Positions 1-64,000 of a stretch of DNA of 64,000 nt are shown one piece after another (the first letter of the stretch is position 1; every line of letters starts with the position of its first letter). The stretch spans positions 124,001 through 188,000 of the forward strand of contig CAMYOK010000007.1 in the NCBI GenBank assembly GCA_947259995.1, given 5' to 3'. The notes under the pieces were generated by a model. The model was not told the origin of the DNA, did no database searches, and was given only the letters and a program-made list of their open reading frames with translations. The stretch comes from an uncultured Pseudomonadales bacterium. GTDB taxonomy: Bacteria > Pseudomonadota > Gammaproteobacteria > Pseudomonadales > Pseudohongiellaceae. Both the position numbers and the translations under genes were made by a program.

Positions 1-77
1 CATGCGTCCTAGTGCATTATATGTGGGCAAAGACATCCGCCCCCTATAATGAGGCGCAAGTAGTGAAAGGATTCCGC

Positions 78-111
78 TAGCTAAGGTGGTGCTATACTGC
101 CCCCTTAGCTA
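78..111 (+). promoter_or_regulatory. Hairpin with promoter-like -10 in its loop, upstream of selD
   Basis: Positions 78-86 (TAGCTAAGG) and 103-111 (CCTTAGCTA) form a perfect 9-bp inverted repeat with a 16-base loop. The loop holds an extended -10 element, TGC followed by TATACT at 93-98, then a GC-rich discriminator. No good -35 is visible, which fits an extended -10 promoter. A second perfect TATAAT sits at 45-50. The hairpin could be an operator over the selD promoter or a terminator of an unseen upstream gene; there is no T-tract. Confidence 0.35.
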
Positions 112-135
112 ATCCGCAAGGCCATCGAATCTACT

Positions 136-2391
136 ATGCAGCACTCGCCCACCCCCGTCAGCAAACGTCTTGTTCTTTTAGGAGGCGGGCACAGCCATTT
201 AGCCGTGCTTATGTACTTCGCCCGCAATCCACTGCCGGGGCTAGACATCACGCTTATCTCTAAAGATATCGAGACGCCCTACTCCGGGGCACTTCCCGCG
301 TTCATCGCTGGGAGCGCTTCGCAAGAGGAGCTGTTTATCGACCTTCGCCCTCTTGCGCAGATGGCTGGGGTTCGCCTCATTCAAACCCAAGTGGAGACGA
401 TCGATCTCGAAACGAAAGCTATTCGTTGCCCCGATCGCCCCGCAGTCCTTTTCGACTACTTGTCGATCAATATCGGCTCTCGGCCTAACACATCACTAAT
501 ACCCGGTGCAGATGAGTTTGCATTGGCAGTTAAACCCATCCCGTTATTTCTAGAGCAATGGCAGGACCTGCAAGCGCAAGCAAAAGCGCAACTGAGCATT
601 AATATAGCGATTATCGGTGGCGGTCCGGCGAGCATCGAGATGGCCTGTGCCATGGCCCAAAGCCTGCATAAGCACGCGCAAGTACAGGCGCACATACACA
701 TCATCACACGTGCAGGCTCTGTACTTTCTGGTCATGGCAAGAAAGCCCAAGCCCTCGCCACAAATACGCTCGCCGCAAAGGGTATCTTGGTGCATACCCA
801 CAGCCACGTGAATCTAATCGACGAGTCTCATGTGCATTTTCAACAAAGCAGCAGCGGCGCTGTTAGCGAATCGCGCCTTGCGGTGGATTACAGCATAGTG
901 GCAACCGGTGCGAGCCCTGCTGGGTGGTTAAAACACACGGGGTTAGCCTTGGACGAGCAAGGCTTTATCCGCGTTAACGATCACTTGCAATCACTGAGCC
1001 ACCCTTTCGTGTTTGCTGCTGGCGATGTTGCGGCCATAGTGGGTCAGCGTCGCCCTAAATCTGGCGTTTACGCCGTGCGCCAGGGACCACCCCTCGCGCA
1101 CAATCTACGTCAATTCGCCCTAGGGGCTAGATTGAAATCTTATCAGGCGCAGCGCCAAGCTCTAGCCCTGCTGAGCATGGGTGAGGGGGTCGCTATCGCC
1201 TCGCGCGGCAGTTTCGCAACACAGGGGCGCTGGGTAGAGCGTTGGAAGACGTGGATCGATCACCGCTTCGTCAGCAAGTACAGCCAACTACCAGCAATGC
1301 CAGAAGATAGGTCTGGCACTCCGGATACCGAGACCGCTTTAAGCAAATCACCACGAACGCCAATGCGCTGCGCTGGCTGCGCAGCGAAACTGAGCAGTGT
1401 GAGCCTTGGTCGCGTCATCGCAGAAGTGCACACTTGTCACGGCGCGGACGTCTTGTCGGCTTTACATAGCACCGAAGATGCCTCCATCATTCAAATAGAT
1501 TCACAACGAGTACTCCTGCAAAGCGTCGACTATTTGCGCAGCTTCATTAACGACCCCTATCTATTCGCGCGCATCGCCAGCAATCACTGTTTGAGTGATA
1601 TTCATGCTATGGGAGCCTCGGCGCATTCGGCCTTGGCAATCGTCGGCCTTCCCCACGCGGCAGCCACCATCATGGAGGATCAGCTCGCGCAAGTGATGCA
1701 GGGCTGCACCGAGGTGCTCAATGCCCACCACACGACTCTTCTCGGTGGACACACGAGCGAGTCAGAGACATTGAGCTTTGGTTTAAGTGTCAATGCCTTC
1801 GCTGACCCGGCGAAACTATTACGCAAGACCGGCATGCAACGCGGAGACGTTCTGATCCTAAGCAAGGCGCTTGGCACTGGGACTCTCTTGGCAGCCGATA
1901 TGCGTCATCGTGCTAAACACCTCTGGATCAACGGCGCCTTGGCACAAATGCAACGCTCCAATCAGAGTGCTGCAGAGGCCTTTATCGCGCACCATGCGAC
2001 GGCATGCACCGACGTCACCGGCTTTGGTTTGCTTGGCCACTTGCGAGAAATGATCGGCACCGATGCTTACAATATCAGCCTACAAATCACTGCGCTTCCG
2101 CTGCTCGAAGGGGCGCTCTGGTGCATTGACAATGGCATACTCAGCTCGCTTCACCACGACAATGCCATCCATGCCAATTTGCTTAATAACGCTGAGCAGT
2201 TTCCGAATGATCCTAGAGTTGCACTATTGTTTGATCCCCAGACCGCTGGCGGTCTATTGGCCGCGGTCCCCAAAGCACATGCGCAGGCCTGTTTGGCCCA
2301 ACTGCATCGCCATGGCGACACGACGGCCGCATGTATTGGTACTGTCCAACAAATAGACGATTCCGACGCCACTATCACGCTCATAGAGTAG
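136..2391 (+). CDS. selD: FAD-dependent oxidoreductase fused to selenide, water dikinase (SelD)
   Basis: A 751-residue fusion. Residues about 10-380 are a pyridine nucleotide-disulfide/NADH dehydrogenase-like flavoprotein: the FAD-binding GGGHSHL is at 16-22, a second Rossmann GGGPASIEMA near 161-170, and an AAGD motif near 294-297. Residues about 408-751 are SelD, which makes selenophosphate from selenide and ATP. The catalytic Cys/Lys pair is C415 and K418 (GCAAK), with DVTGFGLLGHL and DPQTAGGLL further on. The active-site position is an ordinary Cys codon, not UGA, and the second cysteine of E. coli SelD is Ala here. Such fusions are known; the flavoprotein half may supply reduced selenium, which is inference. 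No selA, selB or mnmH is visible, so the end use (selenocysteine or 2-selenouridine tRNA) is unknown. The ribosome binding site is weak. Confidence 0.93.
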   Translation: MQHSPTPVSKRLVLLGGGHSHLAVLMYFARNPLPGLDITLISKDIETPYSGALPAFIAGSASQEELFIDLRPLAQMAGVRLIQTQVETIDLETKAIRCPDRPAVLFDYLSINIGSRPNTSLIPGADEFALAVKPIPLFLEQWQDLQAQAKAQLSINIAIIGGGPASIEMACAMAQSLHKHAQVQAHIHIITRAGSVLSGHGKKAQALATNTLAAKGILVHTHSHVNLIDESHVHFQQSSSGAVSESRLAVDYSIVATGASPAGWLKHTGLALDEQGFIRVNDHLQSLSHPFVFAAGDVAAIVGQRRPKSGVYAVRQGPPLAHNLRQFALGARLKSYQAQRQALALLSMGEGVAIASRGSFATQGRWVERWKTWIDHRFVSKYSQLPAMPEDRSGTPDTETALSKSPRTPMRCAGCAAKLSSVSLGRVIAEVHTCHGADVLSALHSTEDASIIQIDSQRVLLQSVDYLRSFINDPYLFARIASNHCLSDIHAMGASAHSALAIVGLPHAAATIMEDQLAQVMQGCTEVLNAHHTTLLGGHTSESETLSFGLSVNAFADPAKLLRKTGMQRGDVLILSKALGTGTLLAADMRHRAKHLWINGALAQMQRSNQSAAEAFIAHHATACTDVTGFGLLGHLREMIGTDAYNISLQITALPLLEGALWCIDNGILSSLHHDNAIHANLLNNAEQFPNDPRVALLFDPQTAGGLLAAVPKAHAQACLAQLHRHGDTTAACIGTVQQIDDSDATITLIE

Positions 2392-2496
2392 AGCATGCAT
2401 GAACGCCAGTGGCCCTTGCTATCCTCTTGCGTTATAGTCGCCTCTTTATTTTTACTGCCCGATATTAGGGCGATCCTGATTTTAGAGTCTCTATTC

Positions 2497-3183
2497 ATGA
2501 AAACACGCACAGCTGCACTTATTTTGATTTTCTTGACGGCCCTGCTCAGCTCTATTGCAATGCCAAGCCTTGCGCAGCCGCTAGCCCCTTCAGTCATTGA
2601 CCCAGAGCTTGCGGATCGACACTTTCGCCGAGGCAACACTTATAACAACCTTGAGCGCCTCGAAGATGCCGCCACTGAATATGAGCTTGCGATTACGGCA
2701 AATCCGAACCATTTAGAAGCCATACGCAACCTCGCCAACATCTATTATATTCAAGAGCGCGATGACGAAACTATTGCGCTTCTGCAACGCTATGTTGTCT
2801 TGGAAACAGAGCCCACTACGCCATTGGTCGCCTCCTTCAACACGCTCGCGCAGCTATTGCGCGACAACAAGCGTTTTGATGAGTCTATCGAGATTGATGT
2901 CTTAGCAATTGAGCACGACCCCGAGAACACCTCACAAGTGTTCATCATGGCAAATACCTATTTCAATGAGGACCTCACAGAAAGCGCGATACGCGTTTAC
3001 GAAACGGCTCTAACGGTCAATCCTAAAGACGCATTTTTGCACCGCTCACTGGGGCGCATGTATGAAGATATGGGAAGACTTGAAGACGCTTTGACGCAGT
3101 ACAAAGCTGCATCCGAGCTCGATATCGGATCACAGTTCTACCGCGATTTGGTGAATAATTTAGAGGCTAGACTCGCGCAGTAA
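2497..3183 (+). CDS. Exported tetratricopeptide repeat protein
   Basis: A 228-residue protein. The start is placed at ATG 2497 because it yields a clean signal peptide (MKTRTAALILIFLTALLSS, cleavage near SLAQ); a longer reading from 2395 would put 34 unlikely residues in front. The mature part is about five TPR units, with typical A/Y/P spacing (for example near residues 40-75 and 160-215), so it is probably a periplasmic scaffold for protein contacts. No enzyme motif is seen. It lies 106 bases after selD on the same strand, and its last 24 bases overlap the convergent aminopeptidase gene. The partner is unknown. Confidence 0.8.
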   Translation: MKTRTAALILIFLTALLSSIAMPSLAQPLAPSVIDPELADRHFRRGNTYNNLERLEDAATEYELAITANPNHLEAIRNLANIYYIQERDDETIALLQRYVVLETEPTTPLVASFNTLAQLLRDNKRFDESIEIDVLAIEHDPENTSQVFIMANTYFNEDLTESAIRVYETALTVNPKDAFLHRSLGRMYEDMGRLEDALTQYKAASELDIGSQFYRDLVNNLEARLAQ

Positions 3184-4224
3184 TGCGTCTCGCGCTTCAT
3201 AGGGCAGGGCTGCTATTTCTTGCACCGCCTTATAGAAGCGCGGCAAATCTCCTTGCGCTTGCGCAAGCAGCTGCACAAACGCTGGCACCAATTCGTTATA
3301 CGACGCCACAGTCGCAAGCTGGGCGTTGTTCAGCGGCCCCTCAAACCAGCGATCATATCCCGTATAGTCCCACTCTTGCCGAAACTGCGCATACTCTTCA
3401 CGCATAGCCGATTGCACTGCCTCTTTCTCTGCGCGCATCTGCTCATCGCTCATCGCTCGCCCGTAAAGTGTCGTCAATTGATCACGATATTTGAGCACTA
3501 AAGCGACAAAGGCGGCTTCGATTTTGGCTTGCGTCGCCAAGGCTTGATCGATGCCTTCCTGAGAGTTTGCCGCATACCAACGTCGCAGCCCCTCTTGCTC
3601 AACAAAGGTAGCGAAACTCTCATTGAAACGAGTGTCCCCTGCGACGTAGACCTTTTGATGGGCGAGCTCATGGAATATCAAGGCGACAAGGCGCTGCTCG
3701 GAACGGCGCAAAATGGCGCTATTCAAAGGGTCATTGAACCAGCCCAAGGTAGAATAAGCATCCACACCACCGCGATAGACATCGTAGGATTGCTGCATCA
3801 AGTTTTGCGCAAAGTCTATGGAGGCGGATTCTGAGAAGTACCCACGATAGGAGACACAACCTGCAATTGGGTAGCACCAATTCACGGCTTGTGTAGAAAA
3901 CTCTGGCGCCGCGAATACGTTCCAAAGCACATAGGGGCGGTCTAATTCTACATAGCTCAGGTAACTATCACCGGCGTCTAATTGCAAATGCTGCTCGGCA
4001 AAATCTCGCGCCAACAACACCAACTCTAGTTTCTGGCGGGTTTCGCTATCGAGCGCTGCGTCTGCGAGTAAGGCATCAATCGATTGCCTAGCCCATAATA
4101 ATGACACTTGCCCTTTTGCCGCCTGCCCGTAATAACTGACCGTCTCACAGGAGACCAACAACGCAGCGATTGCGCACAAACCCAGGCAGCGAATGGCAGT
4201 GCTAACACTGGACTGAGAAGTCAC
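3160..4224 (-). CDS. Predicted lipoprotein aminopeptidase (DUF2265/COG4324-like)
   Basis: A 354-residue predicted aminopeptidase. After a signal sequence with lipobox LLVSC it has the family hallmarks SYYGQAAKGQ, CYPIAGCVSYRGYF and a zincin-like HELAH, followed by FNESFATFVEQEG, where the downstream Glu would be a third metal ligand. I start it at GTG 4224: this codon overlaps the upstream gene's TAG by one base (TAGTG) and gives a compact lipoprotein signal. An ATG at 4269 would add 15 residues inside the upstream gene. It probably trims peptides at the outer membrane or periplasm. Coupling to the cyclotransferase suggests a shared role in N-terminal peptide processing. The peptidase assignment rests on family resemblance. 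Confidence 0.85.
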   Translation of the reverse strand: MTSQSSVSTAIRCLGLCAIAALLVSCETVSYYGQAAKGQVSLLWARQSIDALLADAALDSETRQKLELVLLARDFAEQHLQLDAGDSYLSYVELDRPYVLWNVFAAPEFSTQAVNWCYPIAGCVSYRGYFSESASIDFAQNLMQQSYDVYRGGVDAYSTLGWFNDPLNSAILRRSEQRLVALIFHELAHQKVYVAGDTRFNESFATFVEQEGLRRWYAANSQEGIDQALATQAKIEAAFVALVLKYRDQLTTLYGRAMSDEQMRAEKEAVQSAMREEYAQFRQEWDYTGYDRWFEGPLNNAQLATVASYNELVPAFVQLLAQAQGDLPRFYKAVQEIAALPYEARDALLRESSL

Positions 4225-5000
4225 TATTGCTCGAATAGCTTGAGCTTGATCTCGAAAATATCTGCCCATAACTTTCCTGTGACCAATAGCCGGCCCTGAC
4301 CATCTTCCTCTGCGCTCGGTATCCAGGCGATCCCGTTCAAGACTGCATCCCCGCCCCCCGTTCGGGTTTGATCGACCAAACCGTTTAGATCCACCACGCT
4401 ATTGATATTGCCGGTGACGGGGTCTATGCGGACAATCTCATTAGTCATCCACACGTTTGCCCACACCTCACCATTAATATATTCCAGCTCATTCAAATTT
4501 CTGATGGCACGCCCCGCTAAGGTCACCTCGACTTTGCGCTGCACTTGAAAGGTCTCTGGGTCAATAAATTGTAATGTCGCACTGCCATCACTTAGGATTA
4601 ATTGCTCACCATCCCAGGCCAGGCCCCAACCCTCTGTTGGGTGATAATGCGAAGTGACAGTAGCGAACGTGTCCAAGTCATAAACGAAAACGATATTGGA
4701 TTGCCATGTCAGTTGAAAAATCTGCTCACCGACAATGCTGATGCCCTCGCCAAAATAACGACTGGCAAGACGCTTGCTTTGCAACACGTTGCCATCTTCC
4801 AAATTAATTTTACTAAGCGTTGAGCGGCCTCTTTGCCCTGTTCCTTCATAGAGGAAGCCCTTATGGAACTCCAAGCCCTGAGTGAAGGAGCTTATGTTAT
4901 GTGGGAAACGGTCGACGATCTCGTAGTCGTAGATAGGCACTTGTGCAAGCACAGGCGATGACATGAAAAACACTAATGCTAATTTAATAAGCAATTTCAC
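4224..5000 (-). CDS. Glutaminyl-peptide cyclotransferase (plant/bacterial type)
   Basis: A 258-residue secreted protein with signal peptide MKLLIKLALVFFMSSPVLA and a beta-propeller of the glutamine cyclotransferase family. Recognisable motifs include FTQGLEF near residue 39, GTGQRGRS, GEGISIVGEQIFQLTW and the NLNELEYINGEVWANVW stretch. The enzyme converts N-terminal glutamine of exported peptides to pyroglutamate. It starts with GTG. The stop overlaps the aminopeptidase start by one base, so the two are probably translationally coupled. It is divergent from the TonB receptor gene across a 381-base gap. Confidence 0.9.
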   Translation of the reverse strand: MKLLIKLALVFFMSSPVLAQVPIYDYEIVDRFPHNISSFTQGLEFHKGFLYEGTGQRGRSTLSKINLEDGNVLQSKRLASRYFGEGISIVGEQIFQLTWQSNIVFVYDLDTFATVTSHYHPTEGWGLAWDGEQLILSDGSATLQFIDPETFQVQRKVEVTLAGRAIRNLNELEYINGEVWANVWMTNEIVRIDPVTGNINSVVDLNGLVDQTRTGGGDAVLNGIAWIPSAEEDGQGRLLVTGKLWADIFEIKLKLFEQ

Positions 5001-5381
5001 GATTGTTTCTGTTTCCCTGGGTAGTAGAAGGCTTGTTTTATCAGTCTTGGCGTCGGGGAGCTAAATTACGCTAGCTGACATTTGCAATCAAGTTCGACTA
5101 TCCGCGCAGTAGCAGATTTCTAAAATACATCATAGAAAACCTGCCAAGAATAAAATAATTTATCCCCTTCCCCCTCCAAGCCTCTCCCCCCAACATGCTC
5201 GCAAAGCGTCTGAAATCAAGCTTGATACGAAATTCGTCAGGATAGCGAATTTTAGAAGCCACATTTTTTTTGGCGGTTCGATTTTACTAAGGTATTCGGG
5301 AGACAAATTTGTATAGGCACGTACTATGGTCGGCGCAGTACGCTTTAATAATCACAATAATTAAGAAGTAGGAGACGATAG
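5001..5381. other. Divergent intergenic region with dyad symmetry
   Basis: This AT-rich gap separates the cyclotransferase from the TonB receptor. It holds a 7-bp inverted repeat, AAATTCG (5230-5236) and CGAATTT (5246-5252), and a 6-bp one, CGTACT (5320-5325) and AGTACG (5337-5342). Either could be an operator for the receptor. No convincing -35/-10 pair is seen. The receptor has a clear ribosome binding site, AGGAG, just upstream of its ATG. No small gene is supported. Confidence 0.4.
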
Positions 5382-8228
5382 ATGACACCATGTCTAGATG
5401 AGTGCGCGCGTCAAATTGCACGAAGATCCAAATTGTTCATTGCCATATCTCTCACCCTTTCTTCATCTCTCACTTTTGCTGCCGAAGCGGAAGAAGAGGA
5501 GGCAGAAGAAATCGTAGTCACAGGCTCGTATATCCGCAACAGCCCCTTTGCGGCAGCAAGCCCGGTAGATACTATTAACCAAGACAGTATTCTGGAAAGC
5601 GGTTCCGCTAATATTGGTCAATACATCCGCGACCTTCCCTACACTCAAAACGTAGATACCGTAGCCAACGTTCTAGGTGGTTCTGGTGGCGGGCAAGATT
5701 CTAACTCAGCGCAATTCAACCTACGCGGCTTGGGAACTAGTAGTACCCTGACACTTTTCGATGGTCGGCGAAATGTAAACCCAGGCGCTATCTCGGCTAT
5801 TTTGCCAGACATTGCGACCTCACGAATTGAAGTGGTCCTCGATGGCGGCTCAGCTCTTTACGGCGCAGACGCCGTTGCCGGTGTGGTGAACATCATCCCA
5901 ATCAAGGAGTTCGAAGGTCTACGAATTCGCTCCTTCTACAACCGCGATAATAATGCCGACTTCGAAGAACCAAAACTAAGCCTATTATACGGGCATCGCT
6001 TCGATAACCTCGACTTAGACATGGTCGCGGCCTTTGAAGTAGGCAAGAAAACCGCCTTACAACGTGGCGAGCGCGAAAAATACTTACGGGTAGACAATGC
6101 GACATTCATTGGTGCTCCCGGTACGTTTATTCGCGCCTCAGGCGACAATGCAGGTTCTATTTATCGCGACCAGGATTGTGGCACCTACAACGGTGACAAC
6201 ACCGACAAAGGGCAAGATGGCAGCTTCCCAAGCGGTTATCCGCTAGGGCCTGCGTTCTGCGGCTTCCATTATGCGCAGTGGACGGACTACAACCGCGAAG
6301 CGAATGACTACAACGGTTATCTGAACCTCAAGCACGAAACCACTGACTGGTTAACGCTAGAGTTTCAATCGACGATGAGCTACCGCGAGTCAATCTTCCA
6401 CACCGAGCCTTTAACCCCATTGGCCTCTGGTTGGTACCCCTCACTCGTGATCCCAGCCAACCATCCAGCAAACCCCACTGGAGTAGCTTTGATGCCGGGG
6501 CCAAACTGGACGATCATCAATGGCCTCGAACAAGGCCCTGGTGCCGTTCCAAGCTATCTTGACGGCGCCTCTTACCAGAAAGATCGCTATGGCTACACGA
6601 CCACTACAAACAAGTTTGGGGGCACTTATCAATTAGGTGACACTACTTGGACGGGGGAAACGTGGATTTCCTATCAAGAAGCTCAAACACGCCTCGATAC
6701 TAACGACTTGAACGTTGTGCGCCTGCGTGCAGGCCTTAACGGTCAAGGCGGAGTGAGTGGCAACGAATGGTTCAATCCCTTCGCCTCAAGAGACATCAAC
6801 TCTCCGAGCTATGTCGCCGGTGTTACCAATAACTCGCAAGAGTTAATGGACTGGTTGTTCGAGAGCGGCGATGTGATTTTCAACCACGAGCGTTTACGCT
6901 TAGTGGATTCGATCGTCACAGGTGAAGTCCTGCAGCTTCCTGCCGGGACCATGGCAGCGGCATTCGGTGCGTCTATTCGAGACACCCGCAACACGACTCG
7001 ACCTGCGCCATTGAACGCAGCCGGGATGAACGCATCGAGCTCGCAGGGCATATTGACCCCCGTTGGCGTTGTCGAAACATACGACTCCATGGTGAAGTCA
7101 GTCTTCGGCGAACTAGAGATTCCAATACTCGACAATTTGAGCATGCAGATCGCGGCACGCTACGAAGAGTTTGGTGACCTAGACCTCGACACCACGACGC
7201 CGAAAGTCGCCGTGCGATGGCAGCCCTTTGAAAGCATCTCGCTCAGAACGTCTTGGGGCGAAAGCTTCCTAGCACCGGCTGCTTCGCAGATCGGTGAGGT
7301 TAATCGTGATAACTGCGCGATTGCTCGTTCGGGCTCAGACCGCCTCACAGGTAACGACCTATTAGGCGTCCTGGTTTGTACGACTCGCAACCCTAGCTTG
7401 GAGCCAGAAACTTCGGAGATCTTCAACGCCGGGTTTACTTGGGAAGGCATCGAAGGGCTAACTGTTAGCATGGATTACCAGACAATCGAATATACCGATC
7501 GTATTATTCAGCTGTCTTCGCAAGACATTACTAACCAGCAATTCTTTGCAGCAATGAACGCATTGAACATCAACCCTTCTGACTACAGTTCAGCGCCTGG
7601 CTCTGCCACACGCGACCAAGCCCTTGCGTATATCGCTGCCAATCCATTGGCCAGCGCGACTCGCGATGCCGACGGCACATTGACGGAGTTATTGTCCGTT
7701 CCGGCCAACCTCAACTCAAACGAGCTAGAGGTCCTCGACGTCCGTGCCGTTTACGGTTTCGAGCTAGGTGACCTAGGTTCATTCACAGCAGCACTGGACG
7801 CCACATACTTTATGAAAGCAGAGTATCAAGGCTTAGAGGGTGTGACAGTGGATGCCTTGGGTAGAAGAAACGCTGATACGGCTCAGTCACCACCCTTGCC
7901 AAAAGTGAAGGCATCGGCACGACTGAGCTGGAACCGTGGCAACCACGCCGCTTCAGTGCTCACCAGATACCAACACTCAATCACGTTTGATGGCGCGTTT
8001 GCAACAGGCGCAACACCTCCAGAGGTGATCGACGCGGCGTATATCGTCAACTCGAACTACAGCTATTACTTCGATGATTTGTTTGGTACTGCCACCAGCC
8101 TAACATTTGGTATTAACAATATGTTTGACTGGGAGCCTCAACGCCTACCTGTTCAAGGTGGCTTTGAAACACGCCTATACGATAACTTTGGCCGACAATT
8201 CTTTGCCAGCATCGATATCGAGTTATAA
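5382..8228 (+). CDS. TonB-dependent outer membrane receptor
   Basis: A 948-residue receptor. The N-terminus is a long signal peptide (hydrophobic core IAISLTLSSSLTFA) followed by an acidic stretch and a TonB-box-like EEIVVTGSYIR near residues 42-53. The plug domain follows (SANIGQYIRDLP, NLRGLGTSSTLTLFDGRR, ALYGADAVAGVVNIIP), then the 22-strand barrel ending in FFASIDIEL, with a C-terminal aromatic/hydrophobic strand. It imports a large substrate with energy from TonB-ExbBD. The substrate cannot be read from sequence; this subfamily with an N-terminal IRNSP-like motif is common in marine gammaproteobacteria and is not diagnostic for siderophores. A lone exbD lies about 6 kb away, and a membrane AraC-type regulator follows directly and may control it. 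Confidence 0.93.
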   Translation: MTPCLDECARQIARRSKLFIAISLTLSSSLTFAAEAEEEEAEEIVVTGSYIRNSPFAAASPVDTINQDSILESGSANIGQYIRDLPYTQNVDTVANVLGGSGGGQDSNSAQFNLRGLGTSSTLTLFDGRRNVNPGAISAILPDIATSRIEVVLDGGSALYGADAVAGVVNIIPIKEFEGLRIRSFYNRDNNADFEEPKLSLLYGHRFDNLDLDMVAAFEVGKKTALQRGEREKYLRVDNATFIGAPGTFIRASGDNAGSIYRDQDCGTYNGDNTDKGQDGSFPSGYPLGPAFCGFHYAQWTDYNREANDYNGYLNLKHETTDWLTLEFQSTMSYRESIFHTEPLTPLASGWYPSLVIPANHPANPTGVALMPGPNWTIINGLEQGPGAVPSYLDGASYQKDRYGYTTTTNKFGGTYQLGDTTWTGETWISYQEAQTRLDTNDLNVVRLRAGLNGQGGVSGNEWFNPFASRDINSPSYVAGVTNNSQELMDWLFESGDVIFNHERLRLVDSIVTGEVLQLPAGTMAAAFGASIRDTRNTTRPAPLNAAGMNASSSQGILTPVGVVETYDSMVKSVFGELEIPILDNLSMQIAARYEEFGDLDLDTTTPKVAVRWQPFESISLRTSWGESFLAPAASQIGEVNRDNCAIARSGSDRLTGNDLLGVLVCTTRNPSLEPETSEIFNAGFTWEGIEGLTVSMDYQTIEYTDRIIQLSSQDITNQQFFAAMNALNINPSDYSSAPGSATRDQALAYIAANPLASATRDADGTLTELLSVPANLNSNELEVLDVRAVYGFELGDLGSFTAALDATYFMKAEYQGLEGVTVDALGRRNADTAQSPPLPKVKASARLSWNRGNHAASVLTRYQHSITFDGAFATGATPPEVIDAAYIVNSNYSYYFDDLFGTATSLTFGINNMFDWEPQRLPVQGGFETRLYDNFGRQFFASIDIEL

Positions 8229-8243
8229 GCGTTGCGCAGATGT

Positions 8244-8284
8244 TTGATACTCATGCCGCTTGTAGTTTCGGGCATGAGTATCAA
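8244..8284 (+). terminator. Perfect 14-bp stem-loop after the TonB receptor
   Basis: Arms 8244-8257 and 8271-8284 (TTGATACTCATGCC and its exact complement) enclose a 13-base loop 15 bases after the receptor stop. There is no T-tract, so it is more likely an mRNA 3'-end stabiliser or processing structure than a complete intrinsic terminator. Confidence 0.5.
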
Positions 8285-8392
8285 TCAGAAACACTTAATA
8301 GCAATCGTATTAATAATAAAAAAATGAATGTCTCGTGCCTATTCGTGACATCCAAGAGCGAACACATTATTGTGGTGGACCAAGATAGAGAC

Positions 8393-8406
8393 AAACGGAA
8401 CCGTTT
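8393..8406. promoter_or_regulatory. Operator-like palindrome
   Basis: AAACGG and CCGTTT flank a central AA, giving a short dyad of the LacI/GalR operator style. It lies 85 bases before the AraC-type gene and just upstream of the terminator. The binding protein is unknown. Confidence 0.25.
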
Positions 8407-8426
8407 CTAGCAGTCATTGAGCCAAC

Positions 8427-8454
8427 AGCCTAGCCTCGACCTGCTAGGCTTTTT
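8427..8454 (+). terminator. Intrinsic terminator before the AraC-type gene
   Basis: AGCCTAGC (8427-8434) and GCTAGGCT (8443-8450) form a perfect 8-bp stem with an 8-base loop, followed by a run of five T. It probably ends the receptor transcript, or a short RNA made from 8290-8454. Confidence 0.75.
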
Positions 8455-8490
8455 GCTGCCACTGTATTCACTCTAGAAAAGAACAAAGGC

Positions 8491-9615
8491 ATGATCACTC
8501 TAAACAGTTTTATTGCGTCATTGGCAATTTCGCAGGCAATGTTTCTTGCAGTCTTTATGCTGTTACATTTTAGAAGCAGCACTACTGGCAAGCTCTTGGT
8601 GTTATTTTCAGTCTGTCTGAGCGCCTATTTGCTCACCACGATCCCGCCCATCATTAGCAATCCCTATGTGTCGTTCATCCTCTTCCGCTTCGCTGTTTCC
8701 ACCCCAGCTGTACTTTGGATTATCGCTAATCGTTTATTCGATGATCGCCGTGACATTCCCGCGCTGACCATCGCCCTTATTGCTTTCTATCTCATTGCTA
8801 ATGGGACAGGGGCATTGCTGTACTACCGCGGTTTCGATTTTACCCGCATAAGCTTCTTTTTTACCTTTGTGGTCTCACACGCAGTCATGCTGGGTTTTGC
8901 GATTCACGTGGTATACCTAGGCATCACAGGCAAATCTGACGACTTGATCGAATCACGACGCAAGGTGCGTATCCCTTTGGTGATTGCCATGGGCATACTC
9001 AATGCTGTCATCATTGGCACCGCATTCGTTAATTATGCGATCAACATTGTCCTAGAGATTAACGACCCTAGCGAAGTGAATTTATTCAGTAGTATTTTAT
9101 TATCCACGTTAGCGTTCATCGTCTGCCTAACTCTTAATATCAGAATCTTTTCGCTGCACACCGATGCGGCCATCTTACTCGCGAGCCCAAGGCGAGCAAA
9201 ACCTAATGCAAGCCCTGAGTCAGAGAATCCTAGCCATGCAGAGCCGGAGTTAGTTCAAAAAATACGCAAGGCCATGCATGAAGAGAAGCTGTACCAGGAA
9301 ATGGGCCTTACCCTAGGCCGGTTAGCCGAGCATTTGTCGGTGCAGGATTACCGCCTACGTGAGGCGATCAACAAGAAAATGGCATTCAGAAACTTCAATC
9401 AGTTTCTCAATAGTTTTAGGATCGCCGAGGCGAGCAGACTACTCAAGAGCAGCCGCATTCCAATTGCCACCATTGCATTGGATGTGGGGTACGCATCCCT
9501 GAGCTCTTTCAACAAAGCGTTCAAAGAGCATCACGGCGTACCACCAAGGGATTTCCGCGTGTCCGGAAAACTCGAAGGTGCCGCAGAAAAAATTCTTAAG
9601 ACCCCGCACCATTAA
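8491..9615 (+). CDS. Membrane-anchored AraC-family transcriptional regulator
   Basis: A 374-residue protein. The first about 225 residues contain roughly seven hydrophobic membrane segments. A linker of about 30 residues leads to a C-terminal AraC/XylS DNA-binding domain (about 255-360), with the first helix-turn-helix near LGRLAEHLSVQDYRLREAIN and the second near IATIALDVGYASLSSFNKAFKEHHGVPP. This layout suggests a one-component sensor that reads a membrane or periplasmic signal. It sits right after the TonB receptor, which makes that gene the obvious target, but this is inference. It is convergent with the dehydrogenase gene, with only two bases between the stops. Confidence 0.88.
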   Translation: MITLNSFIASLAISQAMFLAVFMLLHFRSSTTGKLLVLFSVCLSAYLLTTIPPIISNPYVSFILFRFAVSTPAVLWIIANRLFDDRRDIPALTIALIAFYLIANGTGALLYYRGFDFTRISFFFTFVVSHAVMLGFAIHVVYLGITGKSDDLIESRRKVRIPLVIAMGILNAVIIGTAFVNYAINIVLEINDPSEVNLFSSILLSTLAFIVCLTLNIRIFSLHTDAAILLASPRRAKPNASPESENPSHAEPELVQKIRKAMHEEKLYQEMGLTLGRLAEHLSVQDYRLREAINKKMAFRNFNQFLNSFRIAEASRLLKSSRIPIATIALDVGYASLSSFNKAFKEHHGVPPRDFRVSGKLEGAAEKILKTPHH

Positions 9616-9617
9616 TT

Positions 9618-10469
9618 CTACTTAAGGAAAGTCTCGTAGACTTGTCGCTGCAGCTTCAAACCGTCGGGGTCAGCTGTTGTCTTAAGCTCACAAAAGGCGT
9701 TTGCCCATTGTGAGGTACGCGTGCGCACGGGTGGATTTTCAGACTCCATGCATTGAATCACCACTTCGGCCACCTCATCACAGCTCTGATATGCGCTGTC
9801 ACCGCGTGCTTGGGCGCCGCCTATATATTTTTGAATGATAGGGAGATACTCATCCTCCAACATCCCGCCAGTGGCTTGAACGTGCGCCAGCGCCGCATTG
9901 GCAAACTCTGAACGAATCCCCCCCGGCTCAACACTGGTAAAATTCACTCCGAAGCTTGGCTGCACATAACAGGCTAGCGACTCGGTATAGCCCTCTACTG
10001 CGAATTTTGAGGCACAATAAATCTCATTGAAAGGCTGCCCTACTAAACCACCTACCGATGAAATATTAATGATGTGACCAGAACGTGCTTCGCGCATCGC
10101 CCCGATGACCGCCTTGGTCGTGCGCACTACCCCCATGAAATTAACATTCATGATCCACTCGATATCTTCCTCGCTCGCCTGTTCTGTCGAGCGTACAAAT
10201 CCCGAGCCCGCATTATTGATTAGCACATCGATTCGTCCCTGTGCGGCGAAAACTGAATCAATACAGGCGTTAACGCTAGCGCTACTCGCGACGTCTAGAG
10301 CAAGAATTTCGAGTGTCACATTAGCCGCTTGCGCCGCTTCTTCAAGTTGTGCGCTCTTATCCAGATTGCGCATCGTTGCATAGACAATATGACCTTTCTG
10401 CGCAGCCTGTACTGCAATAGAAATTCCTAGGCCTGCCGAGCATCCTGTTATTAGCACTACCTTTTTCAT
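9618..10469 (-). CDS. Short-chain dehydrogenase/reductase
   Basis: A 283-residue classical SDR. It has the dinucleotide-binding TGCSAGLG (8-15), NNAG (85-88) and the catalytic Ser138, Tyr151 and Lys155 (YCASK). The C-terminal PGGIRSEF region is normal. The start at 10469 follows GAGGAGAG; a longer reading from 10535 would run through the operator. The substrate is unknown. It is transcribed divergently from the MerR regulator through a promoter with a 19-bp spacer, so it is probably the regulated target. Confidence 0.9.
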   Translation of the reverse strand: MKKVVLITGCSAGLGISIAVQAAQKGHIVYATMRNLDKSAQLEEAAQAANVTLEILALDVASSASVNACIDSVFAAQGRIDVLINNAGSGFVRSTEQASEEDIEWIMNVNFMGVVRTTKAVIGAMREARSGHIINISSVGGLVGQPFNEIYCASKFAVEGYTESLACYVQPSFGVNFTSVEPGGIRSEFANAALAHVQATGGMLEDEYLPIIQKYIGGAQARGDSAYQSCDEVAEVVIQCMESENPPVRTRTSQWANAFCELKTTADPDGLKLQRQVYETFLK

Positions 10470-10501
10470 CTGCTCTCCTCGCGAATCCGGTGATTTGGGA
10501 T

Positions 10502-10515
10502 TGTGTTGCAACACA
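10502..10515. promoter_or_regulatory. Perfect 14-bp palindrome near the SDR transcription start
   Basis: TGTGTTGCAACACA is a perfect palindrome directly downstream of the -10 of the SDR promoter and 33 bases before the SDR start codon. It could be a second operator or part of the 5' untranslated region. Confidence 0.35.
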
Positions 10516-10545
10516 GTATGCATGTTAGAGTGCACTTTAAGTCAA
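10515..10545 (-). promoter_or_regulatory. MerR-type promoter and operator for the SDR gene
   Basis: Read on the minus strand, TTGACT (10545-10540) and CATACT (10520-10515) are -35 and -10 boxes separated by 19 bp, the long spacer typical of MerR-activated promoters. The spacer carries a near-perfect 16-bp dyad at 10525-10540 (TTAGAGTGCACTTTAA, 14 of 16 symmetric). This is where a MerR dimer would bind and untwist the DNA. Confidence 0.7.
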
Positions 10546-10577
10546 GCATTCTCGGTTTATCGATTAGGGAGATTATA

Positions 10578-10976
10578 ATGAGCTTACTGAGTGTCTCGGA
10601 AGCCGTTGCAGAAACCGGTTTAAGCGCACACACACTACGTTATTACGAGAAAGAAATGCTGCTCTTGGAAGTCCCAAGAGACGCCGGAGGACGGCGCTTT
10701 TATACCAAAGAGTTAATTTCAGCGCTTAAGTTTATTAGCGCGCTGCGCGCCACTGGTATGCCAATTCAAGGAATCAAAGACTATATCGAACTCTATAGTC
10801 GTGGCGAACAGACGGCCACTGAGCGTATGGAGCTATTAAAATCCCATGAGGACGCCGTCAAACAACAACTACAAGCGACCAAAGACAGCTTGCAACTTAT
10901 CCGCAGAAAAATTAACTTTTATGAAGAAACACTCGCGTCGCGCTACGCGGAGAATAAACGAGCCCAAGGAAATTAA
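10578..10976 (+). CDS. MerR-family transcriptional regulator
   Basis: A 132-residue regulator. The N-terminal winged helix (LSVSEAVAETGLSAHTLRYYEKEMLL, up to about residue 75) is MerR class. A coiled dimerisation helix follows (about 80-125). No cysteine metal-binding loop is present, so it is not a classic metal sensor; MerR proteins beside an SDR often respond to electrophiles or aldehydes, which is inference. The start at 10578 follows AGGGAG at proper distance; a reading from 10503 would add 25 residues through the operator. It ends two bases before hinT, so the two are probably co-transcribed. Confidence 0.9.
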   Translation: MSLLSVSEAVAETGLSAHTLRYYEKEMLLLEVPRDAGGRRFYTKELISALKFISALRATGMPIQGIKDYIELYSRGEQTATERMELLKSHEDAVKQQLQATKDSLQLIRRKINFYEETLASRYAENKRAQGN

Positions 10977-10978
10977 AA

Positions 10979-11326
10979 ATGAGTGATGCATGTCTATTTT
11001 GCAATATTGCCGCAGGCAAAATCCCGTCTCAGCAAGTCTATTGCGACGAACATATCGTAGCCTTTCGCGACATAAGCCCAGCAGCCCCACAGCACATCTT
11101 ATTGATTCCACGCAAACATATTCTTAGCGTTGCGCAATTGGAAGATGAGGATCAAGCGCTAATGGGGCATTTAATGCTACAGGCAAAAAAAGTGGCGGAA
11201 CAAGAAGGTTTTGCCAATAGCGGGTTTCGCTGCGTTTTCAATACAGGCGATGACGGCGGGCAAACCGTCGGGCATATACACTTGCATTTACTCGCAGGCA
11301 GAGGCCTTACTTGGCCCCCTGGCTAA
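10979..11326 (+). CDS. hinT: HIT-family purine nucleoside phosphoramidase (HinT-like)
   Basis: A 115-residue histidine triad protein. The triad H99-I-H101-L-H103 near the C-terminus is intact, and the N-terminal CLFCNIAAGKIP is the usual HinT start. The family hydrolyses phosphoramidates and adenylates of nucleotides. It follows merR with a 2-base gap and a good AAGGAAA ribosome binding site. The last four bases overlap the end of the convergent mtnA gene. Confidence 0.92.
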   Translation: MSDACLFCNIAAGKIPSQQVYCDEHIVAFRDISPAAPQHILLIPRKHILSVAQLEDEDQALMGHLMLQAKKVAEQEGFANSGFRCVFNTGDDGGQTVGHIHLHLLAGRGLTWPPG

Positions 11327-12414
11327 GGAGCTATCGCCTGCAAACTTTCCTTATTAGCGTCAAATAGCCCTTTTTCGGTTATGAGCGCTGTAACTAGTCG
11401 TGCAGGCGTCACATCAAACCCATAATTGCTGACCGCACTCGCCTGGGTCATGACTTGTACCTTAGTCAATTGGCCTTGCGCGTCTAAGCCTTGCATATGC
11501 GAGACCTCATGCGCGTGACGCTGCTCGATTGGTATCTCTTTGACACCGTTGTGCAGTGCAAAATCGATCGTCGAAACTGGCAAGGCGACATAGAAGGGCA
11601 CCTCATTATCAAAGGCCGCGAGTGCCTTGAGATAGGTACCAATTTTATTACACACATCGCCGCTTGCGGTGGTGCGATCACTGCCCACGATACACATATC
11701 GACATCACCATGTTGCATCAAGTGGCCACCGGCATTGTCTACTATGACAGTATGCGCGATCCCCTCCTGCTGCAACTCCCAAGCGGTAAGAAACGCGCCC
11801 TGATTTCTCGGCCTCGTTTCATCGACCCAAACATGCACCGGGATTCCTGCCCGGTGAGCTTTATAAATTGGCGCCAACGCAGTGCCCCAGTCCACAGTGG
11901 CCAGCCAACCGGCGTTGCAGTGCGTTAAGATGTTCAAACAACTCGCCTCTGGGTTCTTCTCAAGCTTATCCTGCCAGGCAGCAGCAATGATCGCTAAACC
12001 ATGGTCACCGATCGCCGAGCACGCTGCAGCATCCTCCTCGGCTAAGCGATTCGCCAGATCCAAAGCAATTGCTGCGCGCTCTTGCGGGGGCAATGCGCAA
12101 AGCGCACTCTCCATTTGAATCAAAGCCCATTGCAGGTTGACGGCAGTAGGACGAGTAGCACGCAGTAATGTGCACACTTGACGTACCGAGTCATGCCCAT
12201 CACGCATCGCAAGAAACACCCCGTACGCCGCGGTTATTCCAATCAACGGAGCCCCACGCACTTGCATGGAGGTAATGGCATCACAAGCTTGCTCTAAAGA
12301 GTTGATGACAATGATTGCAAATTGATGCGGTAAGCGCGTCTGGTCGATGATGCGCACACACTGTTCTGCTTCGTCAAACCAGATAGTTCTTATCGCCTTG
12401 CCATTAACTTGCAT
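11323..12414 (-). CDS. mtnA: S-methyl-5-thioribose-1-phosphate isomerase (MtnA family)
   Basis: A 363-residue MtnA-family aldose-phosphate isomerase, related to the eIF2B alpha fold. It has RGAP (53-56), the catalytic Cys166 (THCNAG) and Asp246 (GSDR), and the family C-terminus NYGFDVTPARLVTALITEKG. It turns 5-methylthioribose 1-phosphate, or a close analogue such as 5-deoxyribose 1-phosphate, into the 1-phospho-ribulose. It is ten bases downstream of the aldolase/dehydrogenase gene on the same strand, so the two form one operon. No mtnB, mtnC, mtnD or mtnP lies nearby, which argues against the complete methionine salvage pathway at this locus. Which pentose phosphate it prefers cannot be told from sequence. 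Confidence 0.9.
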   Translation of the reverse strand: MQVNGKAIRTIWFDEAEQCVRIIDQTRLPHQFAIIVINSLEQACDAITSMQVRGAPLIGITAAYGVFLAMRDGHDSVRQVCTLLRATRPTAVNLQWALIQMESALCALPPQERAAIALDLANRLAEEDAAACSAIGDHGLAIIAAAWQDKLEKNPEASCLNILTHCNAGWLATVDWGTALAPIYKAHRAGIPVHVWVDETRPRNQGAFLTAWELQQEGIAHTVIVDNAGGHLMQHGDVDMCIVGSDRTTASGDVCNKIGTYLKALAAFDNEVPFYVALPVSTIDFALHNGVKEIPIEQRHAHEVSHMQGLDAQGQLTKVQVMTQASAVSNYGFDVTPARLVTALITEKGLFDANKESLQAIAP

Positions 12415-12423
12415 TGAAACTCC

Positions 12424-14406
12424 TCAAATGACTCGCTCGTTGCCGCCATCAACCGGCACTTGTGCGCCGGTAGTACACGCAAAGGCTTTGCCAGCCATTG
12501 CCACCGCCATCGCGGCCACATCTGCCGATGTAATTACCTGCGCAAGTATATTACTGCGTTTGTATTCATCGACACTTATTTTGTAATGCGCAGCTCGTTG
12601 CTCCAATACCTCATCTGTCCAGATACCGGTATCGAACACCGCATTGGGGTGAAGAGTATTGACTCTAATTGCACTACCTCCAAACTCGAGAGCGGCGACG
12701 CGAGCAAGCTGCGCCAAACCCGCCTTGGCAACCGAATATGCCCCGGCACCAGGCCCTGGTGCGGCTACATTCTTAGAGCCAATGAAAACCACCGAAGGCT
12801 CTAAGCCTAGTTTGAGATAGCTCGCACTTTGTCGCAGCACTTTCATATGCGCCGTGAGATTAAGCGCTAGCGAATGCTCCCAAGCCTCATCGCCCATTGC
12901 CTCTAGGCGCTTACTAGCGGGAAAGCTGCCTGCATTGCTGATGAGGATGTCAATGCCGCCAAAATGCGCAACGCCCTGAGCAATCGCTGTGTCGACCTGA
13001 GCTGAGTCCGTAACATCGGTGCAGATAGCAAGCACCTGTGCACTGCTCCACAGGCCCATCACCGACTTATTAATATCGAGGGCCAGCACGGCGGCACCAC
13101 GAGCCACAAAGGCCTCAACACAAGCTTTCCCTATCCCCGAAGCGGCACCGGTGACAAGCACAACGCGCCCTTCAAACTCAGGACTAGTTTGCGTGCGCTG
13201 CAATTTCGCTTGCTCTAGCTCCCAATACTCTAGATCGAACTGATCCTGTTGAGGCAGGGCTGACCAAGTATCTAAATGCTCTCCCCATTGAATCGCCTTG
13301 CGAGTATGTTCGGCAATATCGGCCACTATATTCAAGCGCTTACTGTTGGGGGCCAGATATACCATCCCTTTGTTCTTCCACACAGCAAAGCGCGGCACAT
13401 GATCTAAACATTGATGATAATCCGCCGCGTGAGCATCGAAATAGGTTCGATACTGATCACGAAATTTCCCAAGCTCCTGCGCAGGGTCTTTCTCAAAAAT
13501 GGCTGCAAACGGTTTAGTGTGAATACTGTGATCGGGCGTCAAGGGACCACGAGTTGCAATATCTTCGATGTTCTCGATTGCCGAATACCCAACAGAGTCG
13601 GCGCTCGCATCCCAGCGCAGCAACATCGGTGCACCGAACATCGCACTGGCTTGCGCGCGCAGAGCAGCCACTTGTTGATAATCTTGTGCGCTCGCGCAGT
13701 AATCTTTGCTCGCCTGCTTGTCTAATGCGCCTTTGCCCTGTAAATAGGCCTCGGCTGCACTAACCAGTTCAATCATGCTGTCATAGCTAGTCTTACAGTC
13801 ATCGTGAAAACTGATGATGCCATGATGCAACAATACGATGCCTTTCAAGCGCGTCCAGTCCACCCCCTTCGTCGCCTCATGTACTTGCTGGGCAAGAATA
13901 AAGCCTGGCATCACATAGGGCAGTATGAGGACATCTTCGCCATAAATATTCCGCAGCAATTCTTCGCCGTTTGGGGTATTGCTGATAGCCACTACCGCAT
14001 CGGCGTGAGTATGATCGACATATCGTAGGGGGATAAGCGCATGCAAAATTGCCTCTACCGACGGGGTGGGCGCACTTGGGTCCAATAGAGCGAGACGCAA
14101 TTCACGCATCATATCGGTATCGCTTAAAGCTGGTAACGCGGCTAATGCACGCAGATGCGGCAATCTAACTGGCGCGAAGCCCCCCGCCGCGATGGTTTGC
14201 AAATCCCAGCCAGAGCCTTTCACATAGAGGACTTCTTCGACCTCCCCAAAAACATTGCTTTGAGAGCCTTTAACAGAGGTGTTGCCACCACCATGAAGGA
14301 CCAAATCAGCATTACGACCAAGTAGCTGCGAGCTATATACTCGCAGCCCAAGAGTCGAATCCTTGGCAAACTCTTGTGCCTCTGCCTCGTCCCATAGATT
14401 CAACAT
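12424..14406 (-). CDS. Fused class II aldolase / short-chain dehydrogenase
   Basis: A 660-residue two-domain enzyme. Residues about 10-350 are a class II (AraD/FucA-type) aldolase with metal-binding HTH (132-134) and HH (194-195). Residues about 410-660 are a classical SDR with TGAASGIG (419-426), NAG (491-493) and the catalytic YSVAK (557-561), ending in the VPVDGG loop. The family is usually named bifunctional rhamnulose-phosphate aldolase/dehydrogenase. No rhamnose gene is present; the only partner is mtnA. I infer that the aldolase splits the ribulose 1-phosphate made by MtnA into dihydroxyacetone phosphate and an aldehyde, and that the SDR oxidises or reduces that aldehyde. Confidence 0.88.
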   Translation of the reverse strand: MLNLWDEAEAQEFAKDSTLGLRVYSSQLLGRNADLVLHGGGNTSVKGSQSNVFGEVEEVLYVKGSGWDLQTIAAGGFAPVRLPHLRALAALPALSDTDMMRELRLALLDPSAPTPSVEAILHALIPLRYVDHTHADAVVAISNTPNGEELLRNIYGEDVLILPYVMPGFILAQQVHEATKGVDWTRLKGIVLLHHGIISFHDDCKTSYDSMIELVSAAEAYLQGKGALDKQASKDYCASAQDYQQVAALRAQASAMFGAPMLLRWDASADSVGYSAIENIEDIATRGPLTPDHSIHTKPFAAIFEKDPAQELGKFRDQYRTYFDAHAADYHQCLDHVPRFAVWKNKGMVYLAPNSKRLNIVADIAEHTRKAIQWGEHLDTWSALPQQDQFDLEYWELEQAKLQRTQTSPEFEGRVVLVTGAASGIGKACVEAFVARGAAVLALDINKSVMGLWSSAQVLAICTDVTDSAQVDTAIAQGVAHFGGIDILISNAGSFPASKRLEAMGDEAWEHSLALNLTAHMKVLRQSASYLKLGLEPSVVFIGSKNVAAPGPGAGAYSVAKAGLAQLARVAALEFGGSAIRVNTLHPNAVFDTGIWTDEVLEQRAAHYKISVDEYKRSNILAQVITSADVAAMAVAMAGKAFACTTGAQVPVDGGNERVI

Positions 14407-14440
14407 TATCCGCTCCTCAAATTATGACTCTGTACAAATG

Positions 14441-14468
14441 CAAAACGCACCCCTAGGGGTGCGTTTTG
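14441..14468 (-). terminator. 28-bp perfect palindrome ending the exbD transcript
   Basis: Positions 14441-14468 read the same on both strands (CAAAACGCACCCCT and its complement). On the minus strand it follows the exbD stop by 44 bases and ends in GTTTTG, so it can act as an intrinsic terminator; it sits before the aldolase start and isolates the two genes. Confidence 0.7.
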
Positions 14469-14512
14469 TGTATCGAATGCTTGCTCGAATCAAAGCATTA
14501 TGTCTTGCGAAA

Positions 14513-14926
14513 TCAAGGCTCTACAATAGAGATATTCGCAATGCCAGCTTGTCGCGCCGAATCCATAACCACTACCAGAGTGTTCACGTCAGAGCGAAGA
14601 TGCGGCTTGATGATTACAGAAGCTGCTGGATTCTCGGCTTTTAGACGGTCAATGTTCGAACGAATCTGACTTGCCAGGATAGGACGTGGCTCACCGTTAA
14701 GAAGAATATCGTTGTTAGCGCCAAGCTCGATAAGGATGTTTTTCTTATCGTTGTCTTGCTCAGGAGGCGTGTCGTTATTCTCGTTACTCGCTGCATCGAT
14801 TGCGGTTTCCGAAAGGAACGTGGCCGTTACTACGAAGAAAATCAAGAGGATAAACACCACGTCTAGCATTGGCGTGAGGTCTACATTGCTCTCGTCGTTC
14901 TTTCTTGTGCCTGCGAGTTTTCTCAT
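14513..14926 (-). CDS. ExbD/TolR-family biopolymer transport protein
   Basis: A 137-residue inner membrane protein. It has a short cytoplasmic N-terminus, then NVDLTPMLDVVFILLIFFVV (residues about 14-33), the single ExbD/TolR helix with its conserved proton-path Asp (LTPMLD). An acidic linker and a periplasmic domain follow. ExbD works with ExbB and TonB to power outer membrane receptors. No exbB or tonB is adjacent, so it is an orphan copy or the last gene left from a split operon. A ribosome binding site (AAGG) precedes the ATG. Confidence 0.9.
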   Translation of the reverse strand: MRKLAGTRKNDESNVDLTPMLDVVFILLIFFVVTATFLSETAIDAASNENNDTPPEQDNDKKNILIELGANNDILLNGEPRPILASQIRSNIDRLKAENPAASVIIKPHLRSDVNTLVVVMDSARQAGIANISIVEP

Positions 14927-15165
14927 TGTCGTCTACCTTAAACGTGATTCTTAGTGATCGTTTGACTAGATCTGGGGTGCTAATTAGTGCCAAATTGGCT
15001 GCTCGAAACCCCAAGTATACCCGATAATCATCTGACCACAAGACCCCAAATGTGACGAAAATAGGAGAGTTTGATGACTTTGCAGCACTTCCCACGAAAA
15101 TGCTTGCAATGAATCCGGTGGTCAGACGATTGCCTCACCCAGACCACCGAAATATCGCTGGAGGT

Positions 15166-15750
15166 TTACTGCAAAGAGGAGAGAGTAAACTGAACAACTT
15201 CAGTTAGTTGCTTGGCGTTCTTGCCATCGCGTGAATTGACGCGCAGACCGTAAAGTGTATTGATCAGTGCATCTACTGCAAACTCTGCACTCACGCCTTT
15301 TTTGAGCTTGCCATCTTTGTCAGCTTCTTTCATACGCTTCAACAAGGCTTTGCGGATAACGGCAAAGGAGGCGCGCACAATTTTTTGGATGTCTTTATTG
15401 TAATTAATGCTTTCACAGAAAGAATTTACCAACAAACACCCCATGCTGCGCTGCTTATTGCTGACTGAAAGCACAGCTAGATCGAAGTACTTTTCAACCG
15501 CAGCCCAAGGTGCCAAGTCTACATTATTAAGGGAAGCGTCTAAATCTTTCGCAACTAGCTTGTTGTAATGATCTAAACAAGCCTTGAAAAACGTGTCCTT
15601 ATCACCGAATGAGTTATACAAAGTGCCACGATTAATGCCAGTAACATCTAGGAGCTTCTGCACAGAGCTCGCTTCAAAGCCCTCGCGCCAAAATTGCTCC
15701 ATTGCATTGTTTAAAACATCGTTGTACTCAAACTCCACTGGTCTTGCCAT
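15166..15750 (-). CDS. TetR/AcrR-family transcriptional regulator
   Basis: A 194-residue regulator with an N-terminal TetR helix-turn-helix (about residues 8-55, including SSVQKLLDVTGINRGTLYNSF, where GTLYxxF is the family signature). The C-terminal ligand domain is variable; it contains MGCLLVNS near residue 103, as in TetR_C proteins of the AcuR/YxaF group. The ligand and targets are unknown. It stands alone, with 230-240 base gaps on both sides that hold no recognised gene. Confidence 0.88.
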   Translation of the reverse strand: MARPVEFEYNDVLNNAMEQFWREGFEASSVQKLLDVTGINRGTLYNSFGDKDTFFKACLDHYNKLVAKDLDASLNNVDLAPWAAVEKYFDLAVLSVSNKQRSMGCLLVNSFCESINYNKDIQKIVRASFAVIRKALLKRMKEADKDGKLKKGVSAEFAVDALINTLYGLRVNSRDGKNAKQLTEVVQFTLSSLQ

Positions 15751-15981
15751 AATAAATGCTCAATCTCTTATCTGGTTCATTAAAGAAAGATTCACGCACC
15801 TATCGCAATCTTTCAGGAAATTAATCGGGCGCGATTGTAGTACACAAGCGACTTTTTTACATCTATTGATACAAAATAATACAATTGCAAAAATAGTAAA
15901 AAGCCGAGAAATACGCACATTTGCGCACACAAGGTAGAACAGCCGTTCAATTTTTACGTAGATCCAGTTCGCAATTGCGGT

Positions 15982-16710
15982 TCAGAACCCGGCAATCGTT
16001 ACCAATAAACCTATCAATCCACCTAATACACCGCCCCACACGACCAACCACCCAAGGTGTTTTTTAATCATGGCTTGAACGATTTCTTTTACGAGTTGTG
16101 GTGTCAACTCGTCTAGGCGCCGATCGACAATTTTCTCGATCCGCTCATACAGGCTAGCGCCTCCCTGATTAGAACTGGCAACCCCTTCCGCCAAAGAGGC
16201 ACGAAAGGCATCTGAATCCACTACGTTGCGGAAGTAATCTTTCATCTTTGCGACAAACGGTTCTTTTAACGGCGTCAATGCATCTCGTCCCCCCAACATC
16301 CCTAGCATACCTCCAAAGGAAGACGCCATGATGACATCGAGCAGAGACTCAAAGGCCTTCTCAAGATCTAACTTATCGATCATCTTGAGAATCTGTGCAT
16401 CGAGGCTCTTAGAAACACCACCGGATTCGTTTAGAAATTTCTCTATATTCTCAGTGCTGAAAAACTGTTGCATGATGAGTTTACGAATGCCGTGTTTAAA
16501 CTCCTCAAAATGCAGGGGTACGACCCCCGACCCGTAGAATCCAGGCACACGCTCAAAGAGCATATAAATAGCCAGCCAATTTGTGACACTTCCAGACAAG
16601 GCAAACAGACCCATCGTTAACAAATAGGGCGCTCCTTGAAACGGCAACAAGCCCACTAACACGAGGCTCAAGGCCACAAGATTTGTCACTAAACTTTTAT
16701 CTATACTCAC
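15982..16710 (-). CDS. DUF445-family membrane protein
   Basis: A 242-residue protein with two N-terminal hydrophobic segments (about 8-50; the conserved ALSGSVTNWLAIYMLFE motif lies at 37-53), a long amphipathic central part, and a C-terminal membrane segment (about 219-241). That layout matches the DUF445 family, whose role is not known. It starts with GTG behind AGGT. It lies downstream of the nitrilase gene on the same strand with a gap of about 100 bases. Confidence 0.82.
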   Translation of the reverse strand: MSIDKSLVTNLVALSLVLVGLLPFQGAPYLLTMGLFALSGSVTNWLAIYMLFERVPGFYGSGVVPLHFEEFKHGIRKLIMQQFFSTENIEKFLNESGGVSKSLDAQILKMIDKLDLEKAFESLLDVIMASSFGGMLGMLGGRDALTPLKEPFVAKMKDYFRNVVDSDAFRASLAEGVASSNQGGASLYERIEKIVDRRLDELTPQLVKEIVQAMIKKHLGWLVVWGGVLGGLIGLLVTIAGF

Positions 16711-16812
16711 TTTGATACCTGTAAATTAGCGCAAGAATAATCGAATACTAGCCAATGCTTAGGCGGCGCATCATAAGGGAAACAAGAAGAAGGGTTCAAG
16801 TTTAGCGGATAC

Positions 16813-17661
16813 CTACAAGCGCCTATGTGACTGAATAGGCATGTTTGCACGCAATTTTGCTAGCTCTTGTAAGTCTATATCGGCGATTACAAAGCCTTCG
16901 CCTTTTGCCAACTTAGTGAGTACACGCCCCCATGGGTCAATGATCATGGAATGCCCGAAGGTTTCGCGCGAGGCATTGTGTACTCCACCTTGATTTGCCG
17001 CCAACACATAGCACTGGTTCTCGATCGCGCGTGCCCGCAGCAAGACCTCCCAATGAGCGGCCCCTGTGACTTGGGTAAAAGCAGAGGGGACAGTTAGCAC
17101 CTGCGCGCCCATCTCTAGCAACACGCGATACAATTCTGGAAAGCGCAGATCATAGCAAATGCTCAAACCCACTCGCCCTAGCGAAGTATCGACACAGCGC
17201 GGCTGTGTGCCCGCCTCGAAACTATTAGACTCTAAATATTGCGCCTGTTTGTCAGCCACTTGCACATCAAACAGGTGAATCTTGTCGTAACGGGCAATGC
17301 GCTTTCCCTCGGGGTCAAACACAAGGTTTGCTGGGCGCACTCGCCCATCGACAATCTGTTCAGGGCTACGCTGACCGGTCTGCAGCGGACGGGTTAAAAG
17401 CGGAATAGTGCCACCGACAATATAGAGACTGTTTTCGCGCGCCTGAGTAGACAGAAACGCTTGCAGAAGCCCGTTCTCATCGCCTTCGCACTCTGCGAAC
17501 TCGCTTAAAGGGCCGCCGTCCAGCACAGCAAAGTTCTCTGGCAACAGCACCAAACTGGCTCCGGCCCGACTTGCGGCCCGAATCTGCCTAGCCGCAGCGT
17601 CGAGGTTTTGCTGGACGTCGGCTCCGCTGACCAATTGAATAGCTGCTATTTTATTGCCCAT
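16813..17661 (-). CDS. Carbon-nitrogen hydrolase (nitrilase superfamily, Nit1/Nit2-like)
   Basis: A 282-residue nitrilase-superfamily amidase with the Glu-Lys-Cys catalytic set: E42 (LPENF), K127 (YDKIHLFD) and C169 (SICYDLRFPELYR). The LFDV context matches the Nit branch that repairs deaminated glutathione, and gammaproteobacterial copies after yhdP are of this type. The start at 17661 follows a strong GGAGT box 14 bases after the yhdP stop. A longer reading from 17886 would sit inside yhdP and is rejected. tldD, which often follows, is absent here. Confidence 0.9.
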   Translation of the reverse strand: MGNKIAAIQLVSGADVQQNLDAAARQIRAASRAGASLVLLPENFAVLDGGPLSEFAECEGDENGLLQAFLSTQARENSLYIVGGTIPLLTRPLQTGQRSPEQIVDGRVRPANLVFDPEGKRIARYDKIHLFDVQVADKQAQYLESNSFEAGTQPRCVDTSLGRVGLSICYDLRFPELYRVLLEMGAQVLTVPSAFTQVTGAAHWEVLLRARAIENQCYVLAANQGGVHNASRETFGHSMIIDPWGRVLTKLAKGEGFVIADIDLQELAKLRANMPIQSHRRL

Positions 17662-17675
17662 ATAGACTCCTGCGA

Positions 17676-20600
17676 CTATGGCGTTGCCGGTGGGGGCGTC
17701 GATGTTGGCGGGACACTCGCCCCAGTTGCCGGAGCCGATTGATTCTCTGGCGTCCCAAAGACTTGATTGAGCTTTGGCTCCAACCCCTCCCACGGGCCTT
17801 TCAAGATGTATTGCGCGCTCGTCAGGCTGTCGACCTGATCCCCAAATATCTGATCGAACAAGAACACCCCTACCGCGACCTGCCAATTAATCAAATTATT
17901 GAGCACAGCGATGCCACTCATCCATGGAATATTGTCACTAATAGGGAGGGTGATGTAGAGGTTGCCATCGATGGTCTGACGCGCGAGATCGAGCTCACCC
18001 GACACTTGAAACAGGCTGGCCGGCCCAATGATCTGCAAACGCTCAATAATCTCGACGATACCATCATCTATCGTCATCGAGCCATAGATTTGCTCGTAAG
18101 ACAGGCCGCGCCGCAATAAGTCGTCACTGAACCGTAAGCGTCTAACCAGGGCATCGAAGTTGATGATACTAATTAGCTTCAATGCACCGTTGGCCGCCCC
18201 AGCACTACTTTGCAAGAAACGCCCTTCGTTGATCCGCAAATCCACATTACCACTTAAAGATTCCACCGCAAAAAAAGCTGGGCTACCCGGCCAATCAAGA
18301 CTGGTATTAAACTGTGCGCTCGTACTTTCTAAACTTGGGGCATAACCAAAATTACTGAGTACCGCGCCCAAGTTATCGGCCTCTAACGCGGAGGTGAAAT
18401 AACTATGATGCTCGTCGCCGTCGTAGGTCCATACTACGCGACCCTCCTCTCCCTCTTTGCCGGCACGAATGCCGCGCGTATCAAACACAAGATTCGAGAA
18501 CACTGCTCCACTCTCGTTCGGTTCTAACGCGAATTGCCACGCCCCATAGGGAGCATCCCCTACAAACACTTGCTCCGCTTCGAAATTCATTAATGGGAAA
18601 GTACGCGGGTCTAAATCAGCCAGAATATCGATGCGTTCGTAGTCCCAATAGGGATCCTCAGGTGCCGGAGGTCCCACTAAGTTCTCCAATTCGGCAGCAA
18701 GTGCCTCATCCTCCTCAGCAGGCGGAAAAACTAGTTGCTCAAGGCTAATCTCCAGGGGCAAATCGCTAGCATAAGGAACACGCACATCACCCGTAATTGT
18801 TGTGCTAGCCAAGGCCAAATTCCAATAGCGTTCACCACTGCCAATCTGCACATTCAATGCCTTGGCGTTCTGACCAAAAGCGTAGGCGTCGGCGATCGTG
18901 ACATCGACAGCGTTGATTACCTCTTTGAGGCTGGAGAAGTTATCTGCCTGCGAATCGGTATTTGCTGCCACATCGCGGTTACTCAGGGCCGACATCCACT
19001 CGTCATAGTCAAAGTGCTCTAAGGTGCCGATCACATCTAGACCAGGCGCATTGGCGTTGAGGCGTCGCACACTGACGCCCTCTCCTTGCTTACCAAGGAA
19101 TAATAGGCCGCGGCGAATCTGCCCATCGCTCAAGCCCACGTTCATCGTCGCGATATCGCCCAGCCCTACGCGCAGATCTTCTCCTGTATCGAGAAAGTTG
19201 ATCGTCAATCCAAGTGGTAAGCTAGTTTGCTCTGTCTTTCTAAATGGCACTGGGTAATCTAAGCTGATTCCCTGCAAGTCTGAATCGATGCTTAGCCTAC
19301 GTGTTGGACTAGAGGCGAGACCCTGCTCTGGCGTTTGCGCTGGTTGCACAATATCGAGAAGGGCCACATAGTCCATTTCACCTTCAGCTCTTGCTAACAG
19401 ATCAATGACAAATTCACTTTGTAACGGCCATGCTCTAAGTGCTGGCACGTCCACCGAGCCATTGATGGCAACTTTCGTGGTTGAGGATTGCGCGGAATCT
19501 AAGGTGCTTTGAATATTCACTTCTATCGCACGATCGAAGAGTGTGGCGACTAAGCCTTCACCTATAAGCCCAGTATTGGTGTTGTAATTGAGCTGACCAG
19601 TGACGCCACTAAAGTTCAGTTCGAACTCCGGAATATACAAGGTGTCGTCTTGCAGTTGTAACTCTACATCTACCGACGGAGTCGCATTTGGGATGCTCAA
19701 GGGGATATTAAGGCTTAATGCTAAATCAACATTTCCCTGCCCCTGCCAATCCGCAATGTAATTTCCAAAGCCTTGCGTTACCGGTGTCTCCTGTAGATAA
19801 CGCAGCGCCTGCTCAGTTTGCCCAGCACCACGGCCAGAGACCGTTAGAAGGCTGCCCTGCCCGCTGTCACTAGGCCTTATTGCCGCGCTGGTGGCATCCA
19901 AACCAATGCCGAGAGATTCACCAGAGGAAACGCTAATATCAACATTGCCGTTATCAATCAATACATAGCCGTTTAGGCTTTCTAGAGCAGGCCACTCTGG
20001 GTCAAACTCCAAACTGCCCTCATCAACATTAAAATACATTTGCATCGTGCGCGCCACAGGCGGCGACTGCGCAAGCACAGAGCCTCGGTATAGCAAACCA
20101 CTATCACGCGCCGTGCCATCCACAATTGCCCTGTCTAACCATGTCATAAGATTGCGCATGCCCTCTTTGACAGTTGGCGCCATCGGCAAGTAAATGGATT
20201 TTTGGCTTATATCCCCCTCGCTTATTCCTACTAACAACTCCAAATCGGCAGCGGTATTCACCCCGTCAACGCGATTGCTAAAGAGGGAGAACTGCGCGCG
20301 CCCATCCGCCGCTTCGGACTCAGCCACGATGACACCACTGCTCAAGCGCAGCGCTTGTCCGTGATTTAAATCCAAATCCACTGAGACTCGGCCGTTGACA
20401 TAGTCATACACCCAGGCGTCATCAAACATCATCGGCAACTGAAACATCATCCGTTTGGATTCCACTTCAGCAAAGCCGGTCAGTTTTTTTCCATCCACGT
20501 CAAACTGAAGTTCCGTATAGCCGTCAATTCCCCAAATCGCTGGCGCGGTGCCACGCGCACTGACGGCCACGTCGTTTAAATTAGCAACAATGCGTAGCTG

Positions 20601-21785
20601 TTCACCTACGCTCGCATCGACCTGTGCAAAACGGTATTCCATGTCGAGGTTTTTTAGCTCACCACGAGGGTTGTGCTCCAGCAACTGCGCGTTTGCTTCT
20701 GTACCCAACACTTGCGTGGCTGCCAATAGATTATTCGCAATCCCTAAATTGAAACGGTCTGCAGTAAGGTTAAAACCAACACTCTTCTCATATGTGGCAT
20801 ACACATTACTCGCTGGCCAATTCATCGCATTCCAAGCGAATGCAAAATTCTCCAGCCATACAGCCCAGTCATCATTTTCACGTTGCACGAAGAATTGGCT
20901 GTTCAGATTATCAATCTCGAATGCTGCGGGCATCTGCCAAGCAAGGCGATTAACGTCGATACTGCCCTGCACACTCTGCACTTCACCATCTTCCAACGCG
21001 ATCCACATCTCGCCGCTGGCATCGAGCTGGCCTAATTCGAAATCGTCTGAATAGCTACCAGCAATGATTTCAGAATAATCGGTTTCCGGTATTAACACAT
21101 AGAGATGCCCGTCTAGCTCAGCGATGCGTTGCCCAGTAAGCTCAGCGGCAAGACTCAATGGACCAATCACATCACGCTGCCAAACATCGAGGTGTAACGA
21201 GTGTCGCTCATCTCGGCTCTGAAAGCGCAAACGACTGCGCTCAAATTGCTTACTGCGCCCATCGGAGCGGCGTACCGTCAACTGCATATTGCTCAGCGTG
21301 AGCTCATTCACCCGCGCCGCAAGATCCAATATTTGATCAGCGTTCAAGCCCGGCCCTGAGCCCGCTTCAAAGCCTGATAATTGCCAGCGGCCATCGGCGG
21401 ACTCTTGCAAGGTCAACTCTGGGTTTTCAATATCGATAGACGAGAGCAAAAGTTGTCGATCACGCAAGCTCCCCCAAGCGCTTAACTCTAAAGTGAGTTT
21501 ATCGAGCACGAGTAATGGTGTTGCGCTGTCATCATTTAGCGGCGCGAGCCCAACATTGTGCAGTGTGAGGATGGGATTGAAGCGACGCCAACTGCCTTCG
21601 AGCTGGCCAATACTAACCGTTTGACCAAGTTGCTGGCTTAGCTGTGCTTCGATGTCGCTATGATAGGTACCGACATAGGGCAGCAACTGCCTGCCAACGC
21701 TGACGTAGACAGCCACAACCAACAGCAGCACAAAGGCGCTTGTCAGCAAAACGGAAAATGTCTTCTTCAATACTTTTACGATCAT
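17676..21785 (-). CDS. yhdP: YhdP-family AsmA-like envelope protein
   Basis: A 1369-residue protein with one N-terminal membrane anchor (about 5-33) and a very long periplasmic part rich in beta strands. The DUF3971-type centre and the AsmA-like C-terminus (INFDALVRRLRFSDDLLRRGLSYEQIYG near 1215-1245) identify YhdP. Known YhdP proteins form a rod bridging inner and outer membranes and help move phospholipids outward. It ends in a Pro/Thr-rich tail. The neighbours rng upstream and the nitrilase downstream are standard. All are on one strand with short gaps. Confidence 0.92.
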   Translation of the reverse strand: MIVKVLKKTFSVLLTSAFVLLLVVAVYVSVGRQLLPYVGTYHSDIEAQLSQQLGQTVSIGQLEGSWRRFNPILTLHNVGLAPLNDDSATPLLVLDKLTLELSAWGSLRDRQLLLSSIDIENPELTLQESADGRWQLSGFEAGSGPGLNADQILDLAARVNELTLSNMQLTVRRSDGRSKQFERSRLRFQSRDERHSLHLDVWQRDVIGPLSLAAELTGQRIAELDGHLYVLIPETDYSEIIAGSYSDDFELGQLDASGEMWIALEDGEVQSVQGSIDVNRLAWQMPAAFEIDNLNSQFFVQRENDDWAVWLENFAFAWNAMNWPASNVYATYEKSVGFNLTADRFNLGIANNLLAATQVLGTEANAQLLEHNPRGELKNLDMEYRFAQVDASVGEQLRIVANLNDVAVSARGTAPAIWGIDGYTELQFDVDGKKLTGFAEVESKRMMFQLPMMFDDAWVYDYVNGRVSVDLDLNHGQALRLSSGVIVAESEAADGRAQFSLFSNRVDGVNTAADLELLVGISEGDISQKSIYLPMAPTVKEGMRNLMTWLDRAIVDGTARDSGLLYRGSVLAQSPPVARTMQMYFNVDEGSLEFDPEWPALESLNGYVLIDNGNVDISVSSGESLGIGLDATSAAIRPSDSGQGSLLTVSGRGAGQTEQALRYLQETPVTQGFGNYIADWQGQGNVDLALSLNIPLSIPNATPSVDVELQLQDDTLYIPEFELNFSGVTGQLNYNTNTGLIGEGLVATLFDRAIEVNIQSTLDSAQSSTTKVAINGSVDVPALRAWPLQSEFVIDLLARAEGEMDYVALLDIVQPAQTPEQGLASSPTRRLSIDSDLQGISLDYPVPFRKTEQTSLPLGLTINFLDTGEDLRVGLGDIATMNVGLSDGQIRRGLLFLGKQGEGVSVRRLNANAPGLDVIGTLEHFDYDEWMSALSNRDVAANTDSQADNFSSLKEVINAVDVTIADAYAFGQNAKALNVQIGSGERYWNLALASTTITGDVRVPYASDLPLEISLEQLVFPPAEEDEALAAELENLVGPPAPEDPYWDYERIDILADLDPRTFPLMNFEAEQVFVGDAPYGAWQFALEPNESGAVFSNLVFDTRGIRAGKEGEEGRVVWTYDGDEHHSYFTSALEADNLGAVLSNFGYAPSLESTSAQFNTSLDWPGSPAFFAVESLSGNVDLRINEGRFLQSSAGAANGALKLISIINFDALVRRLRFSDDLLRRGLSYEQIYGSMTIDDGIVEIIERLQIIGPASLFQVSGELDLARQTIDGNLYITLPISDNIPWMSGIAVLNNLINWQVAVGVFLFDQIFGDQVDSLTSAQYILKGPWEGLEPKLNQVFGTPENQSAPATGASVPPTSTPPPATP

Positions 21786-21835
21786 GGCGTTTGCGGCTCA
21801 AGGCCAGTGGCGTTGTGGGCTCTAGACGAGATACC

Positions 21836-23314
21836 CTAAAACAACACGACGTCAAATTGCTCTTGAGTATACATGGGTTCCACTTCAAACCTGACCGTCT
21901 TGCCGATTAATTCTTCCAAATCAGCCAAAGTGCTCGACTCTTCGTCGAGCAATCTATCGACAACCCCTTGCGAGGCCATCACCAATATGACGTCGTTTTC
22001 GTATACTCGAGCCACTCTTAATATTTCCCGAAAAATCTCGTAGCAAATCGTCTCTGGCGTTTTTAAACGCCCTCGACCTTCGCATACAGGACAAGGGCTG
22101 CATAGCACCTGCCCCAAGCTCTCACGGGTACGTTTGCGGGTCATCTCCACCAAACCAAGCTCAGACATATTAGTCACAGAGGTACGAGCGTGGTCTTTCT
22201 CCAAGGCTTTGGTCAGAGTCCGCATGACTTGCCGCTGATGCTCTGGATCAATCATATCGATAAAATCCAATATGATGATGCCCCCTAGATTTCTTATACG
22301 CAGCTGCCTAGCTATGGCTGTCGCGGCTTCGAGGTTTGTTTTCAACACCGTTTCCGCGTGGTTCTTACTCCCCAAATAGGCACCGGTGTTTACATCCACT
22401 GTTGTCATTGCTTCGGTTTGATCGATGATTAGATCACCACCGGACTTGAGCTTCACTTTCCGACCAAGTGCCTTGTCGATTTCGTCATCGATGCCGTAGA
22501 GATCAAATATTGGCCGCTCCCCTTTGTATAGCTCAACACTATTGGGGAACTCGGGAATGAAGTCGTCGATAAACTGGGCGATCTCTTTATATGCCTCAGG
22601 TGTATCGATGCGAATTTTCTCGATCTGTGGTGTGATGATGTCGCGCATCGCGCGCATGTACAGCGGGACTTCTCGATAGAGAATATGCACGTCGCGACTG
22701 TCGCTAACTCGCCGCTCCACCGCCCCCCAAAGTCTTTTCAAGAAGCGCGTATCTTCGAGCATTTCTTCCTGCGTACACCCTTCGGCGGCCGTGCGAATGA
22801 TGAAGCCACCACTGCCCTCCATGGCTTCTTGTTCGATGCACGCTTTGAGCAAGACCATCAAGCGCTCGCGCTCCACCTCCTGCTCGAGGCGTTGCGAGAT
22901 GCCGATGTGCGCGCTTCTAGGCAAATAGACAAGGTTGCGTGATGGCAGGGTTAAGTGAGTACTTAGTCGTGCTCCCTTGGACCCAATTGGATCTTTGATT
23001 ACCTGTACGATCAACATTTGCCCTTCGCGCACTAGACTTTGAATGGGCGCGGGCGATTCGTCTCGCACCTCAAACCCATCAGGGCTAATGGGCGATATGT
23101 CGGCGCTATGAATAAACGCCGCACGCTCTAGACCTATATCAACGAAGGCGGCCTCCATGCCAGGCATGACTCGCACCACCTTGCCTAGATAAATATCGCC
23201 AACATGCCCTTTGCTATGCGGGCGCTCGACGAATATCTCTTGCAGCAAACCATTCTCGATGAGGGCGACTCGCGTCTCCATCGGAGTGACATTGATAAGG
23301 ATTTCTTCACTCAT
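21836..23314 (-). CDS. rng: Ribonuclease G
   Basis: A 492-residue RNase E/G-family endoribonuclease. It has an N-terminal S1 domain (about 37-125, GDIYLGKVVRVMPGMEAAFVDIG), a catalytic region with the metal-binding aspartates in VDVNTG and LDFIDM, and the zinc-link CSPCPVCEGRG. There is no C-terminal degradosome scaffold, so it is RNase G rather than RNase E. It processes 16S rRNA 5' ends and some mRNAs. The start at 23314 follows AAAGGAGG; a reading from 23401 is inside maf. It overlaps the maf stop by eight bases. Confidence 0.95.
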   Translation of the reverse strand: MSEEILINVTPMETRVALIENGLLQEIFVERPHSKGHVGDIYLGKVVRVMPGMEAAFVDIGLERAAFIHSADISPISPDGFEVRDESPAPIQSLVREGQMLIVQVIKDPIGSKGARLSTHLTLPSRNLVYLPRSAHIGISQRLEQEVERERLMVLLKACIEQEAMEGSGGFIIRTAAEGCTQEEMLEDTRFLKRLWGAVERRVSDSRDVHILYREVPLYMRAMRDIITPQIEKIRIDTPEAYKEIAQFIDDFIPEFPNSVELYKGERPIFDLYGIDDEIDKALGRKVKLKSGGDLIIDQTEAMTTVDVNTGAYLGSKNHAETVLKTNLEAATAIARQLRIRNLGGIIILDFIDMIDPEHQRQVMRTLTKALEKDHARTSVTNMSELGLVEMTRKRTRESLGQVLCSPCPVCEGRGRLKTPETICYEIFREILRVARVYENDVILVMASQGVVDRLLDEESSTLADLEELIGKTVRFEVEPMYTQEQFDVVLF

Positions 23315-23918
23315 TACGCCCCTCCTTTTGCAGCCCAGTGCGCACACCAAATTTGTGCAGTAATTGGCTTGTTTCGTAGACAGGGAGCCCCACAACGCCA
23401 CTATAGCTGCCGGTCATAGCAGTGACAAACATGCCCCCTAGCCCTTGTATGGCGTAGGCTCCCGCCTTTCCTAAAGGCTCTTTAGTTTGCCAATATGCTT
23501 CAATTTCCTGATCAGTCAGAGGCTTAAAGCTCACCTCGGTGCGCACTAAGACTATTTCATGGCGCGCCCGTAAGCACATCGCCACAGCGCTGAATACTTG
23601 ATGTTGACGACCAGAAAGGAGCTTCAGCATACGCCGTGCGTCTTCTTTGTCTTTGGGTTTGCCCAGAATCTCACCACCACAGACGACAATGGTGTCTGAA
23701 CCCAGGACTGGCAATGCGTCTGCGGATTGCTGAGACTGCACCGATTGGGCTTTTTCGAGCGCCAAGCGTTGCACGTAGGATTCGGGAGATTCGCCAGGCA
23801 GATGCACTTCATCCACCGTGTGTTCTTGAACACTGAACTGCACGCCAATCTGAGTGAGAATTTCGCGTCGTCTAGGGGACGCTGAGGCGAGTAATAGAGA
23901 CGAAAATTTGTAAGACAT
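23307..23918 (-). CDS. maf: Maf-family nucleoside triphosphate pyrophosphatase
   Basis: A 203-residue Maf/YhdE protein with LLASASPRR (9-17), the catalytic GSDTIV (92-97) and the KPKDKEDA and YAIQGLGG motifs. The family hydrolyses dTTP/UTP and modified nucleotides and limits misincorporation. It lies between mreD and rng as in other gammaproteobacteria. It has a GAGGAAGT ribosome binding site. Confidence 0.93.
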   Translation of the reverse strand: MSYKFSSLLLASASPRRREILTQIGVQFSVQEHTVDEVHLPGESPESYVQRLALEKAQSVQSQQSADALPVLGSDTIVVCGGEILGKPKDKEDARRMLKLLSGRQHQVFSAVAMCLRARHEIVLVRTEVSFKPLTDQEIEAYWQTKEPLGKAGAYAIQGLGGMFVTAMTGSYSGVVGLPVYETSQLLHKFGVRTGLQKEGRNE

Positions 23919-23949
23919 ACTTCCTCAAATTGGCCGCAAGCTGTTCTGC

Positions 23950-24438
23950 CTAGCGCACACCGAAACTGCGGCGCATCTGTCTGAGCAAAACAAACATCCA
24001 TGGCCAGATGAAGGCACTAGATAAAGCGCCCAACAAGAATAGGAGACTCGAGGCGACCGCTTGCTCGGTCGCAATTTTCATCCAATGAGTCATCATCAAA
24101 TGCAGGCCGATTAACGCCAGCACTACACCACTTTGTTGCAGCGAGGAAAACATCCGCAGACGTTGATGCAAGCTTAGGGTGATGTAGGCAATGATGGCGA
24201 GCGCTAAGGCGTTAAGCCCTAGCAATGAGCCCTCAAGAATATCCATCATTAATCCGGCCATCCAGGCAAAGCCGATACCTACACGATACGGTAGCGCCAT
24301 GGCCCAATAGATCAGCACCATAGCAACCCACTGTGGGCGATAATTCATCGCCCATTCGGGAAACGGCACAATCGCTAAGAGGTAAGCCACAAAAAAACTT
24401 AAGAAAATCACCCATCTTCCACTGGCACCCTGATTCAT
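23950..24438 (-). CDS. mreD: Rod shape-determining protein MreD
   Basis: A 162-residue protein with about five membrane helices and short loops, typical of MreD (the GLMMDILEGSLLGLNAL region near residues 62-79 matches the family). It belongs to the elongasome with MreB, MreC, RodA and PBP2. It starts three bases after the mreC stop behind AGGAG. Confidence 0.9.
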   Translation of the reverse strand: MNQGASGRWVIFLSFFVAYLLAIVPFPEWAMNYRPQWVAMVLIYWAMALPYRVGIGFAWMAGLMMDILEGSLLGLNALALAIIAYITLSLHQRLRMFSSLQQSGVVLALIGLHLMMTHWMKIATEQAVASSLLFLLGALSSAFIWPWMFVLLRQMRRSFGVR

Positions 24439-24441
24439 TGC

Positions 24442-25494
24442 TTACTCCTGCCCCGTGGGTACTTCTGGCACTGTATCGGCCACTTCCGAGGGCACCGGCG
24501 AATCTAGCCCAACACTCTCAGGGGCTGGGTTCACCACTTCCTCACGCGGTTGAGCACTAAGCTCATCAATTTGCTCTTCAATCTGCTCGACGATGCTTGT
24601 GCTCGACGACTGCGAATGCGTATCCAACCAAACTGGTGCGGCGGAATTGGGCGCCATTCTTTGGCTATCTTCGACAGTTAGCGCTAGCAGCATCACGTGT
24701 CGAGTCCTATCCATCTGTGCCAATGGCCGAGCCCGTATACGAGCGAAGGGTTGGCCGCGATCATGCACAACACTTATTACTTCGGCGACGGGATAGTCCT
24801 TGGGGAAGCGCTGGCCGAGGCCAGAGCTTACTAATAAGTCCCCTACTTCGATATCGGAGGTGTCAGGCACGTATTCTAGTTCTAGCTCTGGAATATCCCC
24901 TCGACTGCCTCTGGCGATGGCACGCTCCCCATTACGGTTGACCTGTACGGGAGTCCCATGACGAGAGTCAGTAATAAGCATCACCCAACTAGTAAATGGC
25001 AGAACCTCGACAACCTGACCCATTAGACCGTGCGCATCTAGCAGGGCTTGCCCTTCTAAAACGCCATCTGTCGCCCCACGATTTATTAATACCCGACGAG
25101 AACCCGGGTTGGAGGAAATATTAATGATTTCAGCGGTGAGTACGCGGCCATCGACGCTCGCAGAGGCTTCTTGCAAGGCGCGCAAACGGCTATTCTCCGT
25201 GGCTAGACCTGCCAATAACTGCAGCTCACGCTGTGCAAAGAGCAACTGCTCACGCAGACTCTCGTTCTCTTCGATGAGATCACCGTGAGAGACAAAAACG
25301 TCGTCGATCCAATATGAGATTCGTGCGGGAGTGTCGGCTACCCAATAGACCGGGGCTGTTAGAAAGCCAAGGCTATAGCGCAGTCGATCTAGGTAGTCGA
25401 AACGGCTGTCAGCGAACATGACAGCCACAGAGAGCACCACGAAGGCAGCAACGCGGTACTCAAGGGACACGCCTTTGATGAATAAGGTCTTGAT
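24442..25494 (-). CDS. mreC: Rod shape-determining protein MreC, probable AUC start
   Basis: MreC is a periplasmic cell-shape protein: one N-terminal helix, a coiled coil (about 65-100) and paired beta-barrels (LINRGATDGVLEGQALLDAHG; DLLVSSGLGQRFPKDYPVAEV). The tail is acidic and Pro-rich. The only standard start is GTG 25470, with a purine run just one base away. In frame upstream lie residues IKTLFIKGVSLEY, which match the conserved N-terminus of gammaproteobacterial MreC (E. coli begins MKPIFSRGPSL). The codon at the expected Met is ATC (25494-25492), placed seven bases after GAGG. I therefore give 350 residues with an AUC start; GTG (342 residues) is the conservative alternative. The gap to the mreB stop is short. 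Confidence 0.9.
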   Translation of the reverse strand: MKTLFIKGVSLEYRVAAFVVLSVAVMFADSRFDYLDRLRYSLGFLTAPVYWVADTPARISYWIDDVFVSHGDLIEENESLREQLLFAQRELQLLAGLATENSRLRALQEASASVDGRVLTAEIINISSNPGSRRVLINRGATDGVLEGQALLDAHGLMGQVVEVLPFTSWVMLITDSRHGTPVQVNRNGERAIARGSRGDIPELELEYVPDTSDIEVGDLLVSSGLGQRFPKDYPVAEVISVVHDRGQPFARIRARPLAQMDRTRHVMLLALTVEDSQRMAPNSAAPVWLDTHSQSSSTSIVEQIEEQIDELSAQPREEVVNPAPESVGLDSPVPSEVADTVPEVPTGQE

Positions 25495-25512
25495 GATGGA
25501 ACCTCGAACCGT

Positions 25513-26913
<1,401 letters not shown>

Positions 26914-27201
26914 ATGGCTTTAGAACAATCAGACGTCGAGAAAATCGCCCAGCTGGCCCGCCTAGACGTGGATGCCAACGAAGCGCAAGAGGTCACTAAA
27001 CGTATCTCATCTATTCTTGAACTGATCGACCAGATGCAGGACGTTAATACCAAGAATGTTGCGCCCTTAGCGCACCCATTCGACGCTATACAGCGCCTGC
27101 GCCCAGACGAGGTGACTGAAACCGATCAGCGAGAATACCTGCAAGCGATTGCTCCCGCGACACAAGATGGCCTCTATCTCGTTCCTAAGGTGATCGAATA
27201 A
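26914..27201 (+). CDS. gatC: Aspartyl/glutamyl-tRNA amidotransferase subunit C
   Basis: A 95-residue Gat[15 protein letters not shown] at the N-terminus, the [10 protein letters not shown] helix and the C-terminal LYLVPKVIE. It stabilises the GatA-GatB complex that makes Gln-tRNA(Gln) or Asn-tRNA(Asn) by transamidation. The start at 26914 follows TTGGAG; the in-frame GTG at 26887 has no such support. It is first in the gatCAB operon. Confidence 0.94.
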
Positions 27202-27260
27202 ACGACGCCCTCGACTCCTCCTTCTCATTCAACCATTGACGATCAAGGACACCCTTTAGC

Positions 27261-28724
27261 ATGTCTGACCGCACAGTCGCCGAACTCTCCCGCTCATTAG
27301 CGCAGGGCGAAATCTCCAGTGTTGAACTTACACGCGATTACTTAGACCGTATTGCTCAGCACAACACCCTCTACAATGCCTATATTACCGTCACAGAGGA
27401 CTTGGCACTCGCCCAAGCAGCTCAAGCTGATGCCGTTCGCGCCAAAGGCGAAGCGGGCCCGTTGACGGGCATTCCTATCGCCCATAAAGATATCTTTTGC
27501 ATGCAGGACGTTTTGACGACTTGTGGCTCGAAGATGCTGGCCAATTTCATCGCCCCTTATAACGCTACAGTGGTAGAGAAACTAAACGCTGCAGGTGCGG
27601 TGACGCTAGGCAAAACCAATATGGATGAGTTCGCGATGGGCTCGTCAAACGAGAACAGCTTCTTTGGTGCTGTGCGTAACCCGTGGGATACCGAACGTGT
27701 TCCCGGCGGCTCCTCTGGGGGCTCGGCAACAGCCGTGGCCGCCGACCTATGTGCAATCGCGACAGGCACTGACACCGGCGGTTCGATCCGCCAACCGGCG
27801 GCTTTTTGCGGGCTTACCGGTTTTAAACCTAGCTATGGTCGCATTTCTCGCTGGGGCATGATCGCCTATGCCTCAAGCCTTGACCAAGCGGGCCCTATTA
27901 GCAAAAGCGCAGAAGACGCAGCTCTTATGATGAATGCGATGGCTGGCCCAGATCATCGCGACTCCACAAGTGTGGACATGCCCGCACCCGATTTCACGGC
28001 AAACCTGAATGACTCTTTGCAAGGCCTTCGCATCGGCGTTGTGCGCCAACATCTAGCGGAAGGACTCGACGCGAATGTAGAAAGCGCCCTGCAAGATGCG
28101 TTGAAAGTCTTCGAAGGATTAGGAGCAACGATCAAAGAGATCGATCTACCTAACAGTCATCTTTCGGTCTCGGCTTATTACGTTATTGCCCCTGCCGAGG
28201 CTTCCGCGAACTTGTCACGCTATGACGGCGTACGCTTTGGCTATCGCTGCGAGAATCCTGTCAACCTGGAAGACATGTACAAACGCTCGCGCAGTGAAGG
28301 TTTTGGCAACGAGGTCAAGCGCCGCATTCTCGTTGGAACCTATGCACTCTCTGCCGGTTACTACGATGCCTATTACATCAAGGCGCAGCAAATTCGTCGT
28401 TTGATCAAACAGGATTACATCGACGCCTTTAAGGAGGTCGATGTCATCATTGGCCCTACCACCCCTAATACGGCCTTTAAGATTGGCGAGAAAAATGACG
28501 ACCCAGTCACGATGTATCTCGAAGATATCTACACAGTGAGCATCAACCTCGCAGGGCTCCCTGCGATCTCGATTCCCGCGGGCAGTAGCAAAAGTGCCGA
28601 TGGCAAATCACTGCCTATCGGCATTCAATTGGTGGGCAGCGATTTTGCCGAAGCCAAAGTATTAAATATCGCACATCAGTTCCAGCAGCACACTGACTGG
28701 CATCAACAAAGACCGGAGGGTTAA
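27261..28724 (+). CDS. gatA: Aspartyl/glutamyl-tRNA amidotransferase subunit A
   Basis: A 487-residue amidase-signature enzyme that releases ammonia from glutamine. The catalytic Lys76 (AHKD), cis-Ser151 (GGSSGG) and Ser175 (DTGGSIR) are intact. It lies 59 bases after gatC and three bases before gatB. Confidence 0.96.
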
Positions 28725-28727
28725 GGC

Positions 28728-30161
28728 ATGGTCTGGGAAACGGTTATTGGCTTGGAAGTGCACGTACAACTGGCCACCAAGAGCAAACTATTCTCTGGCA
28801 GCAGCATCACTTTTGGTGCCGCGCCAAACACACAGGCAAACATTTTCGATCTAGCGATGCCTGGCACTTTGCCCGTTATGAACGAGGCAGCGCTACGTAT
28901 GGCCGTGAAATTCGGTTTAGCCATCGATGCAGAGATCGGTCGCAAATCTGTCTTCGATCGCAAGAATTATTTTTACCCTGACCTGCCCAAGGGCTACCAA
29001 GTAAGCCAGCTGGACTTTCCAACGGTTGGCAAAGGCGAACTCGAAATTGCACTTGAAGACGGCAGCACCAAAGTCGTCGGCATTACGCGCGCTCACATCG
29101 AAGAGGATGCCGGCAAGTCTTTGCACGAAGACTTTCAAGGCTTAACCGGAATCGACTTGAACCGCGCCGGCACCCCGCTACTGGAAATCGTGTCCGAGCC
29201 GGAGTTGGCAAACGCCAAAGAAGCTGTCGCTTACTTGAAAAAATTGCACTCAATCATTCGTTATCTTGGTATTTCAGACGGCAACATGGCACAGGGCTCC
29301 ATGCGTTGCGATGCCAACGTCTCTGTACGCAAAAAAGGCGATACCGAGCTAGGCACTCGCACCGAAATTAAAAACATCAATTCCTTCCGCTTTGTCGAAA
29401 AAGCCATCTTGCATGAAGCCGAGCGGCAGATTGATATCATCGAGGACGGGGGCCGAATCGTGCAAGAAACACGGCTCTACGATGCCGATAAAAACGAGAC
29501 GCGCTCGATGCGTAGCAAGGAGGTCGCCAACGATTATCGTTATTTCCCAGAGCCTGACTTGCTGCCAATTGTGATTGATGAAGCCTATATTGAGGCCGTG
29601 CGCGCTGAGTTGCCAGAGCTGCCCAACGCTAAGCGTGAACGCTTCGTTAGTCAGTACGAGCTCAGCGAGTATGATGCCGGTGTTATCGCGAGCAGCCGAC
29701 AAATGGCAGACTTTTTTGAAGAAGTGGTAGCGATCTGTAAAGACGCCAAACTCTCTTCTAACTGGGTCAGCGTAGATCTACAAGCGGTTCTCAATAAGCA
29801 AGATTTAGAAATCGAGAACTCACCAATCAGCGCCGAGCGACTTGGTGGTTTGATTGCCCGCATCAAAGACAAAACCATCTCTAGCAAAATTGCCAAGACG
29901 GTCTTCGAAGCGATGCTCGAGTCAGAACAATCTGCAGACGAAATCATCGCAAGCCAAGGCTTGAAACAGGTGACCGACAGCGGCGCCATCGAGAAACTTG
30001 TGGACGAGGTCATTGCCAACAACCCCGAACAGGTTGAGCAATACCGATCCGGCAAAGAGAAAGTCTTCGCATTCTTTATTGGCCAGGCCATGAAAGCTTC
30101 GCGCGGCAAAGCCAACCCCGAACAGCTCAACACACTGCTTAAGCAAAAGCTAAAAGCCTGA
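28728..30161 (+). CDS. gatB: Aspartyl/glutamyl-tRNA amidotransferase subunit B
   Basis: A 477-residue GatB. It opens with [13 protein letters not shown] and keeps the catalytic-domain [12 protein letters not shown] and [16 protein letters not shown] motifs, while the C-terminal Yqey/tail domain (about 330-477) binds the tRNA. It activates and amidates the mischarged tRNA with ammonia channelled from GatA. Confidence 0.96.
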
Positions 30162-30189
30162 GCAAACAGACAAAGTATTAAGGTTTACT

Positions 30190-30510
30190 ATGGAAGAGAA
30201 GAAAAAAGGTGCCGAGCGCACTCAACGCGCGGTCAGAGATGAGTTTTGGACAGACGAACGAGTGCACGGCTTCCTCAGTGTTCAGCCTCCTGAGGGCGTA
30301 CCTGCGGACTATCACATCTTATTGAAAGCCTACCGTGGAATGCTACCTGACGCCTTTGAGCGTTTCGTGCCGTTTTTTACTGAGGCCGGCCATGACATCA
30401 ATGTACAGCTAGAAGATGGCAGCAATTTTCTTGATCACGTGTTGCAGCATCGTAAATCGGTGGAATATGTGCGGGTATTGCGTGAGGCTGGAGCGGTGCC
30501 GACTAAATAG
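30190..30510 (+). CDS. PA4642-family small protein
   Basis: A 106-residue soluble protein resembling the PA4642 family found in Pseudomonas and relatives (RDEFWTDERVHGFLSVQPPEGV; ADYHILLKAYRGM). Its function is not known. The closing half looks like a small ankyrin-like or helical repeat (DAFERFVPFFTEAGHDINVQ; DHVLQHRKSVEYVRVLREAGA). It lies 28 bases after gatB and may share its transcript. Confidence 0.85.
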   Translation: MEEKKKGAERTQRAVRDEFWTDERVHGFLSVQPPEGVPADYHILLKAYRGMLPDAFERFVPFFTEAGHDINVQLEDGSNFLDHVLQHRKSVEYVRVLREAGAVPTK

Positions 30511-30524
30511 TTAGAGCTAGATTC

Positions 30525-30549
30525 AATCGCTTGCAGGCAAGCTCCCACA
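30525..30549 (+). repeat. REP-like palindromic repeat, copy 1
   Basis: A degenerate copy of the element AATCGC...GCTCCCACA, with the inner palindrome GCTTGC-AG-GCAAGC. It differs from copy 2 only in the palindrome, and the changes are compensatory in the two arms, so the stem is kept. Confidence 0.7.
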
Positions 30550-30580
30550 GGCAGTGGCTTAGTTCTAGATTAGTGGTTTG

Positions 30581-30605
30581 AATCGCGGGCAGGCCCGCTC
30601 CCACA
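30581..30605 (+). repeat. REP-like palindromic repeat, copy 2
   Basis: The intact 25-base copy, beginning AATCGCGGGC and ending GCTCCCACA, with the inner palindrome GCGGGC-AG-GCCCGC. It closely resembles REP elements known from Pseudomonas. Confidence 0.8.
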
Positions 30606-30642
30606 GTCAGAGCATTCTACTAGACCTGATAGAAACCATCCT

Positions 30643-30683
30643 TGTGGGAGCGCTTGCCCCTTTTGGGGGGCCTGCCCGCGATT
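30643..30683 (-). repeat. REP-like repeat, inverted copy split by a 16-bp insert
   Basis: Positions 30643-30652 joined to 30669-30683 are the exact reverse complement of copy 2. The 16 bases between (30653-30668) read CTTGCCCC-TTTT-GGGG and break the copy within its palindrome. Copies 2 and 3 face each other, the arrangement of a REP doublet. The three copies fill the gap between two convergent genes and may also end their transcripts. Confidence 0.75.
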
Positions 30684-30695
30684 ATTACCTCCAAA

Positions 30696-31970
30696 TCAAT
30701 GCCGCCGAGGTGACCTCGAGCTACGGCCCGAAGACCCGCCACCAGTCTTAGCTGGTGCTTTGAAGCGTGATGCACGCTCAAAGGCAGGCGGCTCTGCCAA
30801 CAGCTCTTGCGCAGGGTGGATACAAGGCAATTTCATGCCAAGCTTCTCTTCAATATTGGGCAGCAAGAACGAGTCTTCTTCACAGGCAAAACTAATCGAA
30901 GTCCCGATATTCCCAGCACGGCCCGTGCGTCCGATCCGGTGCACATAATCTTCGGCCTCTTCTGGCAAAGAGTAGTTCACCACATGGGTAACGTCGTCGA
31001 TATGCAATCCCCTGCCCGCCACGTCTGTGGCCACCAGCACTTGCAATTTACCTTCTCGAAAAGCTTCTAAGGTATGAACCCGCTTATTCTGCGCCACCTC
31101 TCCCGAAAGCAAACCGCAGCTAATGCCATTGCGATGAAGATTATCAGCCAACTTACGCACTTGATCGCGGCGATTATTGAACACAATCACCTTGTCGGCA
31201 CCTTCAGCGCTAATGATATTGTAGAGCAGCTTGTACTTATCTTCGGTCGTAACCAGATACACAATCTGATCGATGGTATCGGTTGCCACTTGCGTAGGCT
31301 CGATCTCGATCATGATTGGGTCCATTGCCCAGCGCTTAGTTAACTCTAGAATCTCTGGGGTAAACGTGGCGCTGAATAGAAGCGTCTGACGACACTCTTT
31401 AGCGGGGGTACGGGCGACAATGCTACGCACCTGTGGGATGAATCCCATATCCAACATACGGTCGGCTTCGTCAATAACCATCATCTCCACAAGCCCTAAA
31501 TAAACCTGATCGTTCTGCACAAAATCGATCAAGCGACCAGGAGTCGCGACTACGATATCCACTGGTCGCTTATCCAGAGCGCGCAATTGTTTCTGATAGT
31601 CTTCACCGCCAACCATCGTGACCACGTGCAAGCCAGCATACTTAGAAAGGTTCTGCGCGTCGCTGGCGATCTGCATCACTAGCTCGCGAGTCGGGGCAAT
31701 TATTAGTGCTCTAGGCTCAGCAACATAGCGCTCTTCTGTGATTGGATTGCTTACCAAATCGTTGATGATGCTGATTAGAAATGCCGCAGTTTTACCCGTA
31801 CCGGTTTGTGCACGCCCCGTTACATCGTGCCCTTCTAGGGTATAGACCAAGCTCTGCGCTTGAATAGGAGTGCAGTATTCAAAACCGAGATCTGCGATGG
31901 CTTTATTGAGTGGATCAACCAAATTAAACGTTGAGAATTTTATCTTTTGGTCAGTTGTTTCATTATCCAT
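30696..31970 (-). CDS. rhlB: DEAD-box RNA helicase, RhlB-like
   Basis: A 424-residue DEAD-box helicase. It has the Q motif (YCTPIQAQ), motif [23 protein letters not shown], the DEAD motif, SAT, and [14 protein letters not shown] and [10 protein letters not shown] in domain 2. The N-terminus KFSTFNL...[11 protein letters not shown] is like Pseudomonas RhlB, and the tail is rich in Ser, Gly and Arg. RhlB unwinds RNA for the degradosome. Its 3' end meets the REP repeats. Confidence 0.9.
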
Positions 31971-32135
31971 AAGGAACTACGCCGCTGGCATTTTGCCGAT
32001 AAATTAACCCCGAAACGGGTCTTGGTACATCAGAAATTGACATGAAATTACTTAAAAATCTGCAACTTATGTGGTCACGCCTCTGCGCGCGAATCATAGC
32101 TGCCAAGGGCGTTAACATCAATAGCACCCTTTGTT

Positions 32136-32888
32136 TCAATGCGAATGCGAGCCGCAGGCTGGGCACTTAGGGTCGCGAGGCAGTCGCATCTCACGCCATT
32201 GCATGGAACGAGCATCCAAGAGAAGCAGCTTCCCAGTGAGGGGCTCTCCCACTCCCGCAAGCAATTTAATCGCCTCCATGGCCTGCACCGCTCCGATGAT
32301 CCCCACTACCGGCGCCATGACGCCATTAGTCGCACAATTAGCCTGCTCATCATCACCAAGGCGATACAAGCATTGGTAACAAGGGCTTTGCTCATCACGG
32401 GAATCAAACACCGCGACCTGCCCTTCCATACGAATGGCGGCACCAGAGACTAAAGGCACTCGCGCCTCAACACAGGCCTGATTGAGTGCGAACCGAGTCG
32501 TAAAATTATCGCAAGCATCTAGCGCCAGAGTCACCTGCGGCAAAATCTCTTGCAGGCGCTGCCCATCTAAACGCTCTTTTAACGCCGTGATGCGCACATT
32601 AGGATTCAGGTGTTGAAGAGTAGCGGCTGCCGAATCGACTTTCGCCTGCCCAATCGTGCCCTGATTATGGGCTATTTGACGCTGCAAATTGGTGAGCTCG
32701 ACGATGTCATCGTCGGCGATAATTAGATGCCCTACTCCTGCCGCAGCGAGATACATAGCCGCCGGACAACCGAGCCCGCCCATGCCGACAATCAATACTG
32801 TAGCGTCGATCAGCTTCTGCTGTCCCGCCACATCCATTTCGGGCAACATAATCTGCCGGCTATATCTAAGAAGTTCTTCGTCTTGCAT
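32136..32888 (-). CDS. moeB: MoeB/ThiF/HesA-family adenylyltransferase
   Basis: A 250-residue E1-like enzyme with the nucleotide loop GMGGLG near residue 36, the conserved RQI (YSRQIMLPE) and the zinc pairs CYQC and CPAC. It adenylates the C-terminal glycine of a ubiquitin-like sulfur carrier, MoaD or ThiS, before thiolation. It is in the hemA-prfA-prmC-moeB order common in gammaproteobacteria. The start at 32888 follows AGGA eight bases away; a TTG three bases upstream is less likely. Confidence 0.92.
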   Translation of the reverse strand: MQDEELLRYSRQIMLPEMDVAGQQKLIDATVLIVGMGGLGCPAAMYLAAAGVGHLIIADDDIVELTNLQRQIAHNQGTIGQAKVDSAAATLQHLNPNVRITALKERLDGQRLQEILPQVTLALDACDNFTTRFALNQACVEARVPLVSGAAIRMEGQVAVFDSRDEQSPCYQCLYRLGDDEQANCATNGVMAPVVGIIGAVQAMEAIKLLAGVGEPLTGKLLLLDARSMQWREMRLPRDPKCPACGSHSH

Positions 32889-32932
32889 CAATCAATTCCT
32901 GAACATTGTTCGCGTCGCAGTGTAGCGCATAT

Positions 32933-33784
32933 TCACTGGCTTCGTATCGCCCAACAGCCAAGGGAGAGGCGATCGCAGCCATTGATATCTTGCAGTGTTT
33001 GCACTTGCGAGAACCCGTACTTCAACAACACTGTTCTAAGTGCCGCCCCTTGGTCGAAACCGTGCTCCAGCAACAGCCAGCCATTATCGGCCAAGCGTTC
33101 TGGCGCACCACTGACGATTTCGTACAGGTCAGCCAACCCTGAATCACTGGCGCTAAGCGCTGTTGCAGGCTCAAAGCGCAAATCCCCTTGCACCAAATGC
33201 GGGTCATCCGGCGCGATATAAGGCGGATTACTAACGATCATATTAAAGGGAGTGTCTAGCAATGCCGCATACCAGCTCCCTTGCTTAAACTCGACGTTCT
33301 TGAGGCCTAGCTGTAAGGCGTTGGCGCTAGCGAGCTGCAACGCCTCGGCACTAAAATCGGTGGCGAGCACTTGGCAATCAGGACGCTCATGTGCGATGGC
33401 CAAGGCAATTGCACCACTGCCAGTTCCAAGGTCTGCGACTCGCTGCCCCCCTTCGCCTAATTTTGACAATGCGGTTTCAACCAACAGCTCAGTCTCTGGG
33501 CGCGGAATAAGCACATGAGGATTCACGCGTAGAGTAAAGCTCCAGAAATCACGTGTTCCTATCAAATAGGCCACAGGTTCGCCTAGAGCGCGTCGCTCCA
33601 AGAGCTCCTCAAACAAAGCTTGAGATGAAGGGCTCAACTGTTTTTCTGGCCAAGTATAAAGATAAGTGCGATCTCGACCGATGGCATGAGCGAGCAGCAA
33701 CTCAGAATCGATCTGCGCGCTCTCATGACCATAGAGCACTTGTTTTGCCTTGTGCAGTGCTTGCTTGATCGAAAGCGCTAGCAT
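32933..33784 (-). CDS. prmC: Peptide chain release factor glutamine methyltransferase
   Basis: A 283-residue SAM-dependent N5-glutamine methyltransferase. It has an N-terminal helical domain (residues 1-95), the SAM-binding DLGTGSGAIALA (118-129) and the catalytic NPPY (186-189). It methylates the GGQ glutamine of release factors RF1 and RF2. It sits 18 bases after prfA, its substrate's gene, with a GAGGTG ribosome binding site. Confidence 0.95.
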   Translation of the reverse strand: MLALSIKQALHKAKQVLYGHESAQIDSELLLAHAIGRDRTYLYTWPEKQLSPSSQALFEELLERRALGEPVAYLIGTRDFWSFTLRVNPHVLIPRPETELLVETALSKLGEGGQRVADLGTGSGAIALAIAHERPDCQVLATDFSAEALQLASANALQLGLKNVEFKQGSWYAALLDTPFNMIVSNPPYIAPDDPHLVQGDLRFEPATALSASDSGLADLYEIVSGAPERLADNGWLLLEHGFDQGAALRTVLLKYGFSQVQTLQDINGCDRLSLGCWAIRSQ

Positions 33785-33802
33785 TTGCGCACCTCTGCAA
33801 AC

Positions 33803-34888
33803 TTAGGAATCGGCCAACTCTGCCAACAGGTCTGCCTGATGCTCGTTGATCAAGGGCTGCACTACTGAATCTAAGGCTCCCTCCATCACTTCGCCCAACT
33901 TATAGAGAGTGAGATTGATGCGATGATCGGTGACCCGACCTTGCGGGTAGTTATAAGTGCGGATTCGTTCGGAGCGGTCCCCACTTCCCACGAGCTTGCG
34001 CCGAGTATCGGAGACCTCTTGCGCCGCCGATTGCTGTGCTTGATCGTTTAGCTTGGCATGAAGCAGCGACATAGCGCGAGCACGGTTTTTATGTTGAGAA
34101 CGCTCGTCCTGACACTCGACCACTATGCCCGTTGGAATATGGGTCAATCGAATCGCCGAGTCGGTCTTGTTGACGTGCTGCCCACCCGCCCCACTAGAAC
34201 GATAGGTATCGATACGCAAATCTGCCTTATTAATTTCGATCTCTGCCAAGTCATCCATCGCCGGCATTACGGCCACTGTACAGGCAGAGGTGTGCACTCG
34301 CCCTTGCGTCTCTGTTTCGGGAACGCGTTGAACACGATGGGCGCCCGATTCAAACTTTAGATTACCGAATACATTGCGGCCTTCTATTCGCGTAATGATC
34401 TCTTTGTAGCCGCCGTGCTCGCCTGGACGCTCACTCAATATCTCTAAGCGCCACCCCTGGTTTTCTGCATAGCGAGAATACATACGGAATAGATCGCCAG
34501 AGAATATCGCCGCTTCATCGCCACCTGTCCCGGCGCGAATTTCGAGAAATATATTGCAGCTGTCTTTCTCATCCTTTGGCAGCAAAAGCTTTTGCAACTC
34601 TAGCTCCTGCTCATCTAGGCCCGCCTCTATGCTTTTAACTTCTTCATCGGCCATCTCACGGATATCGACATCCGCGTCTTTTTGCATCTCTTTAGCCTGA
34701 CGCAATTGTTCCTGCACCGCTTCGAATTCCGAGAATGCTTGCACGACAGGCTCGATTTCGGAGTACTCTTTTGAGAGCCCACGAAATTTATCCTGATCGG
34801 AGATTACCTCAGCGTCGCTTAGCAGTGCCGCTAATTCTTCATACCGGTCTTTCAGGTTGGTCAGCTTGGTCTTAATCGAATCTTTCAT
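33803..34888 (-). CDS. prfA: Peptide chain release factor 1
   Basis: A 361-residue class I release factor. It carries the PxT-type stop-recognition tripeptide P190-E-T192, which reads UAA and UAG, and the GGQ motif (235-237) that triggers peptide release. It lies 24 bases after hemA. The length and motifs are those of RF1, not RF2. Confidence 0.97.
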
Positions 34889-34912
34889 ATAGTGGTCTTG
34901 CCGATTGCGGCA

Positions 34913-36238
34913 TTAGGAATCATTGGAATTATTCGCGTTCTGATCGAGTTCGTACAACTCTCTCGTGAGTAACAGCAATTCGTCACGGCCATCTGCACTG
35001 GCCTTTTTCATTTGCACGCTAGGAGAGTGAATCAATTTATTAGTTAGAGTACGAGCAAGAGACTCCAAGACAGTGTTTGCATCGGCTCCTTTTTCCAAGG
35101 AGCGCACAGCCTTCTCAACCTCAATATCGCGAATATTTTCAGCCTTTTCTCGAAAGGCTCGCAAGGTGTTCACTGCATTCAAAGCGCGCATGTGCCGAAT
35201 ATATTCTTGCACACCACGCTCGATAATAGACGATGCTTGCTCGGCCGCCTCAGTGCGGCTCTTCACGTTGTCTTCTATAACATCGCTAATATCATCGACG
35301 CTATACAAATAGGCATCGGCGATATCGCCCACTTGCGGCTCAATATCACGCGGCACCGCTAGGTCGACTAATAACATAGGTTTATGGCGACGTTTCTTAA
35401 TCGCGCTCTCGACCGCCCCTTTGCCAAGCAGAGGGAGCTGGCTATTCGTGGAGGACACGACGATATCGGCCTTCACTAGTTGCTCCGGGATATCCGAAAG
35501 CAGCACCCCTTCAGCGCCAAATTTCTCGCCCAGTTCCACGGCATTTTGCAAGGTACGATTGGCGACCACAATATTGCGCACGCCTTTATCGGTTAAGTGC
35601 CTAGCCACCAATTCGATTGTCCTGCCGGCGCCAATTAGCAAAGCATTGAGACTGCCAAGATCAGAGAATATCTGCTCCGCCAGAGTCACGGCGGCATACG
35701 CTACAGAAACTGGATTCTCACCAATTGCCGTGTCGGTGCGCACTTCCTTAGCGATCGAAAAGGCCTCTTGGAAGGCCCGACCTAAACTACCACCGACGAC
35801 ACCTATGTCCTTTGAGACGGCGAAAGCGGACTTGATCTGCCCCAGTATCTGCGGCTCCCCTAAAACCATTGAATCTAGACCGCAGGCCACGCGCATCAAA
35901 TGCCGTATGACATCCTCGCGCCAATGAAAATAACTGCAGCGCTGCAATTCGTCTTGGTCTAAGCCGTGATAATCGCTCAACCATTTGAGTAAGAGTATCT
36001 CTTGCTCGCGCAGGAGCTCTTCGGCAATAGGTGTTTCTGGATCACTGCTTTTGTCGATATTAAGAAAGGCATAGATCTCGGTGCGATTACAGGTCGAGAC
36101 GATGACTAACTCTTCTAGGCTAGGGAGGGCGCTGGCACGCTGAATCGCGTCTCCCACTTTCTCTGGAGGAAACGCAACCTGCTCGCGAAAATCGACATTC
36201 GCGGTATTGTGATTGATACCTAGTAAAACTAGCGCCAT
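34913..36238 (-). CDS. hemA: Glutamyl-tRNA reductase
   Basis: A 441-residue enzyme that makes glutamate-1-semialdehyde, the first committed precursor of haem. The catalytic Cys50 lies in [15 protein letters not shown]-like features are replaced by the usual ...[20 protein letters not shown]-binding loop, and the C-terminal dimerisation helix is complete. The start at 36238 ([10 protein letters not shown]) matches the family; an ATG 18 bases upstream adds six residues. It is the first gene of hemA-prfA-prmC-moeB. Confidence 0.96.
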
Positions 36239-36339
36239 AGAACCCCAGCCAGACAAGCTTGTCAGACACTTCTATCAACACCGCCTTGCCAATGGCTAAA
36301 AGGCAGCGCGTCCCGAATCAGATGAGAAAAAAGCCGCCT

Positions 36340-36369
36340 ATATTACTAAAAATGCGCCTAAGTTCCCAA
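36340..36369 (-). promoter_or_regulatory. Probable hemA promoter
   Basis: On the minus strand TTGGGA (36369-36364) and TAATAT (36345-36340) are separated by 18 bp and lie about 100 bases before the hemA start. Confidence 0.45.
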
Positions 36370-36473
36370 TAAGATAATTGCTTAGCCACTTATATTATGG
36401 CGATAGTCTAGAAAGCGATGGCCTAAACAGCGCATTCTAGCAGCTCCTCGACAAATTAAGGCTTGGCGTGAAG

Positions 36474-36503
36474 TTGTTAAATTATTGCCATTGCGGGTAC
36501 ACT
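36474..36503 (+). promoter_or_regulatory. Probable TPR-lolB-ispE promoter
   Basis: TTGTTA (36474-36479) and TACACT (36498-36503), spacer 18 bp, about 90 bases before the TPR lipoprotein start. Confidence 0.4.
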
Positions 36504-36592
36504 CAATGGCACATGCGCCATATTTAATGGATCTTGCAACCTTATTTCGGCGCCACATTTGAAGGAAGTTTAGCTCTGGTAACCCGTCGCAC

Positions 36593-38347
36593 ATGAACAA
36601 TACTTATCGTCTCTTTATCCTGTGCTCATTTGGCATTGCCCTAGCGGCCTGCCAAAGCCTGCCACTTGACACAGAAGAAGCTGTCGAAGTCGCACCAGCA
36701 CCAGAACCGGCCCCTATAGTAGAGGAGCCACCCGCTCCTATTGTCTACGGCAACTTCACTAAAGATCAGCTCAATCGCACGATCATCAATGAACTCGGTG
36801 GTCAACGGGGCTTCTTGCCCGAAGCAGCAGAGGACTATTACGCTTTGGCGAAAGAGACTCGCGATCTCGCGCTCATTCGCCGCGCTGCGCAGTTTGCCGC
36901 CGCTAGTGACAACACAGCCCGAGTCATTGAGCTTGCACAGTTATGGATAGAAAAAGACCCCAAAGCCCGTGAACCCCACCTACTCATTAGCTATCAGCTA
37001 CTAGAGCAGGGGCGCCTAGAAGAGGCTATGGACCACATCGGGACAGTCTTGGAGCTCGATGGCAACATCGATTTCACAACCATTACCTCACGCACGCAAT
37101 ACCTGCCCCCTGATGCGCGCGCGCGCCTAATCGAAAGCTTCAAAGGATTGCGCATTAAATTCCCAGAAGAGCGTGCGGTGCATTACAGCTTGATCCAGCT
37201 GCTCGAACAAAGCGATCTTGCCCAAGAGGCCATGACGGAACTCATGGCTTATCGCGAATTACACGGCAATTCCTCGCGCATCATGCTACTGCAAGCACAG
37301 CTGCTTCTGAAGCTAGAACGCGTAGAAGACGCCGTTAGCGTCCTAGCACAAGGCATCGAGGCCTATCCGGAGAACCGCCTGCTACGTTTCAACTACGGCC
37401 GCATTCTAGTGCAGACCCGCGATCTCGAAGAGGCTCGTGAGCAATTTGCCTTACTCGCCGTGATGGCCCCTGATGATTATGAAACCTTGTACTCACTTGC
37501 ACTGCTCGACTTAGAGCTTGGCGCTATCGATTCAGCCAAACAGCTGCTAGGCAAGCTCGTACAAGCAAACTACCGCCTCAACGATAGCCACTACTACCTA
37601 GGTTATATCGGCCAGAATCAAGACCAAGCACTAGAGGCTGTCGAGCATTTCAAGAAAGTGGGCACTGACTCCGTCAATTTCCTCAATGCACAACGACAAG
37701 TCATTCGAACGCTCGTTGAAGAAGACCAATTAGAGGAAGCCCACGCCTGGGTTATCAGCATCTCGCAAGGTCACCCCGATCTAGAGCTCATGCTTACGAC
37801 GGTCGAGACCGATGCGCTCATGAACACTGGCCGCCTAGAACTAGCTCAGGAACTCCTCAGCACGACGATCGAGGCAAACCCCAACAATGCCGACCTGTTG
37901 TTTGCTCGGGCCTTACTGCTTGAGCGCATGGGCGATTTAGCCAGTGCAGAGAGCGATCTACTCAAAGTCATCAATCTAGAACCAAACGACGCGCGCGCAC
38001 TCAACCACCTTGGCTACACACTTGCAGATCGAGGTGAAAAACTAGAATTCGCACTCGAATTGCTCGAACGAGCTATTGCCATCTCCCCCGAAGATCCCGC
38101 TATTATCGATAGCCTAGCGTGGGCTCAATACAAACTTGGCTACTACGAAGAAGCCTTAGGGAATCTCGAACGCGCCTTTGAAGTATTTCCTGATCCAGAG
38201 GTTGCCGCCCATTTGGGAGAAGTACTCTGGGCACTAGGGCGTCAACGCGATGCCAATCGTGTTTGGGAAGACTCCTTGCGCGAAAACCCCGAAGCCCAGG
38301 TTATTCTTCGCACGATAGAGCGCCTAAGGCCGCGCCAAGGTTCCTAG
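36593..38347 (+). CDS. TPR-repeat lipoprotein
   Basis: A 584-residue lipoprotein with lipobox LAAC (cysteine at residue 20) and an acidic, Pro-rich linker (about 25-50). About ten or more TPR units follow, for example RALNHLGYTLADRG near 470. It probably builds a scaffold at the outer membrane. Its stop codon is followed at once by the lolB ATG, so it is tightly linked to lipoprotein sorting. Proteins of this kind commonly precede lolB in gammaproteobacteria, but the role is not established. Confidence 0.88.
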   Translation: MNNTYRLFILCSFGIALAACQSLPLDTEEAVEVAPAPEPAPIVEEPPAPIVYGNFTKDQLNRTIINELGGQRGFLPEAAEDYYALAKETRDLALIRRAAQFAAASDNTARVIELAQLWIEKDPKAREPHLLISYQLLEQGRLEEAMDHIGTVLELDGNIDFTTITSRTQYLPPDARARLIESFKGLRIKFPEERAVHYSLIQLLEQSDLAQEAMTELMAYRELHGNSSRIMLLQAQLLLKLERVEDAVSVLAQGIEAYPENRLLRFNYGRILVQTRDLEEAREQFALLAVMAPDDYETLYSLALLDLELGAIDSAKQLLGKLVQANYRLNDSHYYLGYIGQNQDQALEAVEHFKKVGTDSVNFLNAQRQVIRTLVEEDQLEEAHAWVISISQGHPDLELMLTTVETDALMNTGRLELAQELLSTTIEANPNNADLLFARALLLERMGDLASAESDLLKVINLEPNDARALNHLGYTLADRGEKLEFALELLERAIAISPEDPAIIDSLAWAQYKLGYYEEALGNLERAFEVFPDPEVAAHLGEVLWALGRQRDANRVWEDSLRENPEAQVILRTIERLRPRQGS

Positions 38348-38947
38348 ATGCTCCTGCGTCACCCAAGTCTTCTATGCCTGCTCAGCGCATTGCTGCTTAG
38401 CGCCTGTAGCTCTACTCGCATGGACGCCCCCGTCAATGATAATTGGCAGATGCGACGCAACGTGCTTACCCAGATCACCTCTTGGGAATTTACAGGCCGA
38501 ATCGGCGTGCGCGATGCCAATGACTCGCAAAACTCGAGTATTCGCTGGCGCCAAATCAACGACGACTATGTCATCAATCTTTGGGGCACTCTCAATGCCG
38601 GCGCCACCGAGATTACGGGAACACCTAGCCAAGTCATTCTGACACAAGAAGGCAAAACCGCACTGAGTGCCTCTAGCGCAGAGGAGTTAGTCTATCAACA
38701 GCTAGGCTATGAGCTGCCAGTGACCCAGCTGCGTTATTGGATCAAAGGCATCCCCGCCCCTAGCACACAGGGGCAAACCAGCTTTAACGAAGAAAACCAC
38801 TTAATTGCGCTCGACCAGGACGGTTGGAATATTCAATACATGGCTTATACCAACTACGATACTGAATCACTGCCTACGCGTATCCGCATTGAGAAGCCCC
38901 CCCTTCGCCTAGACTTTATTCGCCTCAACTGGAATTTACAGCCCTAA
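38348..38947 (+). CDS. lolB: Outer-membrane lipoprotein LolB
   Basis: A 199-residue lipoprotein with lipobox LLSAC (cysteine at residue 20). It has the LolB fold signature WEFTGRIGVRDAND and the middle INLWGTL and YWIKGIPAP. LolB accepts lipoproteins from LolA and inserts them in the outer membrane. It abuts the TPR gene and precedes ispE by ten bases, the standard gene order. Confidence 0.92.
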   Translation: MLLRHPSLLCLLSALLLSACSSTRMDAPVNDNWQMRRNVLTQITSWEFTGRIGVRDANDSQNSSIRWRQINDDYVINLWGTLNAGATEITGTPSQVILTQEGKTALSASSAEELVYQQLGYELPVTQLRYWIKGIPAPSTQGQTSFNEENHLIALDQDGWNIQYMAYTNYDTESLPTRIRIEKPPLRLDFIRLNWNLQP

Positions 38948-38957
38948 GATCGACACC

Positions 38958-39785
38958 ATGACTGAACACCTCCAATTACAGTGCCCAGCCAAGCTCAACC
39001 TCTTCCTGCACATCACTGGGCGCAGAGAAGACGGCTATCACTGCTTGCAGACTATTTTTCAGATCATCGATCTTTGCGACACACTAATCCTCGACAAGAG
39101 CCCATCGGCAGAGCTGCACCTTGCATGCGATGACGCAAGCTTGAACACCGATGACAACTTAGTATTACGTGCTGCTAAGGCTCTACAAAAAGCCACTGGT
39201 ACAACCTTGGGCGCCTCGATGCATTTGCGCAAGCACATCCCTATGGGGGCAGGCTTAGGGGGTGGCAGCTCTAATGCGGCAAGCGCTCTGCTTGGCTTGA
39301 ATCGACTCTGGGACACTAAACTTAGCCTAGAACAGCTCGCTAAGATTGGCTTAGGCCTTGGCGCAGATGTTCCGCTTTTCATCTATGGGCGCACTGCCTG
39401 GGCCGAAGGAATCGGAGAAAAACTCACGCCAATCACGCTCCCGGAGAAAACCTTTCTCGTCATTCACCCAGGTTGTCATGTATCAACACAGGAGATTTTT
39501 TCACATCAACAATTGACACGGAACACAACAGCCATCAAAATGGCCGCCTTTCTGGGTAGGCACACCAGAAATGATTGTGAAAATGTTGTCAGAAAGCTGT
39601 ATCCGCCGGTAGATAAAGCCTTGATTTGGCTAAATCAATACGCCGAAGCCAGAATGACGGGGACAGGCGCTAGCATTTTCGCCACCTTCAATCGCGCTGA
39701 AGATGCACACGCACTTTTGCAAGATATTCCTGAGGGAATGCGAGGGTTTGTTGCCAAGGGTTTAGATAGTAGCCCTGCATGTTAG
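38958..39785 (+). CDS. ispE: 4-diphosphocytidyl-2-C-methyl-D-erythritol kinase
   Basis: A 275-residue GHMP kinase of the MEP isoprenoid pathway. It has PAKLNLFLHI with the catalytic Lys12, the phosphate loop MGAGLGGGSSNAAS (96-109), Asp137 (GADVP) and the C-terminal MTGTGASIFATF. It completes the lolB-ispE pair before the tRNA-Gln. Confidence 0.96.
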   Translation: MTEHLQLQCPAKLNLFLHITGRREDGYHCLQTIFQIIDLCDTLILDKSPSAELHLACDDASLNTDDNLVLRAAKALQKATGTTLGASMHLRKHIPMGAGLGGGSSNAASALLGLNRLWDTKLSLEQLAKIGLGLGADVPLFIYGRTAWAEGIGEKLTPITLPEKTFLVIHPGCHVSTQEIFSHQQLTRNTTAIKMAAFLGRHTRNDCENVVRKLYPPVDKALIWLNQYAEARMTGTGASIFATFNRAEDAHALLQDIPEGMRGFVAKGLDSSPAC

Positions 39786-39828
39786 ACATGCAATCGCGAA
39801 CGCATTCGCTTAAAATGCACGAGTTTAT

Positions 39829-39904
39829 TGGGGTGTCGCCAAGTTGGTAAGGCACAAGGTTTTGATCCTTGCATGCGTTGGTTCGAGTCCAGCCACCCCA
39901 GCCA
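39829..39904 (+). tRNA. tRNA-Gln (anticodon TTG)
   Basis: A 76-base cloverleaf. The acceptor stem TGGGGTG pairs with CACCCCA, the anticodon stem CAAGG with CCTTG around the loop TTTTGAT (anticodon TTG at 39862-39864), and the T stem GTTGG with CCAGC. The 3' CCA is encoded, and a run of six or more T follows and may terminate it. It lies between ispE and prs, the usual place. Confidence 0.97.
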
Positions 39905-40042
39905 TTTTTTAGGTCCTACTGGACAGCAACCTTCAGCTAGACCTCACGCTATCCCTGATAGATTGGCGGTAAGCATATCTTAAGCTTGAATAGCAGCACG
40001 CTTAGACCTGGAATCATTAAGCCTCCCAAGGGTACGACACGC

Positions 40043-40993
40043 ATGGCTAACAATTTAATGGTATTTGCGGGCAACGCAAACCCAGCACTCGCAGATGAAA
40101 TCGCCAAGCACATCGGCATTCCTGTCGGCAACGCCGACGTCGGCAAATTCAGCGATGGTGAAATCAGCGTTGAAATCAAAGAGAACGTTCGCGGCAAAGA
40201 TGTCTTCATCATCCAGCCCACTTGCGAACCGACCAATGATAGCCTGATGGAGCTGCTATTGATGGCTGATGCCATCCACCGCTCCTCAGCAAACCGCATT
40301 ACGGCAGTGATCCCCTATTTCGGTTATGCGCGCCAAGATCGCCGAGTGCGCTCCTCTCGTGTTGCTATCAGCGCAAAAGTCGTCGCCGATATGATCGTAG
40401 CAGTAGGCGTCAACCGCGTCCTTACAGTCGACCTGCACGCAGAACAGATTCAAGGGTTCTTCAGCATCCCAGTAGACAACGTCTACGGCTCACCCTTATT
40501 GACTGAAGACATCGAAAGACAGAATTACGAAAACCTCACGGTTGTGTCGCCAGACGTGGGCGGGGTGGTTCGAGCGCGCGCTGTCGCTAAGCAACTACAC
40601 GTTGACCTTGCGATTATCGATAAACGTCGCCCACAAGCCAATGAAGCGCAGGTCATGCACATCATCGGCGAAGTGAAAGACCGCACATGCTTGATCGTCG
40701 ATGACATGGTCGACACGGCAGGCACGCTGTGCAAAGCCGCCACCGCATTGAAAGAGCACGGCGCCAAACGCGTCATCGCTTATTGTACGCACGCCGTACT
40801 GTCGGGCAGTGCCTTTAAGAATATTAGTGGCTCTGACCTCGACGAACTCGTCGTGACAGACACTATTCCGCTAAGCAAAGAATTTAGCCAGTGCAAGACA
40901 GTTCGCCAGCTCAGTATGGCCAAACTGCTCGCCGAATCTATTCGCCGCGTAAGCAATGAAGAATCCATCAGCGCGATGTTTGATAACACCTAA
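40043..40993 (+). CDS. prs: Ribose-phosphate pyrophosphokinase (PRPP synthetase)
   Basis: A 316-residue enzyme that makes PRPP from ribose 5-phosphate and ATP. It has [14 protein letters not shown] at the start, the metal-loop [12 protein letters not shown] and the PRPP-binding [11 protein letters not shown] start it at 40043, which gives the family's standard N-terminus; a TTG at 39986 would add 19 unlikely residues. The stop codon lies inside a perfect stem-loop (40982-41002). Confidence 0.96.
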
Positions 40994-41002
40994 GGTGTTA
41001 TC
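40982..41002 (+). terminator. Stem-loop centred on the prs stop codon
   Basis: GATAACACC (40982-40990) and GGTGTTATC (40994-41002) pair perfectly around the stop codon TAA as a three-base loop. There is no T-tract, so it may be an mRNA 3' stabiliser rather than a true terminator. Confidence 0.4.
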
Positions 41003-41157
41003 CCGTACTGAGGTTTATCTGTAAACATTAAGGTTTATAGATTTATATGAAAGGCCCGATGAATTACACGCTTTCTTATTAAATGAGTGAGTAGTAGTTT
41101 GCTGGGTCTTTTTTAACGCTGAGCTCAGAGTTGGTCGCAAACCTGAGTAAGGCTTGA

Positions 41158-41175
41158 TGATGTTGTGAAACATCA
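41158..41175 (+). promoter_or_regulatory. Leader hairpin just before rplY
   Basis: TGATGTT (41158-41164) and AACATCA (41169-41175) form a 7-bp stem, loop GTGA, ending a few bases before the GGAG ribosome binding site of rplY. Its position would suit control of L25 translation; that is inference. Confidence 0.3.
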
Positions 41176-41192
41176 GTTTATGGAGAAATAAC

Positions 41193-41840
41193 ATGTCCAA
41201 TGAATTTGAACTAAATTGCACAGTCAGAACGGATCTGGGGAAAGGTGCGAGCCGCCGCCTGCGCCGTCTTGACAGCCTTGTTCCAGCCATTATCTATGGT
41301 GAAGGCAAAGCGCCAGTCAACATCAGCATTCCACACAAAGACTTACTAAAAGCGCTTTCTAACGAAGCGTTTTTCTCGCACATCATCACATTGGTGGTAG
41401 GCAAGAAGTCTGAGCAAGTGGTTATCAAAGACTTGCAACGTCACCCAGCTAAGCCACGCATCATGCACGCTGACTTCCAGCGCGTTAGTGCTAAGAACGC
41501 CATCACTGTTGCGGTACCATTGCACTTCATCAATGAAGAGAAGTGTAAAGGCGTTAAACTTGGCGGCGGCAGCATCATCAAGGTCATGAATGAATTGCAG
41601 ATCAGCTGTCTACCTAAAGACCTGCCTGAGTTCATCGAGATCGACATGAGCGACGTCGGTGTTGGCGAGGCAGTACACATCTCTGAAATCAAGCTTCCAG
41701 AAGGCGTGACTAGCGTTGATTTGGCTCATGGCCACGATGCAGACAACGCGGTAGTAAGCGTACTAGCGCCACGCGGCGGCTCTGCTGATGAAGAAGATGG
41801 TGATGATGAGCCAGCAGCTGAAGAAGCTGGCGACGAGTAA
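41193..41840 (+). CDS. rplY: Ribosomal protein bL25 (Ctc form)
   Basis: A 215-residue L25/TL5/Ctc protein that binds 5S rRNA. The N-terminal L25 domain runs to about residue 95 (GASRRLRRLDSLVPAIIYGEGKAPVNI), followed by the TL5 beta domain and a very acidic tail (DEEDGDDEPAAEEAGDE). It has a ribosome binding site GGAG and stands before pth as in related genomes. A leader of about 190 bases separates it from prs. Confidence 0.95.
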   Translation: MSNEFELNCTVRTDLGKGASRRLRRLDSLVPAIIYGEGKAPVNISIPHKDLLKALSNEAFFSHIITLVVGKKSEQVVIKDLQRHPAKPRIMHADFQRVSAKNAITVAVPLHFINEEKCKGVKLGGGSIIKVMNELQISCLPKDLPEFIEIDMSDVGVGEAVHISEIKLPEGVTSVDLAHGHDADNAVVSVLAPRGGSADEEDGDDEPAAEEAGDE

Positions 41841-41875
41841 GACCCCCTCCTGCACCTGCGCTGCGGACTATTAGT

Positions 41876-42463
41876 ATGCAAGGCAAGGCGTTAAAACTTA
41901 TTGTGGGCCTAGGCAATCCTGGCCCACAGTATCGCTATAACCGACACAACGCAGGTGAGTGGTTTCTCTCACGCGTGGCCGCCGACTTTCAAGGCGAGCT
42001 GCGCGCTGAGACTAAATTTTTTGGTCTCACAGGCCGCGTTAGCATTGCGGGCCAAGACGTTCGACTCCTATTCCCCACTACGTTCATGAATCGCAGCGGC
42101 CAGTCCGTTTCTGCATTTTGTAAATACTTCGACATAGAGCCAGAACAAATGTTGGTCGCCTATGACGAAATCGATTTCGATGTAGGCACCACACGTTTCA
42201 AGTTTGGTGGCGGGCACGGCGGACACAATGGCATGCGCGATATTATTAGCGCACTCGGCGGCAATAGAGACTTTTACCGATTACGCATTGGCGTAGGCCA
42301 TCCAGGCAATAAAGCCCAAGTCGCCAACTACGTCTTAGGCGATCCTTCCAAGTCAGAGATGGAAGCGATTCAAACCGATATCGATCAAGCAGTTCGAAGC
42401 CTACCGCTAGCAGCGCAAGGCGAATGGCAGAACGCCATGCATGAACTGCACACCAAACCTTAA
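41876..42463 (+). CDS. pth: Peptidyl-tRNA hydrolase
   Basis: A 195-residue Pth. The catalytic His24 lies in YNRHNAGEW, with GLGNPGPQY before it and the FKFGGGHGGHNG loop (about 107-118). It frees tRNA from dropped-off peptidyl-tRNAs. It lies between rplY and ychF in the usual order. Confidence 0.96.
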   Translation: MQGKALKLIVGLGNPGPQYRYNRHNAGEWFLSRVAADFQGELRAETKFFGLTGRVSIAGQDVRLLFPTTFMNRSGQSVSAFCKYFDIEPEQMLVAYDEIDFDVGTTRFKFGGGHGGHNGMRDIISALGGNRDFYRLRIGVGHPGNKAQVANYVLGDPSKSEMEAIQTDIDQAVRSLPLAAQGEWQNAMHELHTKP

Positions 42464-42475
42464 GGAACACGAACA

Positions 42476-43567
42476 ATGGGATTCAAATGCGGCATCGTAG
42501 GCTTGCCCAATGTGGGCAAATCGACCCTTTTCAATGCATTGACGAAAGCAGGCATTGCAGCGGAGAACTTCCCGTTCTGCACTATTGAGCCGAACTCTGG
42601 TTTAGTGCCAATGCCAGACCCGCGTCTCAACGCATTGGCAGAGATCGTCAAACCACAAAGAATCCTGCCTACGACGATGGAGTTCGTCGACATAGCCGGT
42701 CTTGTAGCTGGCGCCTCCAAAGGTGAAGGCCTAGGCAACCAGTTCCTCGCGAACATTCGCGAAACCGATGCAATTGCACACGTCGTACGCTGTTTCGAAG
42801 ACGGCAATATCGTGCACGTCGCGGACAAGATTGACCCTGCGGCTGACATCGAAGTCATTAACACTGAACTCGCACTTTCTGACTTAGAATCAGTAGAGAA
42901 AGCCGCGCACCGCGTGACTAAACTGGCACGCAGTGGCGACAAAGATGCCGCGAAACAAGCCGCACTATTAGAGCGTGTGCGAGTTCACCTAGATGCCGTG
43001 AAACCTGTGCGCACGCTTAATTTAGAAGCAGACGAATTGCAGGCACTATATGGCCTACATTTGCTGACAGTAAAACCGACGATGTACATCGCCAACGTGG
43101 ATGAAGATGGTTTTGAAAACAATCCGCATTTGGATAAAGTGCGTGAAATAGCAGAGGCAGAAGGCGCTTCCGTTGTGCCTATCTGCAATAAGCTTGAATC
43201 CGAGATCGCCGAGCTTGATGACGAAGAGAAAATCGAATTTCTACAAGACTTAGGCATGGAAGAGCCAGGCCTCGACCGCGTCATACGCGCTGGATACTCA
43301 CTACTTGGCCTACAGACGTATTTTACGGCAGGAGTGAAAGAAGTACGGGCATGGACTGTGAAAGTCGGTGCTACGGCTCCACAGGCCGCGGGAGTCATCC
43401 ATACAGACTTCGAAAAGGGCTTTATCCGCGCCGAAGTCACAGCCTATGATGACTTTATTCAATACAAAGGCGAGCAAGGCGCCAAGGATGCCGGCAAGTG
43501 GCGCTTGGAAGGCAAGGAGTACATCGTGCAAGATGGCGATGTAATTCATTTCCGATTCAATGTGTGA
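42476..43567 (+). CDS. ychF: Redox-regulated ATPase/GTPase YchF
   Basis: A 363-residue Obg-family P-loop protein with GLPNVGKST (8-16) and the switch motif [17 protein letters not shown], then a coiled domain and a C-terminal TGS-type domain. YchF binds ribosomes and prefers ATP. It is twelve bases after pth with an AAGGAA ribosome binding site. Confidence 0.96.
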
Positions 43568-43568
43568 C

Positions 43569-43598
43569 TTGACAACAATCACCGAAGTCGCCAGAATT
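43569..43598 (+). promoter_or_regulatory. Probable tRNA-Met promoter
   Basis: A perfect TTGACA (43569-43574) and AGAATT (43593-43598), spacer 18 bp, lie about 50 bases before the tRNA, starting right after the ychF stop. Confidence 0.5.
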
Positions 43599-43648
43599 CG
43601 CATCCTTCAAACGGCTCAGAGTGTTTTCTCTGGACCAACCGTTTTAAT

Positions 43649-43725
43649 GGCTATGTAGCTCAGCTGGTTAGAGCACAGCATTCATAATGCTGGGGTCCGT
43701 GGTTCAAGTCCACGCATAGCTACCA
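43649..43725 (+). tRNA. tRNA-Met (anticodon CAT)
   Basis: A 77-base cloverleaf. The acceptor GGCTATG pairs with CATAGCT (one G-U), and the anticodon stem CAGCA with TGCTG around TTCATAA (anticodon CAT at 43683-43685). The T stem is GTGGT-TCAAGTC-CAC type. CCA is encoded. The G-U start pair and absence of the initiator GGG-CCC stem suggest the elongator tRNA-Met. Confidence 0.95.
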
Positions 43726-43733
43726 TATAAAAC

Positions 43734-43768
43734 AAGGGCTTAGCAGCAATGCTAGGCCCTTTTTTTTG
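43734..43768 (+). terminator. Strong intrinsic terminator after tRNA-Met
   Basis: A 12-bp stem with one G-U pair (AAGGGCTTAGCA against TGCTAGGCCCTT) and a GCAA tetraloop is followed by eight T. Confidence 0.9.
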
Positions 43769-43814
43769 CGCTAAGGGTTTGTGCTTCGTAGCGCGAACCG
43801 AGTGGGGGATGAAC

Positions 43815-43988
43815 GGCTTGGGAGACGCCAAAGCGAAGTTTAAAGTTTGGCACAAGCCCCGCAGCGCTGCGCTATTGGCGGGAGCGTCGGGCGCCAGGGA
43901 TGGCGACCGTCGAGCCTTCACATGGATGTGAGCCTTTTGGCGTCTCCCGCCAATAGCACAGCGTTGCGGGGCGATCTCCCAAAAAGCC
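43815..43988. repeat. 174-bp imperfect palindrome with two internal GGA-loop hairpins
   Basis: The core arms 43857-43883 and 43945-43971 are 27 bases each and match at 25 positions. Inside are two short hairpins, CGCCA-GGGA-TGGCG (43892-43905) and TCACA-TGGA-TGTGA (43918-43931). A perfect 13-bp pair (43820-43832 with 43936-43948) and an outer pair (43815-43830 with about 43970-43988) extend or compete with the core. There is no coding frame of interest. It looks like a non-autonomous repeat or a structured RNA. It starts 47 bases after the tRNA-Met terminator. Confidence 0.6.
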
Positions 43989-44069
43989 ACTGCCCACCCT
44001 AAGCATAGGAATAAACACCTATTAGAAGTAAGATAAACCAACATTAAATTTGAGACTATAAGCCACTAG

Positions 44070-44924
44070 ATGGAACACAACACCCCTCTTTCCACCCATT
44101 TTAAAGACAAACACATCTGGTTTGACATGGCCGTGTTAGCCGCCTTCTTTGTGATCGCCCACTACTTCCCCTTGCTTAAAATAGTGCCCTTGGTGGGCAG
44201 TTTGGAACTCTTTAGCTTCTTTGCATTTCATCTACTCAATAACCGCAGCCGATTTCAGCTTCAGGGCTTTCTTGGCGGTTTTATTTCCAGTACTGCGATA
44301 TTTTTACAAACGCTAAACGAAAGCAAATTCTCCTCAGCCAACGAGCGCGAACTGCTGCTGACTTTGTTTTTCGCCGTCTGCGCCATGCTGCTCGAATGCC
44401 TGTTCATAATCTTCTTTCTCTCCGACGGCACCCCTTTCGTCTACTACCTGCCATTTGCAGTGCAGCTCGCGTGTATGGGCATTGCTATACTCCACGTTAG
44501 TTATAACCCCAAATTCGCCAAACAAGCTCCTTCTGCTATACCAGCTGAGATTGTGCTATTGAACGATCACCCAATCATTTGGAAGAACGTCGCCAAGTTT
44601 TCCATACTGATTCTTGTGCTCGTAGCCGCCATGAACTTCATTGGCAATGAATTGGGTTTTTCGCAAGGCATCAGCACTTTCATTGTCTCTTTGTTCGAGG
44701 CACATGCCATTTTGGCCTCAGTCATGACTCAATGGGGAGCGCAGGCGCGGGGTTTTGATTTGCTGGCTTTGCTTCTATTAATTTTATTGGGCAGCACTAT
44801 TAGCAAGTCTTATCTCGCCTACAAGGGCCCTAACCTTGTGCGGAAAAGACTGTTCATCACCATCATGTTTGCTAGCCTCTTGACCAGTGCCACTATTACC
44901 GTTGCCTGTTATCAATTAAGCTAA
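44070..44924 (+). CDS. Uncharacterised multi-pass membrane protein
   Basis: A 284-residue protein I do not recognise. It has about eight hydrophobic segments (near 20-40, 45-57, 65-85, 92-118, 122-145, 172-192, 200-245 and 262-282), with short charged loops and a cytoplasmic or periplasmic loop near 145-170. A Gly/Ser-rich stretch GNELGFSQGISTFIVSLFEAHAIL (residues about 190-215) resembles the C-terminal repeat of some DUF4010/MgtC-like transporters, but this is weak. It has no clear ribosome binding site. It lies between the palindromic element and the diguanylate cyclase. Confidence 0.7.
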   Translation: MEHNTPLSTHFKDKHIWFDMAVLAAFFVIAHYFPLLKIVPLVGSLELFSFFAFHLLNNRSRFQLQGFLGGFISSTAIFLQTLNESKFSSANERELLLTLFFAVCAMLLECLFIIFFLSDGTPFVYYLPFAVQLACMGIAILHVSYNPKFAKQAPSAIPAEIVLLNDHPIIWKNVAKFSILILVLVAAMNFIGNELGFSQGISTFIVSLFEAHAILASVMTQWGAQARGFDLLALLLLILLGSTISKSYLAYKGPNLVRKRLFITIMFASLLTSATITVACYQLS

Positions 44925-45093
44925 CAATCAAATAGCCGTGGAGCTGAACTCATATCCCATGCCTTTCTGATACGATAAGATGAACCGCAAACGCTATCAC
45001 ACCCCCTCAAATCGACCTTTGCAAAACTAACTAACATTAAATGCTTTTATAGTTTGTAGCGCAGACTGATACGCCTGATGAGGAGACCATAAG

Positions 45094-46731
45094 ATGAACC
45101 CAATCGAGATTACCTACAGCTTACCCTTACTTATAATTTCGGTGACAACAGCTGTGCTTTCATCTTATGTGGCCCTCGAGCTAGCAAGCACTGTCATGAA
45201 TTCGCGTCGCAAAGGGCTGGCCAATTTTTGGCTCTGGACTAGCGCCACCGCGCTAGGGCTTGGCATCTGGACCATGCACTTCATTGGCATGTTTGCGATG
45301 CAACTGTCGATACCAGTTCGATACTCAGCGGGCTACACCTTCATTTCTCTATTATTCGCGATTGCCGCAAGCTTCGCTGGTTTTTCTTTTGTTTACCTTT
45401 TGGACAAGCGCCGCTGGATACTGTTAGGCGGTCTTATCATGGGGCTTGGCATTGTGGGCATGCACTATCTAGGCATGTATGCCATGCGAATGAGTGCAAG
45501 CATGAGCTACGACAGTTTTCTGGTCATGCTTTCAATTGCCATTGCCGTTGCGGTTGCGACCATTGCCTTGTGGATCCTCATGCAAATGAAACAGGGGGTG
45601 TTTGCAGAAACCCCCTCTACCAAAATTTTAACCGCCATAGTAATGGGGGCGGCTATTTCAAGCATGCATTACACCGGCATGTCAGCATTAATACTGACCT
45701 CAGCCGAGACCGCTCTTGCCAATACAAACGAGTTTCTAATCGAAGGGGACGAGTTGATCGCCACTCTCTCCATTGCTGCCATTATGATCATCTTATTTCC
45801 GTTATACTCGGTCAGGTATGAGAACCGCTTCTCCAAGAGAATTACAGCAGAGCTAGCCTTACTTCGAATCAACGAAGCCCGCTTACGCATGCTTCTAGAA
45901 AATGCCCCCGATGCGTTTATTGTCTACAACGAACAGGGAAAGTTTCTCGATGTTAATAAAGTCGCGTGTAGCCAACTAGGCTATACACGAGAGGAATTAC
46001 TTAATACTAATATCCATGAAATTGAAGACACCCAAAACAATAAGAACACCTTTTGGCCATCCTTGGACTCCGGTGAAGCTTGCACTGTCCATAGCACACA
46101 CGTACGCAGCGATGGCAGCAAATTCCCCGTTGAAATGAACATAGTTGGCATAGTCGTAGGCGGTAGCAGACAGATGTTTGCCCTCGTTCGCGACGTCACT
46201 GAAACAGAAAAACTTAAAGCCTATCTATCAAATCTCGCCATGACTGACGAGCTGACCAAGCTCTATAATAGGCGCGCGTTTCTTTTGGCATTTGACAAAG
46301 AAATTGCTGGCGCACTACGCAATAGAAAGCCCCTTGCGGTGCTTGTTATCGACATCGACTACTTCAAAAAGATTAATGATAGTCATGGCCATCATATTGG
46401 CGATCTGGCATTGCAACATTTTGCTGACATTGCAAATCGCTCGATTAGAACCGAGGACACAATAGGCCGTATTGGCGGTGAAGAGTTTGCGATTATTCTT
46501 CCCAATGCCAATATTCAAGCGGCGCAGTCGATGGCCGAAAGATTAAGAAAAATGACGGAAACCGAGCATTTCACTCATGAGGACGTCACTATCGAGTTCA
46601 CTATCAGTATTGGGGTGTCTGCTTTAAGCGATGAAAACACCTCCCCCACTAAGTTAATCATGGAAGCAGACAAAGCCCTTTACGATGCCAAAGGGGCAGG
46701 CAGAAATCGTGTGGTTCTCTATACACCCTAG
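45094..46731 (+). CDS. MHYT-PAS-GGDEF diguanylate cyclase
   Basis: A 545-residue membrane sensor. The first about 240 residues are a seven-helix MHYT domain with three motifs (MHFIGM, MHYLGM, MHYTGM), often proposed to bind copper and sense a gas. A PAS domain (about 260-370) follows. The GGDEF domain (about 375-545) has the active GGEEF and, five residues before it, RTED, an intact I-site for product inhibition, so it should make cyclic di-GMP. The ribosome binding site GAGGAG supports the start. Confidence 0.93.
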   Translation: MNPIEITYSLPLLIISVTTAVLSSYVALELASTVMNSRRKGLANFWLWTSATALGLGIWTMHFIGMFAMQLSIPVRYSAGYTFISLLFAIAASFAGFSFVYLLDKRRWILLGGLIMGLGIVGMHYLGMYAMRMSASMSYDSFLVMLSIAIAVAVATIALWILMQMKQGVFAETPSTKILTAIVMGAAISSMHYTGMSALILTSAETALANTNEFLIEGDELIATLSIAAIMIILFPLYSVRYENRFSKRITAELALLRINEARLRMLLENAPDAFIVYNEQGKFLDVNKVACSQLGYTREELLNTNIHEIEDTQNNKNTFWPSLDSGEACTVHSTHVRSDGSKFPVEMNIVGIVVGGSRQMFALVRDVTETEKLKAYLSNLAMTDELTKLYNRRAFLLAFDKEIAGALRNRKPLAVLVIDIDYFKKINDSHGHHIGDLALQHFADIANRSIRTEDTIGRIGGEEFAIILPNANIQAAQSMAERLRKMTETEHFTHEDVTIEFTISIGVSALSDENTSPTKLIMEADKALYDAKGAGRNRVVLYTP

Positions 46732-46761
46732 AAAGCAACCCAAATAGTACAGGAGTTAGCT

Positions 46762-47178
46762 ATGTTAAGTTCGTCAGCACAATGCCTATGTGGTGCGGTT
46801 AAAATCACTGCATCAAATATCAATCCTAAATTGACCGCCTGCCATTGTGAGTCATGCAGGCTTTGGGGCGGCGGTGCTTTTCTTGCGGTACGCTGTGGGA
46901 CCGAAATCGCTTTAGAAGGAGAAGAGCACATTAGCCACTATGATTCCTCTGCCTGGGCATCGCGAGGGTTTTGCTCTACCTGTGGCACGCACTTATTCTA
47001 CAAACTAAAGAAAACTGGCGAATATAATTTGTCTGCGGGCTTATTCCCGCAAGTCAAAGAGTTTAGAATGGACATGCAATATTTCAGCGACCAACGTCCA
47101 GAGCATTATTGCTTTTCTAACGAAACTAAACATCTGTCGCGCGCTGAAATTCTAGAATATTTTGCGACGCAGAATTAA
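46762..47178 (+). CDS. GFA-family protein (glutathione-dependent formaldehyde-activating type)
   Basis: A 138-residue zinc-binding protein of the GFA/CENP-V family. Its zinc ligands lie in CLCGAV, CHCESCR and CSTCGTH. Family members may activate S-hydroxymethyl-glutathione; the real substrate of this one is unknown. It follows the cyclase gene by about 30 bases with a good CAGGAG ribosome binding site. Confidence 0.88.
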   Translation: MLSSSAQCLCGAVKITASNINPKLTACHCESCRLWGGGAFLAVRCGTEIALEGEEHISHYDSSAWASRGFCSTCGTHLFYKLKKTGEYNLSAGLFPQVKEFRMDMQYFSDQRPEHYCFSNETKHLSRAEILEYFATQN

Positions 47179-47243
47179 ACGAATTACACCTACAAGCAAT
47201 TATTATGACACATCGAAAAGTGTCGCTTTAGAAAGGAAGAACA

Positions 47244-47669
47244 ATGAGAATCTGTGGAGTTGAATTAGCCGCTAACGATGCTGTGATTTGCATATTAAAC
47301 CAAGAGGACTCGCAGTTTACTTTACCCGATTGCCGAGTGAAAAAACTCTCCTTGCCCAAAGACCACTCGCGAGCAGATTTACAACAGTTTCAATTCGCCT
47401 TCGAGAAGCTAATGAGCGACTATAAAGTCGACAAAGTGGCGATAAAAGAACGATTAACAAAGGGGAAATTCGCTGGTGGCGCTGTTAGCTTCAAGTTGGA
47501 AGCAACCATACAATTGCTCAAAGACCTTGAGGTAGTACTTATTGCCTCTACTCAGATTAAATCGGCCTTAAAGGACAACCCTTTACCGATCACGGCAACT
47601 GACGCCGGCCTCAAGGTGTTTCAAGAAAACGCCTTCACAACGGCCTATGCCGCACACATGCTAGCCTAG
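47244..47669 (+). CDS. DUF3010-family protein
   Basis: A 141-residue protein resembling DUF3010 (MRICGVELAANDAVICIL; VDKVAIKERLTKGKFAGGAVSFKLEA). The fold looks RNase H-like from its opening GVELAAND pattern, but no nuclease activity is known to me. AAAGGAAG is the ribosome binding site. Confidence 0.82.
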   Translation: MRICGVELAANDAVICILNQEDSQFTLPDCRVKKLSLPKDHSRADLQQFQFAFEKLMSDYKVDKVAIKERLTKGKFAGGAVSFKLEATIQLLKDLEVVLIASTQIKSALKDNPLPITATDAGLKVFQENAFTTAYAAHMLA

Positions 47670-47708
47670 AACATCTTTCAACATTAATTTTTGTACAAGG
47701 AACTCCTT

Positions 47709-48089
47709 ATGTTCAGCCATATCATGATCGGTGCAAATGATATTCAAATTTCAAAGAAATTTTATGATGGCACGTTAGGTGCGCTTGGACACAAACCTGG
47801 GGTGATCGATGAAAAGGGGCGCTGCTTCTATGTTACTGAAAAAGGGATTTTCAGCCTCAGCAAACCGATCGACGGCAATCCAGCTTGCCATGGCAATGGT
47901 TCGACGATTGGATTTTCAGCTAGCAGCACAGAACTCGTGGATGCTTGGCATGCAGCCGGAGTCGCACATGGCGGCGTCACATGCGAGAACCCGCCAGGCA
48001 TTCGAGAAGGCGCGAATGGAAAACTCTATTTAGCTTATTTGCGCGACCCTTCTGGAAACAAGATTTGTGCCGTGCACCGAGTCAAGTGA
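47709..48089 (+). CDS. VOC-family (glyoxalase/bleomycin resistance-like) protein
   Basis: A 126-residue vicinal oxygen chelate protein made of two beta-alpha-beta-beta-beta modules (FSHIMIGANDIQISKKFYD at the start; YLAYLRDPSGNKICAVH at the end). Metal ligands would include the first His and the last Glu/His. The substrate is unknown. The start at 47709 follows AAGGA; a TTG 18 bases upstream is less likely. Confidence 0.88.
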   Translation: MFSHIMIGANDIQISKKFYDGTLGALGHKPGVIDEKGRCFYVTEKGIFSLSKPIDGNPACHGNGSTIGFSASSTELVDAWHAAGVAHGGVTCENPPGIREGANGKLYLAYLRDPSGNKICAVHRVK

Positions 48090-48111
48090 CACTTAGGATA
48101 AGCCTTTCAAC

Positions 48112-49308
48112 GTGAATGAAACGCTATCGCTAAAGAACGCGCAGAAGTTAGTCCTGCTTGCACAAGGGCTGCCACCGACCCAACAGTCTGGCAGTGCGCA
48201 AGCAGCGACTCTTGCCGCCATTGAACGCCTATCCTATATACAAATTGATACTATTTCGGTTGTTCAGCGAGCCCACCATCACACACTGTGGAATCGCAAC
48301 CCCCGCTATCAAACTGAACACCTCGATCAGCTGATTGCGCAGAAGGAGGTCTTTGAATACTGGTCGCACGCGGCGGCCTATTTGCCAATGCAAGACTACC
48401 GTTTCAGCCTGCCCCGTAAACTCGCCATAGCCGAGCGCGAACAGAAACATTGGTATACCCGCGATGAGAAACTCATGCAGGCGGTGCTGCATCGAATCAC
48501 CGAAGAAGGCCCATTGATGGCCAAAGACTTTGATGACTCGCACTTAGCTAGCGGTCACTGGAAGAGTAAGCCCAGCAAACGTGCGCTAGAATCTTTGTTT
48601 ATGGAGGGGACGTTGATGATTTCAAAGCGCGTCAACTTTCATAAAGTTTATGATTTAACTGAACGAGTAATCCCCAAAGATTTAGATACCAGCGTTCCTA
48701 GCCCAGAAGAACATGCGCGCTACCTCATTACTCGTTATTTGCAGGCCAATGGAATTGGCCAGGCCACACAGATGAGTTACTTGTTGAAAAACATTAAAGG
48801 CACCATCATTGCCTGCCTACAAGAAATGTTGCTGAACAATGAAATCATCGCTATTAAAGTTGGGGCTGAAGAATATTTCGCACTACCTAGTGCGCTTGCC
48901 TTATTGCGCAAACCACTTGCCCGTAATCAATTGAAAATATTATCGCCCTTTGACAACCTGCTAATTCAGCGTAAACGCGTACAAAGCTTGTTTGGTTTTG
49001 ATTATTTAATTGAATGCTATGTACCTGAGGCGAAAAGAAAGTTTGGATATTTTTGCTTGCCCATTTTGTGGCAAGGTACGCTCAGCGCACGCATAGATTG
49101 CAAAGCCGAACGCAAGACTGCAACGCTGCATATCTTGCATCTTGATGTAGAGGCAAACGTCAAAGACATCGAGGCGTTCGCTCATGCCCTAGCCGACGAG
49201 CTGCGCCATTTCATGCAATTTAATCGCTGCGTTCACCTACAAATACACAAGGTCCCCGCCAGTATTACAAGGCATTTACGCTTGCAGTTAGGCAATCTTC
49301 TCAATTAG
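48112..49308 (+). CDS. YcaQ-family DNA glycosylase (winged-helix, HTH_42)
   Basis: A 398-residue member of the YcaQ/AlkX-type family of glycosylases that unhook interstrand DNA crosslinks. The characteristic QID (IQIDTISVV, residues about 43-51) holds the catalytic Gln-x-Asp, followed by HHTLWNR and the winged-helix repeats. It starts with GTG, 22 bases after the VOC gene. The assignment is by family resemblance. Confidence 0.85.
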   Translation: MNETLSLKNAQKLVLLAQGLPPTQQSGSAQAATLAAIERLSYIQIDTISVVQRAHHHTLWNRNPRYQTEHLDQLIAQKEVFEYWSHAAAYLPMQDYRFSLPRKLAIAEREQKHWYTRDEKLMQAVLHRITEEGPLMAKDFDDSHLASGHWKSKPSKRALESLFMEGTLMISKRVNFHKVYDLTERVIPKDLDTSVPSPEEHARYLITRYLQANGIGQATQMSYLLKNIKGTIIACLQEMLLNNEIIAIKVGAEEYFALPSALALLRKPLARNQLKILSPFDNLLIQRKRVQSLFGFDYLIECYVPEAKRKFGYFCLPILWQGTLSARIDCKAERKTATLHILHLDVEANVKDIEAFAHALADELRHFMQFNRCVHLQIHKVPASITRHLRLQLGNLLN

Positions 49309-49348
49309 AAAGCATTTCTGCTGTGGGAAAAATGCTACTCGAAGGCTT

Positions 49349-50800
49349 TTAAGTTAGTCGTTTTTCCAGCGCATCAAAGAGCCATTGCACGAGTAAAGCA
49401 AGGACCGCAGCCGGAATTGCCCCCTCGAGAATAAGAGACAGATTATCCAATCGTATGCCGGTCAAAATTGGCTGTCCGTAACCTCCAGCCCCAATCAATG
49501 CTCCTAATGTGGCAACCCCAACATTCATCACCGCAGAGGTTTTCACCCCTGCTAGAATCGATGGAATTGCCATTGGCAGCTCAATGCGACGCAGAATGAG
49601 TGAATTAGGCAAGCCCAACGCTCTGGCAGATTCCATCATGGGGGCAGGTATCTGTTTTATCCCTGCGTGAGTGTTACGCACAATGGGCAACAAGCTGTAG
49701 AGGAACATCGCGACAATTGCCGGCAAGGCGCCGATACCGAAGAGCGGGATCATCAAGACGAGCAGTGCTAGTGAAGGAATCGTTTGCAGGATACTTGCGC
49801 CCCCTAGAACAAGCCCTTCAAGACGTGTAAATTTCGCGGCCAACACCCCTAGCGGAATTGCCACGACAATCGCAAATCCTAGGGAGATTATGACCAGCTG
49901 CAGATGCTCTATCGTGTTGCGCCAAAGTCGAGTCCACATAGTATCGTTCGCAAGCGTCACCTCTATCGCAAACGTGTCGCGCAAAAACTCACTTGCGACT
50001 TGCGCATCATCACGCAAATCGAGCTGAACTTGCGAGTTCAAGGCCATCATTCTCGCCTCATCGATCGTTCCAGCTAATCGTTGCAAAGCCGCTACCGCCT
50101 CGGTAGGAATGTCATCACGATAAACATAGACTGCGTCATAGTCTGGAAAAAACTCGCGGTCATCCACAAGCGCAACCAAATCATAGTAGGCAATCTCTGG
50201 ATCGGTGGAGTAAAGGTCAATGATGTCGATATCTTCGCTAGCAATGCCCCTATAGGCCAATGCATGTTCGAGCCCCGTTACATAATCTGGTGCAAGCCCA
50301 TATTCTGCGCTAACCCCAATCCAGCCGTCAGGCCGCTCCATAAACTCATTGCTAAACCCATAGCGAAGTGTCGGATGGGCCTGGAGATCCGAAATACTCA
50401 CAACACCCAACTCCTGCGCTTGGCTACGACGCATGCCTAAGGCATAGGTATTGTTAAACCCAATATTGTCTGTGATACCTACACCTTGCGCTGCCAACAC
50501 GCTCACCAATTCTTCGCGGCTGTTGATGCCTGCTGCAGGCAAGATCTCTTCTAATAGCGTGCCTGTGTATTCTGGGTAGACATCGATGCTGCCCCCAAGC
50601 AAAGCATTCCAAAGAATTCGAGTCCCGCCTAGCTGCTCATTATGCTGCGCTGGAAAGCCTGCCGCCTCTAAGGACTGTGCGGCGAGATGACCAAGAATGA
50701 CGTTCTCAGTGTAGACCTTGCTGCCCACGCCATAGGTTTGCGCATGTGCATGTGAGACGCAGAACATAGAGAGCAATAAAATAATAAAAATATTGGGCAC
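49349..50800 (-). CDS. Fused substrate-binding protein and permease of an osmoprotectant-type ABC transporter
   Basis: A 483-residue two-domain protein. The start GTG 50800 lies one base after the ATPase stop (TAA, A, GTG), behind AGGA eight bases away, and gives the signal peptide MPNIFIILLLSMFCVSHAHA. Residues about 22-275 are an OpuCC/OsmF-like quaternary-amine binding domain (GGTRILWNALLGGSIDVYPE; FNNTYALGMR). Residues about 280-480 are a BPD permease with about six helices and a cytoplasmic EAA-type loop. A reading from ATG 50872 would overlap the ATPase by 71 bases. The binding domain precedes the permease, the reverse of BusAB or EgtU-like proteins. The ligand could be betaine, choline or ergothioneine. 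Confidence 0.88.
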   Translation of the reverse strand: MPNIFIILLLSMFCVSHAHAQTYGVGSKVYTENVILGHLAAQSLEAAGFPAQHNEQLGGTRILWNALLGGSIDVYPEYTGTLLEEILPAAGINSREELVSVLAAQGVGITDNIGFNNTYALGMRRSQAQELGVVSISDLQAHPTLRYGFSNEFMERPDGWIGVSAEYGLAPDYVTGLEHALAYRGIASEDIDIIDLYSTDPEIAYYDLVALVDDREFFPDYDAVYVYRDDIPTEAVAALQRLAGTIDEARMMALNSQVQLDLRDDAQVASEFLRDTFAIEVTLANDTMWTRLWRNTIEHLQLVIISLGFAIVVAIPLGVLAAKFTRLEGLVLGGASILQTIPSLALLVLMIPLFGIGALPAIVAMFLYSLLPIVRNTHAGIKQIPAPMMESARALGLPNSLILRRIELPMAIPSILAGVKTSAVMNVGVATLGALIGAGGYGQPILTGIRLDNLSLILEGAIPAAVLALLVQWLFDALEKRLT

Positions 50801-50801
50801 T

Positions 50802-51539
50802 TTACACGTCCTGCAGCGGACTGCGCTGTGCGGTGACGAACTGTTCAACAAAAGGCGTTGCTGGTGAGTCAATCAACTGCCTTGCAGTACCGTCTTGTAT
50901 CACTTGGCCACCTTGCATTAAGGCAATACGGTCGCCAAGGAATGCAGCCTCACCTAAATCGTGGGTAACCAACAACACTGTCTTATTGAGTTTACTAAAG
51001 ATATTACGCAAGTCATTTTGCAGCTCATAACGTACTAGTGGGTCTATTGCGCCAAGGGGCTCATCCATCAATAACACTTGTGGATCGAGCATCAAGGCAC
51101 GCATCAGGCTAATGCGTTGCGCCTGACCTCCAGACAATTTGCCCGGACGCCGCGCTAGCAATGCACGATCAATTCCAGTGAGTTCACAGAGTACGGCAAT
51201 ACGCGCCTCTTCTTGTTCTGCTGTCCAGCCAATATACTGGCTTAAGAGGGTGAGATTTTCGAAAGCTGTCAGATGCGGGAACAGCCCTCCACTCTGAATC
51301 ACATAGCCCATTCGTCGACGCAGTGACAGACGATTCTGTGCAGTGATGGCTTCGCCATTAATGCTTACTGAGCCCTCATCTTGGGACAACAAGCCCATCA
51401 CGATTCTCAGCAATGTAGACTTTCCACAGCCACTAGGGCCAATCATCGACAGAGTTCTTCCCTGCTCGACTGATAGCGATACATGATCTAGGACTTTCAG
51501 GCGTCCATAGGTTTTAGAGACGTCTTTAATTTCAATCAT
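50802..51539 (-). CDS. ABC transporter ATPase, glycine betaine/osmoprotectant type
   Basis: A 245-residue ATPase with Walker A GPSGCGKST, signature LSGGQ and the Walker B region LLMDEPLGAIDP. The Q-loop reads QSGGLFPHLT, common in OpuCA/YehX proteins, which supports an osmoprotectant system. No C-terminal CBS domain is present. I start it at ATG 51539; an upstream ATG at 51617 adds 26 residues without support. It is first in a two-gene operon with the fused binding protein-permease. Confidence 0.9.
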   Translation of the reverse strand: MIEIKDVSKTYGRLKVLDHVSLSVEQGRTLSMIGPSGCGKSTLLRIVMGLLSQDEGSVSINGEAITAQNRLSLRRRMGYVIQSGGLFPHLTAFENLTLLSQYIGWTAEQEEARIAVLCELTGIDRALLARRPGKLSGGQAQRISLMRALMLDPQVLLMDEPLGAIDPLVRYELQNDLRNIFSKLNKTVLLVTHDLGEAAFLGDRIALMQGGQVIQDGTARQLIDSPATPFVEQFVTAQRSPLQDV

Positions 51540-51676
51540 TGTTTTTACAGCAAATCCGCGTGCGAATTGAATTTCCATTTGACGCGGATTATCTACTAAG
51601 GTCAACCGTGAGCACACGGCTGGCTCTATTTGTCTCCTGAATATGCTATAAATAGCGACCGAATTACGAGTGTATT

Positions 51677-52189
51677 ATGCCAACCTCATCTATGGTCTCA
51701 ATTGGCCTCATAGACCCTAAAAGCCCAAGCAATGTCGGCGCCGTGATGCGCGCCGCTGGCTGCTATCTTGCAAACGAGGTCCGTTACACCGGTGTGCGTT
51801 TTGCGCGCGCGGCCAAATACCATACGGATACTCAAAATCGCGCTCGCCAGATCCCCTTACTGCAAGTCGATGATATTCTCACCTCCTTAGCAGAGACGAT
51901 GAGCATAGTCTGTGTCGAGCTGGTCGAAGGCGCCGCATTACTAACCCAATTTGAGCATCCTCAAAACGCACTGTACGTATTTGGACCAGAAGATGGCTCC
52001 ATTCCCCAAGCTGTGATCGATCGGGCCGACAGCGTCGTTTATGTCCCTACGGATGGGTGCATGAACTTGGCTGCCACAGTCAATGTCGTGCTTTATGATA
52101 GGCTGGCGAAACTGACACCGTCTGGGCATGGTGACAACGACATTATTCGCAGCCGCGATACCAATAATCGGCTAATATTCAATAAGTAA
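51677..52189 (+). CDS. SpoU/TrmH-family RNA methyltransferase
   Basis: A 170-residue SPOUT methyltransferase with only the catalytic trefoil-knot core: PKSPSNVGAVMRAAGC (motif 1), YVFGPEDGS (motif 2) and VYVPTDGCMNLAATVNVVLYD (motif 3). It lacks the N-terminal RNA-binding part of TrmH or RlmB, so its target RNA is unclear; the size is nearer TrmL. Confidence 0.87.
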   Translation: MPTSSMVSIGLIDPKSPSNVGAVMRAAGCYLANEVRYTGVRFARAAKYHTDTQNRARQIPLLQVDDILTSLAETMSIVCVELVEGAALLTQFEHPQNALYVFGPEDGSIPQAVIDRADSVVYVPTDGCMNLAATVNVVLYDRLAKLTPSGHGDNDIIRSRDTNNRLIFNK

Positions 52190-52205
52190 CTGCAAATGTT
52201 TCACT

Positions 52206-52691
52206 ATGCCAATCATCGCCATTGAAGAACATCATTGGGAGCAAATCATGACGGTACAGGCGCAGGCCTATCGCAGCATTGCCCCTGAATCGCTTGCGAC
52301 ACTGAAAAGCAAGTGGCTGCATTCACCTCAGAGTTGCTATGCCTATGAGCAAAAGGGCGAGATTGGCGCCTATCTGCTTGCACACGCTTGGAATAGCCAT
52401 AAGCCACCAAACTTGTACGCACCGCTTACCAAGAGCATCGAAGGAGACACCCTTTTTGTGCACGATCTCGCGGTGACGGATAAACTGCTAGGCCAAGGGG
52501 TCGGCAGGCAGTTAGTAGAGCGCCTACTGACACAAGCGCAATCCCAAGACTTTTCTCGAGCTCTCCTGGTGGCAATACAAGACTCGCGCGCATTTTGGGA
52601 AAAATTTGGTTTCACTTCGCAAGATCAAACTCCCGCTAATGAAATTTATGGAACAGGTGCCATTGTCATGGTAAAAACATTAAACCAATGA
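52206..52691 (+). CDS. GNAT-family N-acetyltransferase
   Basis: A 161-residue GNAT enzyme. The acetyl-CoA loop is [11 protein letters not shown] (about residues 95-105), preceded by the FVHDLAVT beta strand. The acceptor is unknown. It overlaps the VF530 gene by four bases (ATGA), so the two are translationally coupled. Confidence 0.88.
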
Positions 52692-52933
52692 AATCAGAAC
52701 AAGCTAACAATCCATTACACGGCGTTACTCTAGCCACCATCGTTGAGCGACTTGAAGAGCGCTACGGCTGGGATGGGCTTGCGCAACAAATTAATATCAA
52801 TTGCTTTAAAAGCGACCCGTCAATTAAGTCATCGCTTAAATTTTTACGCAAAACCCCATGGGCACGCGAAAAAGTCGAAGCCCTGTACGTTAGCACCTTT
52901 GCGACACCTTCTCCCTGGGGAAAAGGGCAATAG
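52688..52933 (+). CDS. VF530-family DNA-binding protein (DUF2132)
   Basis: An 81-residue protein matching VF530: [48 protein letters not shown] structure of Vibrio VF530 showed a DNA-binding-like fold. The ATG overlaps the GNAT stop. The Gly/Lys-rich tail is short. Confidence 0.88.
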
Positions 52934-52957
52934 GAAACACTAAAAAGGAGTATAAAA

Positions 52958-54217
52958 ATTCCACAGTTTTCTAGCGATCAACTACGCATCCTCGTAAGCC
53001 GTATCAAGGAAAAACTTTGGGTCAAACCCTTGTTGATGGCGATATTTTCTATCGCCGCGGCATTGGTATCGAAGATTGCGGAGACCTTGAGTTTCGCCAA
53101 TGAGCTACCTGAGATCAGCGCGGATTCTGTGGAGACTCTACTCACTGTCATGGCGAGTAGCATGCTTGCCATAGCCACCTTCGCGGTCGCCTCGATGGTC
53201 TCGGCCTATGCCTCTGCAAGTAGCGCTGCTACTCCGCGCTCGTTCACTTTAGTCATCAGTGATGACGTATCACAAAATGCCCTTTCCACCTTCATTGGCT
53301 CCTTCATTTTTAGCATCGTGGCGCTCTCAGCGGTGACCAATGACTTCTTCGGACCAGCAGGTCTATTGTGCTTGTTTGCTCTCACGATCACTGTGTTCGC
53401 CGTGGTTATTTTGACCTTTGTTCGTTGGGTCGATCGCATCGCACGGCTCGGCCGTCTTGGCGAAACTGTCGACAAAGTTGAGAAGGCCACGAGTGCCGCG
53501 TTAGCACGGCGCCGACGTGCACCGACATTCGCGTGCACTGAGTGCAAGCAAGATGAACAACAAGGGCAAGCCGTTTTCACTGCGCAGATCGCCTATCTAC
53601 TACACATTGATTTCGAGGCACTGCAATGCTGGGCGCAAGAACACGATGCTAAGATTAATATTTGTGCATTACCTGGCACCTTTATGTCTCCAGACCGGCC
53701 TCTCGCTTATGTCCAAAGCGCTTTAAGCACGACAGAACTGCATGATGAATCAGCGTTACTGAAAGCGTTTAAGCTAGGCAATGACAGGGTATTCGATGAC
53801 GACCCGCGTTTTGGGCTCATTGTATTATCAGAGATCGCAGGCAAAGCGCTTTCAGCGGCGGTCAATGACCCCGGCACGGCCATTGATGTAATCGGCACGC
53901 TCGTGCGCCTTTTCGGACAATGGAGCAAACCCTTATCGAGCGAGGAGAAGTGTGAGCTAAAGTTTGATCGAATTGCCGCGCCAACACTCTCTATTAGAGA
54001 CATGTTCGATGATGCGTTCACATCGCTTGCTCGGGACGGTGCGCAAACTGTAGAGCTTGGCGTTAGATTGCAAAAGGCCTTAGGCAGTTTGGCCACTATG
54101 CACGACGGCATCATGAAGGATGCCGCCACTCACCATGCTGACTTAGCCTTGCAGCGTGCCGAACAGGCACTGCTTATCAAACACGATATTGAAACAGTGC
54201 GCAGGGCTAGGGGTTAG
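52958..54217 (+). CDS. DUF2254 membrane protein, probable AUU start
   Basis: DUF2254 proteins have several N-terminal membrane helices (here about 30-50, 60-90, 110-160) and a soluble C-terminal domain of unknown role (SEIAGKALSAAVNDPGTAIDV near residue 290). The first ATG in frame is 53036, with TTG at 53030. Yet upstream residues run on in frame as PQFSSDQLRILVSRIKEKLWVKPLL, a typical DUF2254 N-terminus. A perfect AAGGAG (52945-52950) is followed, seven bases later, by ATT at 52958. I therefore propose an AUU start and 419 residues. Alternatives are TTG 53030 or ATG 53036, with no good ribosome binding site. Confidence 0.8.
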   Translation: MPQFSSDQLRILVSRIKEKLWVKPLLMAIFSIAAALVSKIAETLSFANELPEISADSVETLLTVMASSMLAIATFAVASMVSAYASASSAATPRSFTLVISDDVSQNALSTFIGSFIFSIVALSAVTNDFFGPAGLLCLFALTITVFAVVILTFVRWVDRIARLGRLGETVDKVEKATSAALARRRRAPTFACTECKQDEQQGQAVFTAQIAYLLHIDFEALQCWAQEHDAKINICALPGTFMSPDRPLAYVQSALSTTELHDESALLKAFKLGNDRVFDDDPRFGLIVLSEIAGKALSAAVNDPGTAIDVIGTLVRLFGQWSKPLSSEEKCELKFDRIAAPTLSIRDMFDDAFTSLARDGAQTVELGVRLQKALGSLATMHDGIMKDAATHHADLALQRAEQALLIKHDIETVRRARG

Positions 54218-54325
54218 CGGCAACACGAAGTCAATAAATCAGGCGCAATTAGAAGCTGCTAGCGTTTGTCACGCTTGTTATTATGGCGTTGCGCTAACCA
54301 TTTTGTGAAATGCAGGAGCCACGCC

Positions 54326-55189
54326 ATGTTGAACAATAAGCAGATCCCCTCCCTAGTTTCGGTCTCGTGGCTAGAGAATGCCATGCAGAACGAGGACAAA
54401 CTCATTGTTCTAGATGCAAGTTGGCACATGCCGGCCACGCAACGCGATGGCGAGAGCGAATGGCAACGCAAGCGCATTCCCAGCGCAGGCTTCTTCGATT
54501 TCGATCGCCGCATATGTGATCACGACGCAAGCCTTCCTCATATGATGCCTAGTGCTGCCTTGTTTAGCAGCGAAGCACAACGGTTGGGGATTAATCACGA
54601 TAGCCTTGTGGTGGTCTACGATAGTTATGGCGTGCAAACGAGCCCACGTGCTTGGTGGATGCTCAAGGCTATGGGATTGGCGAATTGCGCCGTTCTCGAT
54701 GGCGGCTTGCCAGCCTGGGAGGCAGCAGGTCTTGCCGTTGCGACTACGCCCGACGATAGCCAAGCACAAATGCCAGGTGACTTTGAAGCCAATGCTCACC
54801 CATCAATGATCAGTGATAAGCACGAAGTCTTACTCGCCACCACCGTACCAGATGTGCGCATCCTCGACGCACGCTCCGCTGACCGCTTCTACGGCCGGGC
54901 TCCCGAGCCACGCCCTGGCCTGCGTGGCGGCCATATGCCCGGCGCCTATAGCCTGCCTTTCGACGAGCTAATCAGCAATGGACACATGCGTTCAACAGTA
55001 GAGCTGCAGGCCGCTTTATTCACCCTAGCCCCTAAAGACAGCAGAATTATTGCTAGCTGTGGCTCTGGTGTCACTTCTTGCGTCATCGCCTTCGCCGCCC
55101 ATCTGGCAGGCTATGAAGATATCTCAATCTACGATGGCTCTTGGGCCGAATGGGGCGCAGGCGATACTTTGCCAGTGTCGACGAGTTAA
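54326..55189 (+). CDS. sseA: 3-mercaptopyruvate sulfurtransferase (SseA-like)
   Basis: A 287-residue two-domain rhodanese. The inactive N-terminal domain carries LDASWHMPATQRD and SPRAWWMLKAMG. The C-terminal active domain has Cys245 in CGSGVTS, the mercaptopyruvate-type loop (rather than the thiosulfate type). RGGHMPGAY is the second rhodanese motif. The start at 54326 follows CAGGAG; a reading from 54266 is rejected. Confidence 0.92.
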   Translation: MLNNKQIPSLVSVSWLENAMQNEDKLIVLDASWHMPATQRDGESEWQRKRIPSAGFFDFDRRICDHDASLPHMMPSAALFSSEAQRLGINHDSLVVVYDSYGVQTSPRAWWMLKAMGLANCAVLDGGLPAWEAAGLAVATTPDDSQAQMPGDFEANAHPSMISDKHEVLLATTVPDVRILDARSADRFYGRAPEPRPGLRGGHMPGAYSLPFDELISNGHMRSTVELQAALFTLAPKDSRIIASCGSGVTSCVIAFAAHLAGYEDISIYDGSWAEWGAGDTLPVSTS

Positions 55190-55271
55190 CTACAATAAGC
55201 ATGGGACAGTTTGGATAAATTTCGTATACTCCAAACCCTATTAATTTTGACGACACACACTGAGCCTGCAG

Positions 55272-56030
55272 ATGAACCAAGATAAGCCCGTTGATCCACC
55301 CTCCTCGTCGCCTAGCGAGGCAACGGTGACGCCACCGCCTAAAGGTGGCTTCCTCGCCAATCTTGCGTTCAATATCGTCATCCCCGTGTTTATCCTCAGC
55401 AAACTTAGTGGCGATGACAGCCTTGGCCCTGCTCTTAGCATAATCGTGGCTTTAGCTTTTCCAATTGGCTACGGGCTATGGGATCTAAAACAGTCGGGAA
55501 AAGTAAACCCCTTTTCGATCCTCGGCATTGTCAGCGTATTTCTCACTGGCGGTATTAGCCTGCTAGAACTGGACCCGCAATATATTGCAATAAAAGAAGC
55601 CGCCATTCCCGCCATTATCGGCATAGCCGTACTCTTCACACAGCGAACGCGCTTCCCCTTAGTCAAAACGCTTATTCTTAACGCACAGCTAGTGCGCGTA
55701 GATGCCTTGTATGCAGCACTGGCGGATAATGGCAAAACAGAGATGTTCGAACGACGAATGGGTCAGGCGTCTTTCATTGTGGCAGGCTCATTCTTTGTGT
55801 CGTCAATCTTGAACTATGTGCTAGCCAAAATCATCTTGGTTAGCCCACCAGGCACAACACAATACAGTGAAGAATTAGGAAAGATGACAGCGCTGAGCTA
55901 CCCCGTGATCGCCCTGCCAAGCATGATCATCTTGATGTTAGCAATTTGGTTTGTGTTCTCTCAGATCAAAAAACTCACAGGCGAAAGCCTAGAAAGCTTC
56001 TTAGTAGACCAAGAAAAATCTTGCGATTAA
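55272..56030 (+). CDS. VC0807-family membrane protein
   Basis: A 252-residue membrane protein with a Pro-rich cytoplasmic N-terminus (residues 1-25) and about six helices. NLAFNIVIPVFIL, AFPIGYGLWDLKQSG and the later SYPVIALPSMIILMLAIW are typical of VC0807. Its role is unknown; some members are annotated as intracellular septation-like or MFS-like. It is convergent with the iron transporter genes. Confidence 0.82.
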   Translation: MNQDKPVDPPSSSPSEATVTPPPKGGFLANLAFNIVIPVFILSKLSGDDSLGPALSIIVALAFPIGYGLWDLKQSGKVNPFSILGIVSVFLTGGISLLELDPQYIAIKEAAIPAIIGIAVLFTQRTRFPLVKTLILNAQLVRVDALYAALADNGKTEMFERRMGQASFIVAGSFFVSSILNYVLAKIILVSPPGTTQYSEELGKMTALSYPVIALPSMIILMLAIWFVFSQIKKLTGESLESFLVDQEKSCD

Positions 56031-56040
56031 ACCCTAGTTT

Positions 56041-57087
56041 TTAGACTAAATTAAACGCAACAAGATGATCCATCTCAATATGAATCCCGATCATCTCACC
56101 TTGCGCGTGCCGATGATGACTCGGCACTAAGCTTAAGATTCGTGTTCCGTCGGCTAACTCTAAGGTATATAAATACTGCGAACCGCGGAAGGCTTTTTCG
56201 ATCACCTTTGCCGTGTTGCTACTATTATCGTCATGGATAACATCATCGGGGCGAATTAATACCATTACCGTAGTGCCCTGCTCATAGCCATGCGGCTGCG
56301 CGTCATCCAACATCCCCAATGCGGTTTCTACTCGATAAGCATCAACCGCCGTGCCATGAAGAAATACGCCCTCACCGACAAAATCTGCCACATAAGGATT
56401 GCTAGGCTGGTGATATAAATCAAAGGGCGAACTCCACTGCATCAACTCACCAGCCCGCATTACGCCAATCTCATCGGCCATCGCGAAAGCTTCAAACTGA
56501 TTGTGACTGACTAAAATCGCAGTGATGCCATCTTGCTTCAACACTTGCCGAATCTCACGTGCAATCTCTTCACGAAGTTCAACGTCAAGGCTCGCAAACG
56601 GCTCATCTAACAATAAGATGCGCGGCTTCGGCGCCATAGCGCGTGCTACTGCCACTCGCTGTTGCTGGCCTCCGGAAAGCCGGTGCGGATAGGTATGCAA
56701 GTACTCATGGATCTTCAGCATACGAGCAAGCTCTTCGACACGCTTATTTTTCTGTGCGCCGCTCATACCACTCAAGCCAAAGGCAATATTCTCCTTCACA
56801 CTCAGATGCGGAAACAGCGCATAATCCTGAAACACCATGCCCACTTGGCGCTTCTCTACTGGGAGGCAGCTCGACTGATTGCTGACCGCTTGCCCGGCAA
56901 TGCGAATCTCACCCTCTAAGGCTTTCTCAAACCCAGCGATGGCTCGCAGCAGCGTTGTTTTACCACAACCGCTTGGCCCCAAAAGGCAGCCAATCATTCC
57001 TTCTTGCAGCTGCATCGAAATGCCATGAACTATGACATTCCCTTCTAACGCAACTGCCACATCATTAAGTTCAAGTACTGGATTCAT
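56041..57087 (-). CDS. fbpC: Ferric iron ABC transporter, ATP-binding protein (FbpC-like)
   Basis: A 348-residue ATPase with Walker A GPSGCGKTT, the Q-loop FQDYALFPHLSV, LSGGQQQRVAVARA and LLLDEPFASLD, then a C-terminal OB-fold regulatory domain (about 235-348). The family is FbpC/PotA/CysA-like. Adjacent fbpB and fbpA-type genes mark it as the iron ATPase. It overlaps fbpB by 17 bases. Confidence 0.9.
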   Translation of the reverse strand: MNPVLELNDVAVALEGNVIVHGISMQLQEGMIGCLLGPSGCGKTTLLRAIAGFEKALEGEIRIAGQAVSNQSSCLPVEKRQVGMVFQDYALFPHLSVKENIAFGLSGMSGAQKNKRVEELARMLKIHEYLHTYPHRLSGGQQQRVAVARAMAPKPRILLLDEPFASLDVELREEIAREIRQVLKQDGITAILVSHNQFEAFAMADEIGVMRAGELMQWSSPFDLYHQPSNPYVADFVGEGVFLHGTAVDAYRVETALGMLDDAQPHGYEQGTTVMVLIRPDDVIHDDNSSNTAKVIEKAFRGSQYLYTLELADGTRILSLVPSHHRHAQGEMIGIHIEMDHLVAFNLV

Positions 57088-58777
57088 AACCTGGCCGGGA
57101 TTTGGAAATGGTTAAACTGAGAATAATAACAGGGATAATCCCCGCCAATACAATCATCAAGGCGGTGCTAGAGGCCTCTGCCAGGCGCTCCTGATTTGCC
57201 AACTCGTAAGTACGAATGGCTAGGGTATTAAAATTGAATGGCCGTAAGATCAAAGTAGCCGGCAACTCTTTCAAGACGTCCACGAAGACAAGTAGCGCCG
57301 CGGTTAACAAAGACCCTCTCATCACGGGAATGTGTACACGTCGCAGTATCTGCAGAGGGCGCAACCCTAATGAGCGCCCTACATCGTCCATCGTTGGTTT
57401 AATTTTACCCAATCCTGCATCGAGAGTATTCATCGACACAGGCAAAAAACGCACAAGATAAGCAAATACGACAGCCACTAGAGTGCCGCTAAACAACAGG
57501 CCAGTGCTGACATCAAAGCTCGCTCGCATCCAAGCGTCCAGCGTATTGTCAAACCATGCAAAGGGAATCAAAACTCCTACGGCGATGACGGTACCCGGAA
57601 TGGCATAACCCAAGCTCAGAACACGCACAATACTGCGCAGTATTAAGCCAGGACGTAGGCGTTTGCTATAAGTGATAAACAGGGCAAGTGCCAAAGCGAT
57701 GCCCGCGGTCACCGATGCGAGCTTTAGACTATTGCCAAAGAGGGTAAGAAAACTGGAGCGGTCCAACAGATCCCAGGTTTCAACAGCCCAAAGCGATAGC
57801 TGCACAAAGGGTATCAGGAAGCCTAACAGCACAGGTAGATAACAATAAACCATCGCACCCAAGCGTTTCCAGCCGCGCAACTCTATGCGCGGTAGTCGCG
57901 TATATTTATTGCTAGTGTGGTGGTAGCGTGCCTTGGCTCGCGACCAATGCTCGGCTAACACGAGCAATAAGATGAAGATCATCAAGACCGCCGCTAGTTG
58001 CGCGGCAGCGGTAGGACTGCCCAGACCAAACCAAGTACGGAAAATGCCAGAGGTAAATGCCGAAACCCCAAAGTACTGCACCGTACCATAGTCTGCTAAG
58101 GTCTCCATCAGGACTAATGACAGGCCAGCGATAATGGCAGGGCGCGCCAAGGGAATTGCGACGCGACTAAATGCTTTGAACGGGCTTGCTCCTAAGGTAC
58201 GTGACACTTCGAGCACGCACACCGATTGTTCGATGAATGCCGTACGCGTGAGTAGGTACACGTAGGGGTAAAGCACGAGCGAGAGCATGGTGATCGCACC
58301 GCCGACAGAGCGAATTTCTGGGAACCAATAGTCGCCATAACGCACATCGAAAGTATCTCTTATCCAGCTTTGTAAGGGGCCACCCACATCCAGCATGCCG
58401 GTATAGGTGTAAGCGATGATATAGGCAGGCATGGCGAGTGGCAGCACTAGTGCCCACTCTAGAATGCGACTGCCCGGAAACTTCGTCATCGTGACAAGCC
58501 AAGCAGGACCAATACCAAGCACGAGCACAGACAGACCCACGCCCACCATTAACAATGCCGATTGTGAGATGTAATCGCTAAGAACGGTATTCGCTAAGTG
58601 CTCCCATACCCCATCGCTACTGCTGAACACCGAGTAGAAAATAGTCAGAACAGGAATGCTGAGAACAAGACAGAGCAGCAGAATACTGAGCGTAAGGCCG
58701 TGCCCGGAGAATCGGGTCCTTAGAGACGACAAGGCCCCTTGCGGGGCCTCGGTAATAGTAGTGCTCAGTATGGGCAT
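57071..58777 (-). CDS. fbpB: Ferric iron ABC transporter permease (FbpB-like, fused double permease)
   Basis: A 568-residue permease with two homologous BPD halves, each with a cytoplasmic EAA-type loop (SRTLGASPFKAFSRVAIPLARPAI and GRSLGLRPLQILRRVHIPVMRGSL), about twelve helices in all, as in FbpB/ThiP-type permeases. The start is uncertain: ATG 58777 has no ribosome binding site, and codons about 10-16 lie in a strong hairpin (58732-58749) just after the fbpA gene. A TTG at 58732 is the only in-frame alternative before the first helix. Confidence 0.88.
   Translation of the reverse strand: MPILSTTITEAPQGALSSLRTRFSGHGLTLSILLLCLVLSIPVLTIFYSVFSSSDGVWEHLANTVLSDYISQSALLMVGVGLSVLVLGIGPAWLVTMTKFPGSRILEWALVLPLAMPAYIIAYTYTGMLDVGGPLQSWIRDTFDVRYGDYWFPEIRSVGGAITMLSLVLYPYVYLLTRTAFIEQSVCVLEVSRTLGASPFKAFSRVAIPLARPAIIAGLSLVLMETLADYGTVQYFGVSAFTSGIFRTWFGLGSPTAAAQLAAVLMIFILLLVLAEHWSRAKARYHHTSNKYTRLPRIELRGWKRLGAMVYCYLPVLLGFLIPFVQLSLWAVETWDLLDRSSFLTLFGNSLKLASVTAGIALALALFITYSKRLRPGLILRSIVRVLSLGYAIPGTVIAVGVLIPFAWFDNTLDAWMRASFDVSTGLLFSGTLVAVVFAYLVRFLPVSMNTLDAGLGKIKPTMDDVGRSLGLRPLQILRRVHIPVMRGSLLTAALLVFVDVLKELPATLILRPFNFNTLAIRTYELANQERLAEASSTALMIVLAGIIPVIILSLTISKSRPGYESST
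58732..58749 (-). promoter_or_regulatory. GNRA-tetraloop hairpin at the fbpA-fbpB junction
   Basis: On the minus strand AGGCCCC and GGGGCCT pair over a GCAA tetraloop, a very stable structure 57-74 bases after the fbpA stop. The T-run that follows is weak (TTGTCGTCT). It could attenuate transcription or protect fbpA mRNA, giving more binding protein than permease. Confidence 0.45.
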
Positions 58778-58805
58778 CGAACGGACGACTTACTCAATAA
58801 CGTGT

Positions 58806-59813
58806 TTATTTCCACCCCGCGCGGTCCATAAGACGCACAGCCTCGGCATTGTGAATGCCCAATTGATCCAAGGCTATATCATCTGCCTTAAATTCACCCC
58901 ATGACTTTAACACATCGCTCACGGGGACGTCTGCGCGCACTGGGTATTCATTATTAGTCTCAGCGTACCAATGTTGCGCTTCGTCGCTCACCAAGTACTC
59001 CATTAGGGCTACAGCTGCCTCTTTGTTTTTCGAGGCTTTAGTGACAGCAGCGCCACTGATGTTGATGTGCGCGCCATCAGTCTCTTGATCAGGCCAGAGA
59101 ACAGCAACAGATTCACCCGTTGCGCGCTCATCGGCATTGCTTGAGGTGAGAAGGCCGCCAAGATAGTAAGTGTTTACTAGCGCCAGCTTGCACTGACCGG
59201 CCTCGATCGCTGAGATTTGGTCGCGATCGCCGCCTTGTGGACTACGAGCGAAATTAGCCACCAGCCCCCGCACCCATGCTTCAGTCTGCTCAACACCATT
59301 ATGGCTTACCATAGACGCAACGAGTGACTGGTTATAGATATTAGAGGAGGAACGAACACAGACAGAATTGCGCCACATTGGATCGGCCAAATCAGCATAG
59401 CCACTGATTTGCGCAGGATCGACACGCTCCTTGTCATACACGATGACTCGTGAGCGCAAGGACATGGCGTACCAATACCCTTCAGAGTCGCGGTATTGCG
59501 CTGGAATCTCAGACTCTAACAGTGGCGAGCTAACGGCCTGCAAGACATCGGCCTCTTTGGCTCTGTGCAGACGACCAACATCGACCGTCAACAGCAAATC
59601 AGCTGGAGAATTTGCCCCTTCAAGAGACAATCGCTGGATCAGTTCATCTGCGCCGCCAGTCACCAAATTAATTGTCGTTCCAGTTTCTTGCGAATAGATG
59701 TCGAGGATAGGCTTAATCAGATTTTCCTGACGCGCCGAATAAATATTAACCTCGTCTGCTTGGGCCACTGAAACACTGATGAGGGTACCAAGGACTGTGA
59801 GAACTTTTCGCAT
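58806..59813 (-). CDS. fbpA: Ferric iron-binding periplasmic protein (FbpA/FutA-like)
   Basis: A 335-residue class II binding protein with signal peptide MRKVLTVLGTLISVSVAQA. The mature part opens with VNIYSARQENLIKPIL, the FutA/FbpA start, and has NTYYLGGLL, whose tandem tyrosines are the usual iron ligands. It would bring ferric ions to FbpBC. The ribosome binding site is AGGAG. The upstream region has a Fur-box-like sequence but no strong match. Confidence 0.9.
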   Translation of the reverse strand: MRKVLTVLGTLISVSVAQADEVNIYSARQENLIKPILDIYSQETGTTINLVTGGADELIQRLSLEGANSPADLLLTVDVGRLHRAKEADVLQAVSSPLLESEIPAQYRDSEGYWYAMSLRSRVIVYDKERVDPAQISGYADLADPMWRNSVCVRSSSNIYNQSLVASMVSHNGVEQTEAWVRGLVANFARSPQGGDRDQISAIEAGQCKLALVNTYYLGGLLTSSNADERATGESVAVLWPDQETDGAHINISGAAVTKASKNKEAAVALMEYLVSDEAQHWYAETNNEYPVRADVPVSDVLKSWGEFKADDIALDQLGIHNAEAVRLMDRAGWK

Positions 59814-59830
59814 GACGCTGCGCTCCTAAA

Positions 59831-59886
59831 AAGCTAAATGATGGGACATATCGATAGCTCAAATGATAATACATCGCATTTAGCTT
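59831..59886 (-). promoter_or_regulatory. Inverted repeat and weak Fur-like site before fbpA
   Basis: AAGCTAAATG (59831-59840) and CATTTAGCTT (59877-59886) are a perfect 10-bp inverted repeat 36 bases apart, the second arm on the minus-strand side being followed by T. Between them 59861-59881 starts AAATGATAAT and resembles half of a Fur box. The element could regulate fbpA or end the MFS transcript. Confidence 0.35.
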
Positions 59887-59933
59887 TACAATCGAAGTCA
59901 CGCGCAATTCGCTTGTCATAGCGCAAAGATTCA

Positions 59934-61253
59934 CTATTGCGGCGGCGAATCGACCTCCTCGTCCGGCTCGCCTGGCTCGTCGTACCCAAACGCCCGCTCC
60001 TGATCATGCTCGACATCTTCGCTTAACTCTTCATTACGAGGGTCTAGCTCTAAAGACATTGGGGTAGTGACGCCGGCAACAGCACGAAAGGGCTCTGTTT
60101 CATCGTGCACAGGCAATACATGCACTCGCCGACGTGCTGCAATGGCAAACGCAAACCCGCCCAAACAGATCACAGAGAAAATAAACAAACCACTCGGGCC
60201 AAACCATTGCATGAACAGGGCAGCGATAACGGAGCCAAGGGCAGAAAAGACGCCCATCGACAGCAGCATGACGCTACCCACCATGACGAAGTCTTCGGGC
60301 GCGGCACGGTCATTTGCATGAGCAAGGCTGATTGCATATTGAGTCATCACGCAGCCTCCCCAGAAGAATGCCAGCACGGCCAAACCCCAGCTGTCTAAGT
60401 CTGGAATCACCGCAAGAAGCGCCGATAAGATTAAGCCTATGATCGCGGTATAGAACAACACTAAACGCCTGTCATAGCGATCTGAGAGGCGCCCTATGGG
60501 TAACTGAAAGACCGCCCCGCCGAGCACAACCACACTGAGAAACATCGTGAGAGCTTGGGTATCGAGCCCAATCTCACGCGCATACAGCGGGCCAAGCGAC
60601 CAAAACGCCCCAGTCACCAGGCCCGTGGCGATAGCACCCGCGACCCCGACCTGTGACAAGTCCCAAACCTTGCGCAAGTCCACGCGCACTGTGTGAATCG
60701 GGGCCGGCGCTAAGGCTGTAGTGAGACACACCGGGATCAGCGCTAAGGACAGCAGCACGGCAATGACGATGAAGAGCGTCTGCCCTAGTGGGTCCGCAAG
60801 ATTGAGCATCTGCTGCCCTACCATGGTCATGCTCATGTTGATAACCACGTAAACAGACAATATGGTGCCACGAGTCTCAGATGTAGAACGCTCACTGAGC
60901 CAACTCTCAATGGTCATATAGAGGCCTGATATCGCTAAACCAACGGTAAAGCGTAGGAGCAACCAAACCAATAGCACAGGGAAGGAGTAGAACAATAAGA
61001 CCAGCGCCGAATAGCTAGTGGCAAGTATTGCAAAGCTGCGTATATGCCCCACGCGCCGCACCAACAGTGGCGTTAACAGACAACCGGACACGAAACCGAG
61101 ATAGTAAGTCGAGCCCATCATGCCGATTTGCCCGGCCGTAAAGCCGAGTAATTCCGCGCTCACGGGAAGCAGGGTCAGTTGTAGTCCATGACCAATCAAC
61201 AACAGCGCATCGGACAACAACAACGCTGCTACAGGTAATAACATTCTTCGCAT
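59934..61253 (-). CDS. Major facilitator superfamily transporter
   Basis: A 439-residue MFS protein with about twelve helices and the YfkF/UhpC-like motif A on the loop between helices 2 and 3 (GFVSGCLLTPLLVRRVGHIR). ESWLSERSTSETRGTILSVY in the N-terminal half is a feature of the YcaD-type family. The cytoplasmic C-terminus is very acidic (about 55 residues). Substrate unknown. The start is ATG 61253 or 61244; a reading from 61328 adds 25 unlikely residues. Confidence 0.87.
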   Translation of the reverse strand: MRRMLLPVAALLLSDALLLIGHGLQLTLLPVSAELLGFTAGQIGMMGSTYYLGFVSGCLLTPLLVRRVGHIRSFAILATSYSALVLLFYSFPVLLVWLLLRFTVGLAISGLYMTIESWLSERSTSETRGTILSVYVVINMSMTMVGQQMLNLADPLGQTLFIVIAVLLSLALIPVCLTTALAPAPIHTVRVDLRKVWDLSQVGVAGAIATGLVTGAFWSLGPLYAREIGLDTQALTMFLSVVVLGGAVFQLPIGRLSDRYDRRLVLFYTAIIGLILSALLAVIPDLDSWGLAVLAFFWGGCVMTQYAISLAHANDRAAPEDFVMVGSVMLLSMGVFSALGSVIAALFMQWFGPSGLFIFSVICLGGFAFAIAARRRVHVLPVHDETEPFRAVAGVTTPMSLELDPRNEELSEDVEHDQERAFGYDEPGEPDEEVDSPPQ

Positions 61254-61448
61254 TTGGTGAAGGATAGAGGAGCAACCACCGACTCTCAAGGGACAGAGCA
61301 CTTTCGCCGTGCGATAGTTGCACGTCAAGGCAAACTTCGCCCTCGACGAATGGAGCTTTTGGCCGCGACATAGCTCAATCTTTCTTTGTCACTTTGGAGT
61401 AAACTCATTAGGGCTTTCAGAATAATATGTCAGTACTCGGGGGAGTCC

Positions 61449-61964
61449 ATGATAAAAAAAATAAGCGCGTTTGCTCGCATCACAACGCTGAGCCTAACCG
61501 TCTGCCTAATGTTGGCATGCAGTGACTCAGGCACTACGCAAGTGAGTCCACTTAACACTGCCAACACCCAATACGATTTACAGCTGGATATGCAGGAGTA
61601 CATGAATCATGTGCTTGAACCTGTCGCTGACACCCTATGGGACTCCGCGGGATGGGTCGACGATATTCACACGGGCTATGAAGAGCTTTACCCAGAGACA
61701 GATGAGGAATGGTTAGCGGTTAAACATAAAGCGGCCCAACTCATTGAAGCGGGCAACTCTTTAGCGCTGCCCGGCCGCGCCGTCGATAATGACGGCTGGC
61801 TGACTTACACTAACGCCCTAAGCACTGCGGCAGCGTTCGCCTATCGCTCGGCCGAGACGCAGAACCAAGAGGATTTTTTCCAAGCTGGCGCGCAAATCTA
61901 TAGTGTATGTACCGCCTGCCATCAGACCTATAACCCCGACATTTCTCGCTTCGCTAGCGAATAA
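61449..61964 (+). CDS. Lipoprotein with a C-terminal haem c site (cytochrome c'-like)
   Basis: A 171-residue lipoprotein with lipobox LMLAC (cysteine at 24). The mature part is mainly helical and ends with a single haem-binding CTACH (154-158) 13 residues from the C-terminus. A C-terminal CxxCH on a helical bundle is the cytochrome c' / class II arrangement. It could carry electrons or bind a gas at the outer membrane. The start at 61449 follows GGGGGAG. It is followed 13 bases later by hupE. Confidence 0.85.
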   Translation: MIKKISAFARITTLSLTVCLMLACSDSGTTQVSPLNTANTQYDLQLDMQEYMNHVLEPVADTLWDSAGWVDDIHTGYEELYPETDEEWLAVKHKAAQLIEAGNSLALPGRAVDNDGWLTYTNALSTAAAFAYRSAETQNQEDFFQAGAQIYSVCTACHQTYNPDISRFASE

Positions 61965-61977
61965 TCGGGCCATAGCC

Positions 61978-62703
61978 ATGTCTTCAGTACGCGGCACAAA
62001 GCAGCACTCAGCCAATTTTCGTCTGCGCATCTTGTTCTTCGTGGTGGCGCTCTTTGCCCCGGCTGCCGTGTTAGCGCACACCATTGCAGGCACTGACGCA
62101 AACTATGTGCAGGCCATCGACGGCCCAGCAATAGCCCCGTTTCTGTATTTGGGCGCTAAACACATGGTAACGGGCTATGACCATCTGCTCTATCTTTTCG
62201 CCGTTGTATTCTTACTCTCACGGCCCTTGCAGGTATTGCAACTCGTTTCCCTATTCGCCTTAGGACACAGTATCACCCTTCTCAGTGGAGTATTGTTCAA
62301 GCTACAAGTGAACCCTTTTCTAATCGATGCCATCATTGGCTTTTCGATCGTGTATAAGACCTTCGAAAATATGGGCGGTTTTGACACGCTATCGCGATGG
62401 CACCCTAACACCAAACTCGCCGTCTTCGTTTTCGGTCTCTTTCATGGCTTAGGCCTCGCCACAAAACTACAGGCCTTCGAGCTCAGCCCCAATGGCCTGA
62501 TCGTGAATATATTGAGTTTCAATGTCGGCGTCGAAATCGGACAACTTCTGGCACTAGCTGCAATACTGCTCGTGCTCACTGTGTGGCGAACTCGCACGAA
62601 TGACTTTCAACAGGCATTCAAGATTAATACCGTCTTGATGGCCGGCGGTTTCTTATTAAGCTTTTATCAACTTAGCGCCTATTTTCTTGATACCCCTTAC
62701 TAG
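61978..62703 (+). CDS. HupE/UreJ-family membrane protein
   Basis: A 241-residue membrane protein. A hydrophobic N-terminus (about residues 15-35) looks like a signal or first helix ending in VLAHTI. The metal-transport motif H-x5-DH is present (HMVTGYDH), as are LGHSITLL, FGLFHGLGLA and FNVGVEIGQ. HupE and UreJ are secondary nickel/cobalt permeases. No hydrogenase or urease gene is nearby, so the metal is unknown. The start at 61978 is 13 bases after the cytochrome gene. Confidence 0.88.
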   Translation: MSSVRGTKQHSANFRLRILFFVVALFAPAAVLAHTIAGTDANYVQAIDGPAIAPFLYLGAKHMVTGYDHLLYLFAVVFLLSRPLQVLQLVSLFALGHSITLLSGVLFKLQVNPFLIDAIIGFSIVYKTFENMGGFDTLSRWHPNTKLAVFVFGLFHGLGLATKLQAFELSPNGLIVNILSFNVGVEIGQLLALAAILLVLTVWRTRTNDFQQAFKINTVLMAGGFLLSFYQLSAYFLDTPY

Positions 62704-62723
62704 TTTACTCACGGAGCAAGATC

Positions 62724-63281
62724 ATGGAATCTCAAGCCACTAGTCGACCCAACATTGCTATTGCCGCCAGCGTTGCGGCCAGTGGCGCTCTCATCGCTCT
62801 CTTTGTGGCAGTCCTACCTGCAGAGTTTGGCATCGACCCACTAGGTACAGGACGCGCTCTTGGCTTGCTCGATCTTGCCGATGCCAGTGCGAGCCCGTTT
62901 GAGAAGCACGAGCAGGCGCACAAGGTCGATCGTACGGAGTTCATTCTGGAACCTTTCCAGTCGGTCGAGTACAAATATTATCTGCAAGAAGGCAATACAA
63001 TGCTGTTTTCCTGGACAGCCAACGGCGATCTCGTGTTCGACATGCATGCTGACCCAGATGGGATGGTAGGGGAAGAAGGGGTCGAGAGTTACGAGCAGAC
63101 TACCGGTAGCGGCAGCGCTGGGGTGTACCATGCCAATTTTACTGGCATTCATGGGTGGTTCTGGGAAAATCAAAGCTTCGACGAGGTGACGGTCCGGCTC
63201 GAGAGCGCCGGTTTTTATGAACGCTCTGTAGTGTTTCGAGACGGGGGCAGTTTCGAGCGAGACCTAGCCCCCGTCTTCTAA
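62724..63281 (+). CDS. Membrane-anchored beta-rich protein ("transmembrane anchor" type)
   Basis: A 185-residue protein with one N-terminal helix (about 12-35) and an exported domain of beta strands (EFILEPFQSVEYKYYLQEGN; LVFDMHADPDG; FERDLAPVF). Proteins like it are often encoded next to hupE-type genes in metal-resistance regions, which suggests a shared complex. It has no enzyme motif. It has a GGAG-type ribosome binding site and lies 20 bases after hupE. Confidence 0.78.
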   Translation: MESQATSRPNIAIAASVAASGALIALFVAVLPAEFGIDPLGTGRALGLLDLADASASPFEKHEQAHKVDRTEFILEPFQSVEYKYYLQEGNTMLFSWTANGDLVFDMHADPDGMVGEEGVESYEQTTGSGSAGVYHANFTGIHGWFWENQSFDEVTVRLESAGFYERSVVFRDGGSFERDLAPVF

Positions 63282-63307
63282 TGCTTCTTTGTGAGCTCTT
63301 GCCTTGC

Positions 63308-63748
63308 TTATCGCTCGTTAGGATCCGAACCATCGGGTGGAGCGCCAGTTCCCGACGACCCCATAAACAATTTACGGCCATCAGGGAAGGTGATATCCCG
63401 ACCATTGCCTCGGCACTCGGGCGTGCATAAACGGTCTTTACTCTGATATCCCGTCACCAAGATCTCGGTTCCCAACTGTAGAGAGTTGCGATTGATCCCA
63501 CGACGCAGAAGTGTATTGGGCGTGCCGCCCTCAACCATCCAAGGTTGCTCAGTGCCATCCTCATTGGTATGCATCAAGTGGATCCAAGAATGCGGATTTA
63601 TCCACTCCACTCTAATGATAGGCCCGCGCAATGAGATCGGTAAATTAGCATCGAATTCAGCTGAAAATGCATGGTGCGCAGATGCCGACATCGAAATCGC
63701 TGCCATCCCCCCTACTAGCGCCGCCGACAGAATATATTTTCTTTTCAT
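63308..63748 (-). CDS. DUF6152-family secreted protein
   Basis: A 146-residue secreted protein. A signal peptide (to about SASA, residues 20-24) is followed by HHAFSAEFDANLPISLRG and VEWINPHSWIHL, the DUF6152 hallmarks. A C-terminal CTPECRGNGRD holds a CxxxC pair, and histidines at the mature N-terminus might bind metal. The role is unknown. It converges on the anchor gene. The ribosome binding site is GGGGAG. Confidence 0.85.
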   Translation of the reverse strand: MKRKYILSAALVGGMAAISMSASAHHAFSAEFDANLPISLRGPIIRVEWINPHSWIHLMHTNEDGTEQPWMVEGGTPNTLLRRGINRNSLQLGTEILVTGYQSKDRLCTPECRGNGRDITFPDGRKLFMGSSGTGAPPDGSDPNER

Positions 63749-63836
63749 TATTACTCCCCGTTACGTTAATTCAAAAACTCGACATCAGTTTTCATCTTGG
63801 CCGAAAGGTTCAGATGCACGTCCTTTTTCAACCCTT

Positions 63837-64000
63837 TCAAGCATTAATTTTTTCAACAAATTCGCCACACTTGAATTGAACTAGCCCAATGCCTTGTTCG
63901 AGACGATCAGAGATATTGGCGGAACGCTGCTCGGAGGCGGCTGTAGCAATGCCAGTCAAAGCTGCACACGCGTTTGAGCTCAAGATTAGCGCGGCTAGGC
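63837..64000 (-). CDS. Partial gene at the window edge, hypothetical exported protein
   Basis: The window ends inside an open frame on the minus strand; 53 residues are visible before the TGA at 63837. The visible part includes a hydrophobic stretch (LAALILSSNACAALTGIATAA) and ends LVQFKCGEFVEKINA. It may be the end of a short exported protein upstream of the DUF6152 gene. No family is recognised. Confidence 0.4.
   Translation of the reverse strand, partial: LAALILSSNACAALTGIATAASEQRSANISDRLEQGIGLVQFKCGEFVEKINA

Follow-up and report, generated by a model that had tools for sequence, protein, structure and literature searches.

A conserved four-gene cluster of the Pseudohongiellaceae that joins a HupE-type permease to a c-type cytochrome and probably handles a transition metal

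We analysed a 64,000-nucleotide window of bacterial DNA, part of contig C7 of a 3.46 Mb Pseudohongiellaceae genome (93% complete), for a cluster of genes encoding a lipoprotein c-type cytochrome, a HupE-type permease, a membrane-anchored protein (here called the anchor) and a DUF6152 protein (Table 1). All four genes claimed in the original prediction, which had been made from the sequence alone, were found at their places using sequence and Pfam analyses. The gaps within the plus-strand trio of cytochrome, HupE and anchor were 13 and 20 bases, with DUF6152 on the minus strand, in agreement with the proposed tight operon and convergent fourth gene. The description of the cytochrome as a lipoprotein with a single haem c was likewise borne out by a lipobox cysteine (C24) and one CXXCH motif, and the claimed lack of a hydrogenase or urease gene held beyond the window, across the whole of the host genome at its 93% completeness. 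No riboswitch, for cobalamin or otherwise, was matched with Rfam at window positions 56000–64000, and comparison of 41 sequences upstream of the cytochrome for a shared operator gave promoter-like words only, with no recurrent dyad.

Table 1. Genes and sequence features of the cluster, in positions of the window.
Feature	Position	Strand	Remarks
Lipoprotein c-type cytochrome gene	61449-61964	+	171 aa; PF01322 match weak
CXXCH haem-binding motif	61908-61922	+	cytochrome residues 154-158; invariant
HupE_UreJ_2 permease gene	61978-62703	+	241 aa; PF13795
His34 of HupE	62077-62079	+	predicted mature N-terminus
HX5DH metal-site motif of HupE (His62 to His69)	62161-62184	+	invariant
Membrane-anchored protein (anchor) gene	62724-63281	+	185 aa; one N-terminal hydrophobic helix
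GOLD-like extracytoplasmic domain of anchor (residues 64-172)	62913-63239	+	fold match
DUF6152 gene	63308-63748	-	146 aa; PF19649; convergent with the other three
His25-His26 of DUF6152	63671-63676	-	predicted mature N-terminus

The permease was the most readily classified of the proteins, with a PF13795 match of 167.9 bits (gathering score 24.5, E 1.8e-49) in which the profile begins at residue 55. Ahead of that point, His34 was invariant in 42 of 42 HupE orthologs and always preceded by A, G or S; among wider HupE frames, a His after the signal peptide was found in 79 of 80 using a stricter pattern. Within the permease proper, H62, D68, H69, H97 and H156 were invariant in 42 sequences, and H62, H69 and H97 follow each other at steps of 7 and 28 residues, the same spacing as that of His194, His201 and His229, which have been modelled as a metal site of an Ang-2-HupE/UreJ-2 protein (PMC12537917). 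An N-terminal His is a hallmark of the metal-binding ‘anglerase’ domains carried by HupE/UreJ-2 permeases, which bind Cu2+ at 74 nM and Ni2+ at 220 nM and have been proposed as metal feeders of their permease (PMC12537917). The cluster thus shares with the anglerases the Pfam permease, the predicted mature N-terminal His and the three-His spacing, and in both cases a beta-sandwich periplasmic domain is tied to the permease. The two differ, however, in their architecture: in anglerases the domain precedes the permease in the same chain and itself bears the N-terminal His, whereas no anglerase-type beta-sandwich lies ahead of the cluster HupE, where the permease bears the His and the partner domain forms a protein of its own, anchored in the membrane (C-terminal in fusions), accompanied by a cytochrome and DUF6152. 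The HupE/UreJ proteins of hydrogenase and urease operons, together with the cyanobacterial cobalt transporter HupE (PMC7689651), also carry a motif of the HX5DH type in their first permease helix and belong to the same HupE/UreJ superfamily, but the cluster protein differs in matching PF13795 instead of PF04955, in its partner proteins and in being encoded in a genome lacking hydrogenase and urease.

For the anchor there was no Pfam match and no PDB sequence match. Its AlphaFold2 model (pLDDT 88.8) displayed a helix at residues 8–35 and a beta-sandwich at about 64–172, of which the best fold matches were the GOLD domains of p24 proteins (7rrm: Z 11.8, 1.9 A over 93 residues), with other GOLD domains likewise at the top of the list. 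As this concerns a predicted model at 9% sequence identity, the likeness would be one of fold only, and we claim no kinship. The anglerase structure 9GCE was not among the listed fold matches, which carries no weight either way. Among 86 anchor domains, separate or fused, H108 was present in 86 and H143 in 85, with E82, W97, G141, G144, W145, N149 and G163 in nearly all and D106 in most. The anchor was searched for across the class and the phylum, which gave a sample of 56 loci, in 53 of which it adjoins HupE or shares its frame; these included 23 single-frame fusions, counted as stop-to-stop reads, having the extracytoplasmic domain of the anchor at the C-terminus of HupE, and all the fusions included in our tree formed one clade. 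A single case of an anchor–cytochrome fusion was also found, on the Rhizorhabdus wittichii plasmid pDC01 (CP021182.1, locus L297 5176-6378), where, inside a metal-resistance island, the two proteins share one frame of 342 aa counted from its Met; HupE immediately precedes it, and its neighbours include a PF02583 metal repressor, an MFS exporter and two CusA/CzcA pumps. Domain fusions usually mark physical partners. Judged from adjacency and fusion, the anchor is very likely the periplasmic partner domain of HupE, which leaves its role less open than in the original prediction, where it had no known one. HupE–anchor pairs without a cytochrome are common, and the cytochrome is therefore dispensable for core function.

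The PF01322 (cytochrome c') match of the cytochrome covered the C-terminal part only and scored 17.6 bits, below the gathering score of 26.5. A full-length profile–profile comparison with true cytochromes c' using hhalign gave a weak match (probability 30%), leaving homology over the full length doubtful. A C-terminal CXXCH is common to this protein and to cytochrome c' and related four-helix cytochromes; the cluster cytochrome differs from cytochrome c' in scoring below the Pfam cut-off and in having a Met that never varies in the region of the first predicted helix. That residue, M52, was invariant together with the lipobox C24 and the CXXCH motif across 25 aligned orthologs, and its position was aligned as Met also in the distant homologs examined, which suggests a Met/His-ligated six-coordinate haem rather than a five-coordinate one.

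DUF6152 scored 106.8 bits with PF19649 (E 6e-31), well above the cut-off of 27. All 39 complete orthologs had the pattern AxA|HH, and with 71–92% identity it was the most conserved of three proteins aligned in the same way. Going by the predicted signal cleavage sites, mature HupE and mature DUF6152 should each start with an invariant His. Sequence searches gave no solved relative of DUF6152, and its model, of low confidence (pLDDT 69), was OB-like, with OB-fold proteins topping the fold list at Z of about 6, which we take as a hint only. Our literature search gave no paper naming either DUF6152 or DUF6488, the latter a His-rich family met with at related loci, as described below.

The original prediction had proposed conserved co-occurrence of the four genes as a check, which the cluster passed when followed through the host family (Pseudohongiellaceae/OM182). 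Cytochrome matches at E ≤ 0.001 were found in 130 of 137 family genomes, those in genera g2, g3 and g7 being weak or partial only. We sampled 40 family loci around strong orthologs. Cytochrome, HupE and anchor were adjacent in every one, DUF6152 was present in 38 and convergent in all of these, and all four genes were kept in order and orientation in 38. Of 80 named loci, 73 had the complete set of four; among the seven that did not, five were located near contig ends. The neighbourhood was thus retained while its flanks changed, with genes for an fbpAB-type iron ABC transporter upstream in several genera and other genes in the large genus g8. The four-gene cluster of these aquatic bacteria is genuine and strongly conserved, in an arrangement far beyond chance.

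Some features of the surroundings deserve mention in their own right. In the host, the fbpAB-type genes are found upstream of the cluster at window positions 57071–59813; we considered them as part of the unit and rejected this, as they accompany it only in this genus and some others and not in g8. In nearly all relatives, DUF6152 is followed by a fifth gene, encoding a lipoprotein of about 300 aa without a Pfam match. The host lacks that gene and shows no readable trace of it (window 63749–64000; locus L011 1750-2153), though the closest relative (L042) retains it. In some relatives (L056, L065, L067 and L081), the opposite strand encodes a further CXXCH cytochrome, divergent in sequence, in the space from anchor to DUF6152.

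Outside the family the genes were found in several partial combinations. An order-wide sample revealed the cytochrome in two further families, with some loci there having cytochrome–HupE–anchor without DUF6152, others cytochrome–anchor with HupE a few kb away, and still others cytochrome, DUF6152 and the lipoprotein without the HupE–anchor pair. In another class, family f252 (probably sphingomonads, as judged from plasmid matches) had the trio next to several copies of the lipoprotein at two loci, and a third locus had the order RND–HupE–anchor followed by MFS–cytochrome–HupE–anchor. On a Novosphingobium humi plasmid (L298 1897-6390), a cytochrome of this family has DUF6152 and two DUF6644 genes for neighbours but no HupE.

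HupE–anchor pairs as such were often found in a heavy-metal context. In the collection searched, the HupE-linked ‘transmembrane anchor protein’ family is represented on about 375 plasmid records, and plasmid pairs stood either behind TolC–HlyD–CusA/CzcA genes or by DmeF and metal repressors. The RND operons of this kind on plasmids of Shewanella, IncC Salmonella and Acinetobacter have homologous HupE and anchor genes in the same order, but the cluster studied here has no adjoining RND pump, repressor or His-rich protein, having the cytochrome and DUF6152 instead. The host itself carries a second HupE–anchor pair behind CzcCBA-type RND genes (locus L010, G000:C14:18000-32000, 647-8377), in an operon that includes a His-rich small protein and with a MerR-type regulator nearby; the two HupE copies are 53% identical and the two anchors 26%. 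Sampled fusion loci adjoined DUF3240, DUF6488 and His-rich proteins, with RND genes adjoining two of them within the short stretch examined; at L273, L242, L252 and other fusion loci, the HupE–GOLD fusions were flanked by DUF3240 (P-II-like) and the His-rich DUF6488. The RND-linked relatives point to nickel or cobalt more than to copper. We conclude that the cluster, which is chromosomal and vertically maintained, derives from a metal-permease pair and has gained a partner with haem and a periplasmic protein with His-His.

Taken together, transition-metal handling at the inner membrane, with the aid of a haem partner, is the probable task of the cluster. From the gene order, conservation, domain fusions and invariant residues, all directly seen, we infer signal cleavage, metal binding, complex formation, a redox step, and transport in one or the other direction. 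We consider the best explanation, at a probability of about one half, to be an inner-membrane transition-metal handling complex of HupE, anchor, cytochrome and DUF6152. HupE would be the permease, with cleavage of its signal peptide placing His34 as the mature N-terminus at the periplasmic mouth, where it could capture the metal and pass it on to an intramembrane site of His62, His69 and His97. The GOLD-like anchor would provide a detachable periplasmic domain over that mouth, with the conserved D106, H108 and H143 as candidate ligands, and the lipoprotein cytochrome may dock on this domain for electron exchange upon metal capture or release, such as Cu(II) to Cu(I). As a soluble partner in the periplasm, DUF6152 would carry the same metal on the His-His at its mature N-terminus. 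The more specific proposal of a redox-coupled permease, with the cytochrome acting via the GOLD-like domain to reduce or oxidise the metal, probably copper, at the HupE/UreJ-2 mouth and the N-terminal His-His protein as periplasmic carrier, we regard as tentative. The literature that we searched contained no haem-coupled transporter of the HupE type.

One alternative is a unit for nickel/cobalt homeostasis, in which HupE and its GOLD-like partner would move Ni/Co to a sequestering pool or to the periplasm, as in Ni-resistance clusters, with the cytochrome being a bystander or a periplasmic redox gauge and not a metal reductase. HupE/UreJ proteins are Ni or Co transporters (PMC7689651), in Sphingobium ba1 the gene most strongly induced by nickel was a HupE/UreJ gene within an RND–NreB cluster (PMC5557971), and related pairs sit with DmeF, NreB-like MFS proteins and metal repressors. 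Against this, searches of the host genome (93% complete) gave no match for urease alpha, Ni-SOD, CobN or [NiFe]-hydrogenase, and urease, Ni-SOD and CobN are rare across the family, whereas the cluster is near-universal. Service to one of these usual Ni or Co enzymes is therefore unlikely. Furthermore, no resistance pump adjoins this copy of the cluster, and the conserved cytochrome and DUF6152 would be left unexplained, so that we find the nickel/cobalt reading possible but rather doubtful. For this version of the cluster we lean slightly towards copper and away from Ni/Co, as the usual Ni/Co enzymes are missing from the host and a cytochrome is required only where the metal is redox-active; we estimate copper at 45%, Ni/Co at 35% and other metals at 20%.

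The neighbourhood might alternatively consist of two units under shared regulation, namely a HupE–anchor metal permease pair beside a periplasmic redox unit of cytochrome, DUF6152 and the lipoprotein of about 300 aa that serves another pathway. Each half does occur without the other elsewhere, and DUF6152 is on the opposite strand, but it is the cytochrome, and not DUF6152, that lies within the tight operon of HupE in 40 of 40 family loci. With trios lacking DUF6152 in other families and another class, and with one anchor–cytochrome fusion, such a division seems unlikely. As regards the original proposal of an undescribed metal-handling or metal-sensing module, its first half was well supported by the conserved neighbourhood, the RND and Ni/Co-resistance context, the fusions and the N-terminal His residues. 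The second half, implying control of gene expression by metal or redox state, would suit envelope proteins having possible metal and haem sites, but the conserved cluster contains no sensor, kinase, anti-sigma factor or other regulator, no operator-like dyad recurred, and few cytoplasmic residues precede the helix of the anchor in the AlphaFold2 model; we hence consider sensing highly improbable.

Fusion and neighbourhood data thus tie the cytochrome and DUF6152 to the permease–anchor pair, and two uncharacterised families gain testable roles. If the inner-membrane metal-handling complex is true, haem redox chemistry would be added to a metal permease family thought to be single-component.
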